From contig WFNB01000108.1 in NCBI GenBank assembly GCA_015488755.1, positions 1 to 64,000 on the forward strand: a stretch of DNA of 64,000 nt, written 5' to 3'. Shown in pieces: positions 1 to 64,000 of the stretch. Both the position numbers and the translations under genes were made by a program. The first letter of the stretch is position 1. The number at the start of each line of letters is the position of its first letter. This stretch comes from Gammaproteobacteria bacterium. Its GTDB lineage: Bacteria > Pseudomonadota > Gammaproteobacteria > GRL18. A model generated the notes under the pieces. That model saw only the letters and a program-made list of their open reading frames with translations. It ran no database searches and was not told the origin of the DNA.

Positions 1-101
1 AAATCAATGAAGGCGGCAATCGTAGTGGCCAGCCTTCTCAGAAGGCTGGTTTTTAAATACCCTTATAGGGTGAGACTAAAACCACGTTCTAAGAACGTGG
101 A
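1..101 (+). mobile_element. Right end of an IS200/IS605-like element, with the last codons of a TnpB-like ORF
   Basis: A reading frame open from the window edge to a TAA at 54-56 would encode a tail ending GQPSQKAGF. The region then holds three hairpins: a 9-bp stem at 29-49 followed by five Ts, a small one at 59-71, and a 9-bp stem at 82-100 (CCACGTTCT/AGAACGTGG). A transposase C-terminus, structured 3' DNA and an end abutting a broken host gene fit the right end of an IS200/IS605-family element, which inserts without target duplication and carries a subterminal hairpin. The family is inferred, because only the last ~100 bases are present. The stem at 29-54 could also act as a terminator. 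The exact boundary is uncertain within about 101-112. Confidence 0.45.
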
Positions 102-270
102 TATTTACTTCATTAGATACTTTACCTAATAATGGAATTAATACCTTGCAGGGCTGGCACCAGTCAGCCCAAAAATCAACTAAAACAGGTTGTTGCTTAG
201 ACAATTCGATGACTTGTTGTTCAAAGTGTGCGCTGTCTTGTATATCAATAACAAAAGGAAACTCATTCAT
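76..270 (-). pseudogene. Thioredoxin/CnoX-like protein, 3' end lost to an insertion
   Basis: The N-terminal part of a thioredoxin fold. A beta strand and helix lead to VLVDFWADWCQPCK, with the WCxPC redox site at residues 37-41. The style of the N-terminus resembles the thioredoxin domain of CnoX/YbbN co-chaperones more than a plain TrxA. The ATG at 270 is preferred over an upstream TTG because AGGA lies about 9 bases before it. Homology stops after LGKVSNEV. The frame then runs into the hairpin sequence of the adjoining element and stops at 76-78, so most of the domain (the cis-Pro loop, last strands and any TPR region) is missing. The product is probably non-functional. Whether it was trxA-like or cnoX cannot be settled from about 60 residues. 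Confidence 0.75.
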
Positions 271-276
271 AGTCAA

Positions 277-619
277 TTGATCCTGATGGTTGTTTAGATA
301 GATTGGCGATAATCTTGTGCTTCATAAATAGGGATAAATGTGACCCTTTTCAAGTTATTATGAAGAAAGCACAATCAAGTTCACATTATGCTGATCCAAC
401 AAAGAAATGCACTATGTTAGTAGATAATGCTTTGTTATAGTTGTTTCAGCAGTTAATTTTGGACGTGGTTAGACGGAACGAATTTGGAGAAATTGATCAA
501 TGGATTGATCGCAAGCAGGACTTTATTTTCTATTTTTGTGCTGGATGGATAGCAGTAATCTGAATAAGGACTATCAGCAAAAACAGTGAAAATACTAGTG
601 GCTTGATAGGGAGACACCT
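277..619. other. Gene-free stretch between the broken thioredoxin gene and a terminator
   Basis: No convincing gene is visible. Short open stretches exist on the + strand (an ATG at 360, and one around 459-561), but none has a good ribosome binding site or a recognisable product. The + strand ends in a strong terminator at 620-666, so this could be the decayed remainder of a transcription unit or encode a small RNA. Confidence 0.4.
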
Positions 620-666
620 AGGCAGTAAATGTACCGAGCAGTTCGGTATACTTACTGCCTTTTTTA
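620..666 (+). terminator. Strong rho-independent terminator
   Basis: A long stem begins AGGCAGTAA and closes with TTACTGCCT at 660, with further pairing inside (ACCGA/TCGGT), followed directly by a run of Ts. The reverse strand lacks a T tract, so it acts on + strand transcription. No + strand gene ends nearby, which makes its source transcript unknown. Confidence 0.8.
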
Positions 667-696
667 TGGATGTCTCTTTGGTAAACAGTAAGTACT

Positions 697-852
697 CATA
701 GGTAGGCACTTAAGCTCTTTTGAGGCAGGATAACTCTGTATTTACTACGCAAGACGCCGTAAATCCATCCATGAATGAAGGCTTTATTGCCACATCCATG
801 TGGCAAAAACTTCCTCCGTAAACACAGAGTTATCCTTAAGTACCTACTTATG
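697..852. mobile_element. MITE copy A (156 bp), one of three in the window
   Basis: Non-coding, with terminal inverted repeats CATAGGTAGGCACTTAAG and the complement of CTTAAGTACCTACTTATG. An inner inverted repeat (AGGATAACTCTGT...) and a small internal palindrome (CCACATCCATGTGG) are also present. It is flanked by a perfect 10-bp direct repeat AGTAAGTACT at 687-696 and 853-862, read as the target-site duplication. The left arm has an extra ~12 bases between the outer and inner repeats. Copies at 19903 and 20775 have the same orientation and structure. No transposase is encoded, so it must be mobilised in trans. Confidence 0.88.
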
Positions 853-874
853 AGTAAGTACTAGGTATAAAAAC

Positions 875-2074
875 TTAGGAAAATAACTTTTCCAGACGTT
901 GCATGGCTTCTTGTAGATTTTCCATACTGGTGGCAAATGATATGCGCATATATCCTGGGGCACCAAAAGCAGAACCAGGAACCAGAGCGACCTCAGCCTG
1001 ACTTAAAATATAATCGGCCAATTCAACATCATCTGTTACACCATCCGTTTTATCAATAATAGCCTGCATATTAACAAAAGTATAAAATGCACCCTGTGAT
1101 GCTAATGCCTGCATATTAGGAATATTATTGACCGCAGCCACAACATAATCATGGCGTTCTTTAAATGCCTTTAACATGACTTGAATACAACTCTGATCAC
1201 CATTAAGCGCTTCTAATGTGGCTGCCTGTGAAATAGAGCAGGGGTTGGATGTGCTTTGAGACTGAATCTTAGTCATGGCTGCAATCAGATCGGCTGGGCC
1301 AGCCGCATAGCCAATACGCCAGCCAGTCATGGAATAAGCCTTGCTGACCCCATTCATAGTGACTGTTTGTGGGTAAAGCTCAGGGCACACTTCTGCAATA
1401 GTACAAAATGGCTCATCTGCCCAAACAATATGTTCGTACATATCATCGCTAGCAATAATGATATTTGGGTATTCTTTAAGCACATCCCCAATGGCTCTCA
1501 GATCGGCACGAGTATAGGCCACTCCAGTCGGATTAGAAGGCGTATTTAATACCACTAGACGTGTTTTATCGGTAATAGAGGCTTTAAGCTGTGCAGGAGA
1601 AATTTTAAAGCCTTCATCAATGCCAGTGCTGAGAATAACAGGTTGCCCCCCACCTAAAATGACCATATCAGGATAAGATACCCAATACGGAGCAGGGATA
1701 ATGACTTCATCCCCCTCATTAAGATAAGCCTGACAGAGGTTGTAGAAACTCTGCTTACCACCACTGGAAACCAATACTTGATCGGGTGTATAGTCGAGTG
1801 AATTATCCCGCTTAAATTTATCACAAACGGCCTGCTTGAGTTCAGGAGTACCGCCAACGGCAGTGTACTTAGTAAAACCAGAATTAATAGCTTCAATGGC
1901 GGCATTTTTAATGTGATCAGGGGTGTCAAAATCAGGCTCGCCAGCCCCCAAACCAATAATGGCTTTACCTTGTGCCTTTAATGCCTTTGCTTTGGCGGTA
2001 ATGACGAGGGTTGCAGAGGGTTTAATGGCTTGCACACGCTGGGATAAATTGATTTTTGTTTTGTCTGTAGCCAA
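875..2074 (-). CDS. Aspartate aminotransferase, class I type Ib
   Basis: A 399-residue PLP-dependent fold type I aminotransferase, the normal length. It exchanges the amino group between aspartate/glutamate and their 2-oxo acids in the cytoplasm. Seen: the GLGAGEPDFDTP substrate/dimer segment near residue 41, NTPSNPTG at 177-184, the PLP-binding lysine in NGVSK (K245) followed by TGWRIGY, and the substrate arginine in MRISFATS near the C-terminus. The type Ib subgroup (Thermus/Bacillus-like, some also accepting prephenate) is inferred from its overall style. The start is a TTG with GAGG eight bases upstream, and no competing ATG lies nearby. It is transcribed away from uvrB. Exact substrate range cannot be read from sequence. 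Confidence 0.93.
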   Translation of the reverse strand: MATDKTKINLSQRVQAIKPSATLVITAKAKALKAQGKAIIGLGAGEPDFDTPDHIKNAAIEAINSGFTKYTAVGGTPELKQAVCDKFKRDNSLDYTPDQVLVSSGGKQSFYNLCQAYLNEGDEVIIPAPYWVSYPDMVILGGGQPVILSTGIDEGFKISPAQLKASITDKTRLVVLNTPSNPTGVAYTRADLRAIGDVLKEYPNIIIASDDMYEHIVWADEPFCTIAEVCPELYPQTVTMNGVSKAYSMTGWRIGYAAGPADLIAAMTKIQSQSTSNPCSISQAATLEALNGDQSCIQVMLKAFKERHDYVVAAVNNIPNMQALASQGAFYTFVNMQAIIDKTDGVTDDVELADYILSQAEVALVPGSAFGAPGYMRISFATSMENLQEAMQRLEKLFS

Positions 2075-2231
2075 GTGAAGTACCTCTATCGTAGAATAAG
2101 ACTATAAAATAAAATCTATAATAATTTTAGCACAGAGCGTATTGGAAAGGCATACTCTTATGATGAATTTCCATGCTTGTTGAACAATTTTTTCATAAAA
2201 CCTGTAATTAAAAAAAGAGAAACAAACAATA

Positions 2232-4238
2232 ATGGGAAAACCCTTTCAGCTGGTGTCATCCTTTACCCCTAGCGGTGATCAGCCCTTGGCCATAAAAACA
2301 TTGACCGAAGGTATACAAGATGGTGAAGCAGCCATGACATTATTAGGGGTGACTGGCTCAGGTAAAACCTTTACTATGGCCAATGTCATGCAGAATCTGC
2401 AACGCCCAACATTGATTTTGGCACATAATAAAACCTTGGCTGCCCAATTGTATGGGGAGATGAAAGAATTTTTCCCCTATAATTCTGTGGAATATTTTGT
2501 TTCCTATTATGACTATTATCAACCAGAAGCCTATGTTCCGGCATCCGACACCTTTATTGAGAAGGATGCCTCAATTAATGAACACATTGAACAAATGCGC
2601 CTGTCGGCAACTAAGGCATTGTTTGAGCGAAAAGATACCATTATTGTGGCCTCTGTGTCCTGTATTTATGGCCTAGGTGATCCTCAATCGTATTTAAAAA
2701 TGCTCCTACATGTGGTTCGGGGTGATCGGGTCGATCAGCGTACTATCTTGAGACGCTTAGCTGAATTACAGTATAAGCGTAATGATGTGGAGTTACACCG
2801 AGCCACTTATCGGGTTCGAGGTGATGTGATTGATATTTATCCTGCGGACTCAGACAGTGAGGCCGTGCGTATTGAATTATTTGATGATGAGGTTGAATCA
2901 CTTAGTTATTTTGATCCGCTTACTGGAGAAGTGTTACGCCGTGCCCCTCGGATCACTGTGTATCCTAAAACCCATTATGTCACCCCAAGAGAAACACTGC
3001 TAGCAGCGGTAGAAAAAATTAAAGCAGAGCTAAAAGAACGTTTAGAACACTTGTACTCACAAAATAAGCTGGTAGAAGCACAACGCCTTGAGCAACGCAC
3101 TGAGCTGGATTTAGAAATGATTTTGGAGCTGGGCTATTGTTCTGGTATTGAAAACTATTCACGCTATTTATCAGGGCGTGGCATTGGTGAACCGCCCCCT
3201 ACATTTTTAGACTATTTGCCGGATGATGCCTTATTATTTATTGATGAAAGTCATGTCACCGTGTCTCAGGTAGGTGCTATGTATAAAGGGGATCGTTCAC
3301 GCAAAGAAAATCTAGTTGAATACGGCTTTCGCCTACCCTCAGCACTGGATAATCGACCATTACAATTTTCTGAATTTGAACAATTAGCCCCTCAAACCAT
3401 TTTTGTTTCAGCCACACCGGGTCACTATGAAGCTGAAAAGTCTGTGGTTATTGCCGAGCAAATTGTCCGTCCCACAGGCTTGACTGATCCACCCATTGAA
3501 ATTAGAAAGGCAACAACTCAGGTGGATGATTTGTTATCGGAGATTGCTAAGAGGGTAGCACTTAAAGAACGCGTATTAGTGACTACCTTAACCAAGCGTA
3601 TGGCTGAGGATCTGACGGATTACTATCTGGAACATGATGTTAAAGTGCGCTATCTGCATTCAGATATTGATACCGTTGAACGGGTAGAAATCATTCGGGA
3701 TCTGCGTTTGGGAGAATTTGATGTACTGGTGGGGATCAACTTGCTTAGAGAAGGCTTGGATATTCCAGAAGTATCACTGGTGGCTATTTTAGATGCGGAT
3801 AAAGAAGGTTTTCTTCGCTCAGAACGTTCGCTTATTCAAACAATGGGACGTGCTGCCCGTCATGTCAATGGTGAGGTTATTTTATATGCTGAACGGATCA
3901 CAGGCTCTATGCAACGCGCAATAGATGAAACCAATCGACGCAGAGAGAAACAGCAAGCCTATAACAAAGAGCATGCTATTATCCCCAAGGGTATTAAAAA
4001 ATCCGTTAAAGACATTCTTGAAGCCACTATTCCAGGTGCAGGCCTAGCGGTTGCTAAAAATAGGAAGGTGGCAGAAGAAGCGGGACGCTATGAGCTTATG
4101 TCTCGAAAAGAATTGGAAAAACATATTAAAGAGTTAGAAGATAACATGTATGCTCATGCCCAAAATATGGAATTTGAAGAAGCGGCTCAGTTAAGAGATC
4201 AGATGAAAGTCTTACAAGAGAAATTTATTTATCTTTAA
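2232..4238 (+). CDS. uvrB: Excinuclease ABC subunit B
   Basis: The central DNA-damage verification helicase of nucleotide excision repair. It is loaded by UvrA and then recruits UvrC for dual incision. At 668 residues it is full length. Walker A is GVTGSGKT at 39-46. The tyrosine-rich beta-hairpin [12 protein letters not shown] near residues 92-104 inserts between DNA strands. Helicase motifs include FIDESHV and QTMGRAARH. The C-terminal UVR coiled-coil motif ([10 protein letters not shown]) that contacts UvrC is intact. The ATG at 2232 follows a weak AAGAGAA. I looked for a CTGT-N8-ACAG LexA box upstream and did not find a good one. The gene is monocistronic by appearance, with a tRNA gene downstream. 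Confidence 0.98.
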
Positions 4239-4250
4239 GATCAAAAAGAC

Positions 4251-4279
4251 TTGCTAAAATAGTATAGTATCGGTATCAT
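4251..4279 (+). promoter_or_regulatory. Probable promoter for tRNA-Val
   Basis: TTGCTA at 4251-4256 and TATCAT at 4274-4279 are separated by 17 bases, a good sigma-70 arrangement. It sits in the gap between uvrB and the tRNA and would start transcription about 70 bases before the mature tRNA. Confidence 0.45.
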
Positions 4280-4357
4280 ACGCATCGTTTCTGGTACATC
4301 TCGTAGCACAAGGAAACATTGCTTTAAACAAGCAAGTTGCTAAAAAAGCGACCCTGT

Positions 4358-4434
4358 AGGCACGTAGCTCAGTTGGTTAGAGCACCACCTTGACATGGTG
4401 GGGGTCGGTGGTTCGAATCCACTCGCGCCTACCA
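4358..4434 (+). tRNA. tRNA-Val (anticodon GAC)
   Basis: A 77-base cloverleaf. The 7-bp acceptor (AGGCACG with CGCGCCT) contains one A-C mismatch. The D arm is GCTC...GAGC, the anticodon stem CCACC/GGTGG surrounds loop TTGACAT (anticodon GAC, reading GUC/GUU valine codons), and the T loop is TTCGAAT. CCA is encoded. The A-C mismatch in the acceptor stem is unusual but does not disturb the fold. tRNA genes are common integration sites, and the accessory patch downstream fits that, although I found no duplicated tRNA 3' end. Confidence 0.95.
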
Positions 4435-4489
4435 TCTAAGTTATTGATTAGATGGAAGTTTTTGAAAAATATTCTCTTTATTTTGTTTC

Positions 4490-4798
4490 CTAATTATTTA
4501 TTTCTCTTTCCAAGATACTTCTCACTTGTTTGCTCATGGTGGAAATACGGTACTGTTTATAACTGTCCTTGTCCCACTTTTCAGTAGCTATAGTTTTCGC
4601 TCTTTCCTTTAAGTATTTTTTAGCTGCATTTCTAACAAGTAATGGTTCCTTTCGTTTACGCTCCTTCTGAAGTGTTATAAGCTTTTTAAGCTGTCTATCA
4701 ACGTCAGGGTGATGCATGATTTCTGCTTGCCTACCAAGTTCATAAAATACTTTTACAATAGATGTTAAATCTCCGTTTTTAATTGATTTGGATGCCAT
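4490..4798 (-). CDS. Hypothetical lysine-rich protein (102 aa)
   Basis: I do not recognise this family. The product is soluble, highly charged and lysine/arginine-rich, predicted largely helical, with no membrane segment or signal peptide. Its composition is protein-like rather than random. It has an ATG start and lies just after the 54-residue gene on the same strand, so the two may be co-transcribed. It sits in the accessory patch beside tRNA-Val, which suggests mobile-element cargo. No function is proposed. Confidence 0.5.
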   Translation of the reverse strand: MASKSIKNGDLTSIVKVFYELGRQAEIMHHPDVDRQLKKLITLQKERKRKEPLLVRNAAKKYLKERAKTIATEKWDKDSYKQYRISTMSKQVRSILEREINN

Positions 4799-4822
4799 GT
4801 TAGTTAATTCTTCAAGACTTGA

Positions 4823-4987
4823 CTATCTAGCATTCCATGCGTCAGGAGTGTTTTTCGCATTTTCGCATTCTTGCATATGATGTTTAAGAAACTCATCAAT
4901 ACTAGGTGTTTTGTTAAAATAATTAATCTCATGAGTATTTTTGTCAGAGAAAACATCGCACCAGTCTTTGAATTTATAGATGCCCAT
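4823..4987 (-). CDS. Small hypothetical protein (54 aa) with a duplicated 5' region
   Basis: Starts MGIYKFKDWCDVFSD and ends DAWNAR. GGAG lies eight bases before the ATG, a good ribosome binding site. The first nine codons and about 30 bases upstream are repeated almost exactly at 5899-5955, where the frame stops after MGIYKFKDWN. I do not recognise the family. The good leader and protein-like composition support a real gene, and the duplicated leader indicates rearrangement or a degenerate paralogue within the patch. A longer overlapping frame at 4804-5016 is out of phase and has no ribosome binding site, so I take it as a shadow. Confidence 0.5.
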   Translation of the reverse strand: MGIYKFKDWCDVFSDKNTHEINYFNKTPSIDEFLKHHMQECENAKNTPDAWNAR

Positions 4988-5093
4988 AATAAACACTCCA
5001 TTAAAGTGACTGCCATTACTTGATAGGAAGCCGGATAAATAACGGTAATGAGTCGTTACGTTCGGGAGCTACCCTATATCCAGCTAATTTGGT

Positions 5094-5519
<426 letters not shown>

Positions 5520-5522
5520 CTA

Positions 5523-5645
5523 TTATTGACTAGCATTTCTGCGAAGAACCATTTTTAATAAGGCAACCTGACTGGATTTAGGATAGTAGGGAGCTACTTG
5601 TTTTACTATTCGCCTTGAGAGGTTTTGATCAAGTAATAGCTTCAT
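5523..5645 (-). pseudogene. Truncated DUF5615 (PIN-like) toxin
   Basis: The 40-residue product begins MKLLLDQNLSRRIV, the hallmark N-terminus of DUF5615 PIN-like proteins, whose first aspartate belongs to the nuclease site. The family is normally about 110-120 residues, so roughly two thirds is missing, including the later acidic residues. Its ATG overlaps the stop of the DUF433 gene (ATGA), the usual operon arrangement. Homology ends near GGTTCTTCGCA, an 18-base sequence that recurs at 6795-6812, so the break probably reflects insertion or recombination at a repeat. It is expected to be inactive as a nuclease. Confidence 0.75.
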
Positions 5646-5881
5646 GCAACATTCACTTGAATTAGCTGGTGCTCTCTATCGGCGGCATACATTAAACAAG
5701 CGGTTATATCTTCTGGTTCCAACTCTGGAAAATCTTCTATTATTTCAGCTTGAGGCATTCCTTGTGCCAGCATATCCAGTATGTCATAAACGGTAATTCT
5801 CATAGAACGTATGCATGGCTTACCGCCTCTCTTGCCGCCTCTCTTGCCCGGCTCTATCGTTATTCTGCTTTTATAGTTCAT
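5642..5881 (-). CDS. DUF433 family antitoxin-like protein
   Basis: A 79-residue protein typical of DUF433: ITIEPGKRGGKPCIRSMRITVYDIL, then a helical AQGMPQAEIIEDFPELEPEDITACLMYAADRE. DUF433 proteins contain a winged-helix-like DNA-binding fold and are usually encoded directly before DUF5615 toxins, as here, where the two genes overlap by four bases. It probably bound the toxin and repressed the operon. KRGGKRGG near residues 13-20 is a local duplication of a GGKRG unit. With its partner truncated, the antitoxin may be a relic or may neutralise toxins elsewhere. Confidence 0.85.
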   Translation of the reverse strand: MNYKSRITIEPGKRGGKRGGKPCIRSMRITVYDILDMLAQGMPQAEIIEDFPELEPEDITACLMYAADREHQLIQVNVA

Positions 5882-5892
5882 TGTTTGTTTTC

Positions 5893-6030
5893 TTAGTTCC
5901 AGTCCTTGAATTTATAGATACCCATAATAAACACTCCATTAAAGTGATTGCCATTACTCAAAGTAAAGGCTTCTTTTCGTTCATCCAGATATTCATATTT
6001 ATCATAAACACCTTCTATTTTACTGGCATT
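5893..6030 (-). pseudogene. Possible tyrosine-recombinase C-terminal remnant
   Basis: Downstream of higA the minus strand stays open and reads NASKIEGVYDKYEYLDERKEA, then continues into the duplicated MGIYKFKDW leader and stops. The first part resembles the extreme C-terminus of phage-type integrases (pattern GVY.RYEYLDE+REAL). Only about 25 residues carry the resemblance, no catalytic residues remain, and there is no start. It is reported because a dead integrase next to a tRNA gene and toxin-antitoxin fragments would explain the patch. This is recognition by eye and could be chance. Confidence 0.3.
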
Positions 6031-6340
6031 AAATGGCCTGTAACCGCTCAATAGTATCAGGATATTTTTCAGTTAATTTCAATAATGTTATAGCCTGATC
6101 GTTTGGCTTGCTTAGCCCTTGTTCCCATTTCTCTAAGGTACGTGGTGAAATATGTAGATAGGTAGCAAACAGGGCGCGGGACATATTAAATTGCTCCCGA
6201 ATATCTCGAATGTTTTTTGCGGTCATTTTGATATGAGACTTATCTATTTTATGGGTTTTTAAGGTCATCTTTCCTTGATCATGTGCTTTGGCTTCTTTTA
6301 AACCTTGTTTAAGTTCTTCAAATAAATTACGCTTGGTCAT
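6029..6340 (-). CDS. HigA-type XRE-family antitoxin
   Basis: A 103-residue protein with a flexible N-terminal arm (residues 1-40), which binds toxin in this family, and a Cro/C1-type helix-turn-helix around residues 42-95 (NIRDIREQFNMSRALFATYL, then ISPRTLEKWEQG). It would neutralise the RelE-fold partner and autorepress the operon. Its ATG lies 14 bases inside the end of the toxin gene, the toxin-first order of higBA modules. It appears complete although the toxin gene is frameshifted. Confidence 0.85.
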   Translation of the reverse strand: MTKRNLFEELKQGLKEAKAHDQGKMTLKTHKIDKSHIKMTAKNIRDIREQFNMSRALFATYLHISPRTLEKWEQGLSKPNDQAITLLKLTEKYPDTIERLQAI

Positions 6341-6658
6341 GTTTCCAATCCTCTACAAACTGTTTTAATGTTCGTTTTTCATTTACTGTTAAGTCTGTTG
6401 TCTCATTTTTTGCGTATAAAGTTAAAAGGTAGAATCTTTCCTGCTTATCAAGCCAGTAATAAATAATCCGAACTCCTCCCCTTTTTCCTTTACCGTTGGC
6501 TGCCCAGCGTACTTTACGAATACCACCAGTGCCTTGAATAACAGAGCCAGACTTAGGGGGGTCATTAAAACTGACTGAAATTGATAATATGACGTATCAT
6601 CCAGATAATCAGGTCTTAATTTTTCAAATAAATTAGTTTCAACAAAAACAGCTTTCAT
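6327..6658 (-). pseudogene. HigB/RelE-family toxin, frameshifted
   Basis: Starting at the ATG at 6658, the product reads MKAVFVETNLFEKL and then leaves frame around 6560-6580, near TTTT and CCCCCC runs. In a second frame the rest of the toxin is clear: SGSVIQGTGGIRKVRWAA, then GKRGGVRIIYYW and LLTLYAK, ending at 6327. Together these make a full HigB2/RelE-type mRNA interferase of about 110 residues. One base is missing relative to an intact gene. A sequencing error or programmed frameshifting cannot be excluded, but loss of the toxin while the antitoxin stays intact is a common outcome. The upstream TATAC/GTATA half-sites could be an autoregulatory operator. Confidence 0.8.
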
Positions 6659-7369
6659 GCTTAAAGTATACTCTATGTGGGTATAGTTATCTATTAGAAT
6701 TGAGCAACACAACATTGCTCTCTGATTTTTGATTGTCGTTAAACTTCAGGGAGAGTATGTATGTCTATCTCATATTTTGTCCAGAGCTAAGTACGCATTT
6801 TTGCGAAGAACCCTAATTTCAAGTAGAACTAAAATGCAAATAATCCACAGAAGCTGTGGATAACTTTGTGAATAAGTTTGAATAAGTGAGAGGGAACAGG
6901 CTGGACACTTGCTTCTATTTAAGTTGGTTGAATTTCATACAAAGATAGGTTCCTGAAAATAAATGAACAATAAAATCAGTTAGTTATAAAATCTAATCCT
7001 GTTTGCTATTGACATTTAAAATGTCTCTTTATGGTCTTGCTTTATTGTTTGAGTACAGTATTCTAAGAGGTGGATAAGCTTTATAAAAACAGTACGTTAA
7101 TATGCATAGATGAAGTAAATTTTAAATTTCTACTGTAATCAGATTAACCATCTTTATGACGGGGCTTAGATATTACTCTAGGGGAATTGTGGGTAAGACT
7201 AATAATATATCGTGGTGGATTTTATGTAAATAATTCACAATGATTTGGGTACTACATTGCAGAAGTTGTTTGCTGTTTGCAATATAGTAGAACCATAGAG
7301 TTTGGTAAGTAATTAATTAATTGTTTCACTGACATGAAAACAGTTTCCTACAATCTTGATTTCTTATTT
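6659..7369. other. Long gene-poor stretch with repeat remnants and a possible small RNA
   Basis: No protein gene is convincing here. It contains the 18-base element GCATTTTTGCGAAGAACC at 6795-6812 (also at 5533-5550 with one mismatch), DnaA-box-like sites at 6843-6875, and a TTGACA near 7010. It ends in a strong + strand terminator at 7370. The terminator with no gene before it allows for an RNA gene of up to ~350 nt, but I see no known RNA family. Confidence 0.35.
6843..6875. promoter_or_regulatory. Cluster of DnaA-box-like sites
   Basis: ATCCACAG and CTGTGGAT form an inverted repeat at 6843-6861. Two sites match TGTGNATAA on the + strand (6855-6863 and 6867-6875), spaced 12 bases apart. 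A third near-match faces the other way. There is no dnaA, dnaN, rep gene or iteron array nearby, so this is not argued to be a chromosomal origin. It might be a DnaA-titration site or a relic of a mobile replicon. Confidence 0.3.
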
Positions 7370-7403
7370 GTGCCTGAACACTCCTTAGTCAGGCACTTTT
7401 TTT
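7370..7403 (+). terminator. Rho-independent terminator
   Basis: Stem GTGCCTGA/TCAGGCAC with a ~11-base loop, followed by seven Ts. It is strong and + strand only. No gene precedes it for several hundred bases. Confidence 0.8.
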
Positions 7404-7626
7404 ATACAAATTAATACTTTATTTCCATTATAATATTTTTATCAGATACAATTATGAGTATCGTTGATGCACATCATTCACTATTATTGGTAAAGGTAAT
7501 ACACTATAGTCTACTATCTTTGATACTAGCACTTGAGAATTAAATAAGTATTTAGTTACATTTCAAGCATATGTCTTACTGTTTTATGTAAGCTTAATAC
7601 TGATAATAATTATTGGTAGGTGTGTT

Positions 7627-8913
7627 GTGATCATTAAGAAGAATTATTCAATTTTATCCATCTTAGCGGCAACCTTTGTCCTTATTTTTATTCTGCTGTC
7701 CTTATTTTTTAACCGTTACACACAAGAATATGCTATCCAAGAAGCAAGGAAATTAGCACAAGATTCCTTGTTAACAGAACGTGCTATCCATAAATACATT
7801 CATACTGTATCTCGGCCTGAAATCTTTCGTTTAAAGGATGAAGGCTTACTTTATAGTGACTATTTTTCCCCAAAAACAATGTCTTTTACCTATGCTGCTC
7901 GGGGCATTATGGGTTTTCTTAATGAAGAACGAAAAAAGGCAGGCTTAACAGAGGTATATTTCAAATTGGCGGCAAGTAACCCAAGAAACCACTTAAATAA
8001 AGCAGATGAACAAGAACGACAGCTACTACTAAAAATGAATAATAAAAAAATAAACTATGTTAGTGATATTGCCCAGAATGCCAAGGGAGATAAATTTTTA
8101 TATGTTGCCATTCCAACCCAAGTAATGACAAAAAAATGTTTAAGTTGTCATGGTGATCCAGCAGATGCACCGAAAGAAATGCTGAAATTATACCCTGATA
8201 GGTCAGGCTTTTATGAGAAAGAGGGGGAGATTCGAGCATTAATCTCTATTCGAGTTCCGCTAAAGAAACACATGGAGAGTGCTAAAAAAGTCTCTACTAT
8301 TTTTATTATGAGTACTTTTTTTGCCTTGTTAATCATTTATTTAATTATTTGTTATTTTGTTTTGCGTATGGCTGAACAACAAGCGCTGATTATTGAGAAA
8401 AGTCTGGAGCTGGAGCACATGGCTGGTCATGATGTGTTGACGGGTTTACCCAATCGACGCTATTTTAGAAACTATGCTGAAGATAAGCTGGTGCAGGGAG
8501 AACGCAGTAATGATCAGGTTGCTTTTTTATATATTGATTTGGATGGCTTTAAAAAAATTAATGATGAGATCTCTCATCAGGTGGGTGATCTTGTGTTAAT
8601 TGCTATAGCAGATTGCTTTAGAACATTTCTTAGGAAAAATGAATTAATTGCTCGTATTGGTGGTGATGAATTTTGTATGGTTATTTTTGGCTATCATGAT
8701 AAGTCTGAATTAGAGAAAACAGCTCAACGTCTTATTAATAAATGTACTCAGGCAATAGATGTTGAAGGCATAGTTATTCAAGTGGGTATGAGTATTGGTA
8801 TTGCAAGCTATCCTGATAATAGTAAAACCTATGATGAGCTTATCTCTATGGCTGATGAAGCAATGTATCGTGTTAAAAAATACCATAAAGGTTCGTATGG
8901 TTTTGTAATATAA
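7627..8913 (+). CDS. Diguanylate cyclase with DUF3365 haem-c sensor domain
   Basis: A membrane-anchored c-di-GMP synthase of 428 residues. An N-terminal membrane segment (about 8-28) leads to an extracytoplasmic DUF3365/Tll0287-like domain with one c-type haem site CLSCH at 171-175. A second membrane helix (about 222-245) and a GGDEF domain follow, with RIGGDEF intact (GGDEF at 345-349), so catalysis is likely. The RxxD inhibitory site five residues upstream is replaced by RKNE, so product inhibition may be weak. The layout suggests a periplasmic redox or gas sensor (NO, O2 or similar) coupled to cyclase output; the ligand is unknown. The GTG start has a TAGGTG just upstream. Confidence 0.88.
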   Translation: MIIKKNYSILSILAATFVLIFILLSLFFNRYTQEYAIQEARKLAQDSLLTERAIHKYIHTVSRPEIFRLKDEGLLYSDYFSPKTMSFTYAARGIMGFLNEERKKAGLTEVYFKLAASNPRNHLNKADEQERQLLLKMNNKKINYVSDIAQNAKGDKFLYVAIPTQVMTKKCLSCHGDPADAPKEMLKLYPDRSGFYEKEGEIRALISIRVPLKKHMESAKKVSTIFIMSTFFALLIIYLIICYFVLRMAEQQALIIEKSLELEHMAGHDVLTGLPNRRYFRNYAEDKLVQGERSNDQVAFLYIDLDGFKKINDEISHQVGDLVLIAIADCFRTFLRKNELIARIGGDEFCMVIFGYHDKSELEKTAQRLINKCTQAIDVEGIVIQVGMSIGIASYPDNSKTYDELISMADEAMYRVKKYHKGSYGFVI

Positions 8914-9051
8914 ATGATTACTGCTCCCTTTTCCTTCCTTCTCAAGTAGTTTGGTATAGGTAAAAGCCGAATATAAATAAGTAGTTATCTGCATAGGTAA
9001 TAGGCATATTCTCAACTATACTGTTTGATGAATACCCTAAAATAAAGGTTA

Positions 9052-9348
9052 ATGACCATGTGTAGTACCCCACGAAATTCAGCCAAGCCGGTACGTCGTT
9101 TAGCACAGCATAATTCGCTACGCCAAGCCTATGCAAAAAAAGCACAGCCCACGTTTGATATTTATGAAGAGCGACAGGCTGAACGAGTTAGAAGGCGAGA
9201 CCGGCAAGAGACTTTAAATGAACACCATGCGGGTCGCCAAATAGAAGTAAGTAGGGTAGAAGAACAATTATTCGCTCATAAAATAAAGGATTTTTTTACT
9301 GCTATCAAATGTTATTTATTAAGCTTAGCTCTTCCACCAAGTCGTTAG
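9052..9348 (+). CDS. Hypothetical arginine-rich protein (98 aa)
   Basis: I do not recognise the family. The product is basic (many Arg in residues 50-75), lacks a signal peptide, and has a hydrophobic patch near its end (AIKCYLLSLALPPS). Two ATGs are possible at 9052 and 9058, with AAGG close upstream. Its last 24 bases overlap the end of the convergent dctM gene. The length and the ribosome binding site favour a real gene, but support is modest. Confidence 0.45.
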   Translation: MTMCSTPRNSAKPVRRLAQHNSLRQAYAKKAQPTFDIYEERQAERVRRRDRQETLNEHHAGRQIEVSRVEEQLFAHKIKDFFTAIKCYLLSLALPPSR

Positions 9349-10584
9349 TGAAGGAATATAGGTGATAAGCAATAGCCAGCTTAGCATAATTACTAAGAAT
9401 GGAAAGGTTGCTTGAAATAAGGTTAGAATAGGTTGCTTAAAACGTTGACTGGCAATAAATAAGTTAATGCCAACAGGGGGTGTCATATAACCAATCTCTA
9501 AGTTAGCCAGGAAAATAATGCCTAAATGCACGGGGTCAATATGGTAACGCATAGCTAGGGGAATGATCAGTGGCACGACGACGACAATGGCAGAAAAAAT
9601 ATCCATCATGGCACCGACAATGAGTAAAAATAAATTCAACAAGAGCAAAAAATGTAATTGACTGTCGATATGCTGCTCAACCACCGCTAAGAGTCTCATC
9701 GGAATTTGAGAATCAATTAATAAATTGGTTAGTCCCATGGCCATACCAAGAATGATCAAAATACTACCAACGAGTGTTGTGGTATCAATTAGAATATGGG
9801 GCAGATCCTTCACCAAGTGGATTTTTTTACTGATCACGGTTTCTAAAAATAAGACATAGCTAGCAGTGAGTGCTGCCACTTCGGTAATGGTAACAAAGCC
9901 ACCAAATATACCGGTAAAGATAAGTATGGGTAATAAAATATCCCAGATGCATTCACGAATAGCAGAGATGATCCGTTGCATTGAAAACTCATGGGTGGGA
10001 GTATTCAGCTTAGGGGCAGAATAAATACTAAAAATAGACAGCATAAATAGTAATAACAGACCGGGGATCATACCGGAGAGAAATAATTCATCAATACTCA
10101 CGCCAGAGACAATGCCATAGAGTAAAATTGCCATACTGGGTGGAAATAAAAGCCCTAATGAGCCGGATGTTGTCAATAGGCCTAAGCAGAAGCGTTGCCG
10201 GTATTGCGCATGTTCTAACATGGGGTATAGCAGAGCACCCAAGGCAATAATGGTTACTCCTGAAGCTCCAGTAAAGGCCGTAAATGCAGAACAGGAAACA
10301 ATAGTGACAATGGCTAAACCACCGGGCATCCAACCTAGCAAGGCATTAAATAACTTAATTAATCGTTTAGTGCCGTCTCCTGCTGCTAGGGTAATTCCGG
10401 CAAAGGTAAATAAGGGAATGGCAATCAGGTTTGGCTGAGAAGCCAGACGATAAATTTCAATAATTAATATACTTGGCTCTAATTCTGCTGAGTGGCTGGC
10501 CAGCAGGCCACCTGCACCGAGAACAGCAAATAGTGGTGTGCCGATCAAAGCCAGCAGGACTAAAATAATAATAACAACAATCAT
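9325..10584 (-). CDS. dctM: TRAP transporter large permease, DctM family
   Basis: The 419-residue main channel subunit of a tripartite ATP-independent periplasmic transporter, using the Na+ or H+ gradient to import a carboxylate-type solute in the inner membrane. It has about a dozen hydrophobic segments and family motifs such as GASGVTIIALGALLYP and the C-terminal EIGYMTPPVGINLFIAS. It is the last gene of the tatT-dctP-dctQ-dctM operon, and its ATG overlaps the dctQ stop by four bases, so translation is coupled. Length is normal. The substrate cannot be inferred from this subunit. Confidence 0.94.
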   Translation of the reverse strand: MIVVIIILVLLALIGTPLFAVLGAGGLLASHSAELEPSILIIEIYRLASQPNLIAIPLFTFAGITLAAGDGTKRLIKLFNALLGWMPGGLAIVTIVSCSAFTAFTGASGVTIIALGALLYPMLEHAQYRQRFCLGLLTTSGSLGLLFPPSMAILLYGIVSGVSIDELFLSGMIPGLLLLFMLSIFSIYSAPKLNTPTHEFSMQRIISAIRECIWDILLPILIFTGIFGGFVTITEVAALTASYVLFLETVISKKIHLVKDLPHILIDTTTLVGSILIILGMAMGLTNLLIDSQIPMRLLAVVEQHIDSQLHFLLLLNLFLLIVGAMMDIFSAIVVVVPLIIPLAMRYHIDPVHLGIIFLANLEIGYMTPPVGINLFIASQRFKQPILTLFQATFPFLVIMLSWLLLITYIPSLTTWWKS

Positions 10585-11117
10585 AAAATATCAGAGCAAG
10601 AGGTGTTTTCAGACATTTGTTTTTCGGGCAAGACTTTTTCATGCTCAAAGCCGGTTAAGGTCAGCAAGAATAAATGTAACGATAAAATAGAGAAACCAAT
10701 GGGAAGGATCAGTGCAAGGTAGACTGACCAGCGCTCATTTGGCATGGCATATTGCCATTCATCCAGCCAAAAGGTAACGGCATGCCAAGCAAAAATAGCG
10801 CAGATTATTGCGCAGAGTAGCAGTAGTGGGCGGATAATTTTTTCTTGTTGTTGGTTATTGAGAAAGGGGATCAAAATATCAATTTTGATGTGCCGATTTT
10901 GTTCTGACACCAAAGCCGCACCCATAAAAATAATAAATAAAATTAAGTGTCGGGTGATGATATCCATCTGAGCAAAACCTGCATCAAAAAAATTGCGGGC
11001 AATGATTTGTATAACGGCTAGCACCAGTAGTAACAACAAGCTACTGGCAGCTACTATTTTTTCAAAAAAAATTAAGCCATGTTTGAGTTTAAAAATCATT
11101 GTCAGCCAAAAATTCAT
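10581..11117 (-). CDS. dctQ: TRAP transporter small permease, DctQ family
   Basis: A 178-residue inner-membrane subunit with four predicted transmembrane helices (around residues 20-40, 52-72, 95-115 and 133-153). It matches the DctQ family by size, topology and position, and pairs with DctM to form the membrane part of the TRAP carrier. It overlaps both dctP (upstream) and dctM (downstream) by ATGA junctions. The C-terminal tail of about 25 residues is hydrophilic. Confidence 0.92.
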   Translation of the reverse strand: MNFWLTMIFKLKHGLIFFEKIVAASSLLLLLVLAVIQIIARNFFDAGFAQMDIITRHLILFIIFMGAALVSEQNRHIKIDILIPFLNNQQQEKIIRPLLLLCAIICAIFAWHAVTFWLDEWQYAMPNERWSVYLALILPIGFSILSLHLFLLTLTGFEHEKVLPEKQMSENTSCSDIL

Positions 11118-12199
11118 AGGGCTGTTTCCTGTCGTTGAGGCCTATTTATCGCACGAAATTCTTCCAGCAGGGTTTTGGTTCGAGTAAACATTTTCTTAGA
11201 AATATAGTCTGATTGAATTAAGCTATTGGCTGCTTTATCTCGAATTGTCAGCATTTGCTGTTTTTCTTGTTCATTCCAATCCCATGAAAATTGAATACCG
11301 CTCTCTTTTAATAGGCTAATGCTTTGTTTGTTATCACGGCGAGTGACTTCATTAATTGTTTTCCCTGCTTGTTTGCCCGTAGATTTGAGCAATTTTTTGA
11401 GATCATCTGGTAGTTTTTTAAAGAAACGGTTGCTGACCACCAAGGCGCCAATGGCATTGGTCATAGATAAATTACTGGCATAAGATAACTTGGTATGCCA
11501 CTGCATGGTGAGAGCACCAAATGCCGAGTTATAGACGGTATCAATGCTACCATGTTTGGCCGTTAATTGAGCATAGACATCAATAATGGACAAGGGAACA
11601 GGTGATACACCAGAGGCCTTGGCAAAGGCTTCCCCTACAGGATCCCCCTGCCATAGCCAAATTCGTCGTTGTTTTAGCTCTTGTAATGAATTAATTGGTT
11701 TTTTGGAAAAGAAATGGATGCTACCGATTTCGGGCCAACCTAATAATTCAAATCCCTTATAGCGAAAACCGGCTTCTATTTCAGGCATTAATTTATCTCG
11801 TACATAATCGGATTCATCAGTATTGCGAAATAGAAAAGGCATTTCTAGCACACGAGCAGAAGAATAGATGCGACCAATACCATAACCAGTAAAGAAAGCT
11901 CCCTGCAACTGATGACTGCGGATTTTACGTAACACATCTGGCTCATCTCCCATGACACCACCAGGATAAATTTTAAACTTGAGGCGACCATCACTTTCTT
12001 TATAAATCTGATCAGCCCAGCGCTCAATCTCCTTCATCCAAGCAGTATTAGCAGGAACCAAAGTGGCAAACTTAAATGTGTATTGCTTTTTTGCTTGAAC
12101 CGTAGGTATGACAAATAAGCTTGTGATAAAACAAGTGAGCACGATCTTTTTGAGAGCACGAAGTAAAAAAGAGCGTAAAGTAAATTGATTTAAAACCAT
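11114..12199 (-). CDS. dctP: TRAP transporter substrate-binding protein, DctP family
   Basis: A 361-residue periplasmic solute receptor. A signal peptide (about residues 1-36, ending near VQAKK) precedes the family segments YTFKFATLVPANTAW, KIYPGGVMGD and WLWQGDPVGEAF. These receptors close around carboxylate-containing ligands through a conserved arginine and hand them to DctQM. It is preceded by tatT with a 10-base overlap. Association with TatT marks it as the TatPQMT-type branch, whose ligands are poorly known and may be hydrophobic, so ordinary C4-dicarboxylate import should not be assumed. Confidence 0.92.
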   Translation of the reverse strand: MVLNQFTLRSFLLRALKKIVLTCFITSLFVIPTVQAKKQYTFKFATLVPANTAWMKEIERWADQIYKESDGRLKFKIYPGGVMGDEPDVLRKIRSHQLQGAFFTGYGIGRIYSSARVLEMPFLFRNTDESDYVRDKLMPEIEAGFRYKGFELLGWPEIGSIHFFSKKPINSLQELKQRRIWLWQGDPVGEAFAKASGVSPVPLSIIDVYAQLTAKHGSIDTVYNSAFGALTMQWHTKLSYASNLSMTNAIGALVVSNRFFKKLPDDLKKLLKSTGKQAGKTINEVTRRDNKQSISLLKESGIQFSWDWNEQEKQQMLTIRDKAANSLIQSDYISKKMFTRTKTLLEEFRAINRPQRQETAL

Positions 12200-13059
12200 T
12201 GATCTTCCTTTTTCAGTAATAGGGAAGCTTTGTGCTTAGAAATTTGATTGGTTAATTGTTGCTCAGGATAAAGCGTATCACTGGCTTCAATAATCTGTGT
12301 TAATAATTGGTGAAAGGCCTCCTTGTTAAAACGTTGGCGTTCAAGATATTGAGCTTGCAAAAGACCAACAACCAATAGTTTATTTTGATTGAATGTATTG
12401 GCATGCTTAAAGTGCTGTTCGGATAAGGCATAGTTGCCACCAAGCATGGGCGATTTACTACCATAATAGACCCCAAAAAAGATATGAGCACCACTCATAT
12501 AATAGTCTTCATCCAAATCAAGTACCCGCTGCATGAGCATGACAGCTTTAGGTAGCTGGGCAAGATTTTGTGCTTTGTCTCGAGCCAAATCAATGGCTTT
12601 TGCCTTGCAGGATGCTGCCCAGAATAAGGCGGGTACACTACTATGGCTTAAGGTGTTGATACTTTTTTGTAGCTGCTCTAAGTTGCCCTTCATAGCCTCT
12701 TGATTCAGACCTTGTGCAAATAAGGCGTGTTGTGCATGTAAATAGCCTTGTTGATAAAGTTGAGCTGCTCGAGTGGGTTCGCTATCTTCAACAAAGCCAA
12801 AAGCATAGCCGTAATAAGCCTGTGCCGCATAGAGTCGTAAGTTACTATTATTGGGGTCATTAACTAACATGCCTTCGATTAGGCTGATATTTGATGGTAA
12901 TGCAGTGCCTGCTAATTGCAAGTCACCCTGTCTATTCATCGCACTGATACCTCCTTCAATAAGAGGCATTGCTGCTCGAACAGTTAATTGTGAAATAGAA
13001 CAGGCGCTGAGTTGACCCAGAGTAACAATCAACAGGCCAATTTTAAGAGGTCTAATCAT
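12190..13059 (-). CDS. tatT: TRAP-associated lipoprotein, TatT family
   Basis: A 289-residue lipoprotein with lipobox LSAC (lipidated Cys20). The rest is helical and TPR-like, with repeats such as AQAYYGYAFGFVEDSEPTRA and AAQLYQQGYLHAQHAL. It matches TatT proteins, first studied in Treponema pallidum, which form a trimer of hydrophobic pores that docks the TRAP receptor. It is the first gene of the four-gene operon and overlaps dctP by 10 bases. Likely role: delivering or channelling ligand to DctP in the periplasm. Confidence 0.85.
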   Translation of the reverse strand: MIRPLKIGLLIVTLGQLSACSISQLTVRAAMPLIEGGISAMNRQGDLQLAGTALPSNISLIEGMLVNDPNNSNLRLYAAQAYYGYAFGFVEDSEPTRAAQLYQQGYLHAQHALFAQGLNQEAMKGNLEQLQKSINTLSHSSVPALFWAASCKAKAIDLARDKAQNLAQLPKAVMLMQRVLDLDEDYYMSGAHIFFGVYYGSKSPMLGGNYALSEQHFKHANTFNQNKLLVVGLLQAQYLERQRFNKEAFHQLLTQIIEASDTLYPEQQLTNQISKHKASLLLKKEDQWF

Positions 13060-13252
13060 AGTGTGTGGCTTACCGCGTTTGAAACAATTATTACTTATTA
13101 GAAAAAAGCTTTAAGTTTTTAGCTCTTAGCCATGTGCTCTTAAATCGTTGTTTTCTGTAAAAGTATATTAGCATAAAGTAATAATAAGTAATTGTTTTAT
13201 AGATGAAAATTAAGTTGTAAGGATATGAAACTCTGTGCTGTATTGCAATAGT

Positions 13253-13654
13253 TTATCTCGATTCTTTATGAATTTGCCGTTTCTGCTCGGCTAAAATAAA
13301 GTGATCCAGACAACGTTGTCCAGCTGGGCTTATGCTTGTTATATGACAGTGATAATGGCTGTTTTTAATAACAATAACGTCTATGGTGCAGGCAATGGGG
13401 GTGGTATGGGTTGCTTGTGTGGTATTGTCTTCAGGGAGCAATAAGCTAATATTAAGCTGATCACCCTGATGATATTGCTCAGAAGCTGGCGCTTTAAATG
13501 ACAGCCCTGTTGAACTAATGTCCACTAATGCAAACGGTTGCTTATTATGCGTAAGCACAATGGTATCGGTGGGATGGATGCGCACACCATCGCGTCGATC
13601 ATCACTATCTAATTCGATAATAATGTCATTTTCACTCTTGTTTTTCCAGAACAA
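13253..13654 (-). CDS. PilZ domain c-di-GMP receptor
   Basis: A 133-residue single PilZ domain. The nucleotide-binding motifs are intact: DRRDGVR near residues 18-24 (RRxxxR) and DISSTG near 45-50 (DxSxxG). It should bind c-di-GMP. The gene overlaps the end of motB by 23 bases and is the last of a motA-motB-pilZ unit. By analogy with YcgR-like brakes it may adjust motor output in response to c-di-GMP, although it lacks a YcgR N-domain. That role is inference from position. Confidence 0.88.
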   Translation of the reverse strand: MFWKNKSENDIIIELDSDDRRDGVRIHPTDTIVLTHNKQPFALVDISSTGLSFKAPASEQYHQGDQLNISLLLPEDNTTQATHTTPIACTIDVIVIKNSHYHCHITSISPAGQRCLDHFILAEQKRQIHKESR

Positions 13655-14471
13655 ATTCTACCCTCCTATTTTGTGCACGGCCTGCTTCAGTTGTATTGCT
13701 AGCAATAGGGAAGAGATCAGCATAACCGGTGGCTGACATTCGTGTGGGATCAATGCCCTGATCAATAAAAAACCGTAATACCGTGGTTGCCCGTACAGCA
13801 GATAGCTCCCAATTGGATGGAAATTGTTTGGTGGCAATCGGACTATTGTCAGTATAGCCTTTAATATCAATATTATAATCAGCGTATTTTTTAAATAAAT
13901 AGTAAATATCTTCAAAAATGGGCACGGCGTCATCAAACAAGACAACATCGCCAGATGGAAACAATATGGTGCCTTTAATGCGAATAATAATGTGATCACC
14001 TTCGCTATAGACATAAACAAACTTTCCCAAGCGTTGTTCGAGGATCATGCTTTCAATATCATCCAATAATTGCTCTTTATCTGATGGCTTTTTAGGTTCT
14101 GCTATGGGTTGTGGGATTATGGGGTTACTGTCTGCCTCAGTCGTGCTTGATACCGTTTCAATAATAATGTGTTGGGCAATAGGATGTTTATCATTTAAGG
14201 CCAGTTGAATCGAGGATAGTACGGACTTAAATTTTTCGGTTTCTACGGATGAAATAGAGAAGAGCAAAATAAAAAAGACCAGTAATAGGGTTACTAAATC
14301 AGCAAAAGTCACCATCCAAGCAGGTGCACCTTCTTCATCGGCAATGTCATCAATATCGGACTCTATAGGATCAGAAGGCAATGTTTCAGAGGGTTTAAAA
14401 AGACGATTATCTTGATTTTCGGCCTTTGTTTTTACCTCGGCATCGGGTGTTTGTATGGCTGTCTCGGTCAT
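13632..14471 (-). CDS. Flagellar motor stator protein MotB/PomB
   Basis: A 279-residue stator subunit. A charged cytoplasmic N-terminus (about 50 residues, longer than usual) precedes a single membrane helix, WMVTFADLVTLLLVFFILLF, holding the ion-binding aspartate (ADLV). A linker and a C-terminal OmpA-like peptidoglycan-binding domain follow (IKGYTDNSPIAT, NWELSAVRATTVLRF, GRAQNRRVEF). It anchors the stator to the cell wall. Its ATG overlaps the motA stop (TAATG). The stretch rich in acidic residues before the helix is unusual. Sodium versus proton use cannot be decided, though the overall form is PomB-like. Confidence 0.93.
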   Translation of the reverse strand: MTETAIQTPDAEVKTKAENQDNRLFKPSETLPSDPIESDIDDIADEEGAPAWMVTFADLVTLLLVFFILLFSISSVETEKFKSVLSSIQLALNDKHPIAQHIIIETVSSTTEADSNPIIPQPIAEPKKPSDKEQLLDDIESMILEQRLGKFVYVYSEGDHIIIRIKGTILFPSGDVVLFDDAVPIFEDIYYLFKKYADYNIDIKGYTDNSPIATKQFPSNWELSAVRATTVLRFFIDQGIDPTRMSATGYADLFPIASNTTEAGRAQNRRVEFVLEKQE

Positions 14472-15253
14472 TATTTACTGCTTTTCTTTTTCGTCTTGGC
14501 ACGCATCGAAGGTCTTTGTGCCTGAGGTAAAAATGAAGACAGTTTTTCATAAACAGATAATTGATTATTATCTTTTAAAATACAGATAGCCCCCTCAAAA
14601 ATAATTTCTAGATTAATGACTTCAAACATCGTTCGGGACTTTAATTTACCGGCAATAGGGATAAAAATAACTGTGGCAAGTAATGAACCATAAAATGTGG
14701 TTAATAAGGCCACGGCCATAGAAGGGCCAATTGTTGTGGGATCATCGAGCTTGCTTAACATTTGAATTAAACCAATCAACGTGCCTAACATACCAAAGGC
14801 TGGGGCAAAGGTAGCCATTTTTTTAAAGACATCTTGAACATTAAAATGCCGTGCTTTCATGGAATTAATTTCAGTACGCAGGACATGACGGATCATCTGC
14901 TCATCTGAGGCATCGGCAATAAGATTGCAAGCACGTTTTAAAAAAGGAGAATTGGTTTTTACTTCAGATAAGGCTAACAAGCCTTTTCGACGACTGAGTT
15001 GAGTCAGTTGCAACATGGTTTGAATCAGTTGTTCGGGTCTTTGTTTATCGGTACCAAAAACAATAAAAGCACTACGAAAGGCGGTCAGAATATCTTTTAG
15101 AGGAAAGGTTAATAAGGTCGCTGCCAAAGTACCCCCAAAAACAATCATCATGCCGGGAATATTGATAAATGTTTTAAAATCTCCACCAAGTAAAATAGCA
15201 GATAAAATTAACGAAAAACCAGAAATAATCCCGACTAATGAGGCAAAATCCAT
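14471..15253 (-). CDS. Flagellar motor stator protein MotA/PomA
   Basis: A 260-residue inner-membrane protein with four helices (near residues 7-25, 30-50, 148-170 and 180-200). It carries the conserved ATFAPAFGMLGTLIGLI and the large cytoplasmic loop that contacts the rotor. It forms the pentamer around MotB. The N-terminus MDFASLVGIISGFSLI is typical of PomA. It is first in the motA-motB-pilZ unit. No other flagellar genes lie in the window. Confidence 0.93.
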   Translation of the reverse strand: MDFASLVGIISGFSLILSAILLGGDFKTFINIPGMMIVFGGTLAATLLTFPLKDILTAFRSAFIVFGTDKQRPEQLIQTMLQLTQLSRRKGLLALSEVKTNSPFLKRACNLIADASDEQMIRHVLRTEINSMKARHFNVQDVFKKMATFAPAFGMLGTLIGLIQMLSKLDDPTTIGPSMAVALLTTFYGSLLATVIFIPIAGKLKSRTMFEVINLEIIFEGAICILKDNNQLSVYEKLSSFLPQAQRPSMRAKTKKKSSK

Positions 15254-15352
15254 AAAGATAACAACCTTAAACCCAAATAAATTAACAATATCGATAGCCT
15301 AACTATAGTGTAGAATATTGAGTAGGCAAGTTGTGTGCTTCAATAATGAGGA

Positions 15353-16654
15353 CTATTTCTCCTTATTCTTCTCTTCAATCCATTTACTCATAAAATACTG
15401 GCTACGATAAAGATTATGGCGCAGTATTTTACCCATGAAATTTTTTTGTCGATGCGTGTTAATATGATTTTTCAAATGATGCAAAACGTTTAAGAGCGCA
15501 TGGCTGTGTTCGGTTTCTGAAAATAGTGTCTTAATAATAGTGTGTGTTGCCTGACTTTGTTGTTGCCAGAGCAATCTATTCTGATAAAGGCGAATAGCTG
15601 CCTGAGCAAGGTGCTGTGCTTGCTCATTTTGATTGCTATTATCTACCACCAGCCCAGCCCATGTCTCTTTATTATCTCCCATACCTTCAAAACCAATATG
15701 CGTGGTCACACAGGGGGTTTTTGCAATAAAGCCATCGGCAATTTTGCCCTTAATGCCGGCACCAAAGCGAAGAGGGGCTAGATTGACTCGATACTGTGCG
15801 AGTGTGTGGATGGCATTATTGGCTCGCCCTTTGATGATAAAGCCCTTATCTGGCTGGTGCAGTTGATACACTTTTTCACTAGGATAAGCACCATAAATAT
15901 GTATTTGAGTCTGAGGCAACTGCTCTCTTATGAGTGGCCAAATGGCTTGATAACACCAGAGCACCGCATCCCAATTGGGCGGGTGTAGAAAATTGCCAAT
16001 CATAACAAAGTGCTCACGTTCGTTATAAGTCTTTAATGTTTGATTTAACATGCTCGTCTCTAGTTGCTCGGTGCTGAGCATAAAAGGGCAATAATGGATA
16101 AGGCTGGGATGAATGGCAAATTGCGTTGTTAATAATTGCATTTCATAGCGAGAGATGATCAGACTGAGATCGCAACGTAAAATAGCGGCAATTTCACGAA
16201 TGCAGTCATCTTGACTCTCAGCACTAAAAAAATCGACCGGAGTATTCTTTTTCAGAGCCTGCTGGCGTGCACGACGTAAAAAATGTAAGTCTTGAGTATC
16301 AAGAATATGTATTGCGTTAGGGCAGTGTTCATGTACCCGAGGAGAAAATTGTTCCTCAGTAATGAAGCGATCATAAAAGACAATTTCAGGGTTTAAGTCT
16401 TTGACATAGTGATCAAAAGACGAATCATTCAAGCTAATGCCTTGTGAGTGAATGCCAAGGCTGTCTAAGTCAGCACAAAATTCTGTTTTATCAGCGGCAC
16501 AGGCAAAGTGAATTTGCCAAGAGCTTTGTCCCTGATCATTTTTATCATTCACTAAGGCATTAAGCAGTGCCAAGGTACGATAGCCTGCTGCTGATGAATT
16601 AGGCTCTGGCCAGAGGTGGCCGATAAAAAGTAGCTTTTGTGTGTTATGTATCAT
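15353..16654 (-). CDS. Glycosyltransferase, GT4-like
   Basis: A 433-residue GT-B fold glycosyltransferase. The N-domain begins LLFIGHLWPEPNSSAAGYRT, with the glycine-rich start common to GT4 enzymes. The C-domain has FVMIGNFLHPPNWDAV, IHIYGAYPSEK and APLRFGAGIKGKIADGF, which bind the nucleotide-sugar donor. It probably adds a sugar to a surface glycan or protein. Acceptor and sugar are unknown. The basic C-terminal tail (SKWIEEKNKEK) is hydrophilic. The ATG is eight bases past the metR-like gene stop, so the two are likely co-transcribed. Confidence 0.85.
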   Translation of the reverse strand: MIHNTQKLLFIGHLWPEPNSSAAGYRTLALLNALVNDKNDQGQSSWQIHFACAADKTEFCADLDSLGIHSQGISLNDSSFDHYVKDLNPEIVFYDRFITEEQFSPRVHEHCPNAIHILDTQDLHFLRRARQQALKKNTPVDFFSAESQDDCIREIAAILRCDLSLIISRYEMQLLTTQFAIHPSLIHYCPFMLSTEQLETSMLNQTLKTYNEREHFVMIGNFLHPPNWDAVLWCYQAIWPLIREQLPQTQIHIYGAYPSEKVYQLHQPDKGFIIKGRANNAIHTLAQYRVNLAPLRFGAGIKGKIADGFIAKTPCVTTHIGFEGMGDNKETWAGLVVDNSNQNEQAQHLAQAAIRLYQNRLLWQQQSQATHTIIKTLFSETEHSHALLNVLHHLKNHINTHRQKNFMGKILRHNLYRSQYFMSKWIEEKNKEK

Positions 16655-16662
16655 AAAGAGAC

Positions 16663-17589
16663 TTATGGCTGAATAAAACTAATGCCTTCGAGATGGGTAC
16701 TGATAATATGTTTTGCCAGTTTAATAAAGCCAGCAAAGTAAGCCTGTTTTTGATCCTCACTACGAACCGCAGCGTATAGCGTCCCCCAACAACCTTCTTC
16801 GCCTAGAGGCAGGGCAGCGATATTGTATTGCTGGAGGATTTTTTTATTGAGCACCCAACAAGGCAATGCTGCTACGCCTCGATTGCTGGCAATCAGTTGT
16901 ATGGTCATGGTATTGACTTGAGAATGGCGTACTAAACTAGGTTCTACCCCTGCTGGGCTGAGAAAATGGGTAAAAATATCCAGACGTTCACGCTCTACAG
17001 GGTAGGTGATTAAGGTGTCGTCATACATATCTTCGGCAAAAATACAGGGCTCAGATGCCAATGGATGTTGCTTAGAAACGGCCAATAGTAATTGGTAATG
17101 AAATAAGGGAATGTAATCGACTTCGGGATTATTGCGTATATCTGAGGTAATAATAAGATCGGCATTGGCACGCAATAAAGAGTCAGTAGGATTCATATCA
17201 AAGCCAGTCGATAAGTCCAGCTCGACATCAGGCCAGTCTAACCGATACTGATCTAATGTTGGCATGAGCCAGTCAAAGCAACTATGGCATTCGACACCAA
17301 TGCGTAAACTGCCACTGTCACCGGTTTTAATTCGGGATAATTGCTGCTCTGTCTGCTTGACTAATGGTAATACTCTATCGGCCAGCTCAAGCAATTTTTG
17401 TCCCGCAGGTGTAAAACGCATAGGGCGAGTTTTTCGCACTAGAACCGGTGTCCCCAAATAGTCTTCAAGCACCTTAAGTTGATGTGATAGAGCAGACTGT
17501 GAGAGTTTGAGTTGCTCTGCGGTGGCCACTAAACTACCGGTTGTTTTTAAGCCCACTAAGGTCTTTAAGTGGCGAATTTCCAACTCCAT
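16663..17589 (-). CDS. metR: LysR-family regulator, MetR-like
   Basis: A LysR-type regulator. A winged helix-turn-helix (residues 1-60: LEIRHLKTLVGL, then QSALSHQLKVLEDYLG) precedes a two-lobed effector domain. GVECHSCFDWLMPTLD is the MetR hallmark at the start of the effector domain, which senses homocysteine in enterobacteria and activates metE/metH/glyA. An ATG at 17634 would add 15 atypical residues (MLIYSLFNHRRTLVY). I place the start at 17589 (MELEIRHL), where family members begin. A divergent GGDEF-EAL gene lies upstream and no met gene is nearby, so the targets here are unknown. Confidence 0.85.
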   Translation of the reverse strand: MELEIRHLKTLVGLKTTGSLVATAEQLKLSQSALSHQLKVLEDYLGTPVLVRKTRPMRFTPAGQKLLELADRVLPLVKQTEQQLSRIKTGDSGSLRIGVECHSCFDWLMPTLDQYRLDWPDVELDLSTGFDMNPTDSLLRANADLIITSDIRNNPEVDYIPLFHYQLLLAVSKQHPLASEPCIFAEDMYDDTLITYPVERERLDIFTHFLSPAGVEPSLVRHSQVNTMTIQLIASNRGVAALPCWVLNKKILQQYNIAALPLGEEGCWGTLYAAVRSEDQKQAYFAGFIKLAKHIISTHLEGISFIQP

Positions 17590-17746
17590 ATACACAAGCG
17601 TCCGTCGATGATTAAATAAAGAGTAGATTAGCATACTCTTGGTAGCTTGTATAAATTCTACAAGAGATGTGGCTGTTTTTGACTTGAATTTTTTTAGAAC
17701 TGTTCTATAAATGAAGAGGAGTCTATTTTATTTGTGGTATTTCTGA

Positions 17747-19858
17747 GTGAATGGAAAAAATAGTAAGAGCATGAATGACCTGAACCATACCCTTAACCAT
17801 GACATCGAGCGTATAGAACTTGCGCTTATCGGTAACAAAGACGGCATCTGGGATTGGAACCTGCGAGATAATAGTGTCTATTTTTCACCAAGGTGGAAAG
17901 AAATGTTGGGTTATAAAGATAATGAATTGGCCAATGAGTTTACCACTTGGGAAAGGCTGATCCATAAAGATGATTTAGCACCTACAATGGCGGGTATCAA
18001 TAAAAATATAAGGGGTGAAACACAGTATTATGAAGGCGTTCATCGCCTAAAACATAAGGATGGCCACTGGGTTTGGATCTTAGATAGAGCCAAAACCCAA
18101 TATGATGCTCAGGGTAAAGCGACTCGTATGATTGGTACGCATACTGATATTAGCCAACAGAAACAGCAACAACAAAAGTTATTACATAAAACACAAATTA
18201 TTGAACAAATTAATGATGCCGTTATCTCAACGGATTTGGATGGTTACATTGTCAGTTGGAATCATGGTTCTGAGCGATTATATGAATATACTGCTGATGA
18301 GGCCATTGGTCAGCATATAACAATGATTTATCGTCAGGAAGATTTGCCTGTTTTTACACAAAATTCAGAAGAATTAATGCAAGTGGGTTCTCTTAATGTT
18401 GAAACACAGGCTCTTAATAAATCACAACAACCAGTAATGATAGAATTATTCTTATCTTTATTATGTGATGAAGATAATGAGCCAGTCAACATTGTTGGCT
18501 ATGCAAGAGATATTACTCAACGTAAAAAATATGAAGAGAAACTTCTTAAACAGCAAGATGTGTTACACCATCAAGCTCACCATGATGCCTTAACTAATCT
18601 GCCGAATCGAGCATTATTTAATGATCGGCTTTCTCAGGCAATAAAAAAAGCACATCGTAGCCAAAATGAAATTGCCATTTTTTTTATTGATCTGGATCAC
18701 TTTAAACAAATTAATGATTCTTTGGGGCATGGTATTGGTGATAATGTTCTTAAAGTGATTTCACAGCGAATTAAAACAATTATTCGAGAAGAAGATACCC
18801 TATCAAGGTTAGGGGGTGATGAGTTTACCATTATTATGGAAAACTTAAGTATGGGACGAGATGCCTCTAAACTGGCGCAGAAAATTCTTAAACTATTGGC
18901 AGAGCCGATACAAATTGAGCAACATCGATTATATATTTCTAGTAGTATTGGCATCAGTGTTTATCCGAGTGATTCAACAGATAAAGATAAATTATTGATG
19001 TATGCTGACACAGCTATGTATAAAGCTAAAGATAAGGGGCGGAATAACTTTCAGTTTTATTCAAAAGAGATGACAGCACAGGCGGTTGAGCATATTGTCA
19101 TGCAAGCCAGCTTACGAACAGCAATAGAAAAAGAAGAATTGCTTGTTTATTACCAGCCACAAGTCAATGCAGTTAATGGTAAAATTATTGGCTTAGAGGC
19201 CTTGGTTCGCTGGATTCATCCGGTTATGGGCTTGGTCTCCCCAGCTAAGTTTATTCCCATTGCACAAGAAACGGGCTTAATTGTTGATATTGACCAATGG
19301 GTTATGAAGGTCGCTATGACCCAAGTGGCACAATGGCATTATGCGGGGCTTAAACCAGGAGTATTAGCTTTAAATCTGGAAGTGAAACAATTGCAGAATA
19401 AAGAGTTTATTACCTTTCTTAAGCAAACATTATCAGATACAAGATTTAAACCGCCGTGGTTGGAATTGGAAATAACAGAAAGCCAGATTATGGCTGATCC
19501 AAATAAGGCGATTGAAGTATTAAAGCAGATCAGTGATATGGGTATTGAGTTAGCCGTCGATGATTTTGGTACGGGCTATTCTTCGCTGTCTTATTTAAAA
19601 AAATTACCGATTGACAAACTAAAAATTGATCAGTCTTTTGTTAAAGACTTGCCGGATGATGAAGATGATGTGGGTATTACTCAAGTGGTTATTGCACTGA
19701 CAAAAAGCCTTAATTTGAATGTGATTGCAGAAGGTGTCGAAACCTATGCTCAAAAAGAATTTTTAGTTGCCAATGGTTGTCATAATATTCAGGGCTATTT
19801 TTATTCGAGACCGTTACCGGCTAGGGATATGGAACTTCTCTTAAATACAGGGCTGTAG
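17747..19858 (+). CDS. PAS-PAS-GGDEF-EAL c-di-GMP turnover protein
   Basis: A 703-residue cytoplasmic protein with no membrane segments. Two PAS domains (about 25-140 and 148-258; the first contains GIWDWNLRD) precede a GGDEF domain with LGGDEF intact (356-360) and an REED inhibitory site five residues upstream. The EAL domain has LEALVRW (484-490), [19 protein letters not shown] and AEGVET, all catalytic residues present. Both cyclase and phosphodiesterase activity are possible, with PAS domains choosing the output. The start is either a GTG at 17747 or an ATG at 17771; neither has a clear ribosome binding site. Confidence 0.93.
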
Positions 19859-19902
19859 TCACTTTACATGAGAAGCGAACAATCAATTACTTATTCAGCT
19901 TT

Positions 19903-20050
19903 CATAGGTAGGTACTTAAGCATGTCTGAGGCAGGATAACTCTGTATTTACTACACAAGACGCCGCAAATCCATCCTTGGAGGCTTTATTGCCACATCCA
20001 TGTGGCACTTCCTTCGTAAACACAGAGTTATCCTTAAGTACCTACGTATG
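19903..20050. mobile_element. MITE copy B (148 bp)
   Basis: Same structure and orientation as copy A: terminal CATAGGTAGGTACTTAAG and the complement of CTTAAGTACCTACGTATG, with the inner AGGATAACTCTGT repeat. It is flanked by its own perfect 10-bp target duplication, ATTCAGCTTT, at 19893-19902 and 20051-20060. A few bases shorter than the others in the middle and right arm. Confidence 0.88.
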
Positions 20051-20081
20051 ATTCAGCTTTATTAGTTTTTACAATCGTTTT

Positions 20082-20702
20082 CTATGTTCGTTTAATGACC
20101 TCTTCCATATAAAGATCTAATTTAGTTGATACATTATCTTTAAAAATACGCTCACATGTTTCCCTATCTTGTTTATTCTTCTTCTTTCTAAAAAGCTTTC
20201 CTAAGGTTTTTTTCGTCCTTGTATTTCTTTTCTTATCATCTTTTTTTCGGATGCCGATACACGTTTGAAAACGTGGGGCATAGGCATGTCTTGGGTTGTA
20301 TTTTAAACACTTTTCTATAGCAACGACACAGCGTCTTCTATTTTCGAGAAGGTGTTCGGCATAAGCAAGATTAAAGTATAATTCAGCATCATTAGAACAA
20401 CCTTGAATGGCATCATAACAACGCTGTAGGCCGCCATTACTTTTAAGTAATATAACCTCCAGAAGGCCGACAAAAGATAGGTAAGTATAATAGGCTGGGT
20501 TGAATCGATCCGCATGCTCTAGAACATTAGAAAATATTTTTTTTGCTTTTGCTAAATCATCATCATGAAGAGCATAGAGTCCCTGATAAAATTCTTCCTC
20601 ATGGGGATTGTGCTCAGGGGTATTTTCTTCTGAAGTATCTTGGATTTCTTCGACAATATAATCAATGGTATTATCGTGAGAGTCAATAGAAAGCTTGTGC
20701 AT
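20082..20702 (-). CDS. TPR-like hypothetical protein (206 aa)
   Basis: A soluble protein. An acidic N-terminus (about 1-35) is followed by helical repeats resembling tetratricopeptides (QGLYALHDDDLAKAKKIFSN, ELYFNLAYAEHLLENRRRCV, AIEKCLKYNPRHAYA; about 38-155). A very basic tail follows (KKTLGKLFRKKKNK, about 160-185). TPR arrays usually mediate protein contacts. Function is unknown, and the basic tail could touch nucleic acid or membrane. The gene lies between MITE copies B and C, but these have different target duplications, so they arrived independently and did not move the gene. Confidence 0.65.
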   Translation of the reverse strand: MHKLSIDSHDNTIDYIVEEIQDTSEENTPEHNPHEEEFYQGLYALHDDDLAKAKKIFSNVLEHADRFNPAYYTYLSFVGLLEVILLKSNGGLQRCYDAIQGCSNDAELYFNLAYAEHLLENRRRCVVAIEKCLKYNPRHAYAPRFQTCIGIRKKDDKKRNTRTKKTLGKLFRKKKNKQDRETCERIFKDNVSTKLDLYMEEVIKRT

Positions 20703-20774
20703 AGTAAAAGGTTCCCCCGTAGAAACTCATTTTGGATATTATTTTGCTAAATAGATATTTTCTTAGCTATTATT

Positions 20775-20927
20775 CATAGGTAGGTACTTAAGCTCTTTTG
20801 AGGCAGGATAACTCTGTATTTACTACACAAGACGCCGTAAATCCATCCATGGAGGCCTTTATTGCCACATCCATGTGGCAAAAACTTTCTCCGTAAACAC
20901 AGAGTTATCCTTAAGTACCTACTTATG
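20775..20927. mobile_element. MITE copy C (153 bp)
   Basis: The third copy, same orientation, with terminal CATAGGTAGGTACTTAAG and the complement of CTTAAGTACCTACTTATG. Perfect 10-bp target duplication AGCTATTATT at 20765-20774 and 20928-20937. Its near-perfect terminal repeats suggest it is the least decayed copy. Confidence 0.88.
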
Positions 20928-20937
20928 AGCTATTATT

Positions 20938-21238
20938 AGTTATTTGTTTTTAGCGACTTATTATCCTTTGGATTATTATATTTTTTAAAAGGGGCAATAT
21001 CAATGATAATTAAGTAGAACTTAGATTTAACTTAATTATTTAGGGCACCACTGAGACTATTTCATATTATTATTATGTGCTAACTCTTTTCTAACTCTTT
21101 ATGATTACTATTTACGCTACTGAGCAAATAAATTGCTGAGTAAAGGACTTGCGTCAATTTTTTATACATAAATAATAATTTTTAAAAGACTTTGTATAGA
21201 AAAAATTATTGAATATTGTTTTTATTAGGGATGTTGTT
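20938..21238. other. AT-rich intergenic stretch before the tolC-like gene
   Basis: No gene or known RNA is visible. The sequence is very AT-rich with short ATTATT runs. It probably serves as the upstream regulatory region of the outer-membrane factor gene. Confidence 0.35.
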
Positions 21239-21240
21239 AA

Positions 21241-21257
21241 TAGGCATTATTTTTGCT
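21241..21257 (+). promoter_or_regulatory. Candidate sigma-54 promoter
   Basis: TAGGCATTATTTTTGCT has GG and GC separated by 10 bases, the invariant spacing of the -24/-12 elements, with GGCA and TTGC matching consensus cores. It lies about 80 bases before the tolC-like GTG. I did not see a clear enhancer-binding site, and a chance match in AT-rich DNA is possible. Confidence 0.3.
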
Positions 21258-21338
21258 TGTGTTTTCCTTATGCACTATTAAAGTAAAATTAATGACGCTT
21301 ATTTAGATACGAATAATAAGTAAGAAAGAGGATTTAAA

Positions 21339-22751
21339 GTGAAAATAGTAAATGTGATTGGCCGGTATTGCTTACACTCAGATTTTGCTTGCCAAGGTTT
21401 AATAGAAAAGGGGTTAATAAAAAAGCGTCGTTCACTACTGCTTGTAGGTGGTGTTATCGCTTTATTAACAAGCCCATTGGCACAGGCAGTGACCTTAGCT
21501 CAAGCAACCGAGCAGGCTATTACGACGAATCCCCAAGTATTAGAACAACTGAATCAAAAACTTTCCAGAGATTCCGAAATACGTCAGGCCAAAGCAGGTT
21601 ATTTACCCAAAATAGACATCAGTGCAGGCTATGGCACCGAAACCTCAGATAACGGTTCGACACGCAGTACCCATTTTGGTCATTCACGCAGTATGAACCG
21701 TCAAGAAGCTGAAATTGTGCTACGCCAAATGCTCTTTGATGGTTTTGAAACGTCTAGTGAAACTCAACGACATACTTATCGTTCACAATCAGCACAATAT
21801 CAATTGGTTAATCTATCGCAAGAAATTTCTATTGCTGCCATTACCGCCTTTATCAATGTGTTACGAACCCAAAAATTAGTCAAATACGCACAAGATAATG
21901 TTGCTATTCATGAAAAAATACACGATCAAGTTGAACTACGTTCTAAAATGGGTGCTGACAGTCAAGGCTCATTAAGCCAAATTGTGGGTCGTTTAAATCT
22001 TGCTTACTCTAATCTGGAAGCCAGAAAAAATGATCTCAAAGATGCTCTAACAGACTATGAAAAAGTCATTGGTGAGAAGCCTAAAGAGGCTTTAGAAGAA
22101 GCGAGCTTTGATTTGCCTTTGCCAAAAACCTACGAAGAAACCTTAGACAAAGCACTAGCAAATCATCCGGCTATCAAAGCCGCTCAGGCCGATATTAATG
22201 CCGTAGAAATGCAAAGAGAAACCTCAAAAAGCAATTATTATCCCGATGTTGAATTACAATTAGGCAGTGAATGGGCGGATAACCAAAATGGTGTGAGAGG
22301 CCATGATAATGGTCACTATGCCATGCTGAATGTGCGCTATAATCTCTATCAGGGTGGTGCAGATAAAGCGCGAGCCACTAAAGATGCACATCTTATTAAT
22401 GAAGCTCGCAGAAGAAAAGAAGTGACCACTCGCAATGTCGTTAAAGCGGTGGATATTGCTTGGGATGCCTATGAGTCATCCAGCAAACGTATGGATTTTT
22501 TACAAAAGTATGTTGACTCCACCGTTAAAACACGCAATGCGTATGAGCAACAGTTTCGCATTGGTGAGCGTACCTTACTTGATTTACTGAATACTGAAAA
22601 TGAAATATTTTCAGCCCACTCAGAAAATATTAAAAATTACTACGAAAATATTCTGGCTGAATATCGTGTGTTGGATTCTATGGGGGCTTTATTACATGAA
22701 TTACAACTTTCTGTGATTGATGAAAAAAATGAGCCTTATATCGAGCAATAA
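21339..22751 (+). CDS. TolC-family outer-membrane efflux/secretion protein
   Basis: A 470-residue trimeric outer-membrane channel subunit of the type I secretion branch. A signal peptide is embedded after an unusual ~30-residue N-terminal extension (RRSLLLVGGVIALL, then PLAQA). Two repeats of the outer-membrane-factor fold follow (TLAQATEQAITTNPQVLEQ, then GYLPKIDISAGYG; second half ANHPAIKAAQADINAVE), with GERTLLDLLNTENE near the end. The GTG start has GAGG seven bases upstream, which supports the longer N-terminus. It would join an inner-membrane transporter and periplasmic adaptor, but neither is nearby. The MATE pump downstream is convergent and does not use TolC. Confidence 0.88.
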   Translation: MKIVNVIGRYCLHSDFACQGLIEKGLIKKRRSLLLVGGVIALLTSPLAQAVTLAQATEQAITTNPQVLEQLNQKLSRDSEIRQAKAGYLPKIDISAGYGTETSDNGSTRSTHFGHSRSMNRQEAEIVLRQMLFDGFETSSETQRHTYRSQSAQYQLVNLSQEISIAAITAFINVLRTQKLVKYAQDNVAIHEKIHDQVELRSKMGADSQGSLSQIVGRLNLAYSNLEARKNDLKDALTDYEKVIGEKPKEALEEASFDLPLPKTYEETLDKALANHPAIKAAQADINAVEMQRETSKSNYYPDVELQLGSEWADNQNGVRGHDNGHYAMLNVRYNLYQGGADKARATKDAHLINEARRRKEVTTRNVVKAVDIAWDAYESSSKRMDFLQKYVDSTVKTRNAYEQQFRIGERTLLDLLNTENEIFSAHSENIKNYYENILAEYRVLDSMGALLHELQLSVIDEKNEPYIEQ

Positions 22752-22775
22752 TCAATACCTAGCTATTGTCATCTT

Positions 22776-22806
22776 TTAGTCCCCTTCTTTTTGGGAGGGG
22801 GACTTT
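22776..22806. terminator. Terminator between convergent tolC-like and MATE genes
   Basis: Stem AGTCCCC/GGGGACT with a ~12-base loop, with TTTT or AAAA runs on both sides. It may stop transcription from either side, as expected between converging genes. Confidence 0.55.
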
Positions 22807-22840
22807 AAGGATGAAACCAAGCAATTAAATGCCTATCAAT

Positions 22841-24232
22841 TTATTTCAAATAGATTGTTTTTTTAATAACATGATGCAATCTTATTGACATTAAAATTGC
22901 TGAAATGCTTAAGCCTATTAATAAACCAATCCAAAAACCACTGGCTCCCATAGGCTCTGTTATTAAGTGAGTGAGTGCCAATGCATAGCCTAGAGGAAAA
23001 CCAATAATCCAATAAGCGACAATGGATAGCAGCATGGGAATTGCAGTGTCCTTTAAGCCCCGCAATGAACCAGCAGAACATAATTGTATACCATCTGAAA
23101 ATTGATATAGAGCAGTGAAAATCATTAGGCCACTGGCGAGCTGGATGACCTCATTATTGCTACTATAGAGCATGGCAATACCAGAAGAAAAATTAATGAT
23201 CATAAAAGCTGCCATACCGGAGATGCAGAGGCTAATAAAATACCCCGTCTTAATCGTATCTTGAACACTTTGCCACTGGCGCGCACCACTTTGTTGCCCC
23301 ACCTGAATGGTTAGGCTAATGGAAAGGCTTAAGGGTAAAATAAAAATAAGCGATGAAAAACTGAGGGCAATCTGATGTGCCGCCACACTGACAACTCCCA
23401 TCGAAGCTAAAAATAAGGCAATAATTGAGAAAATACTACCCTCTACAAAAAGTGCAATCCCGATAGGAAGCCCTAATGCCAAGAGTGTTTTTAGTTCATT
23501 AAAATGCGGCTTTAAATGATATGTAACGAGTTGCACAGCGAGGAATTGTTTACTTCTAGAAACATAAATAAACAAACATAAAAACATCACCCAATGAGTA
23601 ATGGATGTGGCCCATCCTGCGCCTATACCACCAAGTTTAGGTGCCCCCCAGTGACCAAAAATAAGTAGGTAATTGACCATGATATTAACTACTAAGCCTA
23701 AAATACCAGTCAGCATAACAGGCTGAATATTCGCCATGCCCTCGTTGAGATAACGTAAAATATAAAAACCTGCAATGGCTGGCATGCCCCATGCGATAGC
23801 ATGAAGATAAGCACTTGCAATAGGAAGAATTTTATTATCAACCTGCATAAAAACAAAGATATCGTCAATAGAGTTTAGGAGGATAAAACCAAAAAGGCTT
23901 AAGGCCAGCCCAATCCAGAAGGACTGGCGTATGCTATGGCCTATTTTTTCAAAATTCTGTTCACCACAATAGTGGGCTATTATGGGGGTAATTGCGCTTA
24001 AAATGCCGCCAATGAGTAGTAAAAGAGGTATCCATATACTTGAGCCTACTGCTACTGCGGCCAGATCAGCAGCACTGGCATGGCCAGACATAATCGTATC
24101 AACAATGCCCATTGCCATCTGGCTGAATTGAGTTGCTACTATGGGGGCTGTAAGTGAGACTAAAGGAATAAATTGTTTTTTTATGGCTTGCTGTAAGTGA
24201 TAGAAAAAAGTGTCTGAAGTGGCGTGTGTCAT
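22841..24232 (-). CDS. MATE family multidrug efflux protein (NorM-like)
   Basis: A 463-residue inner-membrane antiporter with twelve hydrophobic segments in two six-helix halves. Family features include PIVATQFSQMAMGIVDTIMSG in helix 1 and the matching ALGLPIGIALFVEGSIFS at the start of the second half. It exports cationic drugs or metabolites in exchange for Na+ or H+. The bacterial NorM branch is inferred from length and helix 1 style. It is divergent from the stressosome operon and convergent with the tolC-like gene. Confidence 0.92.
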   Translation of the reverse strand: MTHATSDTFFYHLQQAIKKQFIPLVSLTAPIVATQFSQMAMGIVDTIMSGHASAADLAAVAVGSSIWIPLLLLIGGILSAITPIIAHYCGEQNFEKIGHSIRQSFWIGLALSLFGFILLNSIDDIFVFMQVDNKILPIASAYLHAIAWGMPAIAGFYILRYLNEGMANIQPVMLTGILGLVVNIMVNYLLIFGHWGAPKLGGIGAGWATSITHWVMFLCLFIYVSRSKQFLAVQLVTYHLKPHFNELKTLLALGLPIGIALFVEGSIFSIIALFLASMGVVSVAAHQIALSFSSLIFILPLSLSISLTIQVGQQSGARQWQSVQDTIKTGYFISLCISGMAAFMIINFSSGIAMLYSSNNEVIQLASGLMIFTALYQFSDGIQLCSAGSLRGLKDTAIPMLLSIVAYWIIGFPLGYALALTHLITEPMGASGFWIGLLIGLSISAILMSIRLHHVIKKTIYLK

Positions 24233-24325
24233 AATTCCCGCATATTCATTGGTAATATTTTTTATTTGTACTATTCTTTTTGAGTAGGAGCAACATCATA
24301 ACATGGAAGAACAATAAATAAGTGT

Positions 24326-25351
24326 GTGATAGCCAGTAGCTCTACAACCTTTACTATACTAATAATGCCCATAGAAGCAAAAAAACAGACAATATTATTA
24401 AACATTCCTTTGTTTTCTGAAGTGGATAAACAGCGATTTATCCATTTTGTTATGAAGTGTTTAACGCTATTTAATGAAAGTTTATTTTCTGGTGCCGCAA
24501 AATTGCCTCAATTGCTTGCTCTTATGCCTAATAATACTCAGTCTGGTAATGCGACAAGTAATGATGCTAAAGAAAATTATTTTAATCTGCAATTAAGCAT
24601 GCTGGGGGACAGTCTTTATATTAGCGTCTGCAATAGAAATCCTGTCTATCAATCAGATTCAATAACACGACAGTTTTTCTTACGCCTTTCTACGCCACCA
24701 ACGAGCGAATTGATTGAGCAAGTTAAAAATACCCTCTATTTAGAGAGTGAAGTCAGTGATCCTGAACTATTGCGTCGACATAATGACAGCATTCGTGAAG
24801 AGATGAAGCGTGCTAAAAAAAGAGCTGCTCAAGAATTATCTGAATTAGAAGAAAAATTAGAACAAAAACGTAATCAGTTACATGAAAGCATCCGTCAGGC
24901 TGAAATTGATAGTCTGACGAATATTCTCAACCGTGGTGCTTATGACCGGCGTCTGCAAGAAAGTGTCTCAACCTGTCAGGAGCAACAATTACCATTGTCA
25001 TTAGTTTTTCTGGATTTGGATTATTTTAAGCAGGTTAATGATACCTATGGGCATCAGGCAGGGGATGAAATTTTAAAAAAAATGGCTCGTTCAATGACTC
25101 AAAATAGCCGTCAAAAAATAGATTATGTGTGCCGCATAGGGGGTGATGAATTTGCCATTATTTGTTTTTCAAATACGACCACTGCCAGTCGCTCAGCCTA
25201 TAAAGTTTTAGCAAATATGAAGGGCAAAGTCAGCATTGGTATTAGCTTATTGAGGGCAGATGATAATGTTGAATCGTTAGTTGCCAGAACAGATGAAGCT
25301 TTATATGAGGCTAAAGAAAAAGGTCGAGGACAGGTGGTTGTTAATGGTTGA
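24326..25351 (+). CDS. Diguanylate cyclase heading the stressosome-like operon
   Basis: A 341-residue soluble protein. The N-terminal ~150 residues are a domain I do not recognise, then a coiled coil (about 160-190, MKRAKKRAAQELSELEEKLE), then GGDEF with IGGDEF intact at 272-276. The inhibitory-site position reads QKID, not RxxD, so feedback inhibition is probably lost. It is first in an operon with RsbTX-, RsbR- and RsbS-like genes (12 bases before the next start), which makes it a candidate output of that switch. The start is uncertain: GTG at 24326, or ATG at 24365 (MPIEAKK); neither has a strong ribosome binding site. Confidence 0.88.
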   Translation: MIASSSTTFTILIMPIEAKKQTILLNIPLFSEVDKQRFIHFVMKCLTLFNESLFSGAAKLPQLLALMPNNTQSGNATSNDAKENYFNLQLSMLGDSLYISVCNRNPVYQSDSITRQFFLRLSTPPTSELIEQVKNTLYLESEVSDPELLRRHNDSIREEMKRAKKRAAQELSELEEKLEQKRNQLHESIRQAEIDSLTNILNRGAYDRRLQESVSTCQEQQLPLSLVFLDLDYFKQVNDTYGHQAGDEILKKMARSMTQNSRQKIDYVCRIGGDEFAIICFSNTTTASRSAYKVLANMKGKVSIGISLLRADDNVESLVARTDEALYEAKEKGRGQVVVNG

Positions 25352-25363
25352 GCACTTATTACG

Positions 25364-26458
25364 ATGAAATTAGCCATACAACAAGTTGTTAATGATCAAA
25401 GCAGTCTTGTTTTATTTAAGGTACGAGTTAAAACCTTAGCTAAAAAACTTGGCTTTAGCACCTTGTGCATTGAAAATATGCAAATTGTTGCCAGTGAAAT
25501 GTTATCTAATCAAATTAAATACGCCAATAAAACCGGTATGGTGCAGCTTTGGTTTAATGATGGTTTGGATGTCGGCATAAATGGTACCGCTAAGCAGACA
25601 CAAAGGCAGACTGATAATAATGGATGCTTGCCATTGCCTGTGACCATTGATTTATTTGCTATGGACTATGGTGCTGGTATTAACGATATTAAAAAAGCCA
25701 GTCAAGATGGTTTTACTACCTCTGATACAATGGGCAAAGGCTTAGGTTCTGTATCACGTTTGGCACATGAATCGGACTTGTATTCGTTAACGGATAAAAA
25801 AGGCTGGCATGGTGTTGCCTTGTGGGGACGTTTTTATCGTTCAGAGGATAATAAACCCGAACACTATCAAGTCGGGCAGTTTGTTCGTTCATATCATGAT
25901 AGGCCACAAAATGGTGATGCTATTTTAGTACAAACCAGTAATCGTCAACTGAGTTATTTACACTTGGATGCTACAGGTCATGGTCTTGAGGCAGAAAAAA
26001 TTATTAATAAAATTAAATTAGCTCGTCTTAATATATTGCAGGCGAATGCCCATAAGATTTTATCTATGACAGAGCAGGCATTGCAGACAACGACAGGTGC
26101 TGCTGCGGTTGCTCTCAAATATAATACAGCTTCTGGGCGTGGAGAGTATTGTGCGGTTGGTGATATGCGTGTCAGTTTGCTCAATATTCAAGCGACTAAA
26201 CCGCCAGACCTTGTTGAATGTGAGGTATCCCCTGGGATTTTAGGCCATGCTACGCGTAGTTATCATGCTCAAGAATTTAATTTAGCCATAGGTGAATTGA
26301 TACTAAGTGCCTCTGATGGTATTCGGCGTAATTGGACGGTAAATGATTTTCCTAATTTATGGCATAAACACCCGCAACTGATCTGCTTACTATTAGGTAA
26401 TAATAAAGGTAGAAGCAGTGACGATCAATCAATAATTGCTATCAGACGGATAGCATAA
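25364..26458 (+). CDS. RsbT-like kinase fused to RsbX-like SpoIIE phosphatase
   Basis: A 364-residue two-domain protein. Residues 1-150 form a GHKL ATPase like the switch kinase RsbT: N-box SEMLSN (E45, N49), DYGAGI at 101-106 and MGKGLG at 123-128. Residues 170-364 form a PPM/SpoIIE-type serine phosphatase like RsbX, with metal-binding aspartates in LDATGHG (202), SDGIRRNW (~314) and SSDDQS (~354). In Bacillus, RsbT phosphorylates RsbR and RsbS, and RsbX removes the phosphates. Having both in one chain places opposing activities on one protein. It is followed by the STAS partners in the same operon. Confidence 0.85.
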   Translation: MKLAIQQVVNDQSSLVLFKVRVKTLAKKLGFSTLCIENMQIVASEMLSNQIKYANKTGMVQLWFNDGLDVGINGTAKQTQRQTDNNGCLPLPVTIDLFAMDYGAGINDIKKASQDGFTTSDTMGKGLGSVSRLAHESDLYSLTDKKGWHGVALWGRFYRSEDNKPEHYQVGQFVRSYHDRPQNGDAILVQTSNRQLSYLHLDATGHGLEAEKIINKIKLARLNILQANAHKILSMTEQALQTTTGAAAVALKYNTASGRGEYCAVGDMRVSLLNIQATKPPDLVECEVSPGILGHATRSYHAQEFNLAIGELILSASDGIRRNWTVNDFPNLWHKHPQLICLLLGNNKGRSSDDQSIIAIRRIA

Positions 26459-26479
26459 AACCATATAAAAGAGGTATTT

Positions 26480-27430
26480 ATGGGCAAAACGACTATAAGC
26501 AAAGAGAAACTGTCAAAAGAGAAAAATACTAACAAAAATGTACTGACACAAAATGAAGAAGTAGTGGCTGACACTCGGTCAACAGAAACATTACTTATTG
26601 AAAATCTTAAAGTAAACATAGGCAAAATTTCCGGCATAATTGAAGCACAGGGTTGTGCTGCTTTTTGTGATACCAATTTACTTTCCAGCGAAGAAGTAGA
26701 AGATTATTCATTGGAGTTTTTAGAATTATTTGTGCAAATTTTAGGCTCAGGTAATGAAAAAAATAAGGACAGTGATGAATATCAGGCACTCATCCATTTT
26801 TTCAATAATTGCTCAGAACAATTACAAATACGTGGTGGTACGTTAGAGCAGTTTGTCGCTTATATGCATTTTTTGCAGACCAGTTTGATTCAGGGCTTAG
26901 AAGATGATGACTCTCTAAGTAAAGTTCAGTTTCGAGAAGTCCTATTAATGATTGCGGCTTTATTTAATGATATTAGCCTACAAGTTTTTAAACTGTATCT
27001 GAGTGAAAAAGAATTTACCATACGGGCACAGCAAGAGGAGTTGCTACAGACATCAACACCGATTACTGAAATTTGGGATGGTGTGCTCACACTGCCTATT
27101 ATTGGTAGTTTAGACTCCTCTAGAACCATGATTGTTATGGAAAAATTACTGGAACGCATTGAAAGTGAGCGCTCTCGTATGGTGGTTATTGATGTCACCG
27201 GTGTAGTGACGATTGACTCTCAGGTTGCTCACCATCTGATCCAGATGATGCGTGCCATTAAACTGATGGGAGCCGTACCGATTATTACGGGTATTCGACC
27301 AGAAATTGCCCGCGCATTGACCAGTCTAAATATTGATCTTGATGGTGTGATCACACGAGCCACCTTATCCGATGGTCTCAAAGAAGCCTTTGCTCACCTG
27401 AATATTTCGGTTACTAAGCAGGCTCAATAA
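26480..27430 (+). CDS. RsbR-like stressosome STAS protein
   Basis: A 316-residue protein. A helical N-terminal sensor region (about 35-185) and a linker lead to a STAS domain starting near TPITEIWDGVLTLPIIGSLD (about 195-312). The STAS core carries VVIDVTGVVTIDSQVAHHL; its Ser aligns with the site phosphorylated in RsbR STAS domains (Thr171 in B. subtilis). The second site, in GIRPEI, is followed by ARAL here, so the Thr205 equivalent seems absent. The N-terminal region lacks obvious haem ligands, so the signal is unknown. The stop overlaps the rsbS-like ATG (TAATG). Confidence 0.85.
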   Translation: MGKTTISKEKLSKEKNTNKNVLTQNEEVVADTRSTETLLIENLKVNIGKISGIIEAQGCAAFCDTNLLSSEEVEDYSLEFLELFVQILGSGNEKNKDSDEYQALIHFFNNCSEQLQIRGGTLEQFVAYMHFLQTSLIQGLEDDDSLSKVQFREVLLMIAALFNDISLQVFKLYLSEKEFTIRAQQEELLQTSTPITEIWDGVLTLPIIGSLDSSRTMIVMEKLLERIESERSRMVVIDVTGVVTIDSQVAHHLIQMMRAIKLMGAVPIITGIRPEIARALTSLNIDLDGVITRATLSDGLKEAFAHLNISVTKQAQ

Positions 27431-27777
27431 TGTCGGGCATTCATCTTACGGTACTGTCTAGAAAGTGCGTCTTACTTGAGCCGGGTATTAGTCTTGATCC
27501 GGCAAAACCAGAAGACTACGCTCTGGATATTATTACTTTCATACAAAAAAACCATACCCAAGGCTTAATTTATGATTTAAAAAATATTCCTTTGATTGAT
27601 CATACCTATTATCAATGGCTAAGCTATTTGTTTACCCTATGTAAGCTTAATAATGCACAATTTATTGTGGTGCATATGCAACCCTCAGCCGCCTATGGCT
27701 TAGCTCGTATTATTAGTGAGCCTCCCCCATTTAAATCTGCTTTAAGTATCGAAAGTGCTAGAGAGCTGTTTTTTTAA
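27430..27777 (+). CDS. RsbS-like single STAS protein with altered phosphosite
   Basis: A 115-residue single STAS domain, the RsbS partner that co-assembles with RsbR and holds the kinase. In B. subtilis the switch residue Ser59 lies in MVDSF; the aligned segment here is LIDHTYYQWL, so His replaces Ser with a Thr next to it. Either the Thr takes over or the phospho-switch is lost. It is translationally coupled to rsbR and ends the operon. Confidence 0.8.
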   Translation: MSGIHLTVLSRKCVLLEPGISLDPAKPEDYALDIITFIQKNHTQGLIYDLKNIPLIDHTYYQWLSYLFTLCKLNNAQFIVVHMQPSAAYGLARIISEPPPFKSALSIESARELFF

Positions 27778-27990
27778 GCTAGAAAAAGGCATTGTAAAAA
27801 GAGATATAATTTTTTATACTGAATGGATATTTATAATAAATTTATTTGCCTTTTGTAACTATATGAAAAATAAGTAAATAAAAGTTGCCATGTAAAAGTT
27901 TTGGTTAAAATGCTTATTTTAAATCATTGCTTTGTTGATATTAGTTAGTCAATTAGTCAGCAAAAATAATACCCTGTATGGAGAATACCC

Positions 27991-30666
27991 ATGTCGAATC
28001 AGAACTCAATGTACAGCTCTGAGCAAGATAGTGATCAGTTAGAAACACAAGAGTGGCTAGACGCTCTGGAAAGTGTGTTAGAAGTTGAGGGCCCAGAACG
28101 TGCACACTTTCTAATTGAACAAATGATAGAAAAAGTACGTCGCTCAGGTGTTAACCTACCACATTCTTCAAATACGGCGTATGTGAATACCATTCCCCTT
28201 CACTTAGAATTAACGATTCCAGGTGATATGGCAATGGAAGCTCGTATTCGTTCTCTGATCCGTTGGAATGCTGCAGCCATGGTGGTAAAAGCGAATCGAA
28301 AGTCAACGGAGTTAGGTGGTCATATTGCCAGTTTTGCCTCAGCGACCACGTTATATGATGTGGGTTTTAATCATTTTTTTCAGGCACCTACCCATGAACA
28401 TGGTGGTGATCTGATTTTATTTCAGGGACACTCAGCACCGGGTATGTATGCCCGTTCCTTTCTTGAAGGACGATTAAGTGAAGAACAATTAGATAAATTT
28501 CGTCAGGAAGTCGATGGTGGTGGTCTATCATCCTATCCTCATCCTTGGCTAATGCCGGATTATTGGCAATTTCCTACGGTTTCAATGGGCTTAGGGCCTA
28601 TTCAGTCCATCTATCAGGCACGTTTTATGCGCTATATGCAAGATCGTGGTCTGGCGAATACCCGCAATCGAAAAATCTGGACCTTTATTGGTGATGGCGA
28701 AACCGATGAACCAGAAACTCTAGGTGCTATTTCACTGGCATCACGAGAAAAACTGGATAATCTTATCTGGGTGATTAATTGTAATTTACAGCGTTTGGAT
28801 GGTCCAGTTCGCGGTAATGGTAAAATTGTGCAAGAACTTGAAGCCATTTTCCGTGGTGTAGGTTGGAAGGTCATTAAAGTCATGTGGGGCAGTTATTGGG
28901 ATCCCTTATTAGCAAAAGACAAAGATGGCCTGCTTAAGCGCCGTATGATGGAATGTGTCGATGGCGATTTCCAGAACTATAAATCCAAAGACGGTGCTTA
29001 TGTTAGGGAACACTTCTTTGGCAAATACCCAGAACTTAAAGCTATGGTTGCCAATATGTCTGATGCCGACATCTGGCGTCTTAATCGTGGCGGTCATGAT
29101 CCACACAAAGTCTATACGGCTTATAAAGAAGCAGCACAAACCAAGGATCAGCCCGTTGTTATTTTGGCTCATACGGTAAAAGGCTATGGTATGGGGGCTG
29201 CGGGTGAAGGACAAATGCGCACGCACTCACAGAAAAAGCTGGATGCTGAGGAAATGATTGCCTATAAGAACCGCTTTAATATTCCAATTAGTGATGAACA
29301 GGCGGGGCGAGCAGATTATTATCATCCGGGTAAAGACAGTGCTGAGTATAAATACCTTATGTCACGCCGTGAGGCACTCGGTGGGGTGATGCCTGTGCGT
29401 AATCGCACTGCCGCGCCATTAGAAATCCCTGAACTGAGTATTTTTGAACCGATTTTAAAAGGCTCTGGTGATCGAGAAATGTCCACCACAATGGCCTTTG
29501 TGCGAATGCTAACACTCTTAAGCCGAGACAAAAATATTGGTGAGAATATCGTGCCGATTGTACCAGATGAGGCGCGTACTTTTGGTATGGAAGGCATGTT
29601 CCGACAACTGGGTATTTATTCTTCTGTTGGGCAACTTTATACCCCACAGGATAAAGATCAGGTCATGTTCTACAAAGAGGATAAGTCCGGTCATATTCTC
29701 CAAGAAGGTATTAATGAAGCCGGTGCCATGTCCTCATGGATTGCAGCGGCCACATCCTATAGCACCCATAGTGTGAATATGGTGCCGTTCTATATTTACT
29801 ATTCCATGTTTGGTTTTCAACGTGTGGGTGATTTGGCTTGGATGGCAGGTGATATGCAAGCTCGTGGCTTCCTCCTAGGAGGCACGGCAGGACGCACAAC
29901 ATTAGCCGGTGAAGGTTTACAACATCAGGATGGCCACTCTTTGCAAATGGCGGCAACCATTCCAAATTGTATTACCTATGATCCCACCTTTTCTTATGAA
30001 CTGGCGGTGATCATTCAAGAGGGTATGCGCCGCATGTATAAAGAACAAGAAAATGTGTTCTATTACATCACCGTGATGAATGAAAATTATCAGCAGCCTG
30101 CGCTACCTAAAGGAGTAGAAAAAGGTATTCTTAAAGGTATGTACTTACTACAAGGCGGTGGTAAGCGTCGTAAGAAAATTCAATTAATGGGTTCAGGTAC
30201 TATTTTGCGTGAAGTCATTGAAGCGGCTCGAATGCTTGATGAAGACTGGTCCATTGATGCGGATGTTTGGAGTGTCACCAGTTACAATGAATTACGTCGT
30301 GAAGCACAAGATGTGGATCGTTGGAATCGGTTGCATCCATTGGATGAGCCAAAAATATCTTATATTGAAAAATGCCTCAAGGATCGCCGAGGTCCCGTAT
30401 TATCAGCAACAGACTATATAAAAGGCTACTCTGATCAAATCAGAAAATGGGTACCTGCTCGTTATGATGTACTTGGTACCGATGGCTTTGGACGTTCAGA
30501 TACACGTGCGCAGTTGCGTAAATTCTTTGAAGTCAACGCCTCCTATGTTGTTATTGCCGCATTAAAATTATTGGCCGATGAGGGACAACTCCCTGCCGGT
30601 AAGGTGCAGGAAGCCATTGTTAAATATGGTATCGACCCTGAAAAACCAAACCCAGCGACTGCTTAA
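27991..30666 (+). CDS. aceE: Pyruvate dehydrogenase E1, homodimeric type
   Basis: An 891-residue thiamine-diphosphate enzyme, close to the E. coli length. It decarboxylates pyruvate and transfers the acetyl group to the lipoyl arm of E2. The ThDP/Mg site is GDGETDEPET followed by an asparagine-containing segment (NLQRLDGPVRGNGKI). The conserved active-site region MRTHSQKKLD and the transketolase-like centre (GRTTLAGEGLQHQDGHS) are present. The ATG follows GGAG. It begins the aceE-aceF-lpd operon in the order typical of gammaproteobacteria. Confidence 0.97.
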   Translation: MSNQNSMYSSEQDSDQLETQEWLDALESVLEVEGPERAHFLIEQMIEKVRRSGVNLPHSSNTAYVNTIPLHLELTIPGDMAMEARIRSLIRWNAAAMVVKANRKSTELGGHIASFASATTLYDVGFNHFFQAPTHEHGGDLILFQGHSAPGMYARSFLEGRLSEEQLDKFRQEVDGGGLSSYPHPWLMPDYWQFPTVSMGLGPIQSIYQARFMRYMQDRGLANTRNRKIWTFIGDGETDEPETLGAISLASREKLDNLIWVINCNLQRLDGPVRGNGKIVQELEAIFRGVGWKVIKVMWGSYWDPLLAKDKDGLLKRRMMECVDGDFQNYKSKDGAYVREHFFGKYPELKAMVANMSDADIWRLNRGGHDPHKVYTAYKEAAQTKDQPVVILAHTVKGYGMGAAGEGQMRTHSQKKLDAEEMIAYKNRFNIPISDEQAGRADYYHPGKDSAEYKYLMSRREALGGVMPVRNRTAAPLEIPELSIFEPILKGSGDREMSTTMAFVRMLTLLSRDKNIGENIVPIVPDEARTFGMEGMFRQLGIYSSVGQLYTPQDKDQVMFYKEDKSGHILQEGINEAGAMSSWIAAATSYSTHSVNMVPFYIYYSMFGFQRVGDLAWMAGDMQARGFLLGGTAGRTTLAGEGLQHQDGHSLQMAATIPNCITYDPTFSYELAVIIQEGMRRMYKEQENVFYYITVMNENYQQPALPKGVEKGILKGMYLLQGGGKRRKKIQLMGSGTILREVIEAARMLDEDWSIDADVWSVTSYNELRREAQDVDRWNRLHPLDEPKISYIEKCLKDRRGPVLSATDYIKGYSDQIRKWVPARYDVLGTDGFGRSDTRAQLRKFFEVNASYVVIAALKLLADEGQLPAGKVQEAIVKYGIDPEKPNPATA

Positions 30667-30707
30667 GGGCTTTTTGCTCATTGCAATAAATGAATGGAGT
30701 AACACTT

Positions 30708-32009
30708 ATGAGTAAAATGATAGAAGTATTTGTGCCGGATATCGGTGACTTTGATGAAGTGGAAGTGATTGAAATTTTAATTGCCGAAGGTGATAGTGTG
30801 GCCGTTGAAGATTCACTGATCACCGTTGAATCCGATAAGGCCACAATGGAAATTCCCAGTAGTCATGCAGGTGTGGTTGCTAAAGTAAAAGTCAATATTG
30901 GGGATAAGGTCTCAGAAGGATCACTGCTTATCTTATTGGATGCTGACACTTCTGATATTGCTGAAAAAATACCTGAAACGAAAGCAGAAGAAAAACCAGC
31001 AATACCCGCTGAACCTGCTACACCAACCCCAGCTCAGGCAAAGAAAACGGTTGCGCTTAGAGAAACAAAAAAAGCCCCCCCCACCATTAATATTGATCAT
31101 GATAATTTCAAAAAAGCACATGCCTCTCCTGTGGTGAGAAAATTTGCTCGTGAATTAGGTGTGGACTTAACTAAGGTCAGTGGTACCGGGAAACATGAGC
31201 GTATTTTAAAAGAGAATGTTAAAAATTATGTCAAACAAGCCTTAAAAGAGCCAGCAAGCAGCGGTGCAAACTTAGGGCTTGAACCCATGCCAAGTGTTGA
31301 CTTTAGCCAGTGGGGTGATATTGAAACCAAGAAACTGTCTAAAATCAATGTGCTGACAGGCAAATTCATGCACCGCAACTGGGTTACTATTCCTCATGTC
31401 ACACAATTTGATGAAGCCGATATTACTGAGCTGGAAGTTTTTCGTAAAAAAACCAATGCAGACTATGCTGATAAGGGCATTAAAGTCACCTTGCTGTCCT
31501 TTATTATGAAAGCAGTTGTTATGGGGCTGAAACAATACCCACGTTTTAATTCTTCACTGGATGTCTCTGGTGAGACCTTAATACAAAAACACTATTACAA
31601 TATTGGCATTGCCGTGGCGACTGCCGATGGTTTAGTCGTACCGGTCATTCGAGATGTGGATCAAAAAAGCCTGAGTGATTTAGCAATAGAATTGCGTGAA
31701 GTATCAGTCAAAGCACGGGATAAAAAACTCAAACCTTCGGAGATGCAAGGCGGGTGTTTTACTATTTCCAGTTTAGGCGGTATTGGTGGTAGCAGTTTCA
31801 CCCCTATTATTAATGCACCAGAAGTGGCTATTTTAGGCGTTTCACGATCCAAAACACAGCCAGTCTGGAATGGCTCAGAATTTGAACCGCGTTTGATGTG
31901 TCCCTTGTCTTTATCCTATGACCATCGTGTGATTGATGGTGCTGAGGGTGCGGCATTTTCAACCTATCTGAGTAAATTATTATCAGATGTTCGCTTTTTA
32001 TTAATGTAA
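30708..32009 (+). CDS. aceF: Dihydrolipoyl acetyltransferase E2 with one lipoyl domain
   Basis: The core of the pyruvate dehydrogenase complex. One lipoyl domain (about 1-78, lipoyl-lysine in VESDKATMEI), a linker rich in Ala/Pro, a peripheral-subunit-binding domain (about 130-165, SPVVRKFARELGVDL) and the catalytic domain (about 205-433) ending with YDHRVIDGAEG, the HxxxDG active site. At 433 residues it is shorter than E. coli AceF, which has three lipoyl domains. The ATG at 30708 with GGAG eight bases before is chosen over one six codons upstream. It lies 41 bases after aceE. Confidence 0.96.
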   Translation: MSKMIEVFVPDIGDFDEVEVIEILIAEGDSVAVEDSLITVESDKATMEIPSSHAGVVAKVKVNIGDKVSEGSLLILLDADTSDIAEKIPETKAEEKPAIPAEPATPTPAQAKKTVALRETKKAPPTINIDHDNFKKAHASPVVRKFARELGVDLTKVSGTGKHERILKENVKNYVKQALKEPASSGANLGLEPMPSVDFSQWGDIETKKLSKINVLTGKFMHRNWVTIPHVTQFDEADITELEVFRKKTNADYADKGIKVTLLSFIMKAVVMGLKQYPRFNSSLDVSGETLIQKHYYNIGIAVATADGLVVPVIRDVDQKSLSDLAIELREVSVKARDKKLKPSEMQGGCFTISSLGGIGGSSFTPIINAPEVAILGVSRSKTQPVWNGSEFEPRLMCPLSLSYDHRVIDGAEGAAFSTYLSKLLSDVRFLLM

Positions 32010-32021
32010 TGGGGCTTTTTA

Positions 32022-33827
32022 ATGACTAAGGCTATAAGCAAAATAATTGCAGTAAGCGTTCCGGATATTGGTGATTTTGATAGTGTTGAAATTATTGAGC
32101 TATTGGTATCAGTGGGTGATGAGATTGCCTTTGACGATCCACTCATTACCGTAGAATCTGATAAGGCCAGTATGGAGATCCCTTCTAGCGATGCTGGTAT
32201 TGTTCAATCAATTGCTGTGGCAGTGGGAGATAAAGTCTCTCAGGGCAGTATTATTCTTGAACTTGAGGTGCTATCACAAACAGAGTCACAAAAAGAACAG
32301 CCAAGCTCGGTGGTTGACAGCCATTCTGATAAGGACAATCGTTCACCATCCTCAGATGAAAAGACGGCATCTACTGAGTCTGCACCCAATGCAACACCAT
32401 TTTCAGGCACTGCTGATATTCAAGCACAGGTTGTGGTCTTGGGCTCTGGACCTGGCGGATATACCGCCGCATTTCGAGCAGCCGATTTAGGCAAGCAAGT
32501 GGTGCTTATTGAAAAAGATGATTTTCTTGGCGGGGTTTGTTTGAATGTGGGGTGCATCCCATCAAAAGCCTTATTGCATGTGGCCGAAGTACTGAATGAA
32601 GCTCGTGAGTTTTCTAAGCTGGGTGTGACCTACCAAGAACCGGAAATTGACACCGACAAATTACGTGAGCATAAAAATAAAATTGTGACTCGCCTAACGG
32701 GAGGCTTAAAACAATTAGCTAAGCAACGCAAGGTTCAAATTGTCAATGGTTATGGTAAGTTTAGCTCTGCCAATACAATAATAGTAGAAGCTTCTGATGG
32801 AACACAGCAGACCGTTAGTTTTGAGCAGTGCATTATTGCTGCGGGTTCCTCGGTGACACGCTTGCCTTTTATTCCATGGGAAGACGAACGGGTTTGGGAC
32901 TCTACGGATGCCCTAGAACTTAAGAATATTCCTCAGCGTTTATTGGTTGTTGGTGGCGGTATTATTGGTTTGGAAATGGCCACGGTATACCATGCGTTAG
33001 GTGCTCAAGTCACCGTTGTCGAATTAGGTTCTGGTTTAATCCCAGGTGCGGATCGTGACTTACTAAAACCCTTTGAACGGACATTAAAACGCCGTTACGA
33101 AGCCATTTTTCTCAATACCAAAGTAACAAAGTTGACCCCAAGTGATGCGGGTATTGTGTGCCAATTTGAAGGTAAAAAAGCACCTGAAGAAGACACCTTT
33201 GACAATGTGTTAGTGGCCATTGGGCGTTCACCTAATGGTCAGCTAATTGCTGCTGATAAGGCCGGAGTTAGAGTAAATGAGCAGGGTTTTATCCCTGTGG
33301 ACAGTCAACAGCGTACCAATGTGGATCATATTTTTGCTATTGGTGATGTGGTCGGCCAACCCATGTTGGCGCATAAAGCCACACATGAAGCAAAAGTGGC
33401 TGCCGAAGTCATTGCTGGCCAACAGCGTTTCTTTGATGCTCGCACCATTCCCTCGGTTGCTTATACTGAGCCTGAAATTGCATGGTGTGGTCAAACAGAA
33501 GAACAACTCAAAGCCGAAGGTATTGACTATGAAAAAGGCGTCTTTCCTTGGGCGGCTAGCGGTCGCGCCTTATCGGTCGGGGCTGATGTCGGTATGACCA
33601 AAGTGCTTTATGATAAAACCACACATCGTATGCTAGGGACGGGTATTTTAGGAAAAAATGCCGGTGAATTAATCGCCGAAGCCGCTCTAGCGGTAGAAAT
33701 GGGAGCAGAAATGGAAGACGTCGCTCTGACGATACATCCTCACCCAACGTTATCAGAAACTATTAACTTTGCGACTGAGGTGGCTGAGGGGACGTGTACG
33801 GATATTTACTTGCCGAAAAAGAAATAG
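32022..33827 (+). CDS. lpd: Dihydrolipoamide dehydrogenase E3 with N-terminal lipoyl domain
   Basis: A 601-residue flavoprotein that reoxidises the lipoyl arms using FAD and NAD+. An N-terminal lipoyl domain (about 1-85, VESDKASMEI) precedes a polar linker. The FAD domain follows (VVLGSGPGGYTAAFRAADLG, redox disulfide in GGVCLNVGCIPSKA), then the NAD domain (VVGGGIIGLEMATVYHALG) and the C-terminal dimer domain with catalytic HPHPTLSE. Lipoyl-E3 fusions are known, for example in Neisseria. With only one lipoyl domain on E2, the E3-borne one may share acyl transfer. It ends the operon. Confidence 0.96.
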   Translation: MTKAISKIIAVSVPDIGDFDSVEIIELLVSVGDEIAFDDPLITVESDKASMEIPSSDAGIVQSIAVAVGDKVSQGSIILELEVLSQTESQKEQPSSVVDSHSDKDNRSPSSDEKTASTESAPNATPFSGTADIQAQVVVLGSGPGGYTAAFRAADLGKQVVLIEKDDFLGGVCLNVGCIPSKALLHVAEVLNEAREFSKLGVTYQEPEIDTDKLREHKNKIVTRLTGGLKQLAKQRKVQIVNGYGKFSSANTIIVEASDGTQQTVSFEQCIIAAGSSVTRLPFIPWEDERVWDSTDALELKNIPQRLLVVGGGIIGLEMATVYHALGAQVTVVELGSGLIPGADRDLLKPFERTLKRRYEAIFLNTKVTKLTPSDAGIVCQFEGKKAPEEDTFDNVLVAIGRSPNGQLIAADKAGVRVNEQGFIPVDSQQRTNVDHIFAIGDVVGQPMLAHKATHEAKVAAEVIAGQQRFFDARTIPSVAYTEPEIAWCGQTEEQLKAEGIDYEKGVFPWAASGRALSVGADVGMTKVLYDKTTHRMLGTGILGKNAGELIAEAALAVEMGAEMEDVALTIHPHPTLSETINFATEVAEGTCTDIYLPKKK

Positions 33828-33958
33828 GCTAGAGTTTTATTGTTATTGGGAAAGCTAGATTAATTAAAATTCTAATTTTTATCTTAGCCTTATCTAAAAT
33901 TACTGTGTTAGCAATGACGCTTTAAGTTATTACTTTTTGTTTTATATTAGTTTAATAG

Positions 33959-34005
33959 TTTGCAATCATTATCTGATTGCAAATCCAGCATTTCATGCTG
34001 ATTTT
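33959..34005 (+). terminator. Two tandem hairpins after the pdh operon
   Basis: A 9-bp stem TTTGCAATC/GATTGCAAA (33959-33983) and a 6-bp stem CAGCAT/ATGCTG (33986-34000) followed by ATTTTC. They lie between lpd and the defence island. The T tract is short, so termination strength is uncertain. Confidence 0.45.
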
Positions 34006-34041
34006 CACTGATCCTGTTAATGGTAATTTGGAATAAAATAA

Positions 34042-37008
34042 ATGATCCCAAACCAAAACTATGCTCCAGGTATGCGTATTGTTGTTCGAGATGCAGAATG
34101 GGTAATACGTCGTTCAGATATGAGTTCCGATGGTGGTCATTTAATCGAATGTGAAGGGATATCAGAGTTAGTTCGAGGTAGGAATGGACGTTTTTTAACC
34201 ACAATAGAAAATGATCCAGACTTTAGTGAAAATCCAATTGAAATTCTAGATCCTGCCCAAACAAAACTGACAGAAGATAAATCCCCTAATTTTAAAAACA
34301 GTTTGTTGTACATTGAAAGCCTATTACGCCAAAAAGTACCAACCGATGAGAAAATCTGTTTTGGACACCAGGCTGCAATGGATCCACTACCATTCCAGCT
34401 TGATCCAACCAAAATAGCTCTCAAACAGCCACGCCAACGTATGTTGATTGCTGATTCTGTGGGGCTGGGTAAAACCCTTGAAGCAGGCATATTGATGTCT
34501 GAGCTTATTCGTCGGGGTAAAGGCAAGCGTATCTTAGTTCTGGCCGTTAAATCCATGCTGACTCAGTTTCAAAAAGAAATGTGGAGTCGTTTTACTATTC
34601 CATTAACCCGACTTGATTCGGCAGGGCTACAAAAAGTACGAAATCGCATCCCAACCAACCACAACCCCTTTAACTATTACGACAAGTCAATAATCTCAAT
34701 TGATACACTGAAGCAGGATGTTGAATACCGCCATTACCTTGAACAAGCCTATTGGGACATTATTGTCATTGATGAAGCACACAATGTCGCCAGACGTGGT
34801 AGTAATTCTCAACGAAGTCGTTTAGCACAGCTATTAGCAGGGCGTTCAGATACACTCATTATGCTTTCTGCGACCCCACATGATGGCAGACCAGAAAGTT
34901 TTGCCAGTTTAATGAATATGCTTGATGCAACTGCTATCAGTAATGAAAAAGAATACCAGCATGAAGATTTCAGTGATAAAGGTTTAGTGGTTCGTCGCTT
35001 CAAAAAAGATGTTAAAGATCAAATTGCCAAAGAATTTCCAGAACGAGAAATTTCTACGATCAAAGCAACTGCGACAGCAATGGAAGAAGATGTCTATCGT
35101 GAATTAGTAGAAGCAAACTTTGGCACTCTGGACTCTTTATCTGCAAGCTCTTTACTTTCAAAGAAGGGCAAACCTCATAGTCAACTTTTTCGAGTCACTT
35201 TAGAAAAAGCTTTATTTTCAAGCCCAATGGCTTGTTTATCAACAGTCGAAAATCGTATTAAGAAATTAGAGAAAACTGAAGACCCAGAATTTCAGGATGA
35301 CATTGACACTTTAACCTCATTGGCCAATGGTTTGAAACGAATTGATGCCAGTCAATTCAGCAAATATCAACGTTTACTCTCACTGATACAGGACAAAAAA
35401 CAGGGCTTTGGCTGGAAACCCAACAAAACAAATGATCGCCTGGTTATTTTTACCGAAAGTATACCTACCCTGAATTTTCTGACAGAACACTTAAAAGTTG
35501 ATCTGAATTTAAAAGAAGAACAATTAGGCATCTTGCATGGGCAGATATCAGACATTGATATCATGCGAACAGTAGAAGAATTTGGTAAAGAAAAATCTAA
35601 ACTAAGATTATTAGTCTGTTCTGATGTGGCCTCAGAAGGCATCAATTTACATTACCTTAGCCATAAAATGATTCATTTTGATATTCCATGGTCATTAATG
35701 GTGTTTCAACAACGTAATGGTCGTATAGACCGCTATGGTCAAAGCAAACAACCACAAATACGTTATTTATTAACAGAAAGTCAAAATGCAAAAATACGGG
35801 GTGATAGCCGTATCTATGACGTATTGATTGAAAAAGATGAGCAGGCACAGAAGAATATTGGTGACCCATCAGAGTTCACTGGTGGTTTTGATCAAGAATC
35901 AGAAGAAGCTCAAGTGGCTGAGATTGTTGGTGGCAATGAAACCAATGGTGCTGACATTTTAGCGGCTTTATTCGATGAAAATTTTGAGACTGCAAATGAT
36001 GAGAGCAATAACCCGCTGGCAATGGTGGCTGAAAAAAGTGTTAGTACAGATAACAGTGAAATACAACAACTCACATCGCTTTATAAAAAAAATATCGACT
36101 TTGCTCAACAGGCCTTAGAATACATCAAACGTTCAGGTCAACGACTGGAATTTGATATTGTCAACAATAGCACTCTGACCCTTACAATCAATAAAGAATT
36201 AGAACAAAGATTAAAGCTGTTAACACCTGAAATTTATCCCAAAGACAGCCAGTTTATTTTGACTGAAGATATCAAAGTGATTGCAGACGAAATTGCCGCA
36301 TCCCGTGGTGAAGAACATGCCTGGCCAGCGAAACAATTTTTATGGCAGCTTCACCCTGTGATGGAGTGGCTTAATGATAAAGTCCTATCTGCTTTTGGTC
36401 GCCATCATGCACCATTGATACGTATGCCACATCATTTAGAAGGTCATCAGCATCAGTTTTTATTGAGTGCTACCTTCCCTAATCGTAAAAGTCATCCTTT
36501 GATCAACGACTGGATTGTAGTCAGTTTTTCACAAGATGATTTTGATAGTCTGAAAGGATTTAATGAATTTCTGCAAGCGATCAATCTGGGTGATATCACC
36601 TTATCTAATCCAGCTAAGGCAGACAACACTGATTTTCAACAAAAATTATTGCCTCAGGTCATTGAAAAAGCAAAACAACATTTTGAACAGGTTCGTAATA
36701 CTTTTGAAGACTCAATCAATACAAAATTACAGCAGCAAATTGATGCCCTGGAAAAATTACGTGGTAAACGTATAAAACAAATGGAACTCAATTTATCTAC
36801 GACGGGTGGCATTCAGGCAATTATTAAAGATAAAAAAGCCAAAGAACAGCGACGTATTGAAAAGTTATTCGATGATTATATTCAGTGGATAGAAGATACC
36901 ATGACTACAGAAAAAGAACCTTATATTCAGGTTATTGCCGTCTTTACTGGACAAGAAGGTACAGGAGCTGAGGGTACTGGTTCTGATGGTATGGAGGCGA
37001 AGGAATAA
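34042..37008 (+). CDS. drmD: DrmD-like SNF2 helicase (DISARM class 1-like)
   Basis: A 988-residue SNF2/RapA-type translocase. An N-terminal domain (about 1-100) precedes helicase lobe 1 with ADSVGLGKTLEAG (Walker A about 137-145), IDEAHN (DEAH 244-247) and LSATPHDGRPESF. Lobe 2 has DVASEGINLHYLSH and QQRNGRIDRYGQ. A long helical C-terminal region (about 640-980) follows. It matches DrmD, the helicase that opens class 1 DISARM loci next to an adenine methylase, as here. Presumed role: ATP-driven movement on unmodified incoming DNA. Four bases separate it from the next gene. Confidence 0.85.
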   Translation: MIPNQNYAPGMRIVVRDAEWVIRRSDMSSDGGHLIECEGISELVRGRNGRFLTTIENDPDFSENPIEILDPAQTKLTEDKSPNFKNSLLYIESLLRQKVPTDEKICFGHQAAMDPLPFQLDPTKIALKQPRQRMLIADSVGLGKTLEAGILMSELIRRGKGKRILVLAVKSMLTQFQKEMWSRFTIPLTRLDSAGLQKVRNRIPTNHNPFNYYDKSIISIDTLKQDVEYRHYLEQAYWDIIVIDEAHNVARRGSNSQRSRLAQLLAGRSDTLIMLSATPHDGRPESFASLMNMLDATAISNEKEYQHEDFSDKGLVVRRFKKDVKDQIAKEFPEREISTIKATATAMEEDVYRELVEANFGTLDSLSASSLLSKKGKPHSQLFRVTLEKALFSSPMACLSTVENRIKKLEKTEDPEFQDDIDTLTSLANGLKRIDASQFSKYQRLLSLIQDKKQGFGWKPNKTNDRLVIFTESIPTLNFLTEHLKVDLNLKEEQLGILHGQISDIDIMRTVEEFGKEKSKLRLLVCSDVASEGINLHYLSHKMIHFDIPWSLMVFQQRNGRIDRYGQSKQPQIRYLLTESQNAKIRGDSRIYDVLIEKDEQAQKNIGDPSEFTGGFDQESEEAQVAEIVGGNETNGADILAALFDENFETANDESNNPLAMVAEKSVSTDNSEIQQLTSLYKKNIDFAQQALEYIKRSGQRLEFDIVNNSTLTLTINKELEQRLKLLTPEIYPKDSQFILTEDIKVIADEIAASRGEEHAWPAKQFLWQLHPVMEWLNDKVLSAFGRHHAPLIRMPHHLEGHQHQFLLSATFPNRKSHPLINDWIVVSFSQDDFDSLKGFNEFLQAINLGDITLSNPAKADNTDFQQKLLPQVIEKAKQHFEQVRNTFEDSINTKLQQQIDALEKLRGKRIKQMELNLSTTGGIQAIIKDKKAKEQRRIEKLFDDYIQWIEDTMTTEKEPYIQVIAVFTGQEGTGAEGTGSDGMEAKE

Positions 37009-37011
37009 ATC

Positions 37012-40000
37012 ATGGCATTAATTGGCATTTATAATGAAAATGATTTTTACTCCAATCATTATCTGACTTCAGTCTTTGAAAATGATATTCGTGGTGTCAT
37101 GGATAACTGGCAACAGCAAGAAAGCAAAGCCAGAGAACATGAAAAACAACAAAAAGCATTGGGTCGGAAACCAGAAAGAGGATATCGTGCACCCTATACC
37201 CAACTGACCAGTTATGCTGGACAGTTTTTTAAAGACCTTAATGAACATGGTCGTGAGCATAATATTGACATCCGGTTTCGTCTACAACGTCAACGTTGGC
37301 AATCTATTTTACAGCCACTGGGTTATCAGTTAGAACCGACAACGATAGAACTTGATTCCGGTTTATACTTGCCCGTATTGGCTCGCTATGATGATAGCCT
37401 TGGGTCACAAGGGATGAATAAACCCTTTCTTTGGGTTATAGAAGCCCATGATCTCCATGACGAAGACAATCAGGATCCACTGGCTTTACCAATATTAGCA
37501 CCACAATTTCCAGATAAGGTCATACAGGATGAAGCGTTAAGAAAAAAACACAGAATCTTTTTTAAAAGCAAAAGTGGAGAAGGTATTACCTGGTTGGATA
37601 TCATCTCAAAACATATTCTTACCCAGACTGAACCTCCACGCTGGATATTGTTATTGGGTAATCGTCAGGCATTACTGATTGACCGAACCAAATGGGCACA
37701 AAATCGCTTATTGCGATTTGATTTTGAGGAAATTTTAGGGCGTAAAGAAACTAATACTCTCAAAGCAACAGCGGCCTTATTACATAAAGATTCAGTCATG
37801 CCGGAAAGTGGTCAGCCATTACTGGACAATCTGGATGAAAACAGTCATAAACACGCATTCTCAGTCTCTGAAGACTTAAAATATGCCCTGCGTGAATCGA
37901 TTGAATTATTAGGGAATGAAGCGACACAATATTTAATCAAACATGGCAAGGCTAACTATACAGGTAAAAACGCTATAAAACCTGAGCAGCTCAGCCTGGA
38001 ATGTTTACGTTATATGTACCGTATGCTGTTTTTGTTTTATATCGAAGCAAGACCTGAGCTTGAATATGCACCCATGAAATCCATGACTTACCTTAAAGGC
38101 TATAGTCTGGAAAACCTGCGTGATTTAGAAATGGTACCTCTTTATTCAGAAGAAGATAAAAACGGTCGTTATTTGCATGATAGTTTAAATTGTTTATTCA
38201 AACTAATCCATAAAGGTTTTGATAATCGTTATGCATTGGAAAAACTGGATGTCTTTAGTATCACCCAACTGGATAGCCATTTGTTTGACCCAAGTCGAAC
38301 ACCTACCTTAAACAGGGTGGTGTTTAGCAATTTAACCTTACAACATATTATTCAGTTAATGTCCATTTCCAAGCCCAAAAAGGGCAAAAAGCGTGGACGA
38401 ATTTCTTATGCACAATTAGGCATTAACCAACTGGGTGCTGTTTATGAAGCACTACTCTCCTATCGAGGATTTTTTGCCAATGAATTATTGTATGAAGTTA
38501 AAAAGAAAGGTGAAAAAACGAATTTATTAGAAACGGGTTACTTTGTCACAACAGAGCAATTTCTACAATACGATGAAGAAGAAAAAGTCACTCATACCGT
38601 CTATGAAGGTGGCGAGAAAAAGAGCAGATACAAAACCTTTGAAAAAGGCAGTTTTATTTATCGTATGGCAGGGCGAGACAGAGAAAAGTCGGCTTCTTAT
38701 TATACGCCAGAGGTGCTGACTCACTCATTAGTCAAATACGCCCTAAAAGAATTATATAAAGAGAAAGTAGAACCACTTAAAACAGCATCAGAAAAAGCAG
38801 AAACCATTATTAACTTAAAGGTTTGTGAGCCTGCTATGGGCAGTGCAGCATTCTTGAATGAAGCCATTAACCAATTATCTGAACAGTATTTAGTTTACAA
38901 ACAACAGGCAGAAGATAAACGCATACCGCAGGATGAATACACACAACAATTACAACGAGTTAAAATGTACATTGCCGATAATAATGTCTTTGGTGTGGAT
39001 TTAAATCCGGTTGCTGTTGAACTGGCTGAAGTATCACTTTGGTTGAATGCAATTTCATCAGAAGCATTTGTGCCTTGGTTTGGTTATCAGCTATTTAATG
39101 GTAATTCACTCATTGGCGCTCGCCGCCAGGTATTTCCTACACATCAATTGACTTATAAATCACAAAAAGATCCCAGTTGGCTTAATTTAGCACCAACTCG
39201 ATTAATGCCTGGAACAGATAGGGAAGAACATCAGGTTTATCACTTTTTATTGGGTGATAATGGCATGGCAGACTATAAGGACAAAGTGGTTAAAGGTTTA
39301 AAAGGTGAAGAAATTAAAACCATTAATGAATGGCGTAAATCATTCAATAAACCATGGTTTGATGAAAAAGGGAATAATGACTACAAAACTCAATTACAAC
39401 GTATCTGTAAAAAAATAGATGATTTATGGGCTGAGCATACTCAACAGCGAGCTAAAGAACGCCAGTTAACGACGGATAAGTTACCAATTTGGCCTGATAA
39501 AGCTGATGCTGTCACAATGAGTAATATGGCAAGTAAAGATCAAATGGTCCAAAAAGCCATGACAGATGGTTCAAGTTCTTACCAGCGTCTGAAAATGGTG
39601 ATGGATTACTGGTGTGCATTATGGTTCTGGCCTATTGATAAAGCGGATGAATTACCCGATAGGGATCAATATCTTTTTGAAATTGAAACCCTGTTAGACG
39701 GTTATATTCAGCCAGAGATATTAGAGATCGAACCTGAAATTATGTCTGATCAGGTACAATCTGATAATGAGATTGGTCAGCAGGATATGTTTGGTGAGGA
39801 TCAGTCAGATTTATTTAATGATAATTTAAATACTACGATTCTTACTGCTAAAGGTACACTTAATAAACGAGTGATATTTAAATATCTACCACGGTTAGAA
39901 ATTGTTGATAATCTGAGTCAGCAGTTTAAATATTTCCATTGGGAATTGGAGTTTGCTGATATTTTTTCTAGCAATATAGGATTTGATTTGGTACTTGGTA

Positions 40001-42042
40001 ATCCTCCTTGGTTAAAGGTTGAATGGCAAGAGGGTGATATTTTAGGTGATTACAATCCTTTATTTGTTCTTCGTAATTTTAAAGCATCTGAACTCAATGG
40101 ACTTAGAGAGGAAACATTTGAGGAATATCATGAGTTAAAAGATTACTATTTAACAGAATATAGTAAGGCACAAGGTGCACAAAACTTTTTAAACGCAGAC
40201 TGTAATTATCCACTACTAAGAGGGCAAAAGGCTAACTTATATAAGTGTTTTATACCCAAGGCATGGGAAATCAGTTCAGATAAAGCAATAAGTGCTTTTC
40301 TTCACCCTGAAAGTATTTATGAAGATCCAAAAGGAGGTTTATTAAGGGCCGAATGCTATCCACGATTAAGAGCTCATTATCAATTTAATAATGAAAGGAA
40401 GCTATTCCCCATTGGAAATCAATTTAGGTATAGTTTAAATCTATATGGTAGAAAAAAAGAAAAAACAAGCTTTAGCAATATTTCTAATTTATTTATACCT
40501 TCTACTATTGAACTGTGCTTTAAACATGACGGCATTGGTCAAGTCCCGGGAATAAAAGATATAGAAAATCAATGGGATACTGGAGGGCATGCTTCAAGAA
40601 TAGTTAATGTTAATGAAAATAAACTAAGTTTATTTGCTGGTATTTATGATCCAGAGAAAACACTGGCATTAGAAGCTCGTTTACCTTCACTACATTCTCA
40701 ACAGTTAATATCGGTATTAGAGAAATTCCTTCAACAAAATAAATGCTTATCAGATTTAAAACAAAATTACTTTTCTACTTACATGTTTGATGAAACACAG
40801 TCCCAGAAAAACAAAATAATTAAAAGAGACACTCAATTTCCTAATTCAAGGCAAGAATGGGTATTGTCAGGACCACATTTCTTTGTTGGAAATCCTTTGT
40901 ATCAAACACCTAGAAGTTCTTGTTTAACACATAAAGCATATGATAATTTAGATTTAACTTTTATAGGTGATGACTACTTCCCAAGGACTAATTATATTCC
41001 AGCTTGTGAAAAAACAGAATATCTTACTCACCAACCTAAAGTTACTTGGATAGGTAAAGGAGAAAAAAAATTTAGATATGCTACAAATTTTTATCGAGTG
41101 GTCAACCGTGAAATGATTGCATCTGCGTTAGAACGTACACTCGTAACTATTATTTCCCCCCCTGATATATGCCATATAAATACATGTTTAAGTACAGCAT
41201 TTAAATATCAACAGGACTTATTAGATTATTTTGCGATGACACTATCTGTTCCTATTGATTTTCGTGTTAAAAGTACTGGGCTAGGACATGCAAACACAAC
41301 ATTAATTAACCAACTTCCTATATTAACAAATAATATATTTCGCAAAGATCTACACATTAGAAGTTTATCTCTTGTAAGTTTAACAAAAAATTATTCTGAT
41401 TTATGGAGTGAATGTTTTAAAAGTAATTTTACTGAGATTAAATGGGCAAAAACTGATCCTCGTTTAAAAAATAAATTTTTTCAATGTCTCACACATAATT
41501 GGGATAAAAATTGTGCTTTACGTACTGATTATGAACGAAGACAAGCATTAATTGAAATAGATGTATTGGTATCAATGTCATTAAGTCTTACTCTTGAAGA
41601 ATTACAAACTATTTATCGTGTACAATTTCCCGTCATGCGTCAATATGAAGCTGATACTTGGTATGATAAACTTGGTCGTATTATTTTTACAATAAGTAAA
41701 GGATTAGTTGGAGTTGGGCTAGGAAGAAAAAGCAACAAAACTTTTAAAATCAGCATTAAAAATGGTGTATTTGTTACAGGCAGTGAAGCCATTCATAAAG
41801 ATGGAACTGGCAGTGCGGATAAATCATGGACAAATGATAATCTGCTGTTAGGCTGGGAAAATATCAAAGACCTCCAGTCAGGCATTGTCACCAAAACCTA
41901 TATGGATGACACAATGCCAGGAGGCCCAACAGAACGTACCATCGAATACCACGCTCCCTTTGATAAATGTAATCGAGAAGACGACTACAACACAGTCTGG
42001 GCTGAATTTGAACGGCGCTTTCAAAATGGGGATAAAAAGTAA
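37012..42042 (+). CDS. drmMI: DrmMI-like adenine-specific DNA methyltransferase
   Basis: A 1676-residue protein of the Eco57I-like gamma-type N6-adenine methylase group. SAM-binding motif: [14 protein letters not shown] near residue 605. [22 protein letters not shown] follows, and the catalytic NPPW lies at about 997-1000 in [10 protein letters not shown] target-recognition region probably occupies ~1050-1550. It would mark host DNA as self in a DISARM-like system. The last ~90 residues are duplicated in the chimeric ORF at 43369. A TAATG overlap couples it to the HEPN gene. No separate nuclease domain was recognised in this chain. Confidence 0.87.
41753..42013 (+). repeat. Direct repeat unit 1: 3' end of the methylase gene
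   Basis: Aligns without gaps to 43613-43873, exactly 1860 bases downstream. My hand count over 41761-42000 gives 208 of 240 bases identical (about 87%). Weaker homology extends further upstream, but the second copy lacks an internal segment of about 110 bases. Confidence 0.9.
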
Positions 42043-43367
42043 TGAAAAAAAATAAAAAATATGAATCATTATTAAATGAAAATGTAGTTGATGGGACTGT
42101 TTTTACTGATAATGAAATTTTTTATGTAAGTATAAAATTAATTAAACTCCAGGATGATCAAGGTAACTATGCCGTAACTATAAATACAGATTCAAAAGAA
42201 ATTTTTGATTGTAAATCCAATTTAATAAAAATCAATTGTAGTAATAGCGATGAAGAACTAATTATTGAAGTTGGTATCACAAACAGAGGTTTTAATGATT
42301 CTTTTCAAATTAAAGGATATTTAATAGGAATAGTATCAAAATCTTTAAATGCAGATGTAACTAATTTGAATTATCAAATCCCAAATTCTAGTGCTTTGCC
42401 ATTCATAAAGTTTGATTTTAAATGGACAAATAAAATTCAATTGGAAAATGATAACTATGATATTAATTGTCATATTTTAAATGACCTTATTCAAGTAAGC
42501 CTACCAAATGCCATAACTATACAAAATAAAGAATATCTTGCACTAAGAAATATAATAGATAAAAAAATTCAATATTTAACCACACTGCTTTCTTTTTGCA
42601 GGAGTACTACTGTCGAATGGGAATCATGTATAGAAAAAAATAATGATGAAGAGGTTGCTTTTCGTTTTATGAAGGTCAATACGGCTAAAATATTTCCAAA
42701 TAAATTAAATCCTTTTAGACAAAATCCAGAATTTTGGACAAATTTTATAGAGCATAGTGTAAAAAGTGATATAGAATTACAACGTTTGATTGATAATGGA
42801 GTTTTTCAGGCTTGTGGAAACCTGCGTTGGGGGTGTTATTTAGACGAAATGACATTAATACGTCATGTTGCTGCACTAGAAGGAATTTGTCGACTTCGTA
42901 ATGATAAAGGACATTTAGTTTCGGTAGTAAATGAAGAAAAATGGAAAAAATTTAGACAATTAAGAAAAGCACCTTTAAAGAAAGCAATGCAAGAAGCTGG
43001 CTTTAATGATGATGAAATAGTCCAGATAAGAAAAAATATTGGTGATAATTCTCGCATATTAAATAGTTTGCCAATTAAAGAGCAAATTGAACAATTTTTT
43101 ACCCAGAATAAATTACAGAAATATTATAGTATTAATAAAAAATCTATCAATAGTGCTTTTAATGTTCGCAACAAAATTGTTCATGAAGGATGGAATCCTA
43201 AATGGGATAAGGAATTGAGTACATATATTTTTACAACTAGAAATGCTTTGTTTGTAACTATACTCTCGATACTGGATTATAAAGGAAAGTTTTATCTTTG
43301 TGGAGAAGAAGAACCCATTGATCTTATAAAAATAACTGATAAAAACAATGTAAGAGAAGGTATCTAA
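42042..43367 (+). CDS. HEPN-domain protein (ApeA-like), cargo of the island
   Basis: A 441-residue protein, notably AT-rich. The N-terminal ~150 residues are beta-rich and unrecognised. The C-terminal part is helical and contains VRNKIVHEGW: R376 and H381 give the Rx4H motif of HEPN ribonucleases. The arrangement resembles ApeA-type proteins, in which a HEPN RNase is kept inactive until phage infection. Activity as an abortive-infection RNase is inference. It starts within the methylase stop (TAATG) and ends one base before the next ATG. Confidence 0.6.
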   Translation: MKKNKKYESLLNENVVDGTVFTDNEIFYVSIKLIKLQDDQGNYAVTINTDSKEIFDCKSNLIKINCSNSDEELIIEVGITNRGFNDSFQIKGYLIGIVSKSLNADVTNLNYQIPNSSALPFIKFDFKWTNKIQLENDNYDINCHILNDLIQVSLPNAITIQNKEYLALRNIIDKKIQYLTTLLSFCRSTTVEWESCIEKNNDEEVAFRFMKVNTAKIFPNKLNPFRQNPEFWTNFIEHSVKSDIELQRLIDNGVFQACGNLRWGCYLDEMTLIRHVAALEGICRLRNDKGHLVSVVNEEKWKKFRQLRKAPLKKAMQEAGFNDDEIVQIRKNIGDNSRILNSLPIKEQIEQFFTQNKLQKYYSINKKSINSAFNVRNKIVHEGWNPKWDKELSTYIFTTRNALFVTILSILDYKGKFYLCGEEEPIDLIKITDKNNVREGI

Positions 43368-43368
43368 T

Positions 43369-43908
43369 ATGGCTATAATTGAAGGCTTCCGAGTAAAAAA
43401 CTTTAAGGCTCTAAAAGATTTCCGACTTGATCAGATGTTTTTTAATAACTTATCAACACGTTGGCACAGAAATTGTGCATTAAGAAGTGATTATACAAGA
43501 CGACAAGCTCTAGTTGAAATTGATGTTCAAGGAAATATTGTTTTCACTGCATCTCAAAGTATTTCTGATGTAGGCTTAGACCGAAAATACAAAAAAAATA
43601 GCTTTAAAACAGGCATTAAAAATGGTGTATTTGTTACAGACAGTGAAGCCATTCACAAAGACGGTACGGGAAGTGGGGATAAACCTTGGACAGAAGACAA
43701 TCTGCAACTGGGCTGGGAAGATATAAAAGACCTTCAATCAGGTAGTGTCACCAAAACCTATATGGACGACACCATGCCAGGCGGCCCAACAGAACGCACC
43801 ATCGAATACCACGCCCCATTTGACAAATGTAACAGAGAAGATGACTACAACACAGTCTGGGCTGAATTTGAACATCGGTTTTGGGATAAAGTTCATGGTT
43901 CAGAATAA
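43369..43908 (+). pseudogene. Chimeric ORF: AAA-gene start fused to methylase 3' end
   Basis: The first 17 residues (MAIIEGFRVKNFKALKD) are identical to those of the AAA gene at 49973; 46 of the first 51 bases match. After a short bridge the rest matches the C-terminus of the upstream methylase (ALRSDYTRRQALVEID..., then [18 protein letters not shown] and on to the end), with an internal deletion. It has neither ATPase nor methylase motifs, so an independent function is unlikely. It is best read as the junction of a tandem duplication. Its 3' end overlaps the HamA-like start by 14 bases. Confidence 0.8.
43613..43873 (+). repeat. Direct repeat unit 2: diverged copy of the methylase 3' end
   Basis: Partner of 41753-42013. 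Together the two copies bracket the HEPN gene. Recombination between them would delete that gene and restore a single methylase 3' end joined to the HamA-like gene. Confidence 0.9.
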
Positions 43909-44695
43909 TAAAAATGTAGCATCATGGTTTTCTGAACACCAATTACCTGAAAATTCCATAAGTGTTAGAGCAGAAGTATTAGCATTGGATAAAAATAATC
44001 TGCTCGAAGATTTTATGTCTGAAATAATTCCAACTTGTTATCTTTCAAGTAGTGATCGAATTACTCAAATGAATAGAACAGGTCTTAGTGCATCAGACAT
44101 TGTACGTAATAAGTTACCTGATACAGGTAATGTTATGTCAGGTGATTTTGGTGAAGTTCTTACTCTCTTTTTTCTTGGTAGTGAAAGAAATGAAGTTATT
44201 AATGAAGTAAAAAAATGGAGATTTAAACAAGATAGAAAAAAAGCTACTCCGCATTCTGATGTAATTATTTTGTATAGAAAATATACTGATAAAGCCTCAA
44301 CTGAGGATTTTGTTATTTGTGCTGAATCAAAAGCAAAGGCCACAGGATCTAATTCTGAACCGATTGAAAATTCAATTAAGGGATATGAGAGTGATAAAAC
44401 GGGAAGAATGGGAAGGACTCTCCTTTGGTTAAGAGAAAAAGCTATTGATCATGAAAATGCAGATTCTATAGCTTTTATTGAAAGATTTACTAATGAACTC
44501 TTAGATACAAAATTTAGTAAAAAATATCGGGCTATTGCTATTATTGATTGCGATTACTTGGATGATGAATTGGTTAAATCCTTAGACTTACCAGAGCAAA
44601 ATGATGAGTTTGAGATTATAGTACTTGGTATTCATAACCTTAAATCTATATATGAAAATAGCTTTTCAAGAGCTATTAGTGAAGCAGGTCAATGA
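43895..44695 (+). CDS. hamA: HamA-like nuclease of a Hachiman-type system (DUF1837)
   Basis: A 266-residue protein from the ATG at 43895. An upstream in-frame start at 43745 would translate the methylase repeat out of frame, so I reject it. Motifs: GDFGEVLTLFFL (83-94), TPHSDVIIL (118-126) and CAESKAKAT (ESK at 144-146), giving the acidic D...ExK arrangement of a PD-(D/E)XK nuclease as in DUF1837 HamA. In Hachiman, HamB restrains HamA until phage DNA is sensed, then HamA degrades DNA. The next gene overlaps by four bases (ATGA) and is a helicase, the expected partner. AbpA of E. coli is a related alternative. Confidence 0.75.
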   Translation: MVQNNKNVASWFSEHQLPENSISVRAEVLALDKNNLLEDFMSEIIPTCYLSSSDRITQMNRTGLSASDIVRNKLPDTGNVMSGDFGEVLTLFFLGSERNEVINEVKKWRFKQDRKKATPHSDVIILYRKYTDKASTEDFVICAESKAKATGSNSEPIENSIKGYESDKTGRMGRTLLWLREKAIDHENADSIAFIERFTNELLDTKFSKKYRAIAIIDCDYLDDELVKSLDLPEQNDEFEIIVLGIHNLKSIYENSFSRAISEAGQ

Positions 44696-47643
44696 ATAGA
44701 CAGTTGCAAAATATGATGGCTGAGATTGAATCATGGGAAAGTGCTATTGAATTTGGTGTACCAGAAGAACTATTGGCAAACTATCAAGTTATGTCACGAA
44801 CTGATGATCTCTATATTGCCGTATTAGCCGCAGTATTTGATACTTTGCGCATAGAGGAGTCTGTTAACAAGCATCGGCAGTTGTCGGATCTTGCGAAAAC
44901 ACTACTTGTATATTCTCGAAGTGCTGCTACAAAGTATCTTGGCGGGATAGACAAAAAGATAAATATTTTATATTGTTCGGCTGTTTTTTATTTAGCAGAG
45001 TTTCCTGCAACAGCAACATTATTATCAAAAGAAGTCACAAATTTTGATAATCTTTTACAAGAAGAAATATTTTTATATGCTTTACTCAGTCATCAGTTAG
45101 ATGATAAAAATAAACTTGAAAGGATGCTGATTCAGCAATTAGGGTTGTCTGAGAACACTAATTTTGATGAATTAATTACTTATTTTCAAATTAAAAAAGA
45201 AGAGGGGCTATTTAATGATCCTAGATTATTTATTGCCGCAAAATTAACACTAGATTGCCTCAATAGATTTAAACAATTTAATATATGGGATTGTATTAAA
45301 CAAAATGCGGCTAATTATAATCTTGATGTATGGCGACCATTTTTTTCAAATTCAAAGATATTTCCATTATGGGAGCTTTTCCCTTCCCAGATTTCGGCTA
45401 TTAATAGCGGTATTTTGAGTGATTCAAATACCGTATATAGTATGCAAATGCCAACATCATCGGGTAAAACTTCATTGTGTGAGATACTAATATACAATGA
45501 AGTTAAAGGTCGCCAGAAAAAAGTTTTATTTCTTGTTCCATTTCGTGCTCTTGCATCAGAAATAAAGCTTGGAATTTCAGCTCGTTTAGAGAGTGCAGGC
45601 GTAACTGTAGTAGCAAGTCATGGTGGTAATATACCCACAAGATCAGAAAGTGCAACTGTTGAAACAGCGGATGTCCTTATTATTACACCTGAAAAATTTA
45701 CTGCTATTGCTCATACTATACCAGAATTAGAAGATAGTTTTAATACGATTATTTGTGATGAGGGACATTTGATTGATGATAGTACTAGAGGTCTTCAATA
45801 TGAACTTTTATTAACTAAACTTAAAACATCTGATAATCCTAAAAAGATAATTTTTATTTCTGCAATTTTACCCAATGTTGATGTGATTCATGGTTGGCTT
45901 GGAGGCACTCCTGACTCAATCGCTAAATCGGAGTACAAACCTGTTGAAATTGACTTCTCCTTTATTTCAAAACAAGATAAAGATTCTTGGCAATTAGATT
46001 TTAATACCATTTATGATCGACCAAGAAATTATTTCCTTCGTAATTTTTTAACTAAAAATGATTTTAGATACATGAATCCTGATAGTGGTCGTTTAAAGCT
46101 TATTGATGGATATAATTCATATACTTCTCTTGCTTGTGCTGCAGCTTTAAAGGCAAGGTGGAATGGTTCTGTTGCACTATTTACAACTATGAAGGGGGAC
46201 AATGGTATCAGAGGATTGTCTAGTAAATTCATAAATTTCTATGAGCATGATATTGAGTTAGTAAATAAAAATCCAGTTTTGTCATTTGATTTACCAAATT
46301 TAGTTGAATATATAGAATTTCAATTTGGTAAGTCTTATCTGCTATCTAAATTATTAAAATATGGGATTGGATTTCATCATGGTGATTTACCCCAGGAAAT
46401 CAGGCGAGAAATGGAAGGGGCAATTCAAAATAAAACAATTAGCCTTTTGATTTGTACAAGTACCCTTGCAGAAGGCGTAAATTTACCTATTCGGACTCTT
46501 GTTGTTCACACTATTAAACGTTTTAATGGAGAACTTTTATTACCAATAGAAAATAGAAGTTTAAAAAATATTATTGGGCGTGTTGGGCGTGCTGGAAAAG
46601 AGACTAAAGGGAGAGTTATTTTTGCGAATAATGGTGAACGAGTTGATGTTGAAAATGTATTTAGAGATTTGTACATGGAATCAGCATCAGGTGCTCTTTT
46701 TAAACTTATTAAGACTTTAAATAATGCTGTTTTGAAGCTTAATATTGATTTGAATAATGAAATTTTTGAATCTCAGGGAAGTGAATTTTTATCATTAATT
46801 GACAAAATTGATATTGCACTGATTGATTTAATTCCACAAGAAATAGTAATTGAAGAAATTGAACAGTATGTAGAGAATATAATTGAGACTACTTTAGCTT
46901 ATCAATATTGTGATACAGATGTTTTAAAAGATAGGATCAAAGAAGTATTTAATATTAGAACACAATATTTACAGACTGAGATTCCTAAAGAGAGTTGGGA
47001 ACTCCTCAAAAGAAGTGGCTCATCTCCTAGATATTGGGATTTTCTTAAAACGCACAAACTGATTGAACGAATTGAGTGGCAAACATTATTTTTACTAAAT
47101 GATAGTGTATGGATTGATGAAATTGTTTTAATAATTATGGAAATGCCTACGCTTCAAATAGACGATGAAAATTTGGTTGTCAAGTCAGCAATAATTGGCT
47201 GGATGGAAGGAGCCTCATATGATGAAATTTCACAATTATGTAATATTTCAATCGATGATACTCTTAAACTTCTGAGTCATACTATTGGTTATAAGTTGCA
47301 AGATGGATTATCTACCCTTACACAATTTGCAATAGATTATCATGGTGAAGATGCTCCATCTGAGATAGCTAGAAACTGGGCTTCTCTTTTACAGTATGGC
47401 TTGGGCAGTATGCAGCAGTTGGATTTGTTTGAAAAAGGTGCAAGTGACCGTTTAGGAGTGTGGGGAATTGATAGATATATTAAAAAGAATAACATCGCTG
47501 ATAGAGGAAATCGTTTAATAAAGTTATTAAGGACACAAGCATACGATATAAATCTATTTTTAGAAAAAGATCCAAGAGTTCCTACATTAAGTAGGAAACG
47601 TGTTTTTGATGAGTTGAAGCTCAATTTTAGTAGCAAATCATGA
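44692..47643 (+). CDS. hamB: HamB-like superfamily 2 helicase of a Hachiman-type system
   Basis: A 983-residue helicase. The N-terminal ~200 residues are helical. Lobe 1 has MPTSSGKTSLCE (Walker A near 252-258), FLVPFRALASE, IITPEKF and CDEGHLID (DEGH variant of DEAH, near 357). Lobe 2 has GIGFHHGDLP, CTSTLAEGVNLPIRTLVVHT and IIGRVGRAGKETKGR, a Ski2/MrfA-like pattern. Paired with HamA by an ATGA overlap. Very AT-rich coding sequence, like the HEPN gene, which suggests a separate origin from the methylase and giant helicase. Confidence 0.75.
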   Translation: MNRQLQNMMAEIESWESAIEFGVPEELLANYQVMSRTDDLYIAVLAAVFDTLRIEESVNKHRQLSDLAKTLLVYSRSAATKYLGGIDKKINILYCSAVFYLAEFPATATLLSKEVTNFDNLLQEEIFLYALLSHQLDDKNKLERMLIQQLGLSENTNFDELITYFQIKKEEGLFNDPRLFIAAKLTLDCLNRFKQFNIWDCIKQNAANYNLDVWRPFFSNSKIFPLWELFPSQISAINSGILSDSNTVYSMQMPTSSGKTSLCEILIYNEVKGRQKKVLFLVPFRALASEIKLGISARLESAGVTVVASHGGNIPTRSESATVETADVLIITPEKFTAIAHTIPELEDSFNTIICDEGHLIDDSTRGLQYELLLTKLKTSDNPKKIIFISAILPNVDVIHGWLGGTPDSIAKSEYKPVEIDFSFISKQDKDSWQLDFNTIYDRPRNYFLRNFLTKNDFRYMNPDSGRLKLIDGYNSYTSLACAAALKARWNGSVALFTTMKGDNGIRGLSSKFINFYEHDIELVNKNPVLSFDLPNLVEYIEFQFGKSYLLSKLLKYGIGFHHGDLPQEIRREMEGAIQNKTISLLICTSTLAEGVNLPIRTLVVHTIKRFNGELLLPIENRSLKNIIGRVGRAGKETKGRVIFANNGERVDVENVFRDLYMESASGALFKLIKTLNNAVLKLNIDLNNEIFESQGSEFLSLIDKIDIALIDLIPQEIVIEEIEQYVENIIETTLAYQYCDTDVLKDRIKEVFNIRTQYLQTEIPKESWELLKRSGSSPRYWDFLKTHKLIERIEWQTLFLLNDSVWIDEIVLIIMEMPTLQIDDENLVVKSAIIGWMEGASYDEISQLCNISIDDTLKLLSHTIGYKLQDGLSTLTQFAIDYHGEDAPSEIARNWASLLQYGLGSMQQLDLFEKGASDRLGVWGIDRYIKKNNIADRGNRLIKLLRTQAYDINLFLEKDPRVPTLSRKRVFDELKLNFSSKS

Positions 47644-47675
47644 GGGTCATTATAATATGATGATGAATATTGATA

Positions 47676-48725
47676 ATGAGTAACCAAAATCCAGAAAAAA
47701 ATAAAGCAATTTTCACAGATATTCAATCCCTCATTGAGCAAAGTAAACAAAATATTGCCGTATCCGTTAATTCAACCATGACCATGCTTTACTGGAATAT
47801 AGGCAAACGAATTAATCAAGAAGTGCTTCAAGATAAACGGGCTGAATACGGTAAACAGATTGTTGTTTCACTGTCACGACAATTGAGTAGTGAGTACGGT
47901 AAAGGTTGGAGTGAGCAACAGTTAAGACATTGCATTCATTTTGCAGATATTTTTCCCGATGACTCAATTCTCTCTACACTGTGGAGAGAATTGAGTTGGT
48001 CACATATTAAACTGGTTATTTATTTAGATGATAGCCTTAAGAGAGAGTTTTATCTTGAAATATGCAAGATAGAAAAATGGTCTGTACGCACCTTTCGTGA
48101 GCGAATCAAATCAATGCTCTATGAACGTACTGCTATCAGTAAAAAACCAGAAGAAACCATAAAAAACGAACTTCAAAAATTAAAAGAATCTGAACAAATC
48201 ACCCCTGATTTAGTTTTTCGTGATCCTTATTTTCTGGACTTTTTAGAGCTGAAAGATACTTATAGTGAAAAAGATTTAGAATCTGCCATTATTGCAGAAT
48301 TACAACGATTTATTATAGAACTGGGCAGTGATTTTGCTTTTTTAGCACGTCAAAAAAGAATTACTATTGACAATAGAGATTATTACATTGACCTGTTATT
48401 TTATCACAGACGCTTAAAATCACTGATTGCTATAGATTTAAAAATTGGTGAGTTTGATGCAGCGTATAAAGGTGAAATGGAGTTATATTTAGCTTATCTG
48501 GAAAAACATGAAAATATTGAAGGGGAAAATCCACCGATAGGTTTGATTTTATGTACAGGTAAAAATCCTGAACACATTGAATTGTTGCAACTGCATAGAA
48601 GTAATATAAAAGTAGCCGATTATTTTACGGTTTTACCTGCCAAAGAAATACTGATGGATAGATTACATAAGGCAATCGCCATTGCTCAAAATAATCTTGG
48701 TCGGCATCAAATGGAGGATAAATAA
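47676..48725 (+). CDS. YhcG-family PD-(D/E)XK nuclease (DUF1016)
   Basis: A 349-residue protein. The DUF1016 N-terminal helical domain contains LYWNIGKRINQEVL and YGKGWSEQQLRHCIHFAD. The C-terminal YhcG nuclease domain has YYIDLLFYHRRLKSLIAIDLKIGEF (given in part), where IDLLFY and IDLKIG supply the D...DxK catalytic set, and GLILCTGKN closes the fold. Start ATG at 47676; an in-frame TTG lies two codons earlier, and neither has a clear ribosome binding site. Its stop overlaps the AAA gene start (TAATG), so the two are probably one two-gene module. Confidence 0.85.
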   Translation: MSNQNPEKNKAIFTDIQSLIEQSKQNIAVSVNSTMTMLYWNIGKRINQEVLQDKRAEYGKQIVVSLSRQLSSEYGKGWSEQQLRHCIHFADIFPDDSILSTLWRELSWSHIKLVIYLDDSLKREFYLEICKIEKWSVRTFRERIKSMLYERTAISKKPEETIKNELQKLKESEQITPDLVFRDPYFLDFLELKDTYSEKDLESAIIAELQRFIIELGSDFAFLARQKRITIDNRDYYIDLLFYHRRLKSLIAIDLKIGEFDAAYKGEMELYLAYLEKHENIEGENPPIGLILCTGKNPEHIELLQLHRSNIKVADYFTVLPAKEILMDRLHKAIAIAQNNLGRHQMEDK

Positions 48726-49972
48726 TGAGTAAAATCAAAATAAAAAATTTCGGTCCCATAAAAAAAGGTTGTCAAGAGAATAATGGCTGGATTGATATTA
48801 AAAAAGTAACGGTATTTATTGGCAATCAGGGTTCAGGCAAAAGCACCATAGCCAAATTGATTTCTACATTTACCTGGATTGAAAAAGCATTGGTAAGAGG
48901 TGATTATACAAAACAAATACTAGAATCCAAAAACAAGCCTGAAAAACCCCACCTGAGTTATCATCGATTAGAAAATTATTTTAAATCGAATGGTGTTAAT
49001 AATACAGTCATTGAATATCAAGGTGATGCATATTCAATAGGGTATGAAAATGGAGTGTTTAATATACAAAAAACATCTAATTCTACCTACCAGCTCCCAC
49101 AAATTATGTATGTACCAGCAGAAAGAAATTTTATTAGCTATGTGAAATCACCAACGGAATTAAAATTGTCATCCGCACCGCTACAGGAATTTCTCACGGA
49201 ATTCGATAATGCTAAAAATGGAATGAGAGGACTGCTAAAACTACCTATCAATAACACCAATATTGAATATGATAAATCAAACGATACTCTAAATTTGAAA
49301 GGTCAAGATTATAAAGTTAAGCTCACCGAGGCATCCAGTGGATTCCAGTCTCTTGTCCCTCTGTTTTTGGTTTCAGAATATTTAGCAAATTCTGTAAAGA
49401 AACAGAGTGATATCAGTAAGGAATCTATGAGCGGTGAAGAGTTGAAAAGATTTAAAAAGGGTGTGGCAGGAATCTTGAGTAATGACAGTTTAACCGATGA
49501 ACAAAAAAGAGCATCAATTTCAGTGCTCTCAGCAAAGTTTAATAAAGCTGGTTTTATTAATATTGTTGAAGAGCCTGAGCAGAATTTATTCCCTTCATCA
49601 CAATGGGAAATGCTAAAAAGCTTATTGGCATTTAATAATATCAGTTCAGATAATAAATTGATTATGAGCACTCATAGTCCATTTATTGTTAATTATCTCA
49701 GTATTGCGATTCAGGGCAATTATCTAAAACGAAAAATTGAAGCTTCTTCAAAAAGCAATAAACTGCTATCAAAATTAGAGCAAATTATCCCTGAAAATTC
49801 CCGGATAGCTTCTGAAGATGTTGTTGTTTATCAGTTAAATGAAGAGGACGGTAGTATTACACGATTGCCTGCTTCGGAGGGAATTCCCTCTGATCATAAT
49901 TATCTCAATGATAATTTAAGAAAAGGTAATGAGTTATTTGATTTATTATTAGAAATAGAAGAAGAATTATAA
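48725..49972 (+). CDS. AAA family ATPase paired with YhcG nuclease
   Basis: A 415-residue RecF/OLD-like ABC-type ATPase without a nuclease domain. Walker A: FIGNQGSGKST (33-41). A middle segment contains QIMYVPAERNFISYV. Walker B: NIVEEPEQNLFPSSQ (about 279). The D-loop/H-motif MSTHSPFIVNYL follows. It has the head-domain parts with only a short insertion, so it is not an SMC. The TAATG overlap with the nuclease suggests control of that enzyme by ATP binding, as in other ATPase-nuclease defence pairs. Target is unknown. Confidence 0.8.
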   Translation: MSKIKIKNFGPIKKGCQENNGWIDIKKVTVFIGNQGSGKSTIAKLISTFTWIEKALVRGDYTKQILESKNKPEKPHLSYHRLENYFKSNGVNNTVIEYQGDAYSIGYENGVFNIQKTSNSTYQLPQIMYVPAERNFISYVKSPTELKLSSAPLQEFLTEFDNAKNGMRGLLKLPINNTNIEYDKSNDTLNLKGQDYKVKLTEASSGFQSLVPLFLVSEYLANSVKKQSDISKESMSGEELKRFKKGVAGILSNDSLTDEQKRASISVLSAKFNKAGFINIVEEPEQNLFPSSQWEMLKSLLAFNNISSDNKLIMSTHSPFIVNYLSIAIQGNYLKRKIEASSKSNKLLSKLEQIIPENSRIASEDVVVYQLNEEDGSITRLPASEGIPSDHNYLNDNLRKGNELFDLLLEIEEEL

Positions 49973-51256
49973 ATGGCTATAATCGAAGGTTTCAGGGTAA
50001 AAAACTTTAAGGCTCTAAAGGATGTTACGCTGGGCAGATTATGGAATCAGCAGGATAAAGCTGCCTTAACACCGATGACCGCTGTTATTGGAAAAAATGG
50101 TGTTGGTAAGAGTTCTTTATTTGATGCTTTTGGATTTCTGGCAGATTGCTTAAAAACAGGTGTTGAAGATGCCTGTGATGCCCATGGTCGTGGTGGATTC
50201 AAAAGAATTCGAACTCAAGGTCAGTCTGGTGCCATTGAATTTGAAATTTATTACAAGCAGGATGGTAAAAGGAGACCAATTACTTATGAATTAGCAATTG
50301 ATTTGGATAAGCTTAATCGGCCTTTTGTTTTAAGGGAGCGTTTGCGTCAAAGGCGTTCAGGCGAAAAGCATGGTCAGCCTTTTTCTTTTTTAATTCTTGA
50401 AAGTGGTAAAGGTGTTGTCTGGAAAGGTGAGACATTAGGTGTTGATGAGCAGAAAAAACAATTTGATCTCATGGAATTTATGGCGGAAATCAATCGATTA
50501 AAAGGACCCGAATCTAAAGAAACAGAATCAGTGGAATTGGATGATTATAGGAAATTAGGTATTGCTACTTTAGGTTCTCTAAAACAGCATCCAAGAATAT
50601 CTGCTTTCCGACAATTTATTGAAAGTTGGTATTTAAGTTATTTTACACCTGATGCAGCGAGGAGCTTACCTTTGGCAGGGTCCCAGAAACATCTCAATAG
50701 TCATGGTGACAATTTGGGTAATGTTGTGCAATTTATGGAGCGTGAACATCCAAAAAGCTTTCAGAAAATCCTTAATCGAATTGCCAATAAAATCCCTGGT
50801 ATTAGTAAAATAGATACTGAAGAAACTAATGATGGCCGATTGTTACTTCGTTTTAATGATAAGGGATTTTCAGATCCATTTTATACTCAACAAATGTCTG
50901 ATGGTACACTCAAAGTTTTTGCCTATTTACTTTTAATGGAAGATCCTAATCCTCCACCTTTTTTATGTGTGGAAGAACCAGAAAATGGTTTGTATCATAA
51001 ACTTCTTGAATCGTTAGCCAATGAATTCCGTGAGCATGCTACAGGTAAAACAGGAGGAACTCAGGTTTTTATTACTACACATCAGCCCTATTTTGTGGAT
51101 TCTCTTGATCCTGATGAAGTTTGGATTTTACAGAAAGGTGATGATGGGTTTTCTACTATTCATAGGGCGAGTGAATATGAAATTGTAAAAAATATGGTAT
51201 CTGAAGGTCTCCCATTAGGTGGACTTTGGTATAGCGATTACCTGGATGTGAGATAA
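49973..51256 (+). CDS. AAA family ATPase (AAA_21-like) paired with DUF4276 protein
   Basis: A 427-residue RecF-like ATPase. The N-terminus MAIIEGFRVKNFKALKD is the typical first strand of this class. Walker A: GKNGVGKSS (40-48). Walker B: FLCVEEPENGLYH (about 330). The H-motif is FITTHQPYFVDSL. Its own stop comes four bases before the DUF4276-like gene, so they are likely co-translated. ATPase-Toprim pairs of this design occur in PARIS and OLD/Gabija-type immunity; this pair is not a standard one. A copy of its first 51 bases heads the chimeric ORF at 43369. Confidence 0.82.
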   Translation: MAIIEGFRVKNFKALKDVTLGRLWNQQDKAALTPMTAVIGKNGVGKSSLFDAFGFLADCLKTGVEDACDAHGRGGFKRIRTQGQSGAIEFEIYYKQDGKRRPITYELAIDLDKLNRPFVLRERLRQRRSGEKHGQPFSFLILESGKGVVWKGETLGVDEQKKQFDLMEFMAEINRLKGPESKETESVELDDYRKLGIATLGSLKQHPRISAFRQFIESWYLSYFTPDAARSLPLAGSQKHLNSHGDNLGNVVQFMEREHPKSFQKILNRIANKIPGISKIDTEETNDGRLLLRFNDKGFSDPFYTQQMSDGTLKVFAYLLLMEDPNPPPFLCVEEPENGLYHKLLESLANEFREHATGKTGGTQVFITTHQPYFVDSLDPDEVWILQKGDDGFSTIHRASEYEIVKNMVSEGLPLGGLWYSDYLDVR

Positions 51257-51260
51257 ATTT

Positions 51261-51917
51261 ATGCATTTTGAGATACTTGTTGAAGATTTATCAGGTAAAA
51301 AAATACTGGATATTCTTGTTCCTAAGCTTATTGGTGAGCAACATAGCTTTATTGTGCATCCTTATAAGGGCGTTGGACGGATACCTAAAAATCTTGGTAA
51401 TAATATGAATGCAAGTAATCGTATTTTACTTGATCAACTGCCAAAACTATTAAATGGGTATGGTAAAACTTTTGCAAATTATCCTGATGACTATCCTGTA
51501 GCAGTTATTTTAGTTTGTGATTTAGATAATAAGAACCTGGATAATTTCCTCCAGGAATTAAAGGGTGTTTTAGATGCTTGCCATTTAAAACCTGAAACTC
51601 GTTTTTGTATTGCAATTGAAGAAGGTGAAGCCTGGTTCTTAGGTGATATTCCAGCTATAAAATCTGCTTATCCTAGAGCAAAGGATGCCATACTCAATTC
51701 TTATCAAAATGATTCGATTTGCGGTACATGGGAGAAGCTGGCGGAGGCTGTCTACCCTGGAGGCTTGCAAGTTTTATCAAAACAAGGTTGGCAGATGATA
51801 GGTAAGGAAAAATCAAAATGGGCTGAAAAAATTACGCCCCATATGAATGTTGATAATAATCAATCACCCAGTTTTAATTTTTTTAAAGATAAAATACAAG
51901 AATTAGCTGAAATGTAA
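51261..51917 (+). CDS. DUF4276-family, Toprim-like putative nuclease
   Basis: A 218-residue protein beginning MHFEILVEDLSGKKILDIL, where the first Glu (E8-like) fits the Toprim acidic position. VILVCDLDNKN gives a DxD motif, and CIAIEEGEAWFLGD gives further acidic residues. This E...DxD layout is that of Toprim nucleases, and DUF4276 proteins are commonly encoded next to AAA ATPases, as here. It is probably the effector of the pair. Catalysis is inferred from motif placement only. The next gene starts 31 bases downstream. Confidence 0.7.
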   Translation: MHFEILVEDLSGKKILDILVPKLIGEQHSFIVHPYKGVGRIPKNLGNNMNASNRILLDQLPKLLNGYGKTFANYPDDYPVAVILVCDLDNKNLDNFLQELKGVLDACHLKPETRFCIAIEEGEAWFLGDIPAIKSAYPRAKDAILNSYQNDSICGTWEKLAEAVYPGGLQVLSKQGWQMIGKEKSKWAEKITPHMNVDNNQSPSFNFFKDKIQELAEM

Positions 51918-51948
51918 ATGCTTAAAACCAAGCCGGGATAAATTATAG

Positions 51949-54900
51949 ATGTTACCTTCTGTTATTAGCAGACAAGTAGATTCTGCTCTTCGTACTTTTT
52001 TAAGCAATGCTTTTGAAATGAGTTCGCCATTGTTTCTGCGTGATGATGGTACATCGGCAATGGATGATTTTTTAAAGCAAGAAGGTAATTTATCTAAAGG
52101 CCCATATCTTTCAATAAACCTGCCTTTTAGACAAAGTAAATTATCCCTTGATTACTTTCCAAATCTTAAGTTGTCTTTCCCCCCTTATGCTCACCAGGCA
52201 ATCGCTTATCAACGACTGGCATCTTCTAAACCAGAATCAACACTGATTGCAACGGGAACAGGCTCTGGTAAAACAGAATGTTTTTTATACCCCATATTGA
52301 ATTATTGTGCTTCTACTAAAGAGAAGGGTATTAAGGCCATTATCATTTACCCAATGAATGCACTGGCCACGGATCAGGCAAAACGCTTTGCTAAAATGAT
52401 TTATGAAAATCCTGACTTAAAAAATAAAGTGACGGTGGGGCTTTTTGTTGGTCAGGAGGATAAAGAAAAAACACTGACCATGACACCTGACAAGGTGATT
52501 ACCTGCAAAGATACCTTACGTAAAAATCCTCCTGATATTTTATTGACCAACTATAAAATGCTGGATTATTTGTTATTACGTCCCAAAGATCAGCCAATTT
52601 GGCAACACAATACACCAGAATCACTGCAATTTATGGTTGTTGATGAGTTGCATACTTTTGATGGTGCTCAGGGAACAGACTTGTCCTGTTTGATCCGACG
52701 CTTAAAACACCGCTTGCAGACACCAAAAAATCATTTGGCTTGTATCGGTACCTCAGCTACGATTGGTAATAACAAGGAAGCATTAATCAATTATGCTCAG
52801 GACATCTTTGATGATGAGTTTGAGCCAACGGCTATCGTGACAGAAGATCGATACAGTGCCAGTGAGTATCTCTCTGGTTCTGAATTAAGTTATTTTGCTT
52901 CACCCGGTCCAGTTGACTTACCTGATTGGCGTGATGGTATGTCACCTGAAGATTATATCAATAAAAGTATTCAGGCCTGGTTTGGTAATAATAGTTTACA
53001 AATTACGTCCGAATGGGAATCCGAACAGGGACAGAAACAACGTATTGAACTAGGCAAGGCAATAAAACAACATCGGTTCTTTCACAATCTTCTTAAAAAA
53101 TTAGATGGTCAAGTCAGTGCCATTGATTCATTGGCACATGATGTTTTATTGCCCAAAGAATTAGTTCTTTCTGATAGAGTCAGGTTACTGGAAAATTTTT
53201 GTAGTTTAATTTCAATCTCTCTGCTGAAAACAAAGCCTTCTATTCCTTTACTTCAAGTACGATTTCAACTTTGGATCCGTGAACTTAGACGTATGGTGGC
53301 TAGTTTAGGGCAGGATGATGCTTTAAACCAGAAGAGTGGTTTTGAACGCTTTGGTTTTTCAAATACGCCTTATATTGCCTTCAGTGATGACTTAACTCAG
53401 GCTGAAAGTGAAGTTAAGTACTTGCCTGTCGTTCATTGTCGTGACTGTCATTCCACTGGTTGGGGTGGAGTATTAGCATCCACAGACTCACATGTCAGTG
53501 ATGATTTGTCCCAATTTTATCAATTGTTCTTTGCTCATCGCCCTGAAGCTATTTTATTGTTCCCTGTAGAAAAAATTGATGCAGATTTACATAAAAAGGG
53601 CAGCTTCCATCAATTCTGTCCAAAATGTTTAAATCTTAATTCGCCATCAAGTACTACCTGCCCTAGCTGTCATCATGAAGAATTAACGCTGGTTTTTAAT
53701 CATAGTGAAGCGGATGTAAAAACCTTTAAAGACGGTGGTTCAATGCTTGTTGCTAAGCATCATTGTCCATTTTGTCACAGTGAAAATGGTTTGAGTATTC
53801 TGGGTTCAAGAGCAGCCAGTTTGATTAGTGTGATGGCACAGCAATTATTTGGCTCTAGTTATAATGAAGATAAACAATTGATTACTTTCAGTGATTCTGT
53901 ACAGGATGCAGCTCACAGAGCAGGATTTTTTACTTCGAGGACTTATCCATTACTGGTCAGAAGTTTATTAGCTAAAATTATTTTTGAGAAAGTTTCTGGG
54001 GGGAATTCTCATGAAAAGAGTGAAACATCATTATCTAAACTATCCTTGTTGGTTGGGCAAAAAGCCTTAGAGTTGTCAGCGAGTGATAATGCTTTTGTTG
54101 GAACTTATATTGCTCCAGATATGCAGTGGCAAAACCATTATAAATATTTACTTGAAAATGGTGAGTTACCCCAAAAAACAAAATTAGTTAAAAATATACA
54201 GGATCGTTTAGGCTGGGAACTGTTTAGTGAGTTTGGGCTAAGAGCCAAGCTGGGTCGTTCATTGGATAAATCCCTTTTTGCTACTGTTAATTATCCCTCT
54301 GAAGCTTTGGCAAAGGCTTGTTTGGATATTCATTCTGCGGTCACTGAAGAAATTGAGTTATTGACGAATATCAGCCCTGAAGTTATTGAGCAGTTTGTTA
54401 TTGGTGTTCTGCATTTAATGCGCTTAAATGGGGCGATTTTTCATCAAGCTTTATATAACTATGTGTCATCGGGTGGTGATACTTATGTCATGAATAAAGT
54501 AGGTAAAGATCAATTTTATATGCCTAATTTAGGTCGTGCATCACGAAGACCTAGATTCGTATCAATTAATCGAGTTTCCAATAGTTTTGATTATATTAAT
54601 AAGAAAAGTTCAAATAATACGCCTTATTTAGTCTGGTTGTATAAAACTATCATAGAGGGTGACAAAGTCTTTGCTTCAAATGAAGCAATACTGGTTTTTG
54701 AACGGACGTTCAGTAGTTTGCTACAGCATCAAATAATTTTGTCTCGTGAGTCAAAAGGTGAACCAGTTTATGGATTAAACCCTGAGAGCCTGCTTTTAAC
54801 CTGTGATATCAAACAGCTTAAATGTGATGTATGTTCAACACCACTTGTTGTCACTGATGACCTTGAGGATTACTGGGTTGATAGTCCCTGTAGTGTACAC

Positions 54901-57900
54901 ACTTGCAAGGGGCATTTTAAACCTACATTGCAGTCTGCATCATCAGTCATCAATAAAATGAAGTGGGATCAATTTGATTTGGTCAGAATTAATGGCTTTG
55001 AGCACACGGGGTTGTTAGAACGTCCTGAACGTGAACGGGTAGAAAACTCATTTATTAAGGGTGACAAAACCTGGGATATTAATCTTCTATCAGCCACTCC
55101 CACCTTAGAAATGGGTATTGATATCGGTGATTTATCCTGTGTGGCTTTATGCTCTGTACCACCAACACAGGCGAATTATCTGCAAAGAATAGGGCGGGCA
55201 GGACGACGAGATGGTAATGCATTTAATGCAACGTTTAGTCAGGGAAATGCTCACGATCTTTATTATTATCAAGACCCACAACAAATGATAAGTGGTGATG
55301 TTGAACCTCCCGGGGTTTTCTTAAGAGCCATTGCGGTGCTTGAGCGTCAATTAACGGCATTTTGTTTTGATAACTGGGTTGCTACAGGTATTAATGACTC
55401 AGCTATTCCCAAGTCAGTTCGTGAGCTTTTGAACTCGGTAGAAAGCAGTCACACGAATATGTTTCCTTATTTATTTTTTGATTATATTGAAAAGCACCAG
55501 GGGGATTTGTTTGAGTCATTTAAAGATCTTTTTAATGATTTAGATGGTGACTCTATTAAACATTTATCTGATTTTATTCGTGGTAGTGCCAGTAAAGAAA
55601 GTGGTGCGGAAGAGTACTCTTTATCTTGGCGTATTCTTGACCGTTTGCAACAACTGATTAGTGATAGGGCCTCACTTAATGTGCGAGTAAAGAAAATTGA
55701 CGCTGAATTAAGAAAGTTGAAAAAAGTTGCAGTTCAAGAGTCTGATCATGAAGATAAAGTGATGGAACTGGATAATGAACGTTCGGCAATTCGTTCTTTA
55801 ATTCGACAAATTAACGGAAAACAGACACTTAACTTTTTTACAGACGAGGGACTTTTACCTAATTATTCGTTTCCAGAGGAAGGGGTCACTATTCGTTCCA
55901 TTCTCTGGCGTAGAAGAGAAGCAGATGAGTCAAGTCAGGATGGTAGTAAGTTTTTTAGAAATACTTATGATTATGAACGACCAGCTGCATCCGCATTATC
56001 AGAATTAGCGCCTGATAATTATTTTTATGCGGGTGGACATAAGGTAGAGATAGAACAAGTTGATTTGAATGTCTCTGAGGTAGAAACATGGCGGGTCTGT
56101 AATAACTGCCATTATTCTGAAAATATTGCTGTGAGCAAAGATCCTAATAAAACCTGTCCCAATTGTGGCAGTGTTGGTTGGGATGATAATGGTCAGATCA
56201 CTCAGATGCTCAAGTTACGTCAGGTTTATGCCAGAACCAATGAAAGAGATGCAAGAATATCTGATGATAGTGACAATCGTGAGCCTAAGTTTTATAAGCG
56301 ACAGATGTTGGTGACGTACAAGGCAACGGATGTCATACAGGCCTACAAGATTGATAGTAGTGACGTTCCTTTTGGTTTTGATTTTCTTAAAAAAGTGAAT
56401 ATTAAAGATATTAATTTTGGTGTGCCTGATCATCAAAATGAAGAAGTCACTATTGCTGGCGATGCTGCTTTTCGCAGTGGTTTTAAGGTGTGTAATAAAT
56501 GTGGCATGGTTAAAACAAGTAAAAAAAGAGTGGTAAAACATGATTTGACTTGTGCTTATAACAAAAATCTGGAAACTGCCAACGATCCTGAGCATTTTAT
56601 TGATTGTCTTTATCTTTATAGGGAATTGGAATCTGAAGCAATTCGAATTGTACTTCCAGTCTCAAATTATAGTGCTAATAGTACCAATGAGGCTTCTTTT
56701 GCTGCGGCTATTCAGTTAGGGATTAAACATTATTTTAAAGGTAGTATTGATCACATAAAAAGTACTGCCTATAGCGAACCCATCTCTTGTGGTGAAGAGC
56801 ATGCAGGTGAAGGACGACGCTATTTTCTTGTGATTTATGACACGATCCCTGGTGGTACGGGTTATTTAAAAGAGCTTATGCGTAAGCCTGAAAATCTATT
56901 TACATTGATTGAAAAGGCTTTTTCTTGTCTGGATAATTGTTCCTGTAATCAGGATCCAAGTAAAGACGGCTGTTATCAGTGTATTTATGCTTATCGTGAC
57001 AGGCAAAAAATGCCTAAAATTTCTCGTGATATTGCAAAAAAGATGTTTCTGGATATTTTAGAAAATAGGCAGAACCTGGTTAAAGTGGATTCTTTAGCTG
57101 AAGTGAATCCTAATGTGTTAATAGAGAGTGAGTTAGAGCAAAAGTTCATTGATACGTTGAAAGTAGCGGGTCAACCTTGGCGGGTAAGTCCTTCTACAAT
57201 TAATGGTAAAAATGGCTATCTATTAACCATTGGTACAAAAGACGAGCTTTCTTTTGCATGGAAGATTGAGCCTCAGGTTCTGTTAAATGAAAAAGAGGGT
57301 GTGAGTGTTCAATGCAAACCAGACTTTGTTTTATGGCCTGTTCGTTTAAAACAGGAGACCAATAACGTTGACACTGGTCATGTGAAGCCGATTGCCCTGT
57401 TTTTGGACGGGTATGAATTTCATTATGATATTGTTGCCGATGACACTCGAAAACGGCAATCTATTGTTAAATCAAATAAATTTGCTGTCTGGACTCTCTA
57501 TTGGGATGATTTGGCGGATAAATCTAATGAGCATATTAAAGAGTATCTTGATAATTACCAGAATAAGGGCTTGAGAGGTTTATTAGGTCAGAAAATTTCA
57601 AGTAAGAATTTTCAACAATGGCATAGTATTCAAAAAGGAAAAAATAACTTTGAATTGCTTTCTGATTTATTAGTCAATCCTGTCCAGGGATTTGATGATA
57701 TTAAAAATTGTGCAGTAGCACATACATTATGTTGGCTGAGTAATTCTGGACGAAGTGATAAATTTCCAGAAGTGGCACAAAAGCTGGAATTTGAAGTTAA
57801 AGAAAATGCACCAGCTTATCGAGCTAAAGAACTTATTGAAGAGGAGCCTTTTTGGTTTGGTGGTTTGTTAGATAGCCTTCAAAGTTCAGAAAAATTAGTT

Positions 57901-58500
57901 GAAATCTCAGTATCGATTGCTTTATCTGATTTTATGAAAGCCAATTTTAATGCTTCTGAGGATGATTTTGTGTATTTATCTGATAAGTTTAAAGTACACA
58001 TCTGTTTTGATGACTCTGGTTGCCAAAATAGGGATGTTGATAATATAAGTTATAAGCCATCTCTCATTGGTTTTTGGAAAGTTGTTAATATTTTACAATT
58101 TTTACCAGATGTGTCCTGGTGTGCTAAGAAATCAATAGAATCAGGCGCTGTTGTTTATAATTCACCTGAAATAGAAAAAATGATGATAAAATCGTCAGTG
58201 ACAGGTGATGATACTGAATGGACAGAATATCTGGAAGGCTCATTACTCTCTGGCAATATTGATTTATTAGCTTCATCAGGTCTACCTATTGCTGTAGCTG
58301 GTTATGAACTTGAAATTAATGATGAGATTGTTGCTATGGCAGAGCTTGCATGGGAAAGTCATAAGGTTGCTGTTTTTCCTCAAGATGCTGATGAAGAGAT
58401 TGAACAGTTCAATGCACAAGGATGGAATTGTTTAGTAGATCCGATTAATGAAGAGCTTATTGAAAAATTAGAAGCTCTTGTCAAAACTCATACTAAATAA
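51949..58500 (+). CDS. Giant helicase with zinc-finger/DUF1998 and Vsr-like nuclease regions
   Basis: A 2183-residue superfamily 2 helicase. Lobe 1: ATGTGSGKTE (about 101-109), IIYPMNALATDQAKR and VVDELHTFDGAQGTD (DELH near 232). Zinc-binding clusters follow: CRDCHSTGWGG (~499) and CPKCLN...CPSCHH (~556-577). Lobe 2 is displaced far downstream: LSATPTLEMGIDIGDL and RIGRAGRRDGNAF (~1046). A DUF1998/MZB-like region holds YDTIPGGTGYLKEL (~1631) and CSCNQD...CYQCIYAYRDR (~1665). The C-terminal part has CKPDFVLW and ALFLDGYEFH, then FAVWTLYWDDL, resembling a Vsr-type PD-(D/E)XK fold. In DISARM, DrmA (helicase) and DrmB (DUF1998) are separate; here one chain may replace both. Related to MrfA/YprA helicases. 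Confidence 0.8.
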   Translation: MLPSVISRQVDSALRTFLSNAFEMSSPLFLRDDGTSAMDDFLKQEGNLSKGPYLSINLPFRQSKLSLDYFPNLKLSFPPYAHQAIAYQRLASSKPESTLIATGTGSGKTECFLYPILNYCASTKEKGIKAIIIYPMNALATDQAKRFAKMIYENPDLKNKVTVGLFVGQEDKEKTLTMTPDKVITCKDTLRKNPPDILLTNYKMLDYLLLRPKDQPIWQHNTPESLQFMVVDELHTFDGAQGTDLSCLIRRLKHRLQTPKNHLACIGTSATIGNNKEALINYAQDIFDDEFEPTAIVTEDRYSASEYLSGSELSYFASPGPVDLPDWRDGMSPEDYINKSIQAWFGNNSLQITSEWESEQGQKQRIELGKAIKQHRFFHNLLKKLDGQVSAIDSLAHDVLLPKELVLSDRVRLLENFCSLISISLLKTKPSIPLLQVRFQLWIRELRRMVASLGQDDALNQKSGFERFGFSNTPYIAFSDDLTQAESEVKYLPVVHCRDCHSTGWGGVLASTDSHVSDDLSQFYQLFFAHRPEAILLFPVEKIDADLHKKGSFHQFCPKCLNLNSPSSTTCPSCHHEELTLVFNHSEADVKTFKDGGSMLVAKHHCPFCHSENGLSILGSRAASLISVMAQQLFGSSYNEDKQLITFSDSVQDAAHRAGFFTSRTYPLLVRSLLAKIIFEKVSGGNSHEKSETSLSKLSLLVGQKALELSASDNAFVGTYIAPDMQWQNHYKYLLENGELPQKTKLVKNIQDRLGWELFSEFGLRAKLGRSLDKSLFATVNYPSEALAKACLDIHSAVTEEIELLTNISPEVIEQFVIGVLHLMRLNGAIFHQALYNYVSSGGDTYVMNKVGKDQFYMPNLGRASRRPRFVSINRVSNSFDYINKKSSNNTPYLVWLYKTIIEGDKVFASNEAILVFERTFSSLLQHQIILSRESKGEPVYGLNPESLLLTCDIKQLKCDVCSTPLVVTDDLEDYWVDSPCSVHTCKGHFKPTLQSASSVINKMKWDQFDLVRINGFEHTGLLERPERERVENSFIKGDKTWDINLLSATPTLEMGIDIGDLSCVALCSVPPTQANYLQRIGRAGRRDGNAFNATFSQGNAHDLYYYQDPQQMISGDVEPPGVFLRAIAVLERQLTAFCFDNWVATGINDSAIPKSVRELLNSVESSHTNMFPYLFFDYIEKHQGDLFESFKDLFNDLDGDSIKHLSDFIRGSASKESGAEEYSLSWRILDRLQQLISDRASLNVRVKKIDAELRKLKKVAVQESDHEDKVMELDNERSAIRSLIRQINGKQTLNFFTDEGLLPNYSFPEEGVTIRSILWRRREADESSQDGSKFFRNTYDYERPAASALSELAPDNYFYAGGHKVEIEQVDLNVSEVETWRVCNNCHYSENIAVSKDPNKTCPNCGSVGWDDNGQITQMLKLRQVYARTNERDARISDDSDNREPKFYKRQMLVTYKATDVIQAYKIDSSDVPFGFDFLKKVNIKDINFGVPDHQNEEVTIAGDAAFRSGFKVCNKCGMVKTSKKRVVKHDLTCAYNKNLETANDPEHFIDCLYLYRELESEAIRIVLPVSNYSANSTNEASFAAAIQLGIKHYFKGSIDHIKSTAYSEPISCGEEHAGEGRRYFLVIYDTIPGGTGYLKELMRKPENLFTLIEKAFSCLDNCSCNQDPSKDGCYQCIYAYRDRQKMPKISRDIAKKMFLDILENRQNLVKVDSLAEVNPNVLIESELEQKFIDTLKVAGQPWRVSPSTINGKNGYLLTIGTKDELSFAWKIEPQVLLNEKEGVSVQCKPDFVLWPVRLKQETNNVDTGHVKPIALFLDGYEFHYDIVADDTRKRQSIVKSNKFAVWTLYWDDLADKSNEHIKEYLDNYQNKGLRGLLGQKISSKNFQQWHSIQKGKNNFELLSDLLVNPVQGFDDIKNCAVAHTLCWLSNSGRSDKFPEVAQKLEFEVKENAPAYRAKELIEEEPFWFGGLLDSLQSSEKLVEISVSIALSDFMKANFNASEDDFVYLSDKFKVHICFDDSGCQNRDVDNISYKPSLIGFWKVVNILQFLPDVSWCAKKSIESGAVVYNSPEIEKMMIKSSVTGDDTEWTEYLEGSLLSGNIDLLASSGLPIAVAGYELEINDEIVAMAELAWESHKVAVFPQDADEEIEQFNAQGWNCLVDPINEELIEKLEALVKTHTK

Positions 58501-58535
58501 ATAGAGCTTAATTTATAAACATGGAGCAGAAATAA

Positions 58536-60674
58536 ATGCCTCAAGTCGCTATATCTTCGGATTTTCTTACGGCAATTTTGAATTTACCTAAAGCTCAACA
58601 GAAAAAGGTTAATCAGTTTGTTAATAAATTTAGAAATGATCCGCACAGTCCAGGGATAAATTACGAAAAGATTAATGATGCTGCCAATCCTTATATGCGT
58701 TCGGTGAGAATAGATAAATCGTATCGTGGGATTATTTTAAAGCCAGAGCATGGTGATGTCTTTATTTTATTATGGGTTGATCATCATGATGATGCATATG
58801 AATGGGCCAGAAAACATCAATGTAAAATTAACCCGACAACAGGCGCCATTCAGTTATATGCTACTGAAACATCGGTTGATGTTCGTGTACCAGCACCAGA
58901 ACAGATTAAAACAATTGTTGAATCAGTTGCCATACCTTTATTTAACAACTATTCAGATGAACAGCTTATTAATATTGGTCTTCCCGCTGAACTCATTGAG
59001 CAAGTTCGAGCAAATACCACTTTATCTGAATTTGAGCAGATGAAGGATTTATTGCCTAATGATGCTTATGAAGCATTGTACTTTGTTACAGAAGGCATTC
59101 CTTATGATGAAGTTTTAGACGATTTTACAACCGATGAAACTGATGTTGATACTGAAGATTACCTTGCAGCACTTGAACGTGAAGGTTCTAAGCGTCGATT
59201 TGTTATTGTAGATGATGAAGCTTTACAACAAGTGTTAGATGCCCCTCTTGATAAATGGCGAGTCTTTTTGCACCCATCTCAACGTAAATTAGTCGAAAGA
59301 AACTGGAATGGTCCTGTTCGTGTACTGGGTGGAGCAGGTACTGGTAAAACGGTCGCAGCAATCCATCGTGCCAAGTGGTTGGCTAATCATGGTGATTTTG
59401 ATAACTCTTTTCAAAATAAGAAAAAAATACTCTTTACTACTTTTACCAAAAATTTGGCGTCTGATATTAGTGATCATCTTGCTCTAATCTGTAATCAGGC
59501 AGAGTTGGATAAAATTGAGGTGTTTAATATTGATGCCTGGGTATACCGTTTCCTAAAACGAAATAACTATGGCTATCAGATAGTTTTCCCTAATGATTTT
59601 AACCAAACCAGAAAGCAGTGTTGGCAACTGGGATTAGATGCTAAGCCACCAGAACTGGATTATACCGATCACTTTTTTGAAGAAGAGTGGCGACTGGTTA
59701 TTCAGGAACAAGGAATTGCTTCTAAGCAAGAATATATTAAGGCTAAACGAAATGGTAGAGGAACACGCTTAAATCGTAAGGAAAGGTTGCTTGCATGGAA
59801 TGTGTTTGAAGAGTATTTACTACAACTGAGTCATAAAAATCTTAAAGAGATGCCTGATGCAATGCGAGATTGTTTGCAGGTTATTGAGTCAAAATCAATC
59901 AAGCCTATGTATTTATCAATCATTGTTGATGAAGGGCAGGATATGGGGACTCAGGCCTATCAATTATTGAGAAGGCTAGTACCAGAACAATCAAATGATA
60001 TTTTTATTGTTGGTGATGGACATCAGAGAATATATCGAAATAAAGTTGTTTTAGGCCGCTGTGGAATTAATATCATCGGAAGAGGGCGTAAGTTACGAAT
60101 TAATTATCGGACGACAGAAGAAACTAAGAAACTCGCTGTTTCAGTATTAGAGGGAGTTACTATCGATGATTTGGATGCAGGTTTTGATGATGGGAAAGGT
60201 TATGTTTCTCTAATGCACGGTGAAGAGCCTGAAGTTTTAAATTTCAGTGGGTTTATGGATGAGGCTGATGCCATTTGTGAGCGTATTGAACAGTTAAATG
60301 CAGCTGGTGCTGAACTGAGGGATATTTGTGTGGTTGCTCGAACAAATGATTTAAGAGACAGTTATTCATCTGAAATAAAAAAAGCAGGATTTGACACTTA
60401 TTCTATTAAAGCAAATGGTTCTGAAAATAGAAATGTTGATGGTGTCAGAGTTGCCACAATGCACCGTGTTAAAGGCTTAGAATTTCAGCATTTATTTGTG
60501 GCGGGTGTGAATGATGATAAATTACCTTTAAAATCCTTTATATCTAATGATCCCATTGAAATTCGTGAACATGAGATTTCTGAAAGAGCATTATTGCATG
60601 TTGCCATGACCAGAGCGATGAGAAGCTTAGTTGTAACAAGCCATGGCAATGCAAGTCGATTTTTATTACCATGA
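58536..60674 (+). CDS. UvrD-type helicase with RelE-like N-terminal domain
   Basis: A 712-residue superfamily 1 helicase. Residues 1-95 resemble a RelE/ParE fold (LPKAQQKKVNQFVNKF, then RSVRIDKSYRGIIL, ILLWVDHHDDAYEWARKH). After a linker the helicase core begins with LGGAGTGKTVAAIHRA (Walker A about 265-273), FTTFTKNLASDI, IIVDEGQDMG (Walker B about 462), RLNYRTTEE-like RINYRTTEE, and the C-terminal VATMHRVKGLEFQHLF and HVAMTRAM. The RelE-like part could bind RNA or the ribosome, or simply regulate the helicase. It is the last gene of the island, 36 bases after the giant helicase. Confidence 0.85.
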   Translation: MPQVAISSDFLTAILNLPKAQQKKVNQFVNKFRNDPHSPGINYEKINDAANPYMRSVRIDKSYRGIILKPEHGDVFILLWVDHHDDAYEWARKHQCKINPTTGAIQLYATETSVDVRVPAPEQIKTIVESVAIPLFNNYSDEQLINIGLPAELIEQVRANTTLSEFEQMKDLLPNDAYEALYFVTEGIPYDEVLDDFTTDETDVDTEDYLAALEREGSKRRFVIVDDEALQQVLDAPLDKWRVFLHPSQRKLVERNWNGPVRVLGGAGTGKTVAAIHRAKWLANHGDFDNSFQNKKKILFTTFTKNLASDISDHLALICNQAELDKIEVFNIDAWVYRFLKRNNYGYQIVFPNDFNQTRKQCWQLGLDAKPPELDYTDHFFEEEWRLVIQEQGIASKQEYIKAKRNGRGTRLNRKERLLAWNVFEEYLLQLSHKNLKEMPDAMRDCLQVIESKSIKPMYLSIIVDEGQDMGTQAYQLLRRLVPEQSNDIFIVGDGHQRIYRNKVVLGRCGINIIGRGRKLRINYRTTEETKKLAVSVLEGVTIDDLDAGFDDGKGYVSLMHGEEPEVLNFSGFMDEADAICERIEQLNAAGAELRDICVVARTNDLRDSYSSEIKKAGFDTYSIKANGSENRNVDGVRVATMHRVKGLEFQHLFVAGVNDDKLPLKSFISNDPIEIREHEISERALLHVAMTRAMRSLVVTSHGNASRFLLP

Positions 60675-60790
60675 ACTATCTATGCTAATCTATTTGCAGT
60701 TGACATTTGTTATTTAAATTCTGTGCTGCTTCTATTAATTAAAGATGCTAACTCCCTGAACTGATGTGGGCTATTTTTCGATCTCTTTAA

Positions 60791-60946
60791 TTGGTTCCAG
60801 CTTTTGGCACAGATCAAACCTGTTTTATATTTGATAGTAATGATAAACGTGTAGATTTTCACCGTCCTCACCCAAACAAAGAGGCTCTGAGATATAGAAT
60901 AAAAGCAACACGTGAATTTTTGGAAAAAGCAGGTATCACACAATGA
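60791..60946 (+). pseudogene. HicA toxin fragment lacking its N-terminus
   Basis: In-frame sequence reads FGTDQTCFIFDS, then VDFHRPHPNKEA and REFLEKAGI, the C-terminal half of a HicA mRNA interferase. A stop codon sits at 60788-60790, and no start or catalytic N-terminal region (with the usual Gly-His) is present. It overlaps the hicB ATG by four bases, the normal hicAB junction. The break point probably marks the right edge of the inserted defence island. Confidence 0.75.
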
Positions 60947-61275
60947 ATATGATGAAGTACAAAAAATACATAGCAAGAATTGAATTTGATGAAGATGATC
61001 GTATCTTTGTTGGTCGTTTAGCTGGCATTGATGACATTGTTTCATTTCATGGCTCTAATGTTGATGATCTTGAAACAGCATTTCATGAATCAGTTGACCA
61101 TTATCTTGAGGTTAGTGAACGAACAGGTCGACCTGCACAAAAACCTTATTCTGGAAACTTGATGCTACGTATAAACCCAGATATTCATGCCGCAGTTGCA
61201 ACCGTATCAAAAGTTCAAGGAAAAAGCATTAATCAATGGGTTGCTGAGGTTCTTGATAAAGCAGTCCATGTATGA
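60943..61275 (+). CDS. hicB: HicB family antitoxin
   Basis: A 110-residue protein. An N-terminal partial RNase H-like fold (YIARIEFDEDDRIFVGRLAG, then FHESVDHYLEV) masks the toxin. The C-terminal ribbon-helix-helix (LMLRINPDIHAAVATVS, then GKSINQWVAEVL) binds the operator. It is complete, although its toxin gene is truncated. It is convergent with the DUF1287 gene. Confidence 0.9.
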   Translation: MNMMKYKKYIARIEFDEDDRIFVGRLAGIDDIVSFHGSNVDDLETAFHESVDHYLEVSERTGRPAQKPYSGNLMLRINPDIHAAVATVSKVQGKSINQWVAEVLDKAVHV

Positions 61276-61347
61276 CCGCACCTCTATAGAGTTAGCCATG
61301 TAAATATTCTTTCTGTGTTTATAATTATATTGAGTCGTTATGAAAAA

Positions 61348-61941
61348 TTAATAATTATTTTCAGGCATAAAGCGATAATGTCCGGTGATCTTATAAGCAA
61401 ATAACATATCACTGATCTCTGGCCCTGAACCGATATTATGGATTATCAATGGATTGCCTGTAAGAAGGTTTCTTTGGTCAGAAACAATACCTATATGGGG
61501 CAAATTACCGGGTAAATTCCAAGTGACTAATTCACCCGCATGATAATCTTCTTTTTTGCTTGAGTTTGCTAAGCGTTCACCATGGCGAGAAAAATAAACC
61601 TGTAAATTAGGTACTCGGCGATGATCAATGTTTTTGTCTGTATGTGATAAACCCCAAATCCGTTTTGAGGGATATTGATTAAAATGCGCCAGCATATCCT
61701 CATGAACTTCTTTTTGTAAATCAATCCCAAGTGTACGATAAGAACGGATCACCACATCGGTACATACGCCTAAGTGTTGTGGAACATCACCATTAGGGTA
61801 GGCAATAGAAAAATATGCCCCATTATAGCTCACTTGCTGATGGGTTCTAGCCATTGCTGCTTCGACCAATTGTGTGGCCAAAGGCTGACCAAAGCCTGCA
61901 ATGGGAAAAAGAGTCAGTAGTATAAAAATAGCTCGAATCAT
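61348..61941 (-). CDS. DUF1287 family secreted protein
   Basis: A 197-residue protein with a signal peptide (about 1-18, ending GFGQP). The DUF1287 core has GVCTDVVIRSYRTLGIDLQ (cysteine near 58), KNIDHRRVPNLQVYFSRH and HIGIVSDQR, matching an NlpC/P60-like papain fold with Cys and His in place. It probably acts in the periplasm on a cell-wall or small peptide substrate; the substrate is unknown. Monocistronic by appearance, and divergent from the GGDEF-EAL gene. Confidence 0.85.
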   Translation of the reverse strand: MIRAIFILLTLFPIAGFGQPLATQLVEAAMARTHQQVSYNGAYFSIAYPNGDVPQHLGVCTDVVIRSYRTLGIDLQKEVHEDMLAHFNQYPSKRIWGLSHTDKNIDHRRVPNLQVYFSRHGERLANSSKKEDYHAGELVTWNLPGNLPHIGIVSDQRNLLTGNPLIIHNIGSGPEISDMLFAYKITGHYRFMPENNY

Positions 61942-62079
61942 AGCTTATCCTAGTCACGTATTATTAGTCTCAGTAAGAGGTTAACTCATTTAATTAATTG
62001 TTATGTTCTAGAAAATTTATAGATTTAATTGCTTTTGTCAACTAAGCTTAGTGGGACTCTTTATGGTATTTATCGGATT

Positions 62080-64000
62080 ATGAAGTTATTAACAAAATTA
62101 AGTCTATCTGTTACTACCTTATTACTATTTACCACTCTGGTAAATATATTTTTTAGTGTGTCTAGTATTAAAGAGATTATTTATGATCTGAATGCTAAGG
62201 TCATAAAAAATGATCTAAATAGTATGCATCATACTATTTTAGACCAATATTTAGACTTAAAAGAACAGGGGCTAGAGAGGGATAAGAGTCACTTAATGGT
62301 GTTAATTCAACATATTAGTGAAGATTATCTGGTCAGTGATCAGCTTACTAAGTTAAATTTTATTATTTTAGACCGTAACAAACGGCCACTGTTTATTGGC
62401 AAACACCTACGGGATAAAGAGGTCAGTCTAATCACACAACATTTTTCTGTGCCAGCAAAAAAAGAGAATTTAGCGACCATTAAAATGGATAGAATTGTGT
62501 TGGCGAATGAAGAACACGTGTTATTTTACAAAGGTATCCCGCAATGGGGCTTGAATCTCATTATTGTTTTTCCTAAGGAGGAATTGTATACCAAATTAAA
62601 TGCGTATATTAGCCAAAGTGCCAAATTATTAATTTTTGTTATTGTTATCACGTTACTGACCAGTTTTATCTATTCAAAGCATTTATCCAACCGCATTAAA
62701 ATAGCACTTAAGCAGATTAAAGCGGTGACTGATGATGTACTGCATGTCAGAATTAAGGCTATTAAAGGAAATGATGAAATTGCCCAATTACATCGTGGCT
62801 TGAATGATATGACAGAAATTATTTCTGATAAAATGATCATGCAAGCTAAGGCAGAGCTTAAGGCTATTAATAGTCAGAAAGAAATGCAAGAAAAACACGC
62901 CCTGCTAAGTGCCTTTATTAATACCATGCCAGAATTAGCCTTTATACTGGATGAAGAGGGTGAGTATGTTGAAGTATTTGGCAATGAAAACCAATTATTA
63001 TACCAGCGTAAAGAACGCTTATTAGGACAAAAAATTACTGAGGTTCTTCCGAAAGGGGTTGCTAAAATAATTATGATGGCTATTAAATTAGCCATTACTT
63101 CAGCTAAGACACAAACAGTCTCGTATGAATTGAAAATTTCAGGGGAGAGTTGTTTTTTTCAGGCAAATATTACCTTATTTGAGCATAGCATTGAAAATAA
63201 GCACAAAAAGCAAGTTATTTTCATTGCCCACGATGTGACTCAACAAATTAATGCCCAACATGAGGCGTATCACTTATCTCTTTATGATCCATTAACTGAT
63301 TTACCCAATAGACGCTTGCTTATTGAGCGATTAGAGCAAGAAATTATCCGTTTGCAACGCCATGATCAATTGGGGGCATTACTTTTTATTGATCTGGATG
63401 ATTTTAAAACGATTAATGATTCTCGTGGTCATCAAACAGGTGATTTATTATTGAAAGAAGTTGCTCGACGATTAAGAAAATTAATTCGTAAAAATGATTT
63501 AGCCTGTCGTTTGGGGGGGGATGAATTTGTTATATTATTATCCAATATGGAAAATAATATCGTCACTGCATCGAGTCGAGCACAAACGGTTGCTTATAAA
63601 ACATTAGAAATGCTACAAGCCCCCTATGAATTAGAGGGTGAAAAACATCAGATCAGTTGCAGTATTGGTATTGTTATGTTTCCAGAAACAGGGCGCAATA
63701 GTCATGACTTAATAAAATATGCTGATATTGCCATGTATCAGGCCAAGGATGACGGTAAAAATACAGTAAAATTATTTGCTCCTCATATGCAAGTCCTACT
63801 AGAAAACCGCCTGCAACTACAAAAAGATCTGCGTGTAGCCATTAAAGAAAATAGCTTGATGATCCATTTACAGCCACAATACAATGAAGACTCAATAATT
63901 ATTTCAGCAGAAGCATTGGTACGTTGGCAACACCCTGAAAAAGGCTTTATTTCCCCGGCAGAGTTTATTCCTATTGCCGAAGAATCAGGTTTGGTACATG
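62080..64000 (+). CDS. Membrane GGDEF-EAL protein, cut off by the window end
   Basis: Open from the ATG at 62080 to the window edge (640 codons shown). A membrane helix (about 5-28) precedes an extracytoplasmic sensor domain, then a second helix (about 187-207) and a HAMP-like segment (about 208-265). A PAS-like domain (about 280-395) follows. The GGDEF domain has LGGDEF intact (479-483) with RKND inhibitory site upstream. The EAL domain begins with AEALVRW (611-613 for EAL). The rest of EAL lies outside the window. Both activities are possible. A run of eight Gs at 63513-63520 encodes the GGDEF glycines and is slip-prone. No clear ribosome binding site. Confidence 0.9.
   Translation, partial: MKLLTKLSLSVTTLLLFTTLVNIFFSVSSIKEIIYDLNAKVIKNDLNSMHHTILDQYLDLKEQGLERDKSHLMVLIQHISEDYLVSDQLTKLNFIILDRNKRPLFIGKHLRDKEVSLITQHFSVPAKKENLATIKMDRIVLANEEHVLFYKGIPQWGLNLIIVFPKEELYTKLNAYISQSAKLLIFVIVITLLTSFIYSKHLSNRIKIALKQIKAVTDDVLHVRIKAIKGNDEIAQLHRGLNDMTEIISDKMIMQAKAELKAINSQKEMQEKHALLSAFINTMPELAFILDEEGEYVEVFGNENQLLYQRKERLLGQKITEVLPKGVAKIIMMAIKLAITSAKTQTVSYELKISGESCFFQANITLFEHSIENKHKKQVIFIAHDVTQQINAQHEAYHLSLYDPLTDLPNRRLLIERLEQEIIRLQRHDQLGALLFIDLDDFKTINDSRGHQTGDLLLKEVARRLRKLIRKNDLACRLGGDEFVILLSNMENNIVTASSRAQTVAYKTLEMLQAPYELEGEKHQISCSIGIVMFPETGRNSHDLIKYADIAMYQAKDDGKNTVKLFAPHMQVLLENRLQLQKDLRVAIKENSLMIHLQPQYNEDSIIISAEALVRWQHPEKGFISPAEFIPIAEESGLVH

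Follow-up and report, generated by a model that had tools for sequence, protein, structure and literature searches.

A cyclase-first stressosome-like module with no stand-alone RsbT and a predicted kinase-like domain on its diguanylate cyclase

Within a 64,000-nucleotide stretch of DNA (hereafter the window), we identified a four-gene stressosome-like module that opens with a diguanylate cyclase and that, taken as a whole, very probably controls this enzyme. We propose a reduced partner switch with one phosphosite, in which the cyclase would dock on a core of STAS proteins through a catalytically dead RsbT/RsbW-like domain, a reading that we hold at even chances. Its fuller version, in which a free RsbT is dispensed with and the dead RsbT-like domain of the output docks on the STAS core, with a single RsbR phosphosite and a bifunctional kinase-phosphatase, is more tentative and falls a little short of even. 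What is new is that RsbT is missing, that fewer phosphosites are retained and that the output enzyme carries a kinase-like domain. Core assembly, docking surface, switch direction, enzymatic activities, function and interactions are what we infer from these comparisons.

The four genes (Table 1) are flanked by a divergent MatE-type transporter gene and by aceE, both named from sequence. An earlier note on this DNA had described a tight succession of a GGDEF protein, a kinase-phosphatase fusion (hereafter TX), RsbR and RsbS, and the open reading frames indeed lie in that order. Promoter and terminator scans gave scores no better than those of shuffled sequences, and defence-system models returned no meaningful match to the cyclase, TX, RsbR-like or RsbS-like genes.

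Table 1. Features of the four-gene module, in positions of the window.
Feature	Positions	Strand	Basis or conservation
Diguanylate cyclase (GGDEF)	24326-25351	+	ORF, 341 aa from GTG; Pfam GGDEF 4e-36
Predicted degenerate GHKL / RsbT-RsbW-like N-domain of the cyclase, residues 20-146	24383-24763	+	AlphaFold2
Cyclase long helix / coiled-coil linker, residues 146-193	24761-24904	+	AlphaFold2 model
Cyclase non-canonical I-site, R262-x-x-x-D266	25109-25123	+	upstream of GGDEF (25139-25153)
TX (HATPase-PP2C fusion)	25364-26458	+	ORF; 12-nt gap after cyclase
TX GHKL kinase domain	about 25364-25843	+	GHKL boxes in alignment
TX PP2C/SpoIIE phosphatase domain	about 25859-26455	+	Pfam, structure-profile matches
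RsbR-like	26480-27430	+	ORF; 21-nt gap after TX; Pfam STAS 1e-12
RsbR-like C-terminal STAS domain	about 27062-27427	+	
RsbR Ser247 codon (Thr171-equivalent phosphosite)	27218-27220	+	Ser/Thr in 23/23
RsbR Ala279 codon (Thr205-equivalent, phosphosite lost)	27314-27316	+	Ala or Ser in 23/23, never Thr
RsbS-like, single-domain STAS	27430-27777	+	ORF; 1-nt overlap with RsbR-like, TAATG; Pfam STAS 0.003
RsbS His58 codon (Ser59-equivalent, phosphosite lost)	27601-27603	+	other residues in 20/23

The four genes recur side by side in many gammaproteobacteria, with a patchy distribution in the window's genus (4 of 16 genomes, window included). The fusion was matched in 7 of 57 genomes in a first set of relatives, and TX of the window type was found in 16 of 369 genomes in a class-wide sample (E <= 1e-64); six further fusion matches in that sample were weaker, and those inspected were parts of other modules. 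Searched independently with the cyclase N-domain alone, the 369 genomes gave strong matches (E <= 1e-22) in the identical 16 genomes, and because the two sets coincide (16/16), the gene arrangement goes beyond chance and a fortuitous neighbourhood is ruled out. Neighbourhoods were read from 15 of these 16 genomes, and in each of them the two genes lie next to one another; the sixteenth genome (G375) carries both on one short contig, with coordinates consistent with adjacency. The complete order cyclase, TX, RsbR, RsbS was retrieved at 23 of the loci fetched (the window, L019, L020, L022-L025, L027, L053-L066 and L108) and is thus conserved rather than random among relatives, while two other loci (L021, L026) are truncated where their contigs stop and a third, L071, carries an in-frame deletion. 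Carriers include metagenome-assembled genomes labelled Sulfuricellaceae, Gallionellaceae and Halorhodospira. Of two weak matches of the N-domain (L128, L129), one hits a HypF-like protein and the other a frame running antisense to a different gene.

TX combines a kinase and a phosphatase half, both apparently equipped for catalysis. Pfam recognized its SpoIIE/PP2C domain (3e-8) and, weakly, its HATPase domain (0.05), of which every GHKL box can be seen in the alignment, and the PP2C half matched the SpoIIE-type phosphatase 3zt9, cited alongside the Moorella stressosome (PMC7647112), as well as RsbX (3w40). In all 23 relatives, the kinase residues E45, N49, D101, G103, G105, G124 and G126 are invariant, as are the acidic metal-ligand positions of the phosphatase (D185, D202, D318, D353 and D354). 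The earlier note had read this protein as RsbT fused to RsbX. A fused kinase and phosphatase it is, but with a kinase domain of the fusion type: in a tree of HATPase domains, the window family falls with HATPase-PP2C fusions and apart from RsbT, with local support of 0.97 for the split in a midpoint-rooted tree of short domains without Bacillus outgroups. On this grouping with fusions that in other Pseudomonadota adjoin a separate RsbT, TX is not a simple RsbT-RsbX join.

Searching the window's genome with an RsbT profile yielded TX as the sole match and no stand-alone RsbT. The same holds for 16 of the 18 module-bearing genomes, in which the profile matched only TX and, weakly (E >= 1e-7), some longer frames as large as histidine kinases; the other two genomes (G049, G105) have a separate RsbT elsewhere. 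A phylum-wide sample of Pseudomonadota and its gene neighbourhoods provided the comparison. Three other layouts occur there: R-S-T-X as four individual proteins; R-S-T with a HATPase-PP2C fusion behind it and often also a histidine kinase whose N-terminal HATPase domain is RsbT-like; and R-S-TX lacking a T of its own, beside a histidine kinase or a GGDEF-EAL protein (L104, L107), both of these outputs having a degenerate RsbT-like N-terminus. Such fusions are common in Pseudomonadota and thus not unique to the window, and, on the genomic comparison, the real oddity of the module is its absent stand-alone RsbT and not the fusion itself. The R-S-T-(HATPase-PP2C) modules (L092-L103, L106, L109) have the same kind of fusion, and several of their outputs bear an RsbT-like N-terminal domain; they retain, however, a separate RsbT and a Ser/Thr at Ser59 of RsbS and have a histidine-kinase output, whereas the window has neither of the former and its output is a cyclase.

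The two STAS proteins are unusual as well. The RsbR-like protein pairs an N-terminal sensor domain of RsbRD_N type (detected in 14 of 23 members at E <= 0.01) with a C-terminal STAS domain found in all 23, and the RsbS-like protein aligns along its whole length with what we take to be the B. subtilis RsbS sequence. Phosphosites are numbered after B. subtilis, the system in which their roles are established. One of the three classical phosphosites survives in the module, namely the Thr171 equivalent of RsbR. At the Thr205 position of RsbR, three relatives carry a Ser, which is phosphorylatable in principle; at the Ser59 position of RsbS, Ser is found in one of the 23 relatives and Thr in two, and the others have His, Glu, Lys, Gln, Arg, Pro, Asn or Ala. 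All 17 loci with both a separate RsbT and a fusion keep a Ser/Thr at Ser59 of RsbS and a Thr at both RsbR sites. The Ser59 site is gone from L104 and L107 too, where there is no separate RsbT; it is altered as well in L110 and L111, which have separate T and X, and the loss of Ser59 is therefore not strictly tied to that of RsbT.

A third unusual feature is the N-domain of the output enzyme. An AlphaFold2 model of the whole cyclase (mean pLDDT 88.7) places an alpha/beta N-domain before a long helix and the GGDEF domain. The N-domain was also modelled alone, because a fold search with the full-length protein filled up with GGDEF matches, and gave a beta-alpha-alpha-beta-beta-beta-alpha fold (pLDDT 87.5). 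The top nine VIA matches of this model were RsbW, SiaB, UsfX, SpoIIAB and anti-SigF factors (Z 7.3 to 5.2), the best of them sharing 6% identity at Z 7.3, which is not decisive alone. Plain Foldseek returned nothing at E <= 0.001 for the N-domain (best 0.16), Pfam gave no match to it, and a PDB profile search reached an E of about 1 at best. Profile comparison with hhalign aligned the N-domain to the HATPase domains of stressosome-linked histidine kinases with a score of 25.1, against a maximum of 19.3 for 60 column-shuffled profiles, and with a pairwise profile probability of 24%; its comparisons with three other groups, namely RsbT proper, the fusion kinases and the N-domains of L104 and L107, were not significant. 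In addition, the histidine-kinase-type protein of L109 was matched by the profiles of both the cyclase N-domain and the RsbT-like domain. No conserved N, D or G box for ATP binding was found in the N-domain across the 23 relatives. No single one of these results is decisive, but taken together they favour a predicted degenerate GHKL domain devoid of ATP-binding motifs. An RsbU_N domain was rejected, given the lack of a Pfam match in the 23 relatives and a predicted alpha/beta domain instead of a four-helix bundle.

The same alignment bears on a further reading, in which TX would phosphorylate the cyclase, its PP2C half would reverse this, and RsbR and RsbS would simply titrate TX. Heinz et al. 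proposed an RsbT-dependent phosphorylation of outputs devoid of RsbU_N (PMC9237108), but the 23 N-domains share no invariant Ser or Thr and the usual targets of GHKL and PP2C partners are STAS proteins, making this reading highly improbable.

In the docking mechanism that we propose, RsbR, with its sensor domain and STAS domain, and the RsbS-like protein would form the core. TX would hold both opposing activities, its kinase half phosphorylating RsbR at Ser247, the only site still conserved, and the PP2C half taking the phosphate off, and RsbS, unphosphorylatable in most relatives, may serve as a fixed, passive docking subunit. The cyclase would dock on the RsbR-RsbS core through its catalytically dead RsbT/RsbW-like domain, in competition with TX or alongside it, and phosphorylation of RsbR would change this docking and, through the coiled coil, alter the pairing of two GGDEF domains. 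Coiled-coil control of GGDEF outputs has a precedent (PMC12143880). As to the direction of the switch, the bound cyclase may be either on or off.

The main rival follows the logic of Moorella thermoacetica, where the kinase binds the output. Stress would free TX from the core, and its kinase domain would bind the N-domain and linker of the cyclase, for instance as a GHKL-GHKL pair, and so switch on or off an enzyme that never contacts RsbR-RsbS. GHKL partner-switch kinases are generally known to dimerise, and cyclase and TX are adjacent wherever their neighbourhood was read. Furthermore, RsbT is described as controlling the Moorella cyclase MtG and rigidifying the RsbU linker (PMC12143880, PMC7647112). 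The window cyclase has no RsbU_N domain, however, and the kinase domain of TX is of the fusion type and not RsbT proper, so that we consider such a release rather unlikely.

Comparison with Moorella also bears on the claim of the earlier note that the locus links a stressosome to c-di-GMP. This second messenger remains the likely output, but the link is not new, because MtG is itself a stressosome-controlled diguanylate cyclase, as set out by Quin et al. 2012 according to PMC4976288, PMC12143880 and PMC7647112. In both systems an RsbR/RsbS/kinase/phosphatase module governs the cyclase. MtG carries RsbU_N and GAF domains and is served by a separate RsbT-like kinase, MtT; by contrast, the window cyclase opens the gene order, its N-domain is predicted to be GHKL-like, and a single protein holds kinase and phosphatase. 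Likewise, the RsbRST and RSTX modules of Bacillus, Vibrio and other Proteobacteria share with the window the STAS proteins RsbR and RsbS, a GHKL kinase, a PP2C phosphatase and an adjacent output gene, but the window has no stand-alone RsbT, has lost the Ser59 and Thr205 sites and has its output gene upstream.

Related partner switches control the cyclases SiaD and BgrR (PMC8457831, PMC7647112). In the SiaABCD system of Pseudomonas aeruginosa, a PP2C phosphatase, a GHKL kinase and a phosphorylatable antagonist likewise govern a coiled-coil GGDEF cyclase. The antagonist SiaC binds the stalk of SiaD and activates it (PMC8457831), and, since the window cyclase has a long helix of its own, a dephosphorylated STAS protein could by analogy bind and stabilise this coiled-coil stalk rather than the N-domain. 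We judge this mode improbable: the window cluster has no SiaC-family gene, its cyclase scored 106 bits against the SiaD equivalog model (cut-off 290), and its N-domain is a conserved folded domain, whereas the N-terminus of SiaD consists of two short helices only (PMC8457831). SiaA and SiaB are separate proteins, unlike the two halves of TX. The BgrU/BgrW/BgrV/BgrR system of Sinorhizobium, likened here by its description in PMC7647112 and not by sequence, is also a Ser/Thr partner switch governing a cyclase, although made of separate proteins.

The route from stressosome to output in Gram-negative bacteria is still largely an open question. Most of these outputs are devoid of RsbU_N, and Vibrio RsbT, assayed against the two-component protein downstream of it, yielded nothing positive (PMC9237108); the eleven downstream architectures listed by Heinz et al. 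for globin-type RsbR modules include GGDEF proteins (PMC9237108). Our survey of the open-access literature, outside which most subscription journals lie, found no published description of a cyclase-first, RsbT-less layout. If outputs carry degenerate RsbT-like domains, the route from stressosome to output becomes directly testable as docking on the core, and a natural system with so few phosphosites makes it easier to ask which phosphorylation event transmits the signal.

Two details of the cyclase deserve mention. The GTG at 24326 is a doubtful start, since the AlphaFold2 model gives low confidence to the ~15 residues that follow it and relatives do not share them, and the real start possibly lies at about 24368. 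The catalytic residues of the GGDEF domain are intact. The inhibitory site, which the earlier note had called degenerate, is non-canonical in a precise sense, R-x-x-x-D in place of R-x-x-D, with the Arg one residue further out, in all 23 relatives; that note did not include the losses of RsbS Ser59 and RsbR Thr205 or the dead-kinase-like N-domain. Both R262 and D266 are invariant (23/23), which calls for caution before considering the site dead, and one relative (L024) has an Arg at both spacings.

Within the window's family (the window's own module and loci L019–L022 and L071), a divergent MatE gene lies upstream of the module in all carriers with sufficient flank, and the downstream neighbour is aceE in most carriers. 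These flanks suggest a single ancestral site of the module, with patchy loss within the genus.

At L071, from a congener of the window's genome, a single ORF spans the cyclase and the PP2C half but lacks the GGDEF end and the entire kinase domain, reflecting either a natural deletion or an assembly error; RsbR and RsbS are both intact. Another genome, G049, holds a cyclase-type module (L053) plus a canonical R-S-T module (L069); the latter has a HATPase and a PP2C piece of its own, encoded in different frames.

The output proteins of the L104 and L107 modules, which carry R-S-TX without a separate RsbT, are a histidine kinase and a GGDEF-EAL protein, and each of these, too, has a degenerate RsbT-like half domain at its N-terminus, matching the RsbT-like N-terminal HATPase domains of histidine kinases encoded beside other stressosome modules (hhalign, E 4e-6).

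Coordinates of the features discussed
Feature	Location	Strand	Remark
MatE gene	window 22841-24232	minus	divergent, upstream of module
aceE	window 27991 onward		downstream of module
Output protein, RsbT-less module	L104 3127-5124	minus	
Output protein, RsbT-less module	L107 6063-8570	plus	
Fused cyclase–PP2C ORF	L071 (G008:C160:40000-52000) 5826-7607	minus	594 aa
Large anti-phage defence island	window 34042-60674		adjoins aceE-aceF-lpd genes

Near the module, two more putative c-di-GMP proteins (window 7627-8913 and 17747-19858) were assigned from sequence, one as a membrane GGDEF and one as a PAS-GGDEF-EAL protein. The defence island comprises a DrmD-like helicase, a type IIG restriction-methyltransferase, Hachiman HamA and HamB, PDC-S02, PDC-M29A and HEC-01A, together with DruE-like (2183 aa) and UvrD-type helicases.
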